Shown: positions 1-45,813 of the stretch, one piece after another
How positions within the stretch are numbered: the first letter of the stretch is position 1
Layout of the letters: each line of letters opens with the position of its first letter
Assembly (NCBI GenBank): GCA_028709305.1
Contig: JAQVXE010000008.1
Coordinates: 1 to 45,813 of the forward strand
DNA: 45,813 nucleotides
Reading direction: 5' to 3'
Source of the DNA: Bacillota bacterium
Lineage (GTDB): Bacteria > Bacillota > DTU025
Translations under genes and position numbers: made by a program
Notes under the pieces: generated by a model
The model's input: the letters and a program-made list of their open reading frames with translations, nothing else
What the model was told of the DNA's origin: nothing
Database searches by the model: none

Positions 1-103
1 AAAATCATATCGCGATTCTTCTGTAAAAGTAGATCGCGCTCTTATCTTGCTTATCGCCCGCAAAAAAACTCTTGCACCCGACTTATCAAGCTTCACGCTG
101 TTT

Positions 104-118
104 GGTTTTCAAGGAACA
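104..118 (-). promoter_or_regulatory. boxA-like antitermination element in a probable 16S rRNA leader
   Basis: Minus strand TGTTCCTTGAAAACC followed by AAACAGCGTG, resembling Firmicutes 16S leader sequence; the 16S gene itself would lie left of the window. Confidence 0.65.
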
Positions 119-170
119 TCCGCGGCTTCCGCCGCGCCGCATGTGGGCTGACTGCCCTGCGGCAAAAGTT

Positions 171-200
171 ATCGTATCACATGAGTTGAGCTGCTGTCAA
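171..200 (-). promoter_or_regulatory. rRNA operon promoter P2 (TTGACA at 195-200, TACGAT at 171-176)
   Basis: Minus strand TTGACA-N18-TACGAT, in tandem with P1 and upstream of boxA. Confidence 0.7.
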
Positions 201-318
201 ATCCAAAATCTTACTTATGCGTGTTGTCCAATTTCGAACTCATGCCCCGGTAGGCCTTCCGGCCAACCTGACCTATTTCACACAAGGCGACTCTTAGAAT
301 ACCACATGCTTTCCAAAT

Positions 319-324
319 GTTCAA
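319..324 (-). promoter_or_regulatory. rRNA operon promoter P1, -35 box (TTGAAC); -10 TATTCT at 296-301, 17-bp spacer
   Basis: Minus strand reads TTGAAC-N17-TATTCT, upstream of a boxA-containing leader. Confidence 0.65.
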
Positions 325-471
325 CTTAGACTGTGGAAAGTGAAAAGCCCTGTGAAAACCGGCCGCCTGCGCGACAGCCTTGACAGTTTACACACTTCGC
401 CCCATGAATGCAACATGAATTATATGGTATTACCTGCAGGTTATGTGCGCCTGATAACAGCATCTGAAAAT

Positions 472-501
472 GCGGGCTGAAATCTGCACTCACATGCCCG
501 C
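472..501 (-). terminator. possible terminator after rtcB
   Basis: GCGGGC/GCCCGC inverted repeat with an 18-nt loop followed by ATTTT on the minus strand, just past the rtcB stop. Confidence 0.35.
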
Positions 502-516
502 ACGCCGAGCAGAATC

Positions 517-1930
517 CTATCCCTTTACCACTCCGAGCGGCTTGAGCCTTGCAACCTTGCTTGAGATGCCTGCTCTATGACAGATGTCAACTATGTCGTT
601 TACATTCTTGTACGCCTCTGGCGCTTCTTCAGCCAGCGCACTTCTGCTCGCTGAGCGCGCGTAGATTCCCCGTTCAGCCAAATCGTCACGGACCTCATGC
701 GGCTTGCGGGCACGTATGGCAGCCTTTCTGCTCATCACTCGCCCCGCTCCATGGCAAGTGGAGCCGAACGATTTCTCCATCGCTTGCTCTGTTCCAACTA
801 GCACCCATGAGTTTCTTCCCATGTCACCGGGGACAATGACCGGCTGGCCCACTTTCGTGTAGGCTTTCGGGATATCGGAGTGCCCAGGCGGAAAGGCCCT
901 GGTAGCACCCTTTCGGTGGACACACACCCGACTTTTCTCGCCACCAACAATATGATCTTCAATCTTGGCTATGTTGTGGCACACATCGTATACCAAAGTC
1001 ATGCCCAATCTACTTGGCGTGGAACCAAGTTCGGCGGCAACCGCTTCCCTGGCCCAATGCATAATGCATTGCCTGTTGGCCCATGCGAAGTTCGCAGCCG
1101 CGGCCATGGCGGCGAAATACCGCTTCCCTTCTTCCGAATTCAGCGGCGCGCAGGCCAACTGCCTGTCAGGCACTACGATATCATGTTTCTTCAGCGCAGA
1201 CATCATCGTGGATATGTAATCGGTACATACCTGATGGCCCAGGCCTCGGGAGCCAGAGTGTATCATCATAACCACCTGTCCCTCAAATAGGCCGAAGCAC
1301 TCGGCTACTTCTGGATCGGCTATGTAGTCGACAACCTGCAGCTCCAAAAAGTGATTGCCCGAACCCATGGTGCCAAGCTGGGGCATGCCTCGCTCCACAG
1401 CCTTCCTGCTTACTGCGGAAGCGTCGGCGCCATCCATTCGGCCGCCTTCTTCAGTGTGCTCAAGGTCGGCCTCAAAGCCATAGCCGGCCTTCACCGCCCA
1501 CTCAGCACCTTCCTCAAGGACAGTGCGCACCTCGTCCGCGCTCAGCCTGATCTTGCCCGAAGTTCCCAAACCTGACGGCACATCTCGGTACAGCCTATCT
1601 ACAATGGCCTTCAGTTTTGGAGCAATATCCTCTTTCTCCAAGTCAGTCCTGACCAGCCTTACCCCGCAGTTGATGTCGAAACCTATTCCCCCGGGGGTAA
1701 TCACGCCAGACTCCAGGTCTGTTGCTCCAACGCCTCCAATTGGAAAGCCGTACCCTGAGTGAATATCCGGCATTGCCATAGCCGGCGAGCAAATCCCGGG
1801 AAGGAACGCGGAGTTAGCCAGTTGTTCGAGGGCTTCACCTTCGCATGCACTGGCAAGGCCTTCCTCGTCGGTAATGACCACTGCATCAACGAGCATGCCA
1901 GGCTTGTATGACTGTGGAATCCTCCACATG
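517..1930 (-). CDS. rtcB: RNA-splicing ligase RtcB (ORF extends to 2019; preferred start at 1930)
   Basis: MWRIPQSYKPGMLVDAVV...PDIHSGYGFPIGGVGA...GGIGFDINCGVRL...GSGNHFLE are RtcB signatures. AGAGGAG RBS just upstream of ATG at 1930. Confidence 0.95.
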
Positions 1931-2036
1931 CACTCCTCTATCCTCTCCAACAGCCCTGCCCATTCTCTCGACACGGCGTTCACCTCCTCAAAGTATTGCA
2001 GCAGTGTCGGTACCCACACTCAATTGATTTCCGTAG

Positions 2037-2663
2037 CTAAGCATCGAGCACAAACTGGGCGCCCCAGCGCCCGTCCTCTATCCGGCCCACTTCGAGCATG
2101 TGATAGGAAACCCCCTTCGGGACCAGCCCAAGAATTCGGTCCTCAGCCCGCTGAGGTTCCAGGGCTGAAGCGGGCAATGTCAAGCCACGGACGTGCACAT
2201 CAAGGCGGATGTCGCTATCGGCCTCTCTTGAACTTCCCACCACTTCCCACTCTCTGCCTCCGGATGACGGCTCCCTGGCAAATTCCACATCAAAGCTGTA
2301 CCCCAGGAAACCTTCTGAATCGAAAAGGCAGATAAGCTCGCTCAAAAAGTTCGCCAACAGGAGATCGATATCTACCGAGCTCACAGTGAATGACCTCTCT
2401 GTCAGGGAAGCGCCTGGGGCTACCTTGATTATGCTCGGGGACGAAGCCTCGTTACATAGACAAATGGGGCTGTCACCGTCTATGGGATCGTGCCTTTCAG
2501 ACGGTCCAGATGTTCTAGCACCTTCGCCCATGGCAGGCAGTATCAGATTGGAAAGTGCAAGCCCGCACCCGGCGAAAAGGAGTTCGCGCGTGCCTGCATA
2601 AACTCGATAGGCGGCATCACCCGCCTCGTCGAACGACTCGACAAGAATACGATCTTTCGCCAT
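2037..2663 (-). CDS. archease-like protein (RtcB activator) with an internal insertion
   Basis: D-x-x-Y-x-V-x-A-G N-terminus, 'DIDLLLANFLSELICLFDSEGF' core, C-terminal 'KGVSYHMLEV...WGAQFVLDA'; directly upstream of rtcB. Confidence 0.82.
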   Translation of the reverse strand: MAKDRILVESFDEAGDAAYRVYAGTRELLFAGCGLALSNLILPAMGEGARTSGPSERHDPIDGDSPICLCNEASSPSIIKVAPGASLTERSFTVSSVDIDLLLANFLSELICLFDSEGFLGYSFDVEFAREPSSGGREWEVVGSSREADSDIRLDVHVRGLTLPASALEPQRAEDRILGLVPKGVSYHMLEVGRIEDGRWGAQFVLDA

Positions 2664-2807
2664 TTGATATCACCCTAATGCAGAAATAGACTCCTGGCGT
2701 CAGCCGTCGTAGTACAAGCGGCTGCAGACGCCGGCCTGCCATCTGTTTTTGCAGTGTCATGCATCGATTCTTTAGATAGTTATAGAAGTGGATATGACGG
2801 TACACTC

Positions 2808-2847
2808 CAACCCGCGCGGGGCAATCGTTCCCGCGGAATGCGGGTTG
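2808..2847. repeat. inverted repeat/hairpin CAACCCGC...GCGGGTTG
   Basis: 8-bp perfect arms with inner GCGGG/CCCGC pairing; gyrA-archease intergenic region. Confidence 0.6.
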
Positions 2848-2864
2848 ACTGTTCCTTGAGCCGG

Positions 2865-3001
2865 CCCACTATTGGGCCTTGAAATTCTCTATGGCACTCG
2901 ACCTTCAAGGCCCGTGCTCCGTATATGCCCTGTTTGAGGCCATTAGCCGCGAAAAGGGGGGCTGGAGAAACACCCCGGAGTGTAGTGATGGCAATAGTGG
3001 G
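2865..3001. ncRNA. candidate structured RNA (long-range stem CCCACTATTG/CAATAGTGGG enclosing nested stem GGCCTTGAA/TTCAAGGCC)
   Basis: Perfect 10-bp IR 2865-2874/2992-3001 with perfect 9-bp IR 2876-2884/2903-2911 inside; no convincing CDS. Strand undetermined. Confidence 0.35.
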
Positions 3002-3004
3002 CAT

Positions 3005-3051
3005 GGTCACAGTGGGGCTCTTTGAGACCCCCGGCCCCTGGATCTGTGACC
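3005..3051 (-). terminator. hairpin just downstream of gyrA (GGTCACAG...CTGTGACC)
   Basis: 8-bp perfect outer arms plus inner G-rich/C-rich pairing, immediately after the gyrA stop; no clear U-tract. Confidence 0.4.
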
Positions 3052-3060
3052 GCCCAGCTC

Positions 3061-7529
<4,469 letters not shown>

Positions 7530-7546
7530 TTATACATCAAACGGCT

Positions 7547-7843
7547 CTATTCGTCGCCCCCAGAGTCAAATGTGCCGCCGATTCTCTTACGCAAAGTGCC
7601 TACAGACACAGGGCATAAGTAGACTTCATCGGCAGTTACCACCACTGCCTTAGGTTCACCTCCGGAGATATCAACGACCTTTCCTTCCCTTTCGTTGCTT
7701 TCCATGAAACTTTTCGTCTCTCGTGACCTTTCGGCACAATCTATGTCCAAGATAGCCACTACTCTGGAGCCATCCACCAAGACGTCGGCCCCGATGTACA
7801 TGTACATGCTATGCGATCCGAGCCTCTCGCCATGAAAGAACAT
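7547..7843 (-). CDS. RemB/YaaB-like DUF370 extracellular matrix regulatory protein
   Basis: 'MYIGADVLVDGSRVVAILDID...KSFMESNEREGKVVDIS...PKAVVVTADEVYLCPVSVGTLRKR' matches the DUF370 layout; recF-gyrB locus; start ATG overlaps the upstream stop (TGATG). Confidence 0.85.
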   Translation of the reverse strand: MFFHGERLGSHSMYMYIGADVLVDGSRVVAILDIDCAERSRETKSFMESNEREGKVVDISGGEPKAVVVTADEVYLCPVSVGTLRKRIGGTFDSGGDE

Positions 7844-8730
7844 CAAAGCCCCTCCCGAACACGACACAGACAGCTGGCGTATTCACTTCCCAAAGCGTGT
7901 TCTACCAGTTCTGCATTGATTCTCTCGGGGGGCTCCCCCGTAACAAGCATTGCGAGGGACTCCACGAGGACTTTTATTCTAATGCTGTTCTTGTCGCCTG
8001 GCTCATGCTCAGCCCCAGGCTCCGATGGAGCGTGCACGCCCAGCCGCTCCAGGGCAACCCGAGATGAGATCTCGCTCCTGAGGTCGCATGCGGCTGCGTC
8101 TCTAGCACGCAACAAGTCGTCGCTTGAAGCGCCCGAAACCATCGCTCTTACGTGCGAATCGTTTAGCCAGGGCTCCTTCTTCAGTATTTCCGCTGCCGCA
8201 AGGGCCTTGGGAGACAGGTTCTTCCGTATCCATGCCCGCCACTTGGCATCAGCGACCATCCAATCGCAGAACTTGTCCCTTACGTCAGGATCACTGATCA
8301 ATCTCGCAGCATCTCCAGCGGCGACAAGGTCCTCTTCGTCTGGGGCAATGCAAGTCCAGTCAGGCACGCCCTCTTCCTGAGACGATGGAATATGCAATTC
8401 CATGCTCGCCTCAGAATCTGACCCCCAAATGAGGGGCGCGCGGACCTGTCCGCTGCGAAACCTTATGTCTCTGATAGCGTCCTTTCCAGCAGAACCGTTA
8501 ATGCGCCGCACAAGCCCTCTTTTCATCATGGAAAGCTGTTGGGCCCACACGGGTTTTTCAACTGTAACGTAAAGTGTCTTTCCCCTGATGAAAGTGGCTC
8601 TCGAGGCAACCGCCAATGACGGAGCTATCTCATTATTCCACACCAGCATGGCCGATGCCGCCCTTATCCGGGCCGTATATCCCATCTTGTCCATGCTCTT
8701 CTCCAGAACATCTTTGAGGGGCAACATCAT
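7843..8730 (-). CDS. DUF721 / DciA-like protein with long C-terminal extension
   Basis: N-terminus 'LKDVLEKSMDKMGYTARIRAASAMLVWNNEIAPSLAVASRATFIRGKTLYVTVEKPVWAQQLSMMKRGLVRRIN' is typical DUF721; about 190 further residues. Confidence 0.8.
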   Translation of the reverse strand: MMLPLKDVLEKSMDKMGYTARIRAASAMLVWNNEIAPSLAVASRATFIRGKTLYVTVEKPVWAQQLSMMKRGLVRRINGSAGKDAIRDIRFRSGQVRAPLIWGSDSEASMELHIPSSQEEGVPDWTCIAPDEEDLVAAGDAARLISDPDVRDKFCDWMVADAKWRAWIRKNLSPKALAAAEILKKEPWLNDSHVRAMVSGASSDDLLRARDAAACDLRSEISSRVALERLGVHAPSEPGAEHEPGDKNSIRIKVLVESLAMLVTGEPPERINAELVEHALGSEYASCLCRVREGL

Positions 8731-9973
8731 CAGGCGTCACCTCCCCGGCTGCGATTGTGAAAACCCTGGCGCCTTCTGGCATCAAGTCCCTGCATCCCGG
8801 TTCTACACTAGTCACAAGAACCTGAGTCCTCCCGATTACCTCCCGTAGCAGATTAGTTCTGCGTCTCTCATCCAGTTCTGAAAGAACATCATCCAGAAGA
8901 AGCACAGGCATTTCACCGGTATGAGCCCTGATGAAATGGGCTTCTGCCAGCTTCACAGCGAGAACCGCCGACCGCTGCTGCCCTTGGGATCCGTATGTAG
9001 CGATATCTACTCCATCAAGCTGGAAACCGATGTCGTCACGATGCGGGCCAACCATGGTGACACCCCTAATCAGCTCCACCCTGCGCATCTGCTTGAGGCG
9101 GGCTCGATATCTATCGGCAATCCAATCCACAGTCGCCCTCTTGTCAACAGCTGAATCTCCCGCAGGAGGCGATTTGCGTGAAGCAGAACCTTCAAACATG
9201 CTTTGTCCCGCCCGCGGGATCGACCCGGAGCGAGGTCCGACGTCTTCAGGCGCAATAGGCACAGACGGCAGGTATCTAATGGAAAGTGCACTCGATTCCC
9301 CTGTAATCCTTTGATGAGCATCGCGTCCCAGCTCATCTAAGCTGGCCACTACTTCACGGCGCCGAACCGTTATCTTGGAACCTGTATCCACAAGCTGCCT
9401 GTCCCAAACCTCAAGCAGCCTGTCAATTGCGGCGGAATTGCTCTGCATTCCGCGCCCCTTGGCCTGCTTGAGCAGGGCGTTTCTTTGGCTAACCACCTTG
9501 GCATATGTAGAAGTCCACTGCCGGTAGGCGGGGCTGACTTGGGATATCTCCATATCGAGGAATCTGCGTCTTACAGACGGGCTCCCCTTAACCAGGGCCA
9601 GGTCGTCGGGGGTGAACATTACTACATTAAGAAAAGACGAAAGCTCGGCGGCGCGGATCCTTTCCGTGCCGTTAAGCCGTACAAGCTTTCTGCCATCTGT
9701 TGAATAGCTGACCTCCAGCTTAACAGGGGTAGGCCTGCGCTGGACGTCTGCGACAATCCTATAGAAGGTTCCGCCCCTTCTAACAAGTTCAGAGTCGGAG
9801 GAAGCACGGTAGGAGCGGCCCGCAGAGGCAACATAAACCGCCTCGAGCAGGTTAGTCTTTCCTTGAGCATTGCGTCCCAGGAAAAGGTTTAGCCCCGAGT
9901 CAAGTGCAACCGACTCACTATCGTAGTTGCGGAAGCCGGTCAACTGGATGCTCTTTACCCACACGCTCCTCAC
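8633..9973 (-). CDS. recF: DNA replication/repair protein RecF
   Basis: 'IQLTGFRNYDSESVALDSGLNLFLGRNAQGKTNLLEAVY', 'YGSQGQQRSAVLAVKLAEA', 'LLLDDVLSELDERRR'. Confidence 0.96.
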   Translation of the reverse strand: MRSVWVKSIQLTGFRNYDSESVALDSGLNLFLGRNAQGKTNLLEAVYVASAGRSYRASSDSELVRRGGTFYRIVADVQRRPTPVKLEVSYSTDGRKLVRLNGTERIRAAELSSFLNVVMFTPDDLALVKGSPSVRRRFLDMEISQVSPAYRQWTSTYAKVVSQRNALLKQAKGRGMQSNSAAIDRLLEVWDRQLVDTGSKITVRRREVVASLDELGRDAHQRITGESSALSIRYLPSVPIAPEDVGPRSGSIPRAGQSMFEGSASRKSPPAGDSAVDKRATVDWIADRYRARLKQMRRVELIRGVTMVGPHRDDIGFQLDGVDIATYGSQGQQRSAVLAVKLAEAHFIRAHTGEMPVLLLDDVLSELDERRRTNLLREVIGRTQVLVTSVEPGCRDLMPEGARVFTIAAGEVTPDDVAPQRCSGEEHGQDGIYGPDKGGIGHAGVE

Positions 9974-10227
9974 ACATCTCCCTTGCCAGATCCGGAGTTG
10001 CTGCTGGGTACGATAGTGGCCTCCACATCGTCGAATTCAAAAACGTCGCCTTCCCTAAGTTTTCTCCCACGGCGAAGCTCGGTGACTCCGTTCACTTTGA
10101 CCCAGCCCGACTGAATCGCCATTTTGGCCTCTCCGCCTGATCCGACCAATGCAGCCAATTTCAATGCTTGGTCTAGCTCTATGTGCTCGGTTCTTATTCC
10201 CAACGTCATGCTTCTTTTCCGTCTCAT
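9970..10227 (-). CDS. S4-domain RNA-binding protein (YaaA-like)
   Basis: 'IELDQALKLAALVGSGGEAKMAIQSGWVKVNGVTELRRGRKLREGDVFEF'; dnaN-recF position. Confidence 0.92.
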   Translation of the reverse strand: MRRKRSMTLGIRTEHIELDQALKLAALVGSGGEAKMAIQSGWVKVNGVTELRRGRKLREGDVFEFDDVEATIVPSSNSGSGKGDV

Positions 10228-10231
10228 TCCA

Positions 10232-11368
10232 TCACATGGGCGCCGTCACAGGCATCAGAAGATACGTATAGGACGGATCTGTCTCGTCCGTAACTTCTAT
10301 CGGATGCTTGAAGCTGGTGTAACCCAGGCACACCTCTTCTCCATCCAAAACTCTGAGCACGTCTCTGAGGTATCTTGCGCGCATGGCCACGGTGACTTCT
10401 GCATGGCCGATCATCGAGACCGGTATGTCCTCCCTGCCCTCGCCCACTTCGGGTGTGGTGGCAGCGATAGTCAGAAAACCGGAAGCCATTCCCTCGTCGC
10501 CGGTATAGGACATTCTTATTGCGCTCAATTCATCCTTGCACATCAAAGAAACCCTGTCTACGCAATCCAGAAGCTGCAGACGGTCGCAGACGATCCTGGC
10601 CGGAATGTTTTGGGGGAAGACCTGTTTGTAGTTGGGGAATTGCCCTTCGAGAAGGCGCGTAACGTATGTAGTGGTTCCTATGCGGAACATTGCATGATTC
10701 TCTGCAACGGCTACCGAAACTTCTCGTTCCCCAGCCTCGTTGAGGTTTCTCTCCACCTCGAGAAGGGCCTTTGCAGGAATGATAATGTCTATCGGCTCGT
10801 CCATATTGAAGATGGCCGATGACTTTCGGTAGGCCAACCTGAACGAGTCGGTAGCTACCATGGTCAGAGAGTCTTTCTCAAAGAGCGTGTATATGCCCTT
10901 GAAAAACGCCCTTGCATCATCGACGGCCGCCGCTGGCCCCGTCCTTCGTATCATAGTTTTGAGCTCGCCTTCTGCAATGGACCAACTGCTCGCCTCCGGA
11001 ATCTCGGGCAACGCGGGAAACTCATTCGCTGGCAAGGTCTTTACAACAAAATCTGCTCTGCCTGCCGAAATGGTAACTGATTGAGTCTCTTCCCGAAACT
11101 CAAGAACCACTTCTGCCTGTGGAAGCTTTCTGGATATGTCTGAAAAATACTTTGCAGGGATAACCGTGGATCCTTCTGCTCCTATTGTGACGGGTATGAA
11201 CGTTTCGATGCCCAGTTCGTCAAGGTCGTATGCTACCATCCTTAACCCTTGGGGGCAAGTTTCTACCAGCACTCCTGAGAGAGCAGGTATGGTAGGCTTT
11301 GCAGACACTGCCTTGTACACTGTCTGAACTCCGCTAACCAGAGCTGCCTTGGAGCATGATACCTTCAC
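10232..11368 (-). CDS. dnaN: DNA polymerase III sliding clamp (preferred GTG start at 11368; ORF to 11443)
   Basis: Beta clamp sequence ending 'YTYLLMPVTAPM'; GGGAGG RBS upstream of GTG encoding (M)KVSCSKAALVSGVQTV. Confidence 0.96.
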   Translation of the reverse strand: MKVSCSKAALVSGVQTVYKAVSAKPTIPALSGVLVETCPQGLRMVAYDLDELGIETFIPVTIGAEGSTVIPAKYFSDISRKLPQAEVVLEFREETQSVTISAGRADFVVKTLPANEFPALPEIPEASSWSIAEGELKTMIRRTGPAAAVDDARAFFKGIYTLFEKDSLTMVATDSFRLAYRKSSAIFNMDEPIDIIIPAKALLEVERNLNEAGEREVSVAVAENHAMFRIGTTTYVTRLLEGQFPNYKQVFPQNIPARIVCDRLQLLDCVDRVSLMCKDELSAIRMSYTGDEGMASGFLTIAATTPEVGEGREDIPVSMIGHAEVTVAMRARYLRDVLRVLDGEEVCLGYTSFKHPIEVTDETDPSYTYLLMPVTAPM

Positions 11369-11449
11369 CTTGCTATACCTCCCGGCTGACCTGATTTCCA
11401 GGCGCATGCATATATAGGTACTACTATGAGTACATATGTACATTTACCG

Positions 11450-11485
11450 TAGTAGTAGTACTAGGGCCTGTGGATATCTGGATAA
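11450..11485 (-). promoter_or_regulatory. DnaA-trio plus tandem DnaA boxes (candidate oriC unwinding element)
   Basis: + strand TAG TAG TAG TAC TAG (11450-11464), GGCC (11465-11468), TGTGGATAT (11469-11477), TCTGGATAA (11477-11485); AT-rich sequence next to the trio side. Confidence 0.7.
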
Positions 11486-11581
11486 GTATCGAAATTCCCG
11501 GATTGGGCTGCGCGGCTGCTTACTCCAACACTGTAGACAGGTTGTTGATTTCTTGTTGGGGAAAGGGATAGTTATCAACTC

Positions 11582-11590
11582 TTATCCACA
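11582..11590 (+). promoter_or_regulatory. DnaA box TTATCCACA (dnaA-dnaN intergenic part of oriC)
   Basis: Perfect consensus 9-mer. Confidence 0.85.
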
Positions 11591-11656
11591 GGCCTTTTTT
11601 CTTTCCACACAGTTTCCACAACCTTTTCACATGTTGTTAACCATGTAATCAACAGC

Positions 11657-13147
11657 CTAGCTGCTCTTCAATCTGGCAACTATCTCTTTCATGTTGGCGC
11701 TGAGGGTTGTATCTGTTTTCAGCTCTTTCTCAATCTTGTCGTAGGCGTGCATGACAGTAGTATGGTCCCTTCCGCCAAACTCCTCGCCTATTTTCGGGAG
11801 CGACAGCTCAGTCAGTTCCCGGCAAAGATACATGGCGATCTGGCGTGGGAAGGCTACGGTGCGCACCCTTGTCCTCGATACCATCTCGGAGACTTCTAGG
11901 TGGTAGTAGTCTGCTACGGTTCGCTGTATCATCTCCACAGAGATCTGCTTTGGCCGAGAAGAGGGGATCATGTCCTGGATCACTTCTGCCGCAAGCTGTG
12001 TATTTATCTGTCTATTGGTAAGGGCTGCACATGCGGTTACCCTGATGAGCGCACCTTCTAATTCCCGAATGTTGGAGTGTATCTGGCCGGCTATGTATAC
12101 CAGCACTTCGTTGGGAACATCAAGTTCTTCCGAAACGGCCTTCTTCTTCAGTATTGCGATCCTTGTTTCAAGATCGGGTGTTCCAATATCGGTAATTAAC
12201 CCCCACTCGAATCGCGAACGCAGCCTCGCCTCGAGCGTAGCTATTTCTTTCGGAGGCCGGTCAGACGAGAGAACTATCTGCTTTCCCGACTCGTAAAGAG
12301 TGTTGAAAGTGTGGAAGAACTCTTCCTGCGTGCGTTCCTTGCCTGCAAGGAACTGAATGTCATCTATCATCAGAACATCAACACTGCGGTATTTGTCGCG
12401 AAACTGAATAGTCGTTTCGAAACGGATCGAGTTTATCAGCTCATTTGTGAACTGCTCACATGGAACGTACACTACTTTTGCGAAAGGGTTAAGTTCCAGC
12501 ACGTGGTGGCCAATGGCCTGCATCAAGTGGGTCTTTCCAAGTCCCACCCCGCCATATATGAAAAACGGGTTGTAGGCTTTTCCCGGCGCTTCGGAAACGG
12601 CGAGCGCAGCTGCGTGGGCAAACCTGTTGGAGTTGCCCACGACGAAAGACTCAAACGTGTACTTGGGATTGAGCGCAGGCGGAGAGAAATCGTCGGTCAC
12701 CTGAGATTCGCTGGATGTTGGAGTGTAGACTCCCGCAGTTGCCGCAGCCTCGACTGCCCCGATGCCCCTTGATGAACCGGGATCGGATGTGCGCTGGAAA
12801 CCCATCTGACGATGGGCGGATTCGACATGCGACACCTGGCTTCGAGATAGCTTTATCCCTTGCACGCCGCCGTCTGCGTTTTCTTCAGTTGTGGAGCCTT
12901 CTTTTGCAACAAACCTGACTGTCATGTCGTGGCCCACCATGGATGATATGGTTTCTGACAACATTGCAGCATACCGAGTTTCAAGCCAATCGCGGGCAAA
13001 CTCATGTGGAACCGGCACTTCAATGGCATCGTCAGCGACGACCATAGGAGTGCTGGTTTTGAGCCATGCATCAAAGCTAGGCCTTGAAAGCTCATCTTCA
13101 AGGACTCTTAGAACGTCCATCCAAATTGCACTTATCTCCTGGGACAC
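11657..13147 (-). CDS. dnaA: chromosomal replication initiator DnaA (preferred GTG start at 13147; ORF to 13174)
   Basis: '[25 protein letters not shown]', Walker A '[16 protein letters not shown]', '[25 protein letters not shown]', C-terminal '[16 protein letters not shown]'; GGGGTGG RBS before GTG. Confidence 0.98.
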
Positions 13148-13170
13148 TTTGCCACCCCTCATTCGAACCA

Positions 13171-14448
13171 TCACCTGAAGACGTAGCTGAGGAAATCAAT
13201 ACCCCGCCTCGTAAGCTTTCGCTTGCCTCCTTCAAGGCTGACTACGAGTCCCAATTCCTCTAGAGTCACGAGATCGCGGTAGGCGGTACTAAGACTTATG
13301 TCAAGCTCTTTTGTGACAATAGAAGGCCCTATCTCCCCCATCTCTGCGATAAGCATGAAGACTTTCTTCTGGCGAGACGAGAGCAAATCTCCAAGAGCTT
13401 CATCTGACATGTCAGAGGGTTGAGATGTGGATGGGGGTTCCTCATCTTGCTTTCTCTTCGACTGCTCTGCCGCTGAATCCTGCTTATCTGCTGATATAGA
13501 CTCTTCATCTTCATGAGCTATGTTTTCCATATTGCGAGAGTGAGATTCCGTTTGAGCGCTGGATGATGCCCGGCCTCGTGCTTCACCATGATCGTCGTCT
13601 TCCGCATGCTTAGCGGAGAGCCTGCCGGAATCCGTGGTGCCCGGATGCATCCCTGCGTGACCATGGAAAGCCCCGCCCGGCGCGTAGGTGCCGTGAGGAA
13701 TTTGTGGACTCGGTTGATAGATACCAAGTGCATCCTGCCCTGAGCTCCAAATCTCCGCTGTATCCTGCTGAGGCGTGACTTGCGGCGGATACTGATAGGC
13801 TCCGCCCCATCCGGGCTGTGGCTTATTGCCAGCGTCTCGAGCCGGATGGGATCCGGCGGGGTCCCTGTGGCCGTGGCCCGGCCCCGCAGAGGGTGCCGCC
13901 GAACACAGGGTCACCACTAGCCCTGAGCCCAGGTTGTCCTCCATAGTGAGAAAGCCGCCCAATGACTCCAAAGATTCAATCATTATGGGGAACCCTGATC
14001 CCACTCCCCTTATTAGTTCTCTCTCAGAGGCTGTTGTTGATGTGAAACCAGGCATCGTAGCCTGGCTTTTTCGCTTTATGCCCGGCCCGTGATCTGATAT
14101 TCGCACAACGTTGCCATCTGGCATTATTGTGACTATCGCATCTTCAAAGCCGGCATGGATCAGGTTCTCCACAGCTTCCCTCAAAACTACAAAGGGCATG
14201 GAGCCCCCTCTTTCCTTGCAGAAAGAGTAGATTCTGGAGGCTGCTTCGTCTACAAAGGACGTAAAATCATCTGACGAGAGATCAACAGTGCGAGGCAAGA
14301 CTGACATTGAGTCGTATACCGCTATGCGCAATGTATACACCGGACTCGAATCGGACTGCGTTGCCGACGCTCCGGCGGTCGAGTCGTCTGTCTGGTGTTC
14401 CTCTTTATTCATCTTGCCAAAAAGGAATCTGAATAAAGCCACTCGCAT
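13171..14448 (-). CDS. GHKL (HATPase_c) domain + disordered linker + C-terminal winged-helix protein, immediately upstream of dnaA
   Basis: N-box 'LREAVENLIHAGF', G1 'ISDHGPGI', G2-like 'GVGSGFPIMIESLESLGGFLTMEDNLGSGLVVTL'; roughly 170-aa G/P/Q/S-rich linker; C-term 'SRQKKVFMLIAEMGEIGPSIVTKELDISLSTAYRDLVTLEELGLVVSLEGGKRKLTRRG' reads as wHTH. Confidence 0.8.
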   Translation of the reverse strand: MRVALFRFLFGKMNKEEHQTDDSTAGASATQSDSSPVYTLRIAVYDSMSVLPRTVDLSSDDFTSFVDEAASRIYSFCKERGGSMPFVVLREAVENLIHAGFEDAIVTIMPDGNVVRISDHGPGIKRKSQATMPGFTSTTASERELIRGVGSGFPIMIESLESLGGFLTMEDNLGSGLVVTLCSAAPSAGPGHGHRDPAGSHPARDAGNKPQPGWGGAYQYPPQVTPQQDTAEIWSSGQDALGIYQPSPQIPHGTYAPGGAFHGHAGMHPGTTDSGRLSAKHAEDDDHGEARGRASSSAQTESHSRNMENIAHEDEESISADKQDSAAEQSKRKQDEEPPSTSQPSDMSDEALGDLLSSRQKKVFMLIAEMGEIGPSIVTKELDISLSTAYRDLVTLEELGLVVSLEGGKRKLTRRGIDFLSYVFR

Positions 14449-14483
14449 AGCCTCCCAACTTCAAGGTCCTTTGCCCCATCCTT

Positions 14484-14903
14484 TCATCCACAGGTTATCA
14501 ACATGAAATTGTGGATAACTCGAGCGCCAGCTAGAAGCGTTCGCAATTGCTCGACAATTAATGTCTATTGCTCGAATGCTGCTAGCCATGGCGGAAACAT
14601 TCTCGAAATAACTCGTTTTCGCCTAGAAGTTATCCACAGTGTTTTCCACAGCTGTTGAAAAGTCATAAGAAAGCATGGACTGCACATTGTTTATAACATA
14701 TCATCCACAAGTATTCCACAGACACCTGTGGATATCCTACCACCAGCAGATTGACGGGGAACATATGTTTTAAATGGCTTTTCGCCAGTCTGGCATATGT
14801 TTCATAATTGTCCACAGAGGATTTTAGAAAAGTTTTTGCCCAAATATCGGCGGGTGTAGGAAATCCACGAACTTCGCACAGGTTATCCACAGGGATATCC
14901 ACA
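14484..14903. promoter_or_regulatory. oriC DnaA-box cluster (rpmH side)
   Basis: TGTGGATAA 14510-14518; TTATCCACA 14630-14638 and 14883-14891; near matches TCATCCACA 14484-14492 and 14701-14709, TTTTCCACA 14642-14650, TATTCCACA 14712-14720, TGTGGATAT 14727-14735, TTGTCCACA 14808-14816, ATATCCACA 14895-14903. Confidence 0.9.
14546..14607. repeat. short direct repeats ATTGCTCGA (14546-14554, 14567-14575) and degenerate ATTCTCGAA (14599-14607)
   Basis: Two identical 9-mers 21 bp apart; related copy 32 bp further on. Confidence 0.5.
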
Positions 14904-15442
14904 GACTGTGCATAGAAGGGCACATAACTGGTGATAATCAATGATGTATGAATTCGCGAACGAAAAGTCCGTATGTTTGTACACCCTATCATAACAAAGT
15001 GGAAACAAGTCGGACAGTGCACGTGAATGGTTCCAATGTTAGCCCTTGGGCTCGGAGTAAGCCCCATGGATGGATATTTGTGAATTGTCAGGCTTCTGCA
15101 CTTGAGAAGAAGACAGTTTCACCTGAGGGCTATACTGACCCCAAGCGCCTGCCACGCACGGTGGGTGTTAGCTTTGAAGGCGGATCGAAGGATGCGGAAT
15201 CAATCAGTAGGCTGAGAGATTGGGCGGCGATGGGGATTTGAGGGGGCGAAGATTCTAAGGTGAAAACTATGCGAAAGCGAATTTCCATGAAATGCGGAAA
15301 ATGTAGTTTGGGGCCCGGCTGATTTGAGGAGACCTGTGTAGGGAAGTGCTGGGCCCGGACAACGGTGTAAGCTGGGCATCCAGTGACGACAGCGTCGGGC
15401 TGATCCTGGCAGTTCTATCGCCCTTTTCGTGTTGGTTCTTCC

Positions 15443-15471
15443 TTGACACCGATATTGGCCTGGCATATAAT
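15443..15471 (+). promoter_or_regulatory. consensus housekeeping sigma promoter for rpmH (TTGACA-N17-TATAAT)
   Basis: TTGACA 15443-15448, TATAAT 15466-15471, 17-bp spacer. Confidence 0.9.
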
Positions 15472-15517
15472 TTACGCGGTATGCTTCCGGTGGAGCTTAC
15501 AGGGAGGATAGCTTGAG

Positions 15518-15652
15518 ATGAAAAGGACATATCAGCCTAAAGTTAGGCGTCGACGAAGAGTTCATGGATTTAGAAGACGCATGAGGACGCCAGCCGGCCG
15601 CAACGTGATGCGTCGCCGCAGGGCAAAGGGCCGCAAGCGGCTTGCAGTCTAA
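15518..15652 (+). CDS. rpmH: 50S ribosomal protein L34 (44 aa, below the ORF-track cut-off)
   Basis: [53 protein letters not shown]. Confidence 0.97.
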
Positions 15653-15675
15653 GATAAAGGCGTCGCTGGTTTATT

Positions 15676-15697
15676 GCCGTCGTCGGACGGCTTTTCC
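15676..15697 (+). terminator. terminator/attenuator between rpmH and rnpA
   Basis: GCCGTC-GTCG-GACGGC stem followed by TTTTCC. Confidence 0.65.
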
Positions 15698-15763
15698 TTT
15701 AATAAGCACTACCCATCAAGATAGGTTTGATGGGGCTTCTCAGGGCTGTTAGGAGGCCCGCTG

Positions 15764-16141
15764 ATGGCAAGGGCAATTTTGCGTCGAACTTCAGAGTTTC
15801 AGAGAGTTTTCCGTGAAGGCAGGAGCGCCGCGGGGCAGTATGTTGTAGTACATGCTGTGCCCAACAAGCTGCCTGTGGCGCGCTTTGGATTCCCCGTGGG
15901 GAAGAGGTTGGGTGGTGCTGTTAAGCGCAACCGCATCAAGAGGATGTTAAGAGAGGCAGCACGCCTTGCGCGCAACATGCCTTGTAGAGGCTATGATATG
16001 GTTATTGTGCCGAGGCGTAAGATGGTAGACCCGAACCTGCGCTGCTACAGCGTAATAAGTGATCTGGAGTCGGTTCTTTGCAGGCTATCTCTTGAAGCCG
16101 ATTCAGATCACAGGGGAGATTGTGGCGGATCGGATAGATAG
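15764..16141 (+). CDS. rnpA: ribonuclease P protein component
   Basis: '[25 protein letters not shown]...[28 protein letters not shown]'. Confidence 0.95.
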
Positions 16142-16158
16142 GGCCGGAGGGATATCAA

Positions 16159-16377
16159 ATGTGGGCTGTCCGTATTGAGCTGGGGTTGATTAGATTCTAC
16201 AGGGCATGCTTGTCCCCGCTCAAGAAGTACCCATCTTGTCGCTATATTCCAACATGTTCGCAGTACGCTGAAGAAGCAGTTGAAAAATATGGTGTTATTC
16301 GAGGCACGTGGCTGGCCATAAAGAGGTTGGCAAGATGCCATCCGTTTAGTGCAGGCGGCTATGACCCTGTGAAGTAG
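16159..16377 (+). CDS. yidD: membrane protein insertion efficiency factor YidD
   Basis: '[36 protein letters not shown]...[15 protein letters not shown]'. Confidence 0.96.
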
Positions 16378-16444
16378 GGCAACGACCTGAGGGCGGCAAC
16401 TGGAACTTAGAGCCACGCCTAAGCGCGAAAGGGGGATCCGCCAA

Positions 16445-17077
16445 GTGGGCATCACCGGAGTGATGCAGAGCATTCTGCGGTTTTTTGCAGAGGGAACAGG
16501 CAATCTTGCCTGGGCTATCATAATAGTAACCACGCTTATCAAGGCCGCACTTCATCCGCTCCAAGTCAGGCAGGTCAAGATGATGGAGCAGATGAAGGAG
16601 CTCACTCCAAAAGTGCAGGAGCTTGAGAAGAAGTATAAGGGTCAGCCCCAGGAATATCAGCAAAGAGTGGGGGAATTGTATCGCGACAACAATGTCAACC
16701 CGGCGACGGGATGTCTTAGCATGCTAATTCCACTTCCACTTTTTATCGTTTTCTACCGAGTTTTGCAAGATGCCGCGTTCATTGGGGGATTGCCTGAGGC
16801 TGCGGCTGGGTTCCTGTGGATAAAGGATTTTGCTGTTCCTGACCCGTGGGCTCTTCCGATTCTGTCCGCGGTCACTACATGGCTTTCCAGTAGGCAGACG
16901 GCCACAGATCCGTCACAGAAGACCATGACGATAGTGATGCCCATCTTCATGGGCTGGATTACTATGAGATTGCCGGCCGGCGCGGCGCTTTACTGGGTTA
17001 CAAACAACATTATCAGCATAGTTCAGCAGTGGTTTATCCAGCGTCAATTGGCGGCGGCCAAGAAGGGAGTCAGCTGA
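16445..17077 (+). CDS. yidC: membrane protein insertase YidC/SpoIIIJ (Oxa1 family)
   Basis: Short YidC with 'PLQVRQVKMMEQMKELTPKVQELEKKYKG', 'NPATGCLSMLIPLPLFIVFYRVL', 'ALYWVTNNIISIVQQ'. Confidence 0.95.
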   Translation: MGITGVMQSILRFFAEGTGNLAWAIIIVTTLIKAALHPLQVRQVKMMEQMKELTPKVQELEKKYKGQPQEYQQRVGELYRDNNVNPATGCLSMLIPLPLFIVFYRVLQDAAFIGGLPEAAAGFLWIKDFAVPDPWALPILSAVTTWLSSRQTATDPSQKTMTIVMPIFMGWITMRLPAGAALYWVTNNIISIVQQWFIQRQLAAAKKGVS

Positions 17078-17842
17078 ATGAAGCCTGTTGAGGCGGTAGG
17101 CAAGACAGTCGAAGAAGCTGTTCAATCGGCTCTGTCCGATCTGGGTTTGACCAAAGATGAAACTGAAATAGAGATACTGGACGAGGGTTCGAAGGGCTTG
17201 TTTGGCCTTGTTGGCAGGAGGCATGCAAGGGTAATTGTGCGCCCGCTTGCCAAGGCGGATTTGAGTGAAAGCAGACAGGCCATTGTGATGGAGGCTTCCA
17301 GACCTGCCGACGATAGCTTAGAGGATTCCGAGGATGAGGTGGATGAAGTCAGCGATCGGCTCAGCTTAGACAATGACGTATCTGGCGAGAGCAGAGGATA
17401 CGCGTTTCTGGAAGAGCTTATGCATCTCATGGATGTAGATGTTGAGATCACGGAGAGCCAATCGGAGGACATCACCTTGCTGGAGGTGGAGGGCAAGTCC
17501 CTTGGCGTGCTGATTGGGCGACGAGGCGAGACCCTCAATTCAATACAATCCCTTGTCAACTTGGCAGCCAACAGGGATGCCCGTGCATTCGGAAGTTCTG
17601 ATAGGGAGAGATACGTAGTCGACATAGGCGGGTATCGCAAGAGGCGCGAAGAGATCCTGAGCAGCAAGGCTTTGGAGCTCGCTAAAAGAGTGACGCGTGA
17701 GCAGAGAGACGAAGTGCTGGAGCCAATGTCTGCTCTTGAAAGACGTGTAGTCCACATGGCCCTTAGGGACTACGAGGGTGTCGAGACGCACTCGGAGGGC
17801 CGTGAGCCGTACAGGCGAATAGTAATTTCACCCAAAGAGTGA
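17078..17842 (+). CDS. jag: Jag/KhpB RNA-binding protein (Jag-N, KH, R3H)
   Basis: 'GKTVEEAVQSALSDLGL...VLIGRRGETLNSIQSLVNLAAN...MSALERRVVHMALRDYEGVETHSEGREPYRRIVI'. Confidence 0.95.
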   Translation: MKPVEAVGKTVEEAVQSALSDLGLTKDETEIEILDEGSKGLFGLVGRRHARVIVRPLAKADLSESRQAIVMEASRPADDSLEDSEDEVDEVSDRLSLDNDVSGESRGYAFLEELMHLMDVDVEITESQSEDITLLEVEGKSLGVLIGRRGETLNSIQSLVNLAANRDARAFGSSDRERYVVDIGGYRKRREEILSSKALELAKRVTREQRDEVLEPMSALERRVVHMALRDYEGVETHSEGREPYRRIVISPKE

Positions 17843-17876
17843 AGCCCCAGCTCTGTGCAGGTGGATATTGAATAGG

Positions 17877-17910
17877 AGTGCGTGTTTCAAGAACGCGCAC
17901 TTTCTTTTAT
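17877..17910 (+). terminator. probable intrinsic terminator after jag
   Basis: AGTGCGTG/CGCGCACT hairpin followed by TTCTTTTATG. Confidence 0.5.
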
Positions 17911-18024
17911 GCTTTGATAAGGTGAACCTATCTATAGGGGGCACATGAGGATAGAGTGAGCTGCCATTGGCGTCAGACTTGATCATGCTGGGCGTTCATG
18001 TGCGTGGAAGGGGGAGAAGCTTGG

Positions 18025-19515
18025 GTGTTCAGGGGGGATACGATTGCGGCCATTGCAACGCCTGCGGGAATCGGGGGAATAGCGGTAATAAGAGTGTCGG
18101 GGCCCGGGGCAAGGGATGTAGCGGAGCGTGTTTTTGTGCCAGCGCGCGCCAGTTCGGACTCTGGTGATGCATCTGGGCTATGCCCTGCCAAGGGCTGGGT
18201 ATCAAAATACGGACATGTGTATGATGGCTCAGGAGATCTTATCGACGAGGCAATAATGTCCTGGATGCCGGGGCCGTCATCGTATACCCGTGAAGATGTG
18301 GCGGAGATCAGCTGTCATGGGGGCACGGCTGTAGCGCGAGCAGTCTTGCAGGCAGTGCTGGAAGCAGGGGCGCGCATTGCGCAGCCAGGCGAGTTCACAC
18401 GGCGGGCATTTCTGAACGGGCGCATAAGTCTTGAGCAGGCCGAGGCCGTGCTGTCAATGATAAATGCCCGCACAGAGCGGGCCAGGCGGGCGGCGTCGTC
18501 CTTTCTGGGAGGAAGGCTTGGAGCCAAGGTCCGCAAGGCTCAGGAGACCATTGTCAGCCTCATGACTTTGATTGAAGCGTCTCTTGATTTTCCTGAAGAG
18601 GATATCCCAGATGTGGCTCTGAAGGAACTAGCTGATGAGTCGGTTAGAATTGCGAGTCTGCTGGAAGAGGCATGGCGGGATGCATCGAGAGGGCGAATCC
18701 TTTGGGAAGGGGTCTCTGTTGCGATAGTGGGAAGGCCTAACGTAGGGAAGTCTCGGCTCCTCAACGCTCTTCTTGGCGAAGAGCGGGCTATCGTGTCGGA
18801 GTCACCCGGCACAACCAGAGATGTGGTATCGGAAGTTGCCAACATCCGAGGAATACCTATAAGGCTGATCGACACTGCTGGGATGCGGGATTCAGCCGAC
18901 CCGGTGGAGCGAATTGGAGTTGAAAGGGCTAGGACGGCTCTTAAAGACGCTGATGTGGCCCTGGCAGTGGTGGACGGGTCAGTGCCATTTGATAGAGCTG
19001 ACATGGAAATTGCGGCTCAAACTCCGGGGAAACATGCCATTATTGTAATAAACAAGTGCGATTTGCCGGAGGAACTTGGCAGAGAGGATGCACAGAGGAT
19101 TGCTGCCGGACGCCTGTGTCTGAAAGTTTCTGCTCTCACAGGGGAAGGACTTGACAGGCTGGAAGAGGCCATAGAGACCTTGGTCCTTGGGGATGGAGGG
19201 CGAGGCTCCAATAGTATGGGCCCTCTGCCTGCTGCCGGGGAGGGCGGAACCTGGATCAATGGCGGACATTCCGAGATTGGGATGGGCCTAGGGCGCGAAG
19301 GGTCGGAGCTGCTTGGGATGAGACGTGAGGATTGCTTGAGGCGTGCAGCCTCATCGCTCAGGGATGTTGCTCGAGGCGTGGAGGAAGGCATGCCACCCGA
19401 CATGGTTTCGATTGATCTGAGGGCAGCGATGGACACTCTGGGAGAACTGACGGGGGAGACGACTAGAGAGGACATAGTGGACAGGGTTTTTGCACAGTTC
19501 TGCGTAGGCAAGTAG
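18025..19515 (+). CDS. mnmE: tRNA modification GTPase MnmE (GTG start preferred; ORF from 17998)
   Basis: 'GDTIAAIATPAGIGGIAVIRVSG', 'GRPNVGKSRLLNALLGEERAIVSESPGTTRD', C-terminal 'FCVGK'. Confidence 0.97.
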   Translation: MFRGDTIAAIATPAGIGGIAVIRVSGPGARDVAERVFVPARASSDSGDASGLCPAKGWVSKYGHVYDGSGDLIDEAIMSWMPGPSSYTREDVAEISCHGGTAVARAVLQAVLEAGARIAQPGEFTRRAFLNGRISLEQAEAVLSMINARTERARRAASSFLGGRLGAKVRKAQETIVSLMTLIEASLDFPEEDIPDVALKELADESVRIASLLEEAWRDASRGRILWEGVSVAIVGRPNVGKSRLLNALLGEERAIVSESPGTTRDVVSEVANIRGIPIRLIDTAGMRDSADPVERIGVERARTALKDADVALAVVDGSVPFDRADMEIAAQTPGKHAIIVINKCDLPEELGREDAQRIAAGRLCLKVSALTGEGLDRLEEAIETLVLGDGGRGSNSMGPLPAAGEGGTWINGGHSEIGMGLGREGSELLGMRREDCLRRAASSLRDVARGVEEGMPPDMVSIDLRAAMDTLGELTGETTREDIVDRVFAQFCVGK

Positions 19516-19559
19516 AAGCGGTCTGTGCATGGAATATTCGGAGCGAGGGGTGATTCTTA

Positions 19560-21323
19560 GTGGACTACGATGTCATTGTGGTCGGCCTGGGCCATGCAGG
19601 TTGTGAAGCGGCCTTGGCTTGCGCGCGGCTGGGATGCAGTACGATTGGGTTAACCGTAAGCATGGACAACATAGCGCAGATGTCGTGCAACCCCTCACTC
19701 GGTGGACCGGCCAAAGCCCACCTAATTCGCGAGATAGATGCTCTGGGGGGCGAGATGGGTATTGCGGCGGATGAGACTTTCATTCAGATGCGAATGCTGA
19801 ATACGTCAAAGGGTCCTGCTGTTCGCGCGATCAGAGCGCAGATCGACAAAGCTGCGTACCAGACAAGAATGAGGCGGACACTCCAGTGCCAGCCTGGGCT
19901 TGTAGTGAAAGAGGCTATGGTCCATGACCTTATCGTGCGCGACGCGAAAGTAGTTGGGGTAAGAACTGACGTGGGAGATATCATGTCAGAAGCCGTGATC
20001 CTGGCAACCGGAACGCATCTTGGAGGCAGGGTGCACATGGGCGAAATGAGCTACGAGTCAGGTCCTGACAAGCAACCCTCCGCAGTTAAGCTAGGCAGCA
20101 GCCTGAGGCGGCATGGATTTGCAATGAACCGCTTCAAGACCGGGACGCCCGCCAGAATAGATGGGAGAACTGTGGATTACAGTGCGACCAAGATTCAGCT
20201 AGGCGAGGATCTCCCGTGTGGCTTTTCATACCTGGGCCGACCTGGCCCCAGGGAACAGATTCCGTGCTGGCAGACATGGACGAACGAGAGGACTCACAAA
20301 GTGATACTGGAGAATCTCGACCGTGCGCCCATGTACACCGGGGCGATAACAGGTACTGGTCCCCGCTACTGCCCAGCAATCGAAACAAAGATAGTGCGGT
20401 TCCCTGACCGTCCTCGCCATCAGGTCTACGTGGAGCCCCAGGGCAGACAGGACCAGGAGATGTATCTGGCGGGCGTGTCGACAAGCTTTCCCGTGGATGT
20501 TCAGGAGAAGATGATCAGGACAATACGTGGGCTTGAGGATGTTCACATCATTAAATACGGGTACGCCATCGAATACGACTGTATAGATCCTACTCAACTG
20601 GCTCCCACGCTGGAGTCTTTGGAGATAGGGGGATTGTATTTCGCGGGACAGATAAATGGGACCTCCGGTTACGAGGAGGCGGCGGCGCAGGGACTTTTGG
20701 CCGGAATCAACGCGGCAATGAGAATCATGCGTCGAGAGGAGCAGCCCCTTATTATTGACAGGTCTGAGGCCTATATCGGTGTGCTCATTGATGATCTGGT
20801 CTCAAAGGGAGTTGACGAGCCCTACCGGCTGATGACTGCGAGGGCTGAATACAGATTGCTGCTGAGGCAGGACAATGCGGACCTTCGGCTCACCCCAGTT
20901 GGCCGAAGGGTAGGGCTGGTGGGCGATGAGAGATGGAGAAGATTCTCCGCAAAGCGTGAAGCCATTGAAGCTATTCGCGGCGGTCAAGAGGTGTCCGATG
21001 CGCTCCAGGAATATGCGGATGAGGCGGCGGAACAGGTTGAGATAGAGACCAAGTTTGCTGGCTACATTGCAAAGCAGCGGCGTCAGGTGGAGGAGTTCAG
21101 GAAGCTTGAGAAATGGTTGATTCCTCAGGGGATCGATTACAGTAAGTTGACGAGACTATCCCGCGAGGCCCGTGAGCGCCTGGGGGCTGTTCGGCCACTA
21201 TCCGTAGGCCAGGCGTCACGTGTATCGGGGATTTCCCCGGCAGACATGATGGCGCTTACTGTGCATCTTAAGGAAATGGCACACGCAGAACGGAGCGGGG
21301 AGGCGGCAAAGAGGAATGGATGA
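19560..21323 (+). CDS. mnmG: tRNA uridine-5-carboxymethylaminomethyl modification enzyme MnmG/GidA
   Basis: 'DVIVVGLGHAGCEAALACARLGCSTIGLT...MSCNPSLGGPAKAHLIREIDALGGEMG', 'INGTSGYEEAAAQGLLAGINAA'. Confidence 0.97.
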   Translation: MDYDVIVVGLGHAGCEAALACARLGCSTIGLTVSMDNIAQMSCNPSLGGPAKAHLIREIDALGGEMGIAADETFIQMRMLNTSKGPAVRAIRAQIDKAAYQTRMRRTLQCQPGLVVKEAMVHDLIVRDAKVVGVRTDVGDIMSEAVILATGTHLGGRVHMGEMSYESGPDKQPSAVKLGSSLRRHGFAMNRFKTGTPARIDGRTVDYSATKIQLGEDLPCGFSYLGRPGPREQIPCWQTWTNERTHKVILENLDRAPMYTGAITGTGPRYCPAIETKIVRFPDRPRHQVYVEPQGRQDQEMYLAGVSTSFPVDVQEKMIRTIRGLEDVHIIKYGYAIEYDCIDPTQLAPTLESLEIGGLYFAGQINGTSGYEEAAAQGLLAGINAAMRIMRREEQPLIIDRSEAYIGVLIDDLVSKGVDEPYRLMTARAEYRLLLRQDNADLRLTPVGRRVGLVGDERWRRFSAKREAIEAIRGGQEVSDALQEYADEAAEQVEIETKFAGYIAKQRRQVEEFRKLEKWLIPQGIDYSKLTRLSREARERLGAVRPLSVGQASRVSGISPADMMALTVHLKEMAHAERSGEAAKRNG

Positions 21324-22044
21324 GTTTGTCCACTACTTGAAACAAGGGGCAAATGAGCTTGGAATAGATCTCCCGGAGTCCAAGGTTGACATGTTCTGCA
21401 TCTACAAGAGCAAGCTCCTTGAGGCGAATCGCGCCATTAACCTCACTTCCATCACGGATGACCAAGAAGTTGCCGTTAAGCATTTCGTGGATTCCTTGAG
21501 CTGTTTGCTTGTGGCAGATACCGGAGATTGGCGGAGGCTCGTGGATGTAGGTACTGGCGCTGGGTTTCCCGGGCTGGTGCTCAAGATCATGAATCCCGAG
21601 GCAGATGCGCTTCTTCTGGATAGCGTTGGGAAGAAAGTTGACTTCGTCCGAGAAGTGGCGGATTCATTGGGTCTTGATGGGGTCGAGGCTGTGCATGGCC
21701 GGGCCGAGGATCTTGGCAAGGCTGCAGAATACCGGGAGAAATTCGACCTTGCTGTGGGGCGCGGTGTGGCCAGCGTGAGCGCGTTGGCCGAGTACTGCCT
21801 TCCTTTCGTCAGGCCTGGCGGCCTGTTTGTTGCAATGAAAGGTCCGCGTGTAATCGATGAGATAGAAGCTGGGAGAAAGGCCATTGGAATCCTTGGTGGG
21901 AGTGAGCCTGAACTGCGCCATCTTGCACTTCCCTATGGGGCAGGAGAGCGTGTTCTGGTTATTGTGAAGAAGGAGCGGAACACGTCTAAGAAGTATCCTC
22001 GGAAGGCAGGAGTGCCGGCTAGAAGACCTCTGGGTGAACGATAA
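21316..22044 (+). CDS. rsmG: 16S rRNA (guanine527-N7)-methyltransferase RsmG
   Basis: 'LLEANRAINLTSITDDQEVAVKHFVDSLSCL...LVDVGTGAGFPGLVLKI...GRGVASVSALAEYCLPFVRPGG'. Confidence 0.96.
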   Translation: MDEFVHYLKQGANELGIDLPESKVDMFCIYKSKLLEANRAINLTSITDDQEVAVKHFVDSLSCLLVADTGDWRRLVDVGTGAGFPGLVLKIMNPEADALLLDSVGKKVDFVREVADSLGLDGVEAVHGRAEDLGKAAEYREKFDLAVGRGVASVSALAEYCLPFVRPGGLFVAMKGPRVIDEIEAGRKAIGILGGSEPELRHLALPYGAGERVLVIVKKERNTSKKYPRKAGVPARRPLGER

Positions 22045-22140
22045 TCACCCTTTGGGATGAGGGAGAACCGCCCGTTAGAGTGAAGGACATTCTCACAGCA
22101 TGGCGAAGTCATGAACAGCATCCTAAGGAGGCGTAACGCA

Positions 22141-22908
22141 TTGGGCAGGGTCATTGCAGTGGCCAACCAGAAGGGTGGCACGGCGAAGACTACAACCGCA
22201 GTCAACCTTGGCGCGTATCTTGCTATGGCTGGCAGGAGGATTCTCTTATTGGATATGGATCCTCAGGGAAACGCCAGTTCTGGGCTGGGTATTGACAAGC
22301 GTGCTGTAGAGTCTTGCATTTATGACGTTCTGATTGATGAAGTAGAGATTGAGAAGGCCATCACTAACACCAAAGTGCAAGGGCTGGATATCGTTCCGGC
22401 CACGTTGAACTTGGCCGGGGCAGAAGTAGAGATGGTCAATCTCATGTCCCGCGAGCACAGGCTCAGAAGAGCGCTCGAGCCGGTGAAAGTGATTTATGAC
22501 TACTGCCTGGTGGACTGCCCTCCCTCATTGGGGCTGCTGACTGTTAATGCACTTGCTGCTGCTGACTCTGTTCTGGTGCCGATACAATGTGAATACTACG
22601 CGTTGGAGGGTCTGGGGCAGCTAATGCGTACCATCGAATTGGTAAAGAGGCATCTGAATGCAGAACTTGAAATTGAGGGACTGGTAATGACCATGTTCGA
22701 TGCCCGGACAAACCTTTCCCAACAGGTTGTTCAGGATGTGAGGAGAAACTCCGGGCAGCATGTCTTTGAAGCTGTCATACCTAGGAATGTCCGCCTGAGC
22801 GAAGCTCCGAGTTACGGGGTTCCGATATCGATGTATGACGATAGATCGAAGGGTGCTGAGGCCTACAGGAGCCTTGCCGATGAGATCATGCATAAGGAGG
22901 GGGCTTAG
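22141..22908 (+). CDS. parA: chromosome partitioning ATPase ParA/Soj (TTG start preferred; ORF from 22111)
   Basis: 'VIAVANQKGGTAKTTTAVNLGAYLA', 'LLDMDPQGNASSGLGID', 'CLVDCPPSLGLLTVNAL'; AAGGAGG RBS upstream of TTG. Confidence 0.93.
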   Translation: MGRVIAVANQKGGTAKTTTAVNLGAYLAMAGRRILLLDMDPQGNASSGLGIDKRAVESCIYDVLIDEVEIEKAITNTKVQGLDIVPATLNLAGAEVEMVNLMSREHRLRRALEPVKVIYDYCLVDCPPSLGLLTVNALAAADSVLVPIQCEYYALEGLGQLMRTIELVKRHLNAELEIEGLVMTMFDARTNLSQQVVQDVRRNSGQHVFEAVIPRNVRLSEAPSYGVPISMYDDRSKGAEAYRSLADEIMHKEGA

Positions 22909-22910
22909 CG

Positions 22911-23777
22911 ATGGCGATAAAGCGGGGACTAGGCAAAGGGCTGAACGCCATAATAGGAGGGGCCATGCTAGAAGAGGAAAGGCATGAATCAGGGGGCATG
23001 GAGATACCTCTGGAGCGTTTGTCCGCGAACCCCTTCCAGCCAAGAGCCGAGTTTGATCCGGACAAGTTGAAGGAACTGGCCGACTCGATCAGGCTCCATG
23101 GGGTCTTGCAGCCCATAGTGGTGAGGCGTTTTGGCGAAGACTATCAGATAATTGCTGGTGAGAGGCGCTGGCGTGCTGCACAGCTGGTCGGTCTGACAGC
23201 TATACCTGCAGTCGTAAGAGAACTGGACGACGCCGGAATGATACAGGTGGCACTCATCGAGAACCTGCAGAGGGAAGATCTGAACCCAATTGAAGAGGCT
23301 GCAGCCTACCGCAAGCTGATGGACGAGTTTGACATGACCCAGGAGCAGTTGTCAGCCGCTCTTGGGAAGAGCCGGTCGGCAATTGCTAACGCTGTTAGAC
23401 TCCTGAACCTTCCCGATCTAGTTCAGGCACATGTCGCGCAGGGACGCTTGAGTGGGGGACATGCTCGATGCCTGTTGGCCGTCCCAGATGCCGATTTGCA
23501 GCTGAGACTGGCGAATGAGGTCATAGAGAGGGGGCTGTCAGTCCGGCAGACAGAGGAACTCGTCAAGAAGATAACGCGAAATGTTTCACGTGAAACAATG
23601 GAAAGCGGTCCCAGAGAGCCCGACCCAGATGTTGCAGCTGTGATGAGGTATCTCAGCGAAAGATTGGGAACAAAGGTCAAGATAACCGGGTCGTCAGGCA
23701 AAGGAAAACTAGAGATTGAATACTACTCCGAAGACGATCTGGAACGAATTCTTGATATAATACTGGGTGTTGCCTAA
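22911..23777 (+). CDS. parB: chromosome partitioning protein ParB/Spo0J
   Basis: 'PLERLSANPFQPRAEFDPDKLKELADSIRLHGVLQPIVVRRFGEDYQIIAGERRWRAAQLVG', 'ALIENLQREDLNPIEEAAAY'. Confidence 0.96.
   Translation: MAIKRGLGKGLNAIIGGAMLEEERHESGGMEIPLERLSANPFQPRAEFDPDKLKELADSIRLHGVLQPIVVRRFGEDYQIIAGERRWRAAQLVGLTAIPAVVRELDDAGMIQVALIENLQREDLNPIEEAAAYRKLMDEFDMTQEQLSAALGKSRSAIANAVRLLNLPDLVQAHVAQGRLSGGHARCLLAVPDADLQLRLANEVIERGLSVRQTEELVKKITRNVSRETMESGPREPDPDVAAVMRYLSERLGTKVKITGSSGKGKLEIEYYSEDDLERILDIILGVA
23582..23597. promoter_or_regulatory. parS centromere site (perfect TGTTTCACGTGAAACA) inside parB
   Basis: Exact 16-bp palindromic consensus. Confidence 0.95.
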
Positions 23778-23845
23778 GGGCGAAGGCTGACGGCAAGTTT
23801 TGGTGGGCTAGAGGAGGGACTACGGCCTAAGGGCCTGGGCGTGAG

Positions 23846-24358
23846 ATGGAACAGAGCGCATTGATTGAGTTCATCTGTGCACAGCAGCAACTCTTACCTA
23901 TGATACTGTCCGTAATCTTGGTGATATGCATTCTTGTCTTCATAGCTGCAACCAAGAGGCTAAGAAGGCTGGAGAGAGCTTATCGTTCGTTGCTCGGTAC
24001 GGCGGCCGGTGGGGAAGACATAGAGGAGATCGTATTGGAATACATCCGCAAGGCTGATACCCTTCAAGACAGCTTGGAACAGACACAGAGCAGACTGCAG
24101 CATCTGGAAGATGTAGCATTGAGCCATATACAGAATGTAGGAGTAGTTCGGTACGATGCTTTTGATGGCATAGGCGGAGAGCAAAGCTTCTCTGTGGCAC
24201 TGTTGGACGCCAATGCGAATGGTGTGGTTGTAAGTGGCCTATCTGGACGTGAGGATACCAGGGTATATGCCAAGCCCGTTCGGAGCGGGCGTTCGGCCCA
24301 TGTGCTGTCTGATGAGGAAATACAGGCCATAGCAAGGGCAATCGAGCCCCGCATATAG
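23846..24358 (+). CDS. DUF4446 family membrane-anchored protein
   Basis: N-terminal TM, coiled coil, then 'VGVVRYDAFDGIGGEQSFSVALLDANANGVVVSGLSGREDTRVYAKPV'. Confidence 0.88.
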   Translation: MEQSALIEFICAQQQLLPMILSVILVICILVFIAATKRLRRLERAYRSLLGTAAGGEDIEEIVLEYIRKADTLQDSLEQTQSRLQHLEDVALSHIQNVGVVRYDAFDGIGGEQSFSVALLDANANGVVVSGLSGREDTRVYAKPVRSGRSAHVLSDEEIQAIARAIEPRI

Positions 24359-24535
24359 ACGAGGTTGAGATTTTAGCATTAGGCGTCTGAAGGACAAGCA
24401 GGAATTTCGTAACCAATGCTGGAACAGATTGCAGGAAATTGGACTCCTATGACGAATATACCCGTGATGTTTATGTCTGCCTACGGCAGCTTTCCTGGTC
24501 ATTTTCTTTTGGTGGACTTGAAAGGGGGGCGACCG

Positions 24536-25600
24536 GTGCAGCAGAGATTCGAGCGACGGGTGCCTGCCCGGAAGCGCCGAGGATCTCTCACAGTCATTGC
24601 CATCCCATCCTCGGGAGAACCTCCAAAATCAGTTGGTATTCCAATGCGCATTCTTGGAATCTGCATTGCGACAATGATTGGTTTGACCGGCATATTTGTG
24701 GTCTCATATTTCAATATGAGCCGGGGAGTGGCGGCGCTTACTGAAGCGAAGGATAGCAGCGAGACCGCCCTTGAACAAGCGCTTGCAGAAAACGAGATAC
24801 TCAGGCTTGAAAAACAGGAGCGACTTGCTCAAATAGGCGAACTGGCCGACAAAGCAAAGCTCTTGGAAACGGCGATGAATCAGATTGCCAATGAGAAGGC
24901 CGAGATATGGGCCATAGTCAAGGGGACAAGCACAGCGGCAAACAGTGCGTCATCTTCCAGCTCAGTTTCGTCCAGGGGAGAAGCCTCCCGGAGCGGCCTT
25001 GCCAGGACGGAAAGGGAATCGTCTGGGCTGATGTCATATATTGAAGCAGATGAACTGACTATGGGCACTGACATAGACATCTTTGAGGAGGAGCGACTTC
25101 TGGCTGAGTCAACCGCAGAAGAAATCGACTTGCTACTGCATGCGGCGGCATCAGTCCAGAAAGGCTTGTCAGATTTGCGCACTTCTGCTGAGAACTATCG
25201 TTACAAGCTTGACCATACGCCGTCTGGACGGCCCATAAACGGACGAATATCATCGTCTTATGGAAACCGGAGACATCCTATATTGCGTGTCAATCGATTT
25301 CATGAGGGCGTCGACATCGCTGCCCCGTATGGCACTGCCATAAGAGCAACGGCAGATGGGGTAGTAGTCAAATCTGGCTGGTCGGGCGGCTACGGCAACG
25401 TTGTTGAGATTTCACACGGGTTCAACTGCAACACGTTTTACGCTCATAATTCACGCAATGTGGTGAAAGTAGGGCAGAAGGTGAAGAAGGGGCAAGTAAT
25501 TGCGTATGTAGGCAGCACTGGCCTAAGCACGGGTTCGCACTGCCATTACGAGGTGCGAATACGAGGGCGTCACGTGGATCCCACGCCATACATGAAGTAG
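24536..25600 (+). CDS. M23-family peptidoglycan endopeptidase (GTG start preferred; ORF from 24416)
   Basis: TM + coiled coil + 'RISSSYGNRRHPILRVNRFHEGVDIAAPYGTAIRATADGVVVKSGWSGGYGNVVEI...YAHNS...GSTGLSTGSHCHYEVR'. Confidence 0.93.
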   Translation: MQQRFERRVPARKRRGSLTVIAIPSSGEPPKSVGIPMRILGICIATMIGLTGIFVVSYFNMSRGVAALTEAKDSSETALEQALAENEILRLEKQERLAQIGELADKAKLLETAMNQIANEKAEIWAIVKGTSTAANSASSSSSVSSRGEASRSGLARTERESSGLMSYIEADELTMGTDIDIFEEERLLAESTAEEIDLLLHAAASVQKGLSDLRTSAENYRYKLDHTPSGRPINGRISSSYGNRRHPILRVNRFHEGVDIAAPYGTAIRATADGVVVKSGWSGGYGNVVEISHGFNCNTFYAHNSRNVVKVGQKVKKGQVIAYVGSTGLSTGSHCHYEVRIRGRHVDPTPYMK

Positions 25601-25635
25601 CCTACAGTAGCACAGACTGACCAGGAGGGGATCGC

Positions 25636-26055
25636 ATGTTTCGCAGAATGGCGCAGAAGGCTCCGGGCGCGGCAAAAATTGATACATATATAGGCAAGGA
25701 TGCTAAGGTCGAAGGCACGCTTGTGGCCAGCGGATCAGTGCGTGTTGATGGGTTTCTGGAGGGTGCCCTGCGTGTGGAGGGCGACCTGGTAATAGGTACT
25801 GGTGCCCTGGTGGTAGCGTCGGTATGTGCTGCCAACGTTACCGTTGCCGGAGAGCTTAGGGGCGAAGTGGACAGCCCAGGAAGGTTGGACATAGCTTCGA
25901 CTGGCAAGATGATCGGTGATGTCAAAGTGGGATCTTTCGCTGTGGATGACGGAGCGTTGTTCCTTGGAAAATGTGAGATGATAGATGAGGATCGACGTGA
26001 ACGGGGGATGCTACCCGCTCCAAACGACAGCAAGGAATCTGATTCTGAGGAGTAG
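25636..26055 (+). CDS. bactofilin / polymer-forming cytoskeletal protein
   Basis: 'DTYIGKDAKVEGTLVASGSVRVDGFLEGALRVEGDLVIGTGALVVASVCAANVTVAGELRGEV'. Confidence 0.92.
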   Translation: MFRRMAQKAPGAAKIDTYIGKDAKVEGTLVASGSVRVDGFLEGALRVEGDLVIGTGALVVASVCAANVTVAGELRGEVDSPGRLDIASTGKMIGDVKVGSFAVDDGALFLGKCEMIDEDRRERGMLPAPNDSKESDSEE

Positions 26056-26159
26056 TTTACCCTGGGCAACAATAAGGACTATTGGGGGCAGGCAACCCAT
26101 TCGGTGGTGCTTTGCCCTTTTTGATATGTGGCGACTTCGTCTAGATAGGGGGATACGGA

Positions 26160-26807
26160 ATGCGGTTCCGCGATAGAGCTGAGGCTGGGACGCTTTTAGG
26201 CGCCCGGCTGCAGGAAGGGACTTGGAATGACCCAGTTGTCCTGGGGTTGCCACGCGGAGGGGTTCCCGTTGCCGAACAGGTAGTAGCCGCTATTGGGGGA
26301 GAGCTGAGTGTAATTGTTACGAGGAAGATCGGCGCTCCTTTCAATCGCGAGATGGCCATAGGCGCCGTAGGCCCAGACGGGAAAGCGATCCTTGATTGGC
26401 GAGTCGTGCGTGCCATGGCCATAGATGAGTCATACATCCGTGATGAAGTGGAGATCCAGACAAAGGAGATTGCTCGAAGAATGGCTGAGTACTGTGGTGA
26501 TGCACCTCCTCCAATGCTCGAAGGGCGCGATGTTATCCTTGTGGATGATGGCATCGCAACTGGCCACACGATTTCAGCTGCGGCAGGATATGTGCGACGC
26601 TACAGCCCAGCACATACAGTCATAGCTGCGCCTGTTTGCCCTCCTGACGTGTTTGAGAAGCTTCGTCATGAGGTGGACATGACAGTGAGCCTGCTACTCC
26701 CGGCGCGATTCATGGCAGTTGGCCAATTCTACGACGATTTCTCGCAGGTGTCAGACGCGGATGTACGCGACATACTGGCGCGTGCCAGGCAGGAAGGCAA
26801 TGATTAA
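26160..26807 (+). CDS. phosphoribosyltransferase family protein
   Basis: 'FRDRAEAGTLLGARL...VVLGLPRGGVPVAEQVV', PRPP motif 'VILVDDGIATGHTISAA'. Confidence 0.9.
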   Translation: MRFRDRAEAGTLLGARLQEGTWNDPVVLGLPRGGVPVAEQVVAAIGGELSVIVTRKIGAPFNREMAIGAVGPDGKAILDWRVVRAMAIDESYIRDEVEIQTKEIARRMAEYCGDAPPPMLEGRDVILVDDGIATGHTISAAAGYVRRYSPAHTVIAAPVCPPDVFEKLRHEVDMTVSLLLPARFMAVGQFYDDFSQVSDADVRDILARARQEGND

Positions 26808-26813
26808 TCATGG

Positions 26814-27470
26814 TTAGTCGGATGCGCCTCCTATGTAGTTGATGATCCCGCCAGCTATGGCGTCAGCCATCCGTATCACCAGCGAGAGGCGCGTGTTCTG
26901 AAGCACCAGATACTCCATGAATCCGCCTACATTCACTATCCCGGTAACATGTGCGTCACCAACCAAAGGCAGATCTTTGTTCACCCCGGTTCCAGGCCTA
27001 AGAGGGCCTTCGGCTACGGTGATATGGCCGACGCTTTCGAGCCTGCCAAGGCAAGCGTCTACTGCAAGGATTCTGCACGGTTGCTCTTGACCGATGCCCT
27101 CAATAACTTCGGACAGGTTGCCCGCATGCACGGGGTTGTCTAAAGTGCCTATGACTTGAGTGCATCCTTTGATAATTCGATGATCAGCAAGCCTGGAGCC
27201 GACTAGCGGTCCTAGGGCATCCCCTGTTGACCGGTCTGTGCCGACGCATATGATGATCAGGTCAGGCCTGTGTGGACTGGGAGGGCGTCCCAGGCTAGCT
27301 ACAAGAGCATGGGCAACGTAGTTGCTCACATCAGGGGTATCAACATGGGCCCTGAAGGGCGCTTTCTCTTGATGTTCTAGCATAGGCTGACAGAGCCTGG
27401 TTGTAGCATCCACACTGGTGTCCACCTGTGACGCCACACCTCCATTGGCTGATGCGCCGTTTTGCGGCAA
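26814..27470 (-). CDS. yyaC: YyaC/GPR-like spore protease family (DUF1256) with N-terminal extension
   Basis: 'LIIICVGTDRSTGDALGPLVGSRL...GTLDNPVHAGNL...ILAVDACLG...PGTGVNKDLPLVGDAHVTGIVNVGGFMEYLVLQNTRL'. Confidence 0.9.
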   Translation of the reverse strand: MPQNGASANGGVASQVDTSVDATTRLCQPMLEHQEKAPFRAHVDTPDVSNYVAHALVASLGRPPSPHRPDLIIICVGTDRSTGDALGPLVGSRLADHRIIKGCTQVIGTLDNPVHAGNLSEVIEGIGQEQPCRILAVDACLGRLESVGHITVAEGPLRPGTGVNKDLPLVGDAHVTGIVNVGGFMEYLVLQNTRLSLVIRMADAIAGGIINYIGGASD

Positions 27471-27917
27471 TAGGGGAACGATCCTGTAGGTTGGGGCATT
27501 TGAAGTATATGAGTGCGTTGCATCATATATGTGGCATGAAGGATGTGCTTATGAACCCGAATTCTGCCGCAGGGTACAGCCATGGACGTTAATGGAAAAA
27601 GGCTCTTGGTTCGCGGGAGGAGAATGGCTTGCCCGAGGCAAAGAATAGCGATCAGGAGGCCTGAGTTCAAGCCAGGCGTGGCATGATGCCAGAGGCCTGG
27701 TCAAAATCGCGCGGCTGGTTGCAAGGCTCCGGTGTGAGAGGTCGCTTGCTGTGGACAGAAAGCGTACAGTATGTAGGCTATCTAAAGATAGGCCACTTGG
27801 CGGTGGCCGATACGTGGCAATCTGTGTGTCCACATGGTGTGCAAGAATGCTGGTTTTTGTGGTAATATTGGTCGCAGCCTTACCCTAGTCATGGTTAGCG
27901 GAGGTAGGATATTTCCA

Positions 27918-29360
27918 ATGAGAATTGGTGCTGTTGGGAAATGGCAGAAAACAACCCTGGCCATCGTTGCTGTTATTGCAGTGCTGATAGGTATAGCTCT
28001 AAGCACGCGAGGCGTTGTGGCAGCCCTGCTGGACGATGAACACATATGCCGAGGTGTGTATGTGGACGGGATTGATGTTGGCGGCCTTGCTATCTCAGAG
28101 GCCCGCGTTCGCCTAGAGGGCAGGGTGCGTGAGTACGAGGAATCCCCAATCCTGGTCAAGCGGGGAGATAACATTTGGCGCGTTATCCCTGGCGACTTGG
28201 GCGTCAGGGTAGAGCTCGAGGCTGCCCTAAGAGCTGCCTACAGCCTTGGGCGGTATGGGGTATTTTGGAACAGAATCGCTGAGAGGCTCTCGATTGCACG
28301 GTCGGGCCGGAACATACCTTGGACCGTAACCGTGGATGAGCAACTTCTCCGGGACTTCGTTTTTGCCCTGGCTCAACAGGTCCAGGTCGCTCCTGTTGAC
28401 GCCAGGATTGTTGTGCATGAAGATGACAGTGTTTCCATAGAACCCTCCTCAGATGGCTGCATTCTGAATGCGGCTGCCTTCATTGGGGCTCTCAGGCAGG
28501 CGACGACTGCGCGTCCGCCGCGGGAGTTCGAGATGCCCGTCAGTTGCATGCCTGCAGATGTAACTACAGCATCCCTTGAGGCCAAAGGGATTCGGAGACT
28601 GATATCCAAGTATACAACTAGATTCGATGCAGGAAACACCAGGAGAGTGAACAACATCAGGCTTGGAGCTCAGCAGCTGGACAACAAGATGCTTGCTCCC
28701 GGAGAAGTCATGTCCTTCAATGATGTGGTAGGCCCTAGGATACCTGAAAGAGGATTCATGGAAGCAGACATCATATTCGACTCGCAGCTTGTGCCCGGAA
28801 TTGGCGGAGGCATATGTCAGGTGTCAACCACGCTATACAATGCTGCGATATTGGGGCTACTGGAACCTGTGGCACGGGTGAACCACTCATTGCCCATAAG
28901 CTATGTTCCCATGGGGAGAGATGCTACGGTCTCATACGGCACCATTGATCTCAAGCTCAAGAACGCAAGTTCTAGCCATATTCTGATACGGTCTTACGTA
29001 GGAAGAGACAGCATCACATTCAAGGTGTTTGGGGATATGCCTGACAACATGGGCGTAAGCATTCACACTGAGGTCATTGAGAGGCTTGAACCTGGTGCAA
29101 TTCAACGAGTGGACCCACTGGCCGAGCCGGGCTCCGTTACGGTTCAACAGGACGGAAAATTCGGCTATGTGGTGGCTGTATGGCGAATTACGAAGGTCGA
29201 TGGCGAGGAGGTGGAGCGGGAACTCATGTCGCGTGACCGATACAAGCCACAGCCCAAGGTGTTGGTAGTTGGTCCGGCTGCGACACCGACGGCATCACAG
29301 TCTGAGTCGGTCACCTCGGAACTGGAGCCTTCACCGACGGTCAATTCGGTGCAGGATTAG
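27918..29360 (+). CDS. VanW family protein with peptidoglycan-binding-like N-terminal region (ORF from 27834)
   Basis: 'YTTRFDAGNTRRVNNIRLGAQQLDNKMLAPGEVMSFNDVVGPRIPERGF...GGGICQVSTTLYNAAILGLLEPVARVNHS'. Confidence 0.92.
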   Translation: MRIGAVGKWQKTTLAIVAVIAVLIGIALSTRGVVAALLDDEHICRGVYVDGIDVGGLAISEARVRLEGRVREYEESPILVKRGDNIWRVIPGDLGVRVELEAALRAAYSLGRYGVFWNRIAERLSIARSGRNIPWTVTVDEQLLRDFVFALAQQVQVAPVDARIVVHEDDSVSIEPSSDGCILNAAAFIGALRQATTARPPREFEMPVSCMPADVTTASLEAKGIRRLISKYTTRFDAGNTRRVNNIRLGAQQLDNKMLAPGEVMSFNDVVGPRIPERGFMEADIIFDSQLVPGIGGGICQVSTTLYNAAILGLLEPVARVNHSLPISYVPMGRDATVSYGTIDLKLKNASSSHILIRSYVGRDSITFKVFGDMPDNMGVSIHTEVIERLEPGAIQRVDPLAEPGSVTVQQDGKFGYVVAVWRITKVDGEEVERELMSRDRYKPQPKVLVVGPAATPTASQSESVTSELEPSPTVNSVQD

Positions 29361-29390
29361 GGGTATGGCCATGAATGGAGCTGATGCGCT

Positions 29391-29897
29391 ATGACACGAC
29401 TGCTTCTTGCTGTTGAGATAGCCAGTTTCATTCTGATGGGCTTCGTGATTGGCAGCTTTATCGACTCAAGGCAGGGAACTCGCCCATGGGGCACGATAAT
29501 TGGTTTTTTGGTTGGCCTATCGCTAGGGGCGATGAGCGTGCGTCGCGCAATTGATGAGATTGCGTTGAGGGCGGCCTCGGGTTCAGGAAGGAAAGTAGTG
29601 AAGTTTGTTCGATGTCCAATTCAGGTTCAGACAGACTCGGAAACCGGAGAACCCGTATCCTTCAACTATCGGGGGATGAACTACGCAGTTTCTGAAGTCT
29701 TGAGGAACTGGAGGGATTTCACTCTCCTCGACAAGGAGATGTCCGGCAGAGGAGGGAAGGCAACGGACTGGTGGCTGAGTGGACATGGAAAGCTAAACTA
29801 CAGGGTAAGAACTGAGGATGGAATCATTTGGGATCTTCAATACGACGAGAGGAAGTTGGAATGGATTCTCGACAAGCTGCTGGAGCAAAAGACTTAG
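29391..29897 (+). CDS. two-domain protein: N-terminal AtpZ/AtpI-like two-TM segment + C-terminal DUF6504-like soluble domain
   Basis: Two hydrophobic helices around 'GSFIDSRQGTRPWGTIIGFLVGLSLG', then 'CPIQVQTDSETGEPVSFNYRGMNYAVSEVLRNWRD...WWLSGHGKLNYRVRTEDGIIWDLQYD'. Confidence 0.55.
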   Translation: MTRLLLAVEIASFILMGFVIGSFIDSRQGTRPWGTIIGFLVGLSLGAMSVRRAIDEIALRAASGSGRKVVKFVRCPIQVQTDSETGEPVSFNYRGMNYAVSEVLRNWRDFTLLDKEMSGRGGKATDWWLSGHGKLNYRVRTEDGIIWDLQYDERKLEWILDKLLEQKT

Positions 29898-30484
29898 GAA
29901 ATGAGATAGAAGTGAAGGATTCGTCTGGCAGTCCCGGCACTGCCCCCGCATCTTTATGGGACATGTTCTGGACCTTCTTCAGGATAGGCGCATTCACTAT
30001 TGGTGGGGGATATGTGATGGTGCCTCTTATTCAAAAAGATGTAGTTGACAGGAAAGGCTGGGTTGACAAGGACGATTTCGTTGACGTGCTTGCCATTGCG
30101 CAGACAGCTCCGGGCCCTATTGCCGTCAATACGTCTGTATACATAGGGTATGTGCTGAGAGGCTTTGCGGGCGCCGCTGTATCTGTGGCCGGGTGCATAA
30201 TTCCCTCTATAATAATTATTATGATAATCGCATCAGTCTTCGATCATCTCTCTTCGCTCAACGTAGTTCAGGCTGCGTTTGCGGGCATACGCCCTGCTGT
30301 CGCAGTTCTCGTAGCGTCTGCCGCCATTAAGCTGGGAAAACCAGTGGTTCGATCTGCAGGAGAGGTGGCGATAGCAGTGGCGGCGTTTGTGATGGTGTCA
30401 TTCCTCAAGATCAGCCCGGCATTGGTTGTCGTCCTCGCTGCCCTGGCAGGCCTTATGGCCGGAGTTGGAGGCGATTCAGCATGA
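29828..30484 (+). CDS. chromate transporter half-protein (ChrA domain), true start probably downstream of 29828
   Basis: 'FFRIGAFTIGGGYVMVPLIQKDVVDRKGWVDKDDFVDVLAIAQTAPGPIAVNTSVYIGYVLRG'. Confidence 0.9.
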   Translation: MGSSIRREEVGMDSRQAAGAKDLGNEIEVKDSSGSPGTAPASLWDMFWTFFRIGAFTIGGGYVMVPLIQKDVVDRKGWVDKDDFVDVLAIAQTAPGPIAVNTSVYIGYVLRGFAGAAVSVAGCIIPSIIIIMIIASVFDHLSSLNVVQAAFAGIRPAVAVLVASAAIKLGKPVVRSAGEVAIAVAAFVMVSFLKISPALVVVLAALAGLMAGVGGDSA

Positions 30485-31002
30485 ACCTCCTGAACATATA
30501 CTTGAGCTTTGCCAAGGTTGGCCTGTTTACGTTTGGCGGTGGATATGCCATGTTGCCACTTATCGAATCAGACATAATTCAAAAGCGCGGGTGGCTGTCC
30601 ATGGCCGAGTTTGCAAACATCGTTGGCATCGCAGAAGTTACGCCGGGACCTATAGCAGTAAATAGCGCCACGTTTGTAGGGTACAAGCTTGCAGGCATAG
30701 TAGGCGGGCTCGTAGCTACCCTCGGAGTCATAACACCGTCAGTAGTCATTGTCCTCACACTTGCGGCTTTAATCCAGAAATACGCTCAGACTACGATGCT
30801 CGGCAGGATCAAGGCTGGCATGCGCCCGGCTGTTGCTGGCCTCATCGCTGCCGCAGCCATATCTGTGGCGAGAGTGTCTATTGTCGAACCTAGATCGGTG
30901 GCAGTGGCCGCCGTTGCAGCAGTCATGACGTTTGTGGCTAGAATCAACCCTATCCTTGTCCTTGCCGCATGCGGAATTCTGGGAGCGATCATCTTCTCCT
31001 GA
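30481..31002 (+). CDS. chromate transporter half-protein (second ChrA domain)
   Basis: 'FAKVGLFTFGGGYAMLPLIESDIIQKRGWLSMAEFANIVGIAEVTPGPIAVNSATFVGYKLAG'; 4-bp overlap with previous gene. Confidence 0.92.
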   Translation: MNLLNIYLSFAKVGLFTFGGGYAMLPLIESDIIQKRGWLSMAEFANIVGIAEVTPGPIAVNSATFVGYKLAGIVGGLVATLGVITPSVVIVLTLAALIQKYAQTTMLGRIKAGMRPAVAGLIAAAAISVARVSIVEPRSVAVAAVAAVMTFVARINPILVLAACGILGAIIFS

Positions 31003-31109
31003 ACCTGATGATCACGATGCATGTGCGCCTTTGCAGGCGAAAGAGAGGACTCATTACGGACTCGAGAAATTTCAACATGGCGTATCCCTCCTGATGATTC
31101 TGGGGCCGC

Positions 31110-31137
31110 AGGATGGCTGCATCCTATTATATTTTTT
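31110..31137 (+). terminator. intrinsic terminator
   Basis: AGGATG-GCTG-CATCCT hairpin then ATTATATTTTTT. Confidence 0.65.
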
Positions 31138-31356
31138 GTGCAGCCAAAAGTGATGGCATAGGGCATATTAAGGTGAGTTGGCAGATTAGACGCTTTCCAA
31201 GATCACTCCGATATGCACGGTAATGCTGGGAGCCAGTTTGGGCACCTTAAGCCTTGAGATCAGTTGATTGCCTGGGAGCGCAAGAACGTGTCACTGTGGG
31301 GTAGAATATGGCCCATTGGGCATGTGAACGCAGAAGATTAGTATGAAAGGAGGCGA

Positions 31357-32847
31357 ATGGCGGTAGTTCTCCGGGGTGTGACCGGGAATCAGCCGCCGGT
31401 ATACATGATCATCAGCCTTGCTACATTTGAGCACCTTCCAAAACGCGTGGGGGGTCTTGCAGAGGCCGCAACCTCTATAGGAGAATCGCTTGCCGGCGAG
31501 AATGAGGTAATGGTCTTCATGCCATCCCATGGGATACATAAGACCGAAAAAGAGCTGAAAATCAAGAAATACGGCAAGTTTGCGCTAGAAGCAGGTTCGT
31601 CTTCAACGGAGATCACGATGTATGAGATGGAACGAAGGGGCGTTCGTGTCTTTCTTCTGAGCGATGAGGTGATGGATCACCCCGACGTATACATGCCAAG
31701 AGAGACCCTGACTGCGAAGATACTAAGATTCGCTTATGCTTTTCCTGCTGCAATCAACTTGATCATGGGCAAGGAAGGCAAGAAACCGGATATCGCCCAC
31801 ATCAACGACTGGCATTGTGTGTTGGGAGGAGCCGTTGCCAAGAAGTACCTGGGGATACCCATGGCATATACGATACATCGTATCTGTCGAGAGAAAATCG
31901 GCGTACGGGATATGGAAGACTCGGCTCTAGCCGAGTTTGTCGATCCAGAGTCAGTTGAAGTCTCTGGGAAGCGTGAGATGTTCAATCTGGAGACGTTCGG
32001 CTGCAGAGTTTGTGATCATCTCAATACCGTGAGCTACTCATACCTGCGTGAGGAATGGGACGGGTTTTTCGGGAAGTATGCCGGGAAGGCCACCTATGTA
32101 TGGAATGGCATGGACCATTCCTTCTGGGATCCGGCCAAGCTTGACAAGCCTGACTTGTCGAGGCAGGAACGCCGGGCTGCTCTGCTCAAAGAGAATGGCA
32201 TGGAAGATGGAACGCTCTACTTCTATGTTGGCCGATTCGACATGGAGCAGAAAGGTGTAGACCACATGTTCGAGGCGACCCGGATGATCCTGGATGGAGA
32301 GATCTCAGGTGGAGAGAGACTCATTCCCAATCTGAGGATTGTCGTATTGGGCTCGGGCGATCCAGTTCTTGAGAAGATGGCTCGCGACATGGAGAACAAG
32401 TATCCACGGAACGTCAAGGCGATCATAGGATACCTGGGAAGGGAAACGACAAGAGAGTATTATGGCGCATCAGACTTCTGTCTCATTCCCTCCAATTTCG
32501 AGCCTTTTGGACTTGTTCAGCTCGAGGCCATGTGCATGGGATCAATTCCGATTGGAACCCGGGTCGGGGGTATCAACGACACTGTCCTCGACATCGACAC
32601 GGCCAGAGAAAGGGCTACAGGCAAGCTGGTTCGCCCAAGAAAGCCCAAGGAGCTGGCTGACGCCATAGTAAGAATGGGTCTTCTTCAGGCAAATGACCCG
32701 GGCAAGATAGATAAGATCAGGGCTAATGGTAGACCCCATGTCATGACCAATTTCACGTGGGATAGAGCGGCTCGAAGATACTTGGCCATGTACCAGGGGA
32801 AGGCGTCTATCATGCTGCCATTTGCGGATTATGGAGGTCCGTTTTAA
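31357..32847 (+). CDS. glycogen/starch synthase-like glycosyltransferase (GT5/GT4 type)
   Basis: 'KRVGGLAEAATSIGESLAGENEVMVFMPSHG', 'DIAHINDWHCVLGGAV', 'TYVWNGMDHSFWDP', 'LIPSNFEPFGLVQLEAMCMGSIPIGTRVGGINDTV'. Confidence 0.88.
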   Translation: MAVVLRGVTGNQPPVYMIISLATFEHLPKRVGGLAEAATSIGESLAGENEVMVFMPSHGIHKTEKELKIKKYGKFALEAGSSSTEITMYEMERRGVRVFLLSDEVMDHPDVYMPRETLTAKILRFAYAFPAAINLIMGKEGKKPDIAHINDWHCVLGGAVAKKYLGIPMAYTIHRICREKIGVRDMEDSALAEFVDPESVEVSGKREMFNLETFGCRVCDHLNTVSYSYLREEWDGFFGKYAGKATYVWNGMDHSFWDPAKLDKPDLSRQERRAALLKENGMEDGTLYFYVGRFDMEQKGVDHMFEATRMILDGEISGGERLIPNLRIVVLGSGDPVLEKMARDMENKYPRNVKAIIGYLGRETTREYYGASDFCLIPSNFEPFGLVQLEAMCMGSIPIGTRVGGINDTVLDIDTARERATGKLVRPRKPKELADAIVRMGLLQANDPGKIDKIRANGRPHVMTNFTWDRAARRYLAMYQGKASIMLPFADYGGPF

Positions 32848-32865
32848 TCAAGGAGGCCAAGCGCT

Positions 32866-33873
32866 ATGCCAGAATTCAGGCAAGACATCATTACAGGCAA
32901 CTGGGTTATTGTTGCAAAGGAGAGGGCGAGGAGGCCGGAGGACTTCTCCGAGCCAGAGAAGCCGCACAAGGAGCATTTTCGTGAGAACTGTCCTTTTTGC
33001 GTAGGCAATGAAGGGCAAACACCGCCTGAGGTCTATGCTGTCAGGAGAGATGGTTCACAGCCGAACCAACCTGGGTGGAAAGTAAGAGCTGTTCCGAACA
33101 AATTCCCTGCACTTACCTCAAATGGGCAGGTTTCCACAGGAGACATCGGTATCTACCGCACTATGTCGGGGGTAGGGGCTCATGAAGTGATCTTAGAGAC
33201 ACCTGACCATGACCGAAGTCCTGCTGAGCTGACTCAGCAGGAACTCGAAGATGTCATGGCAACTTACCGCCACCGGCATCACGCGCTTTTGGAGGATGAG
33301 AGGATCAAATATGTGTCGATCTTCCGCAACCATGGCAGGAGCGCGGGAGCGTCCCTGGAGCACCCACATTCGCAGATAATAGCTACACCAATAGTCCCAC
33401 CACTTATCCAGGATTCTATCTCTGCAGCCAAGAACTACCACAGTCGAACGGGCAAATGCGTGTATTGCCACATGCTTGAAGAAGAGCGTAAGGCGGGCGT
33501 GCGAGTGGTCTATAGCAATCCGGGCTTTGTCGTGTACGAGCCGTTTGCGTCGAGGACACCATTTGAGACATGCATCATGCCGCTGCGTCATTCTCCTTCT
33601 TTTGGGGAGATATCTGACCAGGAGATTGAGTACCTTGCTGATGCCCTTGGCTTGACCATGCGCAAGATCGCCGACGGGCTCAACGATCCGTCATATAACT
33701 ACATGATACGCACTGCTCCAATTGACGATGAATATGAGGGTTCGGAGTATCTACACTGGCATCTCAGGATATTGCCCAAACTGGCGATAGCGGCCGGGTT
33801 CGAGATGGGGACAGGGATATACATCAACACGGCTACACCTGAAGACACGGCCAAATTCCTTAGGAATATCTGA
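32866..33873 (+). CDS. galT: galactose-1-phosphate uridylyltransferase family
   Basis: 'CPFCVGNEGQTPPEVYAVR', 'FRNHGRSAGASLEHPHSQIIATPIVP', 'HWHLRILPKL'. Confidence 0.9.
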   Translation: MPEFRQDIITGNWVIVAKERARRPEDFSEPEKPHKEHFRENCPFCVGNEGQTPPEVYAVRRDGSQPNQPGWKVRAVPNKFPALTSNGQVSTGDIGIYRTMSGVGAHEVILETPDHDRSPAELTQQELEDVMATYRHRHHALLEDERIKYVSIFRNHGRSAGASLEHPHSQIIATPIVPPLIQDSISAAKNYHSRTGKCVYCHMLEEERKAGVRVVYSNPGFVVYEPFASRTPFETCIMPLRHSPSFGEISDQEIEYLADALGLTMRKIADGLNDPSYNYMIRTAPIDDEYEGSEYLHWHLRILPKLAIAAGFEMGTGIYINTATPEDTAKFLRNI

Positions 33874-33910
33874 AGGTTGGGCTGTTCTTGCCGACGAGAA
33901 GAGAGGCGAT

Positions 33911-34351
33911 ATGAGCTCGAAAAGCAAGATGAGGCATAGTCCCCCCAATGCTGGATATCCTATAACCACGATTGGCGAATCAAACCAGCACATGTACTGG
34001 GGGGCAGAAGAGTCGATGAGTCAGTGGTTAGGACATATCGTGAGACTTGTTGTGTCGGCGATCGTGTTGATGTTGATCTCCTCTCTAATACCTGGCTTTG
34101 CAAGCTTGACGTTTGGAACAGCTTTGGTTGCAGCGGTAGTCATCACCGTGCTTGGATGGCTAGTTGAAGCTATCCTCGGGCGTGGGGTATCTCCATATGC
34201 AAGGGGGATTGTGGGCTTTCTCGTGTCAGCGGTGGTAATATATGCCACGGCATTCATGGTGCCGGGCATGGTGATAACCATTCCAGGTGCTCTGTTGGCG
34301 GCATTTGTGATTGGTCTGGTCGACATGTTCATTCCAACCACCTTGCGCTGA
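33911..34351 (+). CDS. phage-holin-superfamily-IV-type membrane protein (true start probably 34017)
   Basis: 'MSQWLGHIVRLVVSAIVLMLISSLIPGFASLTFGTALVAAVVITVLGWLVEAI...ALLAAFVIGLVDMFIPTTLR', four TM segments. Confidence 0.8.
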   Translation: MSSKSKMRHSPPNAGYPITTIGESNQHMYWGAEESMSQWLGHIVRLVVSAIVLMLISSLIPGFASLTFGTALVAAVVITVLGWLVEAILGRGVSPYARGIVGFLVSAVVIYATAFMVPGMVITIPGALLAAFVIGLVDMFIPTTLR

Positions 34352-34352
34352 A

Positions 34353-34368
34353 AGTTTCACGTGAAACA
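34353..34368. promoter_or_regulatory. second parS-like site (AGTTTCACGTGAAACA, 15/16 match)
   Basis: One mismatch to TGTTTCACGTGAAACA; intergenic. Confidence 0.85.
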
Positions 34369-34383
34369 TTCGATGCCTGCGCC

Positions 34384-34420
34384 CACCCCTTTCGGCAAAA
34401 GGCCGGGAGGGGTTTTCACT
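34384..34420 (+). terminator. intrinsic terminator after the holin-like gene
   Basis: ACCCCTTTCGGC/GCCGGGAGGGGT stem (with G-U pairs) then TTTTCACTTTT. Confidence 0.65.
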
Positions 34421-34494
34421 TTTGGATGCAGGACATGTTCGGACCATGTCTAACTTATGCTTTAAGCCATGTGCGAACATAGGGGTGGTTGTTG

Positions 34495-35430
34495 ATGGAC
34501 ATGGAGACATTATCATTCTCTTCCATAGGTGATGCGCTGGCAGAGGAGTTTCCCACGGAGGGTCTTGCGGGCAAGACGATGGGTGTTGTGTCGACCCTAA
34601 TCAAGATTGCTGTAATAGTAGTGATAGCGGCCATAGTTATTCGCATAGCCTTTCGTGTGATAGATCGCTTATTTAGGAGCCGCGAAGATGAACACCTTGC
34701 GCTGCTCAAAGATACGCGTCGCCTGGTTACGCTTCGCTCTGTGAGCAAGAGCATTACTAGATACGTCGTGTACTTCATCGGAGCTATCATGATCCTATCT
34801 GAGTTAGGGGTTGACACTGCGAGCTTGATTGCAGGCGCCGGGATCGTAGGGTTGGCGGTGGGCTTTGGCGCCCAAAACCTTGTCAAGGACGTCATAACAG
34901 GGTTCTTTGTTTTGTTCGAGGATCAATACGCTGTAGGGGACTACGTCTCTGTGGCCGGGGTTTCGGGAGTGGTCGAGTCCATTGGCATAAGGGTAACGCG
35001 GATTCGCGACTTCGGTGGCCAACTCCATATCATCCCGAACGGCTCCATAGGCATGGTGACGAATTTCCAGGGGCACAACATGAGAGTCGTTTTTGACGTG
35101 CCTGTTCCGTACTCCGTTGATGTAGAGGACGCAGTGCGTGTGCTCGAGAAGGCTTTTGAGGATCAGAAGGAGAGTGTCCCCGGGATAGTGGAGGGTCCAG
35201 ACGTTCTGGGAGTTCAGGACATGAACGAAAGAGGGGTTTTCCTTCGGGTGTGGGCGATGGCAGAGCCTATGCAGCAGTGGTCTGTGGAAAGACAGCTCAA
35301 GATGATAGCAAGGAAGTCTCTTGACGAGGCTGGAGTGGAGCCTCCGGTCTTGCACCGTCGCATCATCGTTGACGATTCTGTTGGTCCTAGCCTGGCATGT
35401 GCCGAGAAAGGCACTGAGGATAGAGCATGA
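34495..35430 (+). CDS. small-conductance mechanosensitive channel (MscS family)
   Basis: 'LGVDTASLIAGAGIVGLAVGFGAQNLVKDVITGFFVLFEDQYAVGDYVSVAGVSGVVESIGIRVTRIRDFGGQLHIIPNGSI'. Confidence 0.95.
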   Translation: MDMETLSFSSIGDALAEEFPTEGLAGKTMGVVSTLIKIAVIVVIAAIVIRIAFRVIDRLFRSREDEHLALLKDTRRLVTLRSVSKSITRYVVYFIGAIMILSELGVDTASLIAGAGIVGLAVGFGAQNLVKDVITGFFVLFEDQYAVGDYVSVAGVSGVVESIGIRVTRIRDFGGQLHIIPNGSIGMVTNFQGHNMRVVFDVPVPYSVDVEDAVRVLEKAFEDQKESVPGIVEGPDVLGVQDMNERGVFLRVWAMAEPMQQWSVERQLKMIARKSLDEAGVEPPVLHRRIIVDDSVGPSLACAEKGTEDRA

Positions 35431-35654
35431 GCTACAGGGTGGGCGATGTTGTCCGGATGAAGAAACCTCACCCCTGCGGAAGCTCAACATGGAAGATACT
35501 CAGGGTTGGGGCGGATTTCCGCATCAAGTGCACAGGCTGCGGACGTGTGGTCATGCTTCCGCGGCCTCAGTTCATGAAGAACGTACGGGGGATAGCCGAC
35601 TCTGGCTTGGGAGGCGATGCTGATTCTAAGTCTGGGAATCGTGGGCCTGCCTAA
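35427..35654 (+). CDS. DUF951 family protein
   Basis: 'YRVGDVVRMKKPHPCGSSTWKILRVGADFRIKCTGCGRVVMLPRPQFMKNVR'. Confidence 0.92.
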   Translation: MSYRVGDVVRMKKPHPCGSSTWKILRVGADFRIKCTGCGRVVMLPRPQFMKNVRGIADSGLGGDADSKSGNRGPA

Positions 35655-36807
35655 TGTGGGCAAATCGACATTGTTCAACGCGTTGACTCGCGGGCGGGCC
35701 GAGATAGCTAACTATCCGTTTACTACAATCGATTCCAATGTGGGCGTGGTAGAGGTTCCTGATGACCGGCTTCAGGCGGTTGCGGGGATTGCAGGGGCGC
35801 AGAAGGTGACTCCCGCCACAGTCCAATTCGTGGACATTGCGGGGCTCGTTCGCGGAGCTAGCAGGGGAGAAGGTCTGGGAAACAAGTTCCTCTCCCATGT
35901 CCGCGAGGTAGATGCTGTGGTGCACGTGGTGAGATGCTTCCTTGATCCCAATGTAGCGCACGTCTACAATCAGCTGGATCCTGTGCGAGATGTGGAGATA
36001 ATAGGGACAGAGCTAATACTGGCGGACCTGGAGACTGTCGCAAGGCGCATTGCCAAGACAGAACCACTCCTCAAAACAGGGGACAAGCGGTCCAGATTCG
36101 AGATGGAGGTATTGACCCGCCTCGAGCAACACCTCGAATCCGGATTGCCGGTGCGGGAAGCGGAGTTGGATGCCGAGGAACGCACTCTCGTGAATGAGCT
36201 TTTCTTGCTCACAATGAAACCCACGATGTTTGCGGCCAATCTGTCAGAAGACTCTGTAGAAGAATTAGGTCAGCTCTGGCCTGCGGGTTTGGTTCCCGGC
36301 GCGAACGCAAGTTCTCATGTGGAGGGCGGCGTGGCGAATCAAGGCGTGGGCGCCAACAATGAGGTCCGCTCTCTCCTTAAGGCAATGAGCGCAGCTGCCC
36401 ACGGCGTTCCAGTTGTTCCTGTATGTGCAGAGCTTGAACGTCAGCTTGGCGAGTTGGCGCCTGACGATGCCCAAGACTACATGGAATCCCTGGGGCTAGC
36501 CCGCTCGGCGCTTGACAATCTGATTGCTGTCGGCCATAGCATCCTGGATCTCATTACGTTTTTCACCATAAAGGGCTCTGAGACCAGGGCATGGAATATT
36601 GTCCGCGGAACGACTGCACCGAAGGCTGCAGGGCAGGTGCATTCAGACATGGAGCGTGGGTTTATCAGGGCGGAAGTGATCCAATGGGATGAGCTGCTTA
36701 GAGAGGGGTCTTTCGTTGCAGCCCGCGAGCATGGCCGCGTCAGAATAGAGGGAAAGGAATATGCCATGCAGGACGGGGACGTGGTCCTCTTCCGTTTCAA
36801 TGTGTAA
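35617..36807 (+). CDS. ychF: redox-regulated ATPase/GTPase YchF
   Basis: '[47 protein letters not shown]...[37 protein letters not shown]', TGS domain at C-terminus. Confidence 0.97.
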
Positions 36808-36852
36808 CTTGGGTGAGCCCGGAAGGTTGGCCTTTTTCACCCGCATGGCGGG

Positions 36853-36881
36853 TTGCACCTGATTTGTGTGGATGGTATAAT
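36853..36881 (+). promoter_or_regulatory. promoter for rpsF-ssb-rpsR (TTGCAC-N17-TATAAT)
   Basis: TTGCAC 36853-36858, TATAAT 36876-36881. Confidence 0.8.
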
Positions 36882-36889
36882 TCATTTCG

Positions 36890-36930
36890 CAATCCCTGCT
36901 CCGCGTGGAACGCGGGGCCGATAGTCCGAG
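36890..36930 (+). promoter_or_regulatory. candidate rpsF leader (S6:S18-type autoregulatory RNA)
   Basis: CCGCG-TGGAA-CGCGG hairpin (36901-36915) followed by GGCCGATAGTCC, between promoter and rpsF RBS. Confidence 0.45.
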
Positions 36931-36944
36931 GGGAGGTGAAGTCA

Positions 36945-37232
36945 GTGCGCGCTTATGAGAGCATGTTGGTTATTGCTCCGACGGTGCCCGAGGAAGAGAT
37001 CGACGCCTTCATTGACAAGTTCGCTCAGTTGATAGTGAACCAAGGAGGCGAAATCACAGAGATCGACCGAATGGGCAGGCGCCGGCTGGCGTACGAAATA
37101 AGGGATTTCACGGAAGGATACTATGTGGTGCTTTATTTCAACGCTGAGCCTGATGCTATTGTTGAGCTAGAACGTGTGTACAAGATCACAGATAATGTAC
37201 TACGCTCTGTGGTTGTCCGAAAGGACGGGTAA
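36945..37232 (+). CDS. rpsF: 30S ribosomal protein S6 (GTG start; ORF from 36813)
   Basis: 'VRAYESMLVIAPTVPEEEIDAFIDKFAQLIVNQGGEITEIDRMGRRRLAYEIRDFTEGYYVVLYF'; GGGAGG RBS. Confidence 0.95.
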   Translation: MRAYESMLVIAPTVPEEEIDAFIDKFAQLIVNQGGEITEIDRMGRRRLAYEIRDFTEGYYVVLYFNAEPDAIVELERVYKITDNVLRSVVVRKDG

Positions 37233-37274
37233 TTCCTTGCCGGGCTGCAAATATCAAGGCAGGGTGGTGTAATC

Positions 37275-37727
37275 ATGAACAAGGTCGTACTAGTGGGACG
37301 TCTAACCCATGATCCCGAACTGCGATTCACTCAGAACGGCGTAGCTGTTACCAGGTTCTCTTTGGCCATTGACAGGCCTTTTACGAACCAGCAAGGAGAG
37401 CGTGAGACTGATTTCCTTGATGTCGTGGTCTGGCGCAGGCAAGCGGAGAACGTGGCAGCGTATCTGAGGAAAGGCAGCCTCGCCGCTGTAGATGGCCGTG
37501 TACAAGTTCGCAGCTATGAAACGCCTGAGGGCCAGAGGCGGAGGGTATGGGAAGTGGTCGCTGACAGAGTGGAGTTCCTTGACCGAAGGGCTGATGCAGG
37601 TTCGCAGATGTCTCAGGGAGGGACGGGCCGTATGCAGTCGAACCCGAACGGGTATGAAGACGACGTTCCAATGTCTGAAGAACCTGAGACTTTCGGGGAT
37701 CAGGCAGACCCGGACATGGGCTTCTAA
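37275..37727 (+). CDS. ssb: single-stranded DNA-binding protein
   Basis: '[36 protein letters not shown]...[37 protein letters not shown]', acidic tail ending DPDMGF. Confidence 0.96.
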
Positions 37728-37767
37728 CGACAACACCACTGCCTGAATCAGTGGAGGTACCATATAA

Positions 37768-37998
37768 GTGAGACGTGAAAGAGGGCGAAAGTCCAGAAGG
37801 CGAGTCTGTTCCTTCTGTGTCGACAAGATCCAGGATATAGATTACAAAGACACGGCCAGGCTGCGGAGATACATCAATGAACGCGGCAAGATCGTTCCGC
37901 GCCGGATCTCCGGAAACTGCGCTAAGCACCAGCGTCAGGTTACACTGGCGATAAAGCGTGCGAGGCAAGTGGCTTTGATGCCGTACTCCGTGGACTAA
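37768..37998 (+). CDS. rpsR: 30S ribosomal protein S18
   Basis: '[64 protein letters not shown]'. Confidence 0.97.
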
Positions 37999-38033
37999 TC
38001 TGGCCTAGGTGGAACTTCGGCTATAGCTAATTG

Positions 38034-38070
38034 GAAAACTCTTTGGCGGCGGCAGCCCCAAGGAGTTTTC
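38034..38070 (+). terminator. intrinsic terminator after rpsR
   Basis: GAAAACTCTTTGG...CCAAGGAGTTTTC long hairpin. Confidence 0.75.
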
Positions 38071-38193
38071 TTGCACATATGCCCCTATGTTTTTCGCTAG
38101 AATGGGCAAGTGGGGACGGAAGGATTTTGCTCCCGGAATCGAGAACGAACGAATGCATACGCGCACGCCACTTGAATGTGGGGAGGGGTAGGA

Positions 38194-38508
38194 ATGTCAT
38201 ACCCGAGGTACACCGATATTGCCTGCAGCGTGAAGACCATCGATTGGCTTGAGGCGGAGATACTAGGAAGTATTGCATCGTTGTATCGTTCTCTGGCGCG
38301 TGCGGACGAAGATCCGCGTGTGGCAGACCTTGCCAATGCCGTCATTGGCTGCTATTTGTTGGCCAAAAGGCTCGGAATCAGCTATGCTGAGCTGGATGAG
38401 CAAATCAACGGCAACATTCGGGAGAACATCGAGAGCGGACATGAGATCGAAAGGTGGTATGGAGATTTCACCGCTTTGGCTAATCACAGGAAGGGGCGTT
38501 CCATTTGA
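38194..38508 (+). CDS. MazG-like family protein
   Basis: 'DIACSVKTIDWLEAEILGSIASLYRSLAR...LANAVIGCYLLAKRLGISYAELDEQINGNIRENI'; rpsR-adjacent context. Confidence 0.75.
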   Translation: MSYPRYTDIACSVKTIDWLEAEILGSIASLYRSLARADEDPRVADLANAVIGCYLLAKRLGISYAELDEQINGNIRENIESGHEIERWYGDFTALANHRKGRSI

Positions 38509-39461
38509 GTTCATCTCGGAATCATAATGTACGGGCGCTTACGGAAGGGGCGCTGCTTGCCGCACTTACAATAGTACTCTATGTGGCCGACGTCTATACT
38601 CGCATACTCGTCTATGTAGTCCCTGTACCTATTGCAATTCTCGTTGTGAGGCATAACCTCCGTACAGGCTTCATGGCTGCGGCAGTCTCAGCCCTTGGCG
38701 TGGGACTTATCCTAGGGCCAATTGATTCCGTAGTCGTTTTCGTGCGTGTCGCGACGCTTGGGCTCACACTTGGGGTTTGTCTGGCGAAGATGTTGCCGTG
38801 GCCCCGAACCATAGCCGTTGCCACCATCGCCTCACTTGCGCAGGTAGTAATCGATTTCGTGCTGGCCGCAGCCGTCGCCAAGCTTTCCCCGTCTGCTTTG
38901 ATAGGCAGGATTATTGATGAGTTTACGGTGGCGGGAGAGCAAGCTGTCGAGATCTATGAGAAGATAGGTGTGGGTGAAGCGTCGCTGATGCTGGCGAGGC
39001 AATCCATTGAGCTAATGGGCAATTGGCTCAGATTGTTTCTTCCCGTCATCATCCTGGGCACAGCTGTACTGGGCGCAGTCATTGTAGCCTCTATCGCTCG
39101 CTGGGTGCTCCTGCGAATGAAGGAAAGGGTAGTGCCAGCGCCTCCCTTTGCCAATTGGCAACTTGGGTGGCATTGGATTTGGGGCCTCATCGCAGGAATC
39201 ATCCTTTCGTATGTTGGGCAATGGATGGACATCGAGTATATCACTGCTATCGGAAGAAATGTGACTATGGGGTTCGCCTTGCTCTATACTGTACAGGGGA
39301 TTGCGATTATCTGGCACTTCTTCGTCAAACGCAATCTTCCTAAGTTCGTGGCTGTAGTCGTGATAATCCTTATATACTTGACTCCGCCGCTCAATCTTCT
39401 CATGCCCATAGCCGGTGTTTTGGATACTTGGCTTGATTTCAGAAACTTAGCTGCGCAATAG
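38505..39461 (+). CDS. DUF2232/YybS-like membrane protein
   Basis: Multi-TM 'LTEGALLAALTIVLYVADVYTRILVYVVPVPIAILVVRHNLRTGFMAAAVSALGVGLILGP', upstream of rplI. Confidence 0.85.
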   Translation: MSSSRNHNVRALTEGALLAALTIVLYVADVYTRILVYVVPVPIAILVVRHNLRTGFMAAAVSALGVGLILGPIDSVVVFVRVATLGLTLGVCLAKMLPWPRTIAVATIASLAQVVIDFVLAAAVAKLSPSALIGRIIDEFTVAGEQAVEIYEKIGVGEASLMLARQSIELMGNWLRLFLPVIILGTAVLGAVIVASIARWVLLRMKERVVPAPPFANWQLGWHWIWGLIAGIILSYVGQWMDIEYITAIGRNVTMGFALLYTVQGIAIIWHFFVKRNLPKFVAVVVIILIYLTPPLNLLMPIAGVLDTWLDFRNLAAQ

Positions 39462-39535
39462 GGGTGCACAAGAACTTATTTTGAAAGGGGGTAGCAGGCG
39501 GGGAGCTTAGATGAATGCCCCGTCTGCGAGACGTC

Positions 39536-39994
39536 ATGAAAGTTGTCCTCCTAAAAGACGTCCCAGGTTTGGGAAAGGTGGATACTGCGGTAGATGTAGC
39601 TGATGGATATGCCCGAAACTACCTGATTCCGCGGGGCCTGGCTATTCCGGCGAGCTCTAACGAGCTTAAGAGGGTGAGTGAGCTTCGCGAGGCCGAGAAG
39701 CGCAAGGAGATGCGCGAGGAGGAGAAGGCCAGGGAAGACGCGCGTAAACTGAAGGAACATGGGGTTACGATTCGGGCCAAGGCCGGTGAGACCGGAAGGC
39801 TCTATGGCTCAATTACGTCCCAAGATGTTGCTAATGCCATCAATAAGGAACTCGGTGTCAAGATTGACCGCAGGAAGATTGAACTCAGCGATCCCATTAG
39901 GGAAATAGGTACATTTACTGCAGCTGTGAAGCTCTTCGCTGGGGTAAGCGCTGAAGTAATGATCAATGTGATTTCCACGGAAGGTGAGAAGTAG
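39536..39994 (+). CDS. rplI: 50S ribosomal protein L9 (ORF from 39515)
   Basis: 'MKVVLLKDVPGLGKVDTAVDVADGYARNYLIPRGLAIPAS...RLYGSITSQDVANAINKELGVKIDRRKIEL'. Confidence 0.96.
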   Translation: MKVVLLKDVPGLGKVDTAVDVADGYARNYLIPRGLAIPASSNELKRVSELREAEKRKEMREEEKAREDARKLKEHGVTIRAKAGETGRLYGSITSQDVANAINKELGVKIDRRKIELSDPIREIGTFTAAVKLFAGVSAEVMINVISTEGEK

Positions 39995-40005
39995 TTGCTC
40001 ATAGC

Positions 40006-42018
40006 GTGCATAGAGGCACGGACGAAAGGGGTTTTTCTTACATGAAGTCGCTCGTTAAGAAGTTCAGCAAGATGGGCAGCAGAAACCTGGCAGACAAGCT
40101 CCAGGATGACGAGCAACTTGTGCGGCAGGTGATGGCCCTTTTCGAGATTCTTTCGGATATTTATGGGCCTGACAGGCTTGTTCTCAAGGCCGGAAAGCTT
40201 GATGCGCTGAGCCTTATGCGTTCACTGGAGCTTGAGGACAGGATCTTGGCCCTCGAACGAATAGTTTTTGAGGATCCTACAATTGATCGAAAGCCATCGC
40301 CCAACGAGTATGAGTCTGTCTTATCAGAGATTGAAGAGGAGATAGCTGATGTCATCGCCAGGCGGCGCGTAGAAGAGAAAATCGAGAAACAGATATCCGA
40401 CCGCATGCAGCAGAGACATGAGGATTACGTAAATGAGATAAGATTGCAAATACTGAAGGAAGATACAGGGCCTGATACGGAGGAGACTCTCCGAAAGCTG
40501 GCGGAACTGGAGAATCTGGAGAAGAGGCAGCTTGCCAGATCTGCACTGGAGATTGTGCGTCCTACTGTCATGTCGGAGATAGTTGGACAGGACCGTGCGG
40601 TTAGAGCCCTTCTTGCCAAGGTAGCTTCGCCATTTCCGCAGCACGTGATCTTGTACGGCCCGCCCGGGGTAGGGAAGACTACCGCCGCTCGCCTTGCTCT
40701 GGAAGAGGCAAAGAAGGTGGCTCTGACCCCGTTTGGGGATGAGTCGAAGTTCGTGGAAGTGGATGGCACGACCCTCAGGTGGGATCCTAGAGAGGTAACC
40801 AATCCGCTTCTTGGCTCAGTGCACGACCCCATATACCAAGGCGCAAAGCGGGATCTTGCGGAAGGCGGTGTGCCCGAGCCCAAGCTTGGGCTTGTCACTG
40901 AGGCCCATGGTGGTGTCCTGTTCATTGATGAGATCGGCGAGATGGACCCATTGCTCCTGAACAAGCTGCTCAAAGTCATGGAAGACAAGAGGGTCAAGTT
41001 CGAGTCTTCATACTACGATTCCTCAGATCCGAATGTGCCGTCGTATATAAAAAGGCTCTTTGAAGAGGGAGCGCCGGCAGACTTCGTGCTGGTTGGGGCG
41101 ACCACTCGTGATCCATCTGAGTTGAGTCCGGCTTTGCGTTCGCGAACTGCAGAGGTCTATTTTGAGCCTCTGAACCAGGTGGACATAGCGCAGATCGTGC
41201 GCAATGCCGCCGGCAAACTGGCGGTCGACATAGATCCCGAGATTCCATCTGTTGTAAGCGACTACACGATCGAGGGAAGAAAGGCCACGAGTCTTTTGGT
41301 GGATGCATACGGCATCGCCCTGTTCAGAGGGATGGAGCAGGCCTCCAAGAACGAGGAGGCGGATTCAGGACTCAATTCTGTAGAGATAACTCTGGCTGAC
41401 CTTGAGGAGACCATTCGTTTGGGGCGGCTCTCCCCTTACGTGCATGTTCGCGCCTCCGATAGTGCGGAGGTGGGAAAGATCTTCGGACTCGGAGTTGCCG
41501 GCTTCTTAGGCTCTGTAATAGAGTTCGAAGCAGTCGCGTTCCCCGCTCGGGAAGGGGGGAAGGGAGCCATCAGGTTCAACGAGACCGCAGGCAGCATGAC
41601 GAAGGACTCTGTATTCAATGCGGCTTCTGTGTTCAGATTCGTCACTGACAGAGACCTTGCCGACTTTGACGTTCACGTTAATGTGGTGGGCGGAGGCGAT
41701 ATCGACGGACCATCTGCAGGAACGGCAGTTCTTCTTGCGATTTTGAGCTCTGTGTATGACTGCCCAATCAGACAGGACGTTGCGGTCACCGGAGAGCTTT
41801 CCATTCAGGGGAAGGTAAGGGCAGTAGGGGGAATCTTCGAGAAGATATACGGCGCGCGACAGGCGGGCATCAAGAAAGTGATCGTGCCGGCGGAGAACGC
41901 CAAAGATGTACCTCCTGGCATCACTGGGATTGAGGTAGTGTCAGTAACCGATGTGGCCGATGCTTTCGAGCACATTTTCGAAGGGGACGCAATCTTTGGT
42001 GCTCTGGATAGGGAGTGA
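40006..42018 (+). CDS. lonC: Lon-family ATP-dependent protease, LonC type (start probably 40042)
   Basis: 'ILYGPPGVGKTTAARLALEEA', 'GGVLFIDEIGEMDPLLLNKLLKVMEDKRVKFESSYYD', Ser-Lys dyad 'DGPSAGTAVLLAI' / 'GGIFEKIYGARQAGIKKVIVP'. Confidence 0.9.
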   Translation: MHRGTDERGFSYMKSLVKKFSKMGSRNLADKLQDDEQLVRQVMALFEILSDIYGPDRLVLKAGKLDALSLMRSLELEDRILALERIVFEDPTIDRKPSPNEYESVLSEIEEEIADVIARRRVEEKIEKQISDRMQQRHEDYVNEIRLQILKEDTGPDTEETLRKLAELENLEKRQLARSALEIVRPTVMSEIVGQDRAVRALLAKVASPFPQHVILYGPPGVGKTTAARLALEEAKKVALTPFGDESKFVEVDGTTLRWDPREVTNPLLGSVHDPIYQGAKRDLAEGGVPEPKLGLVTEAHGGVLFIDEIGEMDPLLLNKLLKVMEDKRVKFESSYYDSSDPNVPSYIKRLFEEGAPADFVLVGATTRDPSELSPALRSRTAEVYFEPLNQVDIAQIVRNAAGKLAVDIDPEIPSVVSDYTIEGRKATSLLVDAYGIALFRGMEQASKNEEADSGLNSVEITLADLEETIRLGRLSPYVHVRASDSAEVGKIFGLGVAGFLGSVIEFEAVAFPAREGGKGAIRFNETAGSMTKDSVFNAASVFRFVTDRDLADFDVHVNVVGGGDIDGPSAGTAVLLAILSSVYDCPIRQDVAVTGELSIQGKVRAVGGIFEKIYGARQAGIKKVIVPAENAKDVPPGITGIEVVSVTDVADAFEHIFEGDAIFGALDRE

Positions 42019-42024
42019 GTTACT

Positions 42025-43383
42025 TTGGCAACTGCAGGTGTAGTGGGCGTTGATCGTGTGCCGCCCCAGAGCCTTGAGGCGGAGCAGTCGACATTGGGCT
42101 CAATGTTGCTGGACAAAGAGGCAATTGCCACAGCTGCCGAGATCCTTGTGGCTGAGGATTTCTATAGGGATGCGCACAGAATCATATTTGATGCGCTTAT
42201 CTCCCTATTCAACAAGGGCGAGCCAGCTGACCTAATCACTGTTACGGAGGCGTTGCGCCAGCGCAATGCGCTGGAGGACGTGGGAGGCGCTTCCTACATC
42301 AGTACGCTTGCGAATACCGTGCCGACGTCGGCTAACTGTGAGTACTATGCCAGGATCGTCAAGAACAAGTCCACCATGAGGGCGCTGGTGGCGGCTGGGT
42401 CACAGATAGCCTCCATAGGCTATGACCAGACATCTGATGTAGGCGAATCGTTGGACAAAGCCGAGCAGCTCATATTCAGGATCTCACAGCGCGGGGAGAC
42501 GGGGACAGTCTCTGACATGAAGACTGTGCTGATGAGTACTTTCGACAGGATTGAGCGCCTTTATACCACCAAAGGTGCAATCACAGGCCTGTCGACAGGT
42601 TTCGCCGAGGTGGACAACATGTTGTCGGGCCTGCAGCCGTCTGAGCTTATTGTCATCGCCGGGCGGCCGTCCATGGGCAAGACTGCGTTTGCACTGAACA
42701 TAGCTGAGCATGTGGGGGCTACTGAGGGTAAGCCTGTCCTTATCTTCAGCCTTGAGATGTCGAGAGAGCAGTTGGCTCAGAGGATGCTATGCTCCCAGGC
42801 CACAGTGGATGGGCAGAGGCTCAGACGAGGCAATCTGTTAGAGGCGGATTGGGAGCGCCTGTCACATGCAATTGGCCGTCTCAGTGAAGCTCCAATATTC
42901 ATTGATGACAGTCCGTCGGCTACGGCACTGGACATACGGACCAGGGCGCGTCGACTCAAGGCGGAGCAAGGGCTGTCGCTGATAATCATCGACTATCTCC
43001 AGCTGGTGCAGGGGCATGCCCGTTCGGAAAACCGGAACCAGGAGATTGCTGAGATCACCAGGTCTCTGAAGACGCTTGCGCGCGAGTTGCAGGTTCCGGT
43101 AGTTTCTCTTGCTCAGCTCAGCAGGGCGGTTGAGGCTACAGCAGACAAGCGCCCGCTGCTTTCACATCTCAGAGAGAGCGGCGAGATTGAGCAGTCAGCA
43201 GACGTAGTTGCCTTTATCTACCGCGAGGACTACTACAAGCCTGATACCGAACGCAGGAATATCGCGGAGATAATCATTGCCAAGCAACGCAATGGACCGA
43301 CAGGCACGATTGAGCTGGCATGGCAGAGAGAGTATACGCGGTTTCGCAACCTTGAGAGATTCGCTCAGGGCGAGTCGGCCTAG
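42025..43383 (+). CDS. dnaB: replicative DNA helicase DnaB (TTG start)
   Basis: 'VPPQSLEAEQSTLGSMLLDKEAIATAAEIL', 'LIVIAGRPSMGKTAFALNIAEH', 'LSLIIIDYLQLV', 'LAQLSRAVEATADKRPLLSHLRESGEIEQSADVVAFIYRE'. Confidence 0.97.
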   Translation: MATAGVVGVDRVPPQSLEAEQSTLGSMLLDKEAIATAAEILVAEDFYRDAHRIIFDALISLFNKGEPADLITVTEALRQRNALEDVGGASYISTLANTVPTSANCEYYARIVKNKSTMRALVAAGSQIASIGYDQTSDVGESLDKAEQLIFRISQRGETGTVSDMKTVLMSTFDRIERLYTTKGAITGLSTGFAEVDNMLSGLQPSELIVIAGRPSMGKTAFALNIAEHVGATEGKPVLIFSLEMSREQLAQRMLCSQATVDGQRLRRGNLLEADWERLSHAIGRLSEAPIFIDDSPSATALDIRTRARRLKAEQGLSLIIIDYLQLVQGHARSENRNQEIAEITRSLKTLARELQVPVVSLAQLSRAVEATADKRPLLSHLRESGEIEQSADVVAFIYREDYYKPDTERRNIAEIIIAKQRNGPTGTIELAWQREYTRFRNLERFAQGESA

Positions 43384-43392
43384 GTTGTGTTG

Positions 43393-44610
43393 TCAATCGC
43401 GATGGAATCGCAGCCCGACTCGGGCGGACATGAAGTCTCGGATTCGGCGTGTGCCTTCGAGTATCTCCCTCTCGCCGGTGGCGTAGGATATTCGGACGTA
43501 CTGATCGGCTTCGGGGTCTCTTTGTGCATTGAAAGCGGTCATGGACAGGACTGCAACGCCTGCGCGTTCCAGCAGGTCATCCTGAAGCCGGTCGGCGTCG
43601 GGCAGACCCGCTATCCGGCATGCTTCTGTTACGTTAGGGAAAGCGTAGAATGCGCCTGCAGGCAGATGGCATCTGAAGCCGGGTATGCTGTTTAGCTCGG
43701 TGACTATGAGATCACGGCGCTTGACGAACTTCAGGCGCATCTTCTCCACTTCGTACTGGGGTCCGGTTAGGGCCTCGATTCCCGCATACTGTGTGAATGT
43801 AGCTGTGCATGAGTGTACGTTGGCCATGAAGGTGTCAAGCAGGCCTGCAAGTGTCCTGTTGACTACGGCGAAACCAAGCCGCCAGCCTGTCATGGCATAT
43901 GCCTTCGAGAAGCCGTCAACCACGATTGTACGGTCGGCCATGCCTGGCAAAGACAGGATGCTGGCGAAGCTGCCGTCATATACAAGGCGCGAGTATATTT
44001 CATCTGACAGCACCCAAAGGTCATGTTCGGTTGCGATTTCTGCAATGCGTTCGAGGTCTTCTCTAGGGAGAAGCGCGCCGGTTGGGTTATGTGGAGAGTT
44101 CAGCACTATCATGGATGCGTTAGGAGTCACCGCGTTCGCAAGGCGGTCAAGATCCATGCGGAAGCCGCTGTCGGTCTCGATGAGGGGAATCGGAACGTAG
44201 TTAGCCCCTATCATGTTGACTATTGATGGGTAGGCTGGATATGTGGGAACAGGGCCCAGAACATCAGCGCCGCTTTCTACGCATGACATGATTGCGCAGA
44301 ATATCGCGAGTTTGGTTCCAGCCGACACGACAACTTGCTCAGGCGATATTTGCATTCCTCGGGTTTTGGACATGTAATCAGCGATGGCGATGCGAAGTTC
44401 GGGCACTCCGGACGGAGGCGAGTAGTGAGTCCTGTTGGCATGAATTGAGGAGCAAGCTGCCGTCTTGATGTTCTCGGGCGTGGCGAAATCAGGTTCGCCT
44501 ATATGGAAACTTATTATGTTCCGGCCGGCGGCAACCATTGTTGAAATCCTCTCAAGCATTGAAAAGGCGCGTTCCGGTTCGAGGCGCTTGGCTCTCTTTG
44601 CATAGTCCAT
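43393..44610 (-). CDS. PLP-dependent class I/II aminotransferase
   Basis: 'IISFHIGEPDFATPENIKTAA', 'HYSPPSGVPELRIAIADYM', 'NSPHNPTGALL', 'DEIYSRLVYDG', 'VDGFSKAYAMTGWRLGF'. Confidence 0.95.
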   Translation of the reverse strand: MDYAKRAKRLEPERAFSMLERISTMVAAGRNIISFHIGEPDFATPENIKTAACSSIHANRTHYSPPSGVPELRIAIADYMSKTRGMQISPEQVVVSAGTKLAIFCAIMSCVESGADVLGPVPTYPAYPSIVNMIGANYVPIPLIETDSGFRMDLDRLANAVTPNASMIVLNSPHNPTGALLPREDLERIAEIATEHDLWVLSDEIYSRLVYDGSFASILSLPGMADRTIVVDGFSKAYAMTGWRLGFAVVNRTLAGLLDTFMANVHSCTATFTQYAGIEALTGPQYEVEKMRLKFVKRRDLIVTELNSIPGFRCHLPAGAFYAFPNVTEACRIAGLPDADRLQDDLLERAGVAVLSMTAFNAQRDPEADQYVRISYATGEREILEGTRRIRDFMSARVGLRFHRD

Positions 44611-44685
44611 TATTTCATCATCTCCCTACATGAAGTCTGTTGCGCGAAGTGCCGGGCACATATTATGGACTGGAGGATTATCGGC

Positions 44686-45468
44686 ATGGAGAATGGTGTT
44701 GCTGTTATGGCTACAGTGGCTATGCTTTTCTCTTTGTTCAGTATTCCCAGCTATGCGCAGGATGTACCGCGTGGCATCGATATTGCCCGCGTCGTTGCCG
44801 ATCGGAAGCCCTACGTCATACTTGTCCATGGCTGGCTGGCGACGTCCATGGACATGAGCATGCTCAAATATAGGCTTGAGAGGGCGGGATTCGAGTGCGA
44901 AGATGTGAATTTCTCCTATTTTGGAGCTGTAGGTTCTATTGCTGACTACTCCCTCGAACTGGCGCGAAAAGTGGAAGTGGATTGTGCGGGTAAAGGCGAC
45001 GTGGCTATTGTGGCTCATAGCATGGGTGGACTGGTTACAAGGTATTACCTGAAACATCTGAGGAAGACTTCGCAGGTGAATCTGGTTATCACTATCGGGA
45101 CGCCACACCACGGAACCCTGAGCGGCAAGATAGCGCCGGCTGCCAGCAGATGTGCTAGGGAGATGACGCCCGGCAGCGACTTCCTGCGCAGTTTGAATGC
45201 GCCGGAGGAAGTAACCCCCGGGGTTGAGTTCCATTCGATTTGGACTCCTACGGACGGAGTAGTGATTCCGGCGGAGAACGCCGTAATGTGCGGCGCAAAG
45301 AACTATCAAGTCGCAGGCTTTGGAATGTCACACTTGACTATGCTTGCAAGCGAGACAGTTTTTGAAATGGTGGAAACTATTTTGCGCGGCCATGATCTGG
45401 CCGTATCTGGCCCTCAGCTAAGAGATCACGGTGAGGCTGAGAAGCCCACGCTCTTTCCATGGAAGTAG
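44686..45468 (+). CDS. secreted alpha/beta-hydrolase, lipase-like (start 44686 preferred; ORF from 44665)
   Basis: Signal peptide MENGVAVMATVAMLFSLFSIPSYAQD; 'YVILVHGWLAT', nucleophile elbow 'AHSMGGLVTRYYLKHL', 'ITIGTPHHGT'; GGAGG RBS before 44686. Confidence 0.85.
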   Translation: MENGVAVMATVAMLFSLFSIPSYAQDVPRGIDIARVVADRKPYVILVHGWLATSMDMSMLKYRLERAGFECEDVNFSYFGAVGSIADYSLELARKVEVDCAGKGDVAIVAHSMGGLVTRYYLKHLRKTSQVNLVITIGTPHHGTLSGKIAPAASRCAREMTPGSDFLRSLNAPEEVTPGVEFHSIWTPTDGVVIPAENAVMCGAKNYQVAGFGMSHLTMLASETVFEMVETILRGHDLAVSGPQLRDHGEAEKPTLFPWK

Positions 45469-45523
45469 CATGGAATTCTGCCATACACTGTGGCGAAGTC
45501 CAGGTGCTATCGGCGCAAGCTGC

Positions 45524-45553
45524 TTGAAAGATGTTCTGCGCGTATGATATAAT
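45524..45553 (+). promoter_or_regulatory. tRNA-Lys promoter (TTGAAA-N18-TATAAT)
   Basis: TTGAAA 45524-45529, TATAAT 45548-45553. Confidence 0.75.
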
Positions 45554-45575
45554 ATCAAAGCTAAATATGTTGAGT

Positions 45576-45651
45576 GGGCCACTAGCTCAGGCGGTAGAGC
45601 ACCGGACTTTTAATCCGGGTGTCGCGGGTTCGAGTCCCGCGTGGCTCACCA
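45576..45651 (+). tRNA. tRNA-Lys(TTT), CCA encoded
   Basis: Acceptor GGGCCAC/GTGGCTC, anticodon stem CCGGA-CTTTTAA-TCCGG (anticodon 45609-45611), T-arm GCGGGTTCGAGTCCCGC, then A-CCA. Confidence 0.97.
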
Positions 45652-45684
45652 TTTTTATGCCCTTTTAGCTGGGAAGATGATAAA

Positions 45685-45719
45685 TGCCACTGGGTTGGGT
45701 TCCCAGTGGCACTCTGTTT
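45685..45719 (+). terminator. intrinsic terminator after tRNA-Lys
   Basis: TGCCACTGGG-N7-CCCAGTGGCA perfect 10-bp stem followed by CTCTGTTTT. Confidence 0.8.
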
Positions 45720-45720
45720 T

Positions 45721-45742
45721 GTGTGCGAAATGTGTGCGAAAC
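45721..45742. repeat. tandem direct repeat GTGTGCGAAAT / GTGTGCGAAAC
   Basis: Two adjacent 11-mers differing at one base, between tRNA-Lys and the integrase end. Confidence 0.6.
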
Positions 45743-45761
45743 TTCTCTGTGTGTGCATGTC

Positions 45762-45813
45762 CTATTTCCGACCCTGGCCAAAAAGCATATCCTCCATCTT
45801 GTCCACCGCACCC
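45762..45813 (-). CDS. C-terminal fragment of a probable tyrosine recombinase/integrase (runs off the window)
   Basis: Minus-strand frame GAVDKMEDMLFGQGRK*, resembling the tail of phage-type integrases; converges on tRNA-Lys about 110 bp away. Confidence 0.5.
   Translation of the reverse strand, partial: GAVDKMEDMLFGQGRK

Follow-up and report, generated by a model that had tools for sequence, protein, structure and literature searches.

In members of several bacterial phyla, dnaA is directly preceded by a gene that combines a GHKL ATPase domain with a C-terminal winged helix, and on balance we favour the reading that the encoded proteins form a previously unreported family of regulators that bind DNA under ATP control and are tied to dnaA. 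The member considered here lies in a stretch of 45,813 nucleotides from a Bacillota bacterium (assembly GCA_028709305.1, contig JAQVXE010000008.1, positions 1–45,813), which is called the window below. An earlier sequence-only reading of the window had suggested that the protein controls dnaA transcription or origin firing. Such an effect is plausible and is predicted from genomic context, and from domain architecture and gene position we infer a role in the protein's own dnaA operon, at the adjacent origin, or both. An existing characterised family that could account for the protein was sought and none was found: no model or entry in Pfam, the NCBIfam equivalogs, PDB, PHROG or PADLOC names it, and the full texts of open-licence papers yielded no description of a dnaA-linked GHKL–winged-helix protein. 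Fusions of the two domains exist elsewhere (structure 3LMM, discussed below, being of that type); the surprising part here is the strict attachment to dnaA across phyla.

The open reading frame of 425 aa (13171–14448, minus strand, ATG start) reads towards dnaA (11657–13147, minus strand; 572 bits to the DnaA model TIGR00362) and has that gene on one side and DnaA-box-like sites, clustered at 14484–14903, on the other, as had been noted from the letters. Its TGA stop shares the bases GTGA with the GTG of the longest dnaA reading frame, which extends to 13174. The preferred dnaA start is the GTG at 13147 (VSQEI...), 23 bp downstream of the stop, and is favoured because in a relative (L010) a TAA directly precedes the same codon; the overlap and the 23-bp spacing were both described correctly before. 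No sigma-70 consensus promoter was found ahead of the gene on the minus strand, which is uninformative. Downstream of dnaA come dnaN (10232–11443, minus strand; TIGR00663), the next gene of the block, and then recF, dciA, a remA-like gene, gyrB and gyrA. On the other side rpmH (15518–15652, plus strand) and rnpA are divergent and lie beyond the box cluster and origin region. The RemA-like regulator (PF04025) is encoded at 7547–7867 on the minus strand, between dciA and gyrB, and adjacent genes for an RtcB RNA ligase and an archease are found at 517–2663 (minus strand), downstream of gyrA.

We assign the N-terminal part of the protein to the GHKL ATPase superfamily (HATPase_c) on its motifs and its predicted Bergerat fold. 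Pfam HATPase_c matches residues 88–181 with an E value of 7.4e-8 (33.3 bits against a cut-off of 26.4) and likewise matches 54 of 54 aligned relatives. An AlphaFold2 model built with 54 homologues predicts the ATPase fold with confidence over residues ~36–184 (13897–14343, minus strand; pLDDT mostly >84), in which the ATP-site motifs are E91 and N95 of the N-box, DHGPG at 119–123 (G1) and G148, G150 and G152 (G2). Residues 185–345 (13414–13896, minus strand) are a low-complexity linker that is predicted to be disordered, with most of its pLDDT <50, and whose length differs strongly between relatives. The C-terminal domain, at about residues 346–425 (13174–13413, minus strand), is modelled very confidently from about residue 349 to 425 (pLDDT mostly 94–98) with the topology H-H-H-strand-strand-H, that is, with the three helices and two-stranded wing by which we class it as a predicted winged-helix DNA-binding domain. 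Profile matches to it in the window protein (HTH_IclR, HTH_11, DeoR, TrmB) are individually weak and below cut-off, and winged-helix matches are widespread and stronger in relatives (IclR, TrmB, HVO_A0261, MarR). The same two domains appear in the model of a compact relative of 261 aa (L046; mean pLDDT 87.5). Ahead of the N-box helix both models have a strand-strand-helix arrangement and no helical hairpin; in the window protein the Pfam and NCBIfam profiles found no DHp/HisKA domain, and a profile search found neither a STAS nor a HATPase_c_4 (PF13749) domain. The two folds, the linker that joins them and the missing phosphoacceptor helix had all been proposed from the sequence, and profiles and structure predictions agree with the proposal.

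Conservation follows the same division. Among 142 distinct ATPase domains, N95, H98, D119, G121, G123, G134, G148, G152, G165 and G176 are present in all 142, G150 in 141 and E91 in 140. In the winged helix, R391, L396 and G408 are kept in 54 of 54 relatives, R410 in 52 and K409 in 50, and the HTH and wing residues R391, K409 and R410 persist across phyla. When estimated within the genus, dN/dS is low in the ATPase domain (0.065–0.075) and in the winged helix (0–0.04) and higher in the linker (0.37–0.40). The low values in both domains therefore indicate strong purifying selection on the ATPase and the winged helix while the linker drifts. Because profile, fold and selection evidence agree, we accept the GHKL–winged-helix architecture.

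Comparison with described proteins places the ATPase domain nearest to the CA domains of histidine kinases. These are the closest PDB profile matches of the window family (KinB, 3d36, sporulation kinase B, E 6e-8) and make up most of the Foldseek matches of the window protein in PDB; the G1 and G2 boxes are the same as in the CA domains of KinB 3d36, CpxA and HK853. Unlike histidine kinases, however, the window protein has no DHp helices and no phosphoacceptor histidine, it carries a C-terminal winged helix, and its family has a conserved glutamate in an N-box of the form ExxEN(L/I)xHA, MutL-like by eye. A sensor histidine kinase was ruled out by the lack of any HisKA-type match and of a helical hairpin before the N-box helix, and a MutL/GyrB-type GHL ATPase by the disordered linker and winged helix in place of a transducer domain and by MutL models that score far below cut-off. 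The sequence-only reading had likened the protein to RsbW and other anti-sigma ATPases, with which it shares a soluble GHKL domain without DHp and a catalytic-type N-box glutamate, but from which it differs in its C-terminal winged helix. We drop that label: the protein scores 20.5 bits with the SpoIIAB equivalog TIGR01925 (cut-off 135) and 14.9 bits with PF13581 (cut-off 27.4), both far too low for an anti-sigma kinase of the SpoIIAB/RsbW type, and its nearest PDB profiles are the histidine-kinase CA domains. No STAS antagonist or sigma factor occurs among the identified genes of the block rpmH/rnpA–gene–dnaA–dnaN–recF–gyrB, though one may be encoded elsewhere in the genome.

For the compact homologue L046 the best match by fold is 3LMM (DIP2311 of Corynebacterium diphtheriae), which we take to be of the COG2865 type, with AlbA_2, HATPase_c_4 and a winged HTH. 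The match (Foldseek E 5.6e-7, TMq 0.46) covers 282 alignment columns, more than for the listed kinases, which suggests that it spans both domains. Identity is only 16%, though, and the window protein has neither AlbA_2 nor HATPase_c_4 (PF13749). A COG2865-type regulator was ruled out because neither domain was matched in the window protein or its relatives; PF13749 is absent from the whole window genome, though it was found in 5 control genomes.

A different kind of likeness is offered by CapK and CapS, a system in which a GHKL protein controls the winged-helix repressor of an adjoining operon by phosphorylation and in response to single-stranded DNA (PMC13373217). There, too, a GHKL ATPase/kinase and a winged-helix repressor are encoded upstream of the operon that they control, but CapK (HTH-STAS-GHKL) and CapS (STAS-wHTH) are two proteins with STAS domains (PMC13373217), whereas the window's GHKL domain and winged helix form one protein, no STAS domain was detected, and the operon is that of dnaA. 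The lack of a STAS match and the domain order GHKL-linker-wHTH rule out membership in CapK. The pair is a precedent for GHKL control of a neighbouring operon, and we make no claim of homology.

The window genome holds one two-domain copy of the gene, the next match being an ORF of 187 aa (E 6e-4). An even sample of 399 genomes from Bacillota, the phylum of the window, contains 36 with a true homologue, and a sharp score gap there sets homologues off from SpoIIAB- or kinase-like matches; the gene is also present in 139 of 347 sampled Actinomycetota genomes and in 34 of the 35 sampled from the phylum of L079 (Sysuimicrobiota; CSP1-3 and ANGP1 members). In total, 196 two-domain ORFs were gathered, representing the 142 distinct ATPase domains, from Bacillota, Actinomycetota, Sysuimicrobiota (CSP1-3/ANGP1) and a UBP13-type lineage. 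The eighty named loci belong to uncultured Bacillota, Coriobacteriia, Aquicultor, Humimicrobium, Hydromicrobium, Oleimmundimicrobium, Geothermocultor, CSP1-3/ANGP1/'Armatimonadetes' and UBP13. The gene tree suggests that two contigs, titled Slackia heliotrinireducens (L047) and Candidatus Nitrosymbiomonas (L052), are mislabelled MAGs: it places L052 among the CSP1-3/Sysuimicrobiota sequences and L047 apart from the Coriobacteriia.

For 188 of the 196 ORFs the next gene downstream, on the same strand, is dnaA. The remaining 8 are no more than ~220 bp from an end of their contig or record, 6 of them in single-contig genomes whose record begins with dnaA, and no two-domain ORF was found away from dnaA among the 196 gathered. 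Because complete chromosomes often start at dnaA, which puts the gene last in the record, the linkage is easily overlooked; such records, written from dnaA with the gene last, include L188, L190-L193, L195 and L196 with L214-L220. Between the stop and the dnaA start the gap has a median of 11 bp and a maximum of 93 bp (n = 55 loci), which fits co-transcription. The order rpmH, gene, dnaA, dnaN, recF, gyrB is kept at many loci, and at 30 control dnaA loci from families without the gene neither domain was traced nearby. Homologues are therefore not scattered, and with a single copy, several phyla and so short a gap the coupling to dnaA is far stronger than could be seen from the window. The gene tree agrees with the DnaA tree (r 0.76, against a permuted maximum of 0.24), and the gene has therefore largely been inherited vertically together with dnaA. 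We dropped this correlation as a sign of interaction with DnaA, given that vertical inheritance predicts the same. A mobile or phage origin was rejected: there was no plasmid match, and the PHROG and PADLOC matches were weak, many of them to the HTH.

The DNA upstream of the gene resembles an origin of replication. The window contains 22 TTATCCACA-like sites (≤1 mismatch) where 7.7 are expected, a number that 0 of 100 shuffles reach. Ten of the 22 make up the oriC-like cluster at 14484–14903, and a second small group lies between dnaA and dnaN (11469–11590). Within the cluster is a 20-bp inverted repeat, TTTTCCACA-GC-TGTTGAAAA (14642–14661), which is a conserved oriC element and has no other copy in the window genome at ≤2 mismatches. 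In the form TTTTCCACA-NN-TGTGGAAAA it is found upstream of the gene at 76 of 137 distinct loci when ≤2 mismatches are allowed, whereas shuffles give none. In most of these loci its distance hardly varies, usually being ~290–330 bp before the ATPase domain, and within the family it is almost letter-perfect and followed by a DnaA box. In Bacillota the palindrome occurs in 16 of 23 carriers of the gene compared with 3 of 25 dnaA-upstream regions of non-carriers, one of these 3 copies coinciding with the start of dnaA. The figures for Actinomycetota are 12 of 36 carriers and 19 of 55 non-carriers, and ~12 of these 19 are close to dnaA. The palindrome could be considered as a candidate binding site of the winged helix, but we rejected it as the protein's own operator, given that it is as common in Actinomycetota without the gene. 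Since it occurs without the gene and its half-sites fit the relaxed DnaA-box consensus TTWTNCACA, we read it as an inverted DnaA-box pair, probably an ancient one of the origin that is common to several phyla. Other shared upstream motifs were discarded as candidate sites, the strongest words being DnaA-box variants. Two gene-free genomes, G098 (17 copies) and G022 (6), have near-perfect TTTTCCACnnnnGTGGAAAA palindromes scattered over the chromosome.

The gene and the Bacillus DnaA regulator YabA show a complementary pattern in Bacillota. In the sample of 399 genomes, YabA occurs in 0 of 36 carriers and 183 of 363 non-carriers; of the families, 13 have the gene, 64 have YabA and none has both (Fisher p 5.6e-4, phylogeny ignored). 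Proteins of the DnaD type (PF07261) were detected in 8 of the 36 carriers as against 256 of the 363 other genomes, and among DnaD-positive genomes YabA is present in 0 of 8 carriers against 159 of 256 others (p 5e-4, phylogeny ignored). The exclusion of YabA is suggestive only, because the tests ignore phylogeny: it is confounded by phylogeny, and DnaD is depleted in carriers too. Any likeness to YabA lies in the proposed role in initiation control and in this phyletic pattern; YabA is a separate family, with no match in any carrier genome or in the window protein. Neither YabA nor DnaD was detected in the window genome, which encodes DciA (PF05258; 7843–8730, minus strand, between recF and gyrB). 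DciA is the older helicase-loading factor, so that this member of the Bacillota, with no YabA or DnaD detected, has initiation machinery of an older kind.

The mechanism that we propose is built on these features. The C-terminal winged helix would bind DNA in the origin or dnaA-promoter region beside its own gene, and the N-terminal GHKL domain would bind and probably hydrolyse ATP. ATP at the GHKL domain may switch the protein between DNA-binding states, for example through its oligomeric state, and the long flexible tether may let the two domains act separately. Since the gene leads an operon in which dnaA comes next and, as a rule, dnaN after it, we would most expect feedback control of dnaA expression by the ATP state or by a bound partner, and this feedback would in turn control replication initiation.

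The protein might instead act directly on initiation, at oriC or on DnaA itself, as a functional counterpart of YabA, SirA or Hda whose ATP-dependent action opens DnaA assembly or blocks it. We regard this as rather unlikely. It is consistent with the position of the gene between the box cluster and dnaA, with the absence of YabA from all 36 Bacillota carriers and with the lack of detected YabA and DnaD in the window genome; moreover, mycobacteria have no identified homologues of known DnaA regulators (PMC5720831), which shows that such regulators differ between lineages. However, those Actinomycetota that lack the gene start replication with similar boxes and have this palindrome too. A reading that we find improbable has the GHKL domain working as a serine/threonine kinase in the manner of SpoIIAB, RsbW or CapK, phosphorylating DnaA or another partner while the winged helix tethers it to DNA. 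The conserved N-box residues (E91 in 140 and N95 in 142 of 142 domains), the weak SpoIIAB profile matches (among them that of the family profile to PDB 1l0o, E 0.004) and the CapK precedent (PMC13373217) speak for such a kinase, but neither a STAS domain in the protein nor a partner of STAS type in the conserved block turned up, and the scores with the SpoIIAB equivalog and PF13581 stay below their cut-offs as given above.

That the gene keeps its place beside dnaA can also stem from an ancient gene order and need not reflect function. On that view it might encode a transcription factor of the ordinary kind, acting on other genes and kept in place merely by a stable arrangement: the order rpmH-dnaA-dnaN-recF-gyrB is itself ancient, and the agreement between the gene and DnaA trees needs no functional coupling. 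Yet genes that are merely carried along should have moved in some lineages, and no displaced copy was found. Even where the dnaA region has been rearranged (L185, genome G577), with dnaN on the opposite strand and rpmH relocated, the gene still stands directly before dnaA. We therefore hold passive retention to be very unlikely, and return to an ATP-gated regulator of dnaA as the preferred reading.

How DnaA is controlled outside E. coli and B. subtilis is largely open, and the GHKL–winged-helix protein is a concrete candidate, in which E91, N95, the HTH and the wing are clear targets for mutation. We see an even chance that it is the cognate DnaA regulator, acting on the operon or on initiation, of Sysuimicrobiota, deep-branching Actinomycetota and several Bacillota lineages; if so, it would fill the role that YabA and SirA or Hda have in model bacteria. 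We know of no earlier DnaA regulator built on a GHKL ATPase. The family spans hundreds of little-studied bacteria in several phyla, for which it is a good candidate for the missing regulator of the start of replication.
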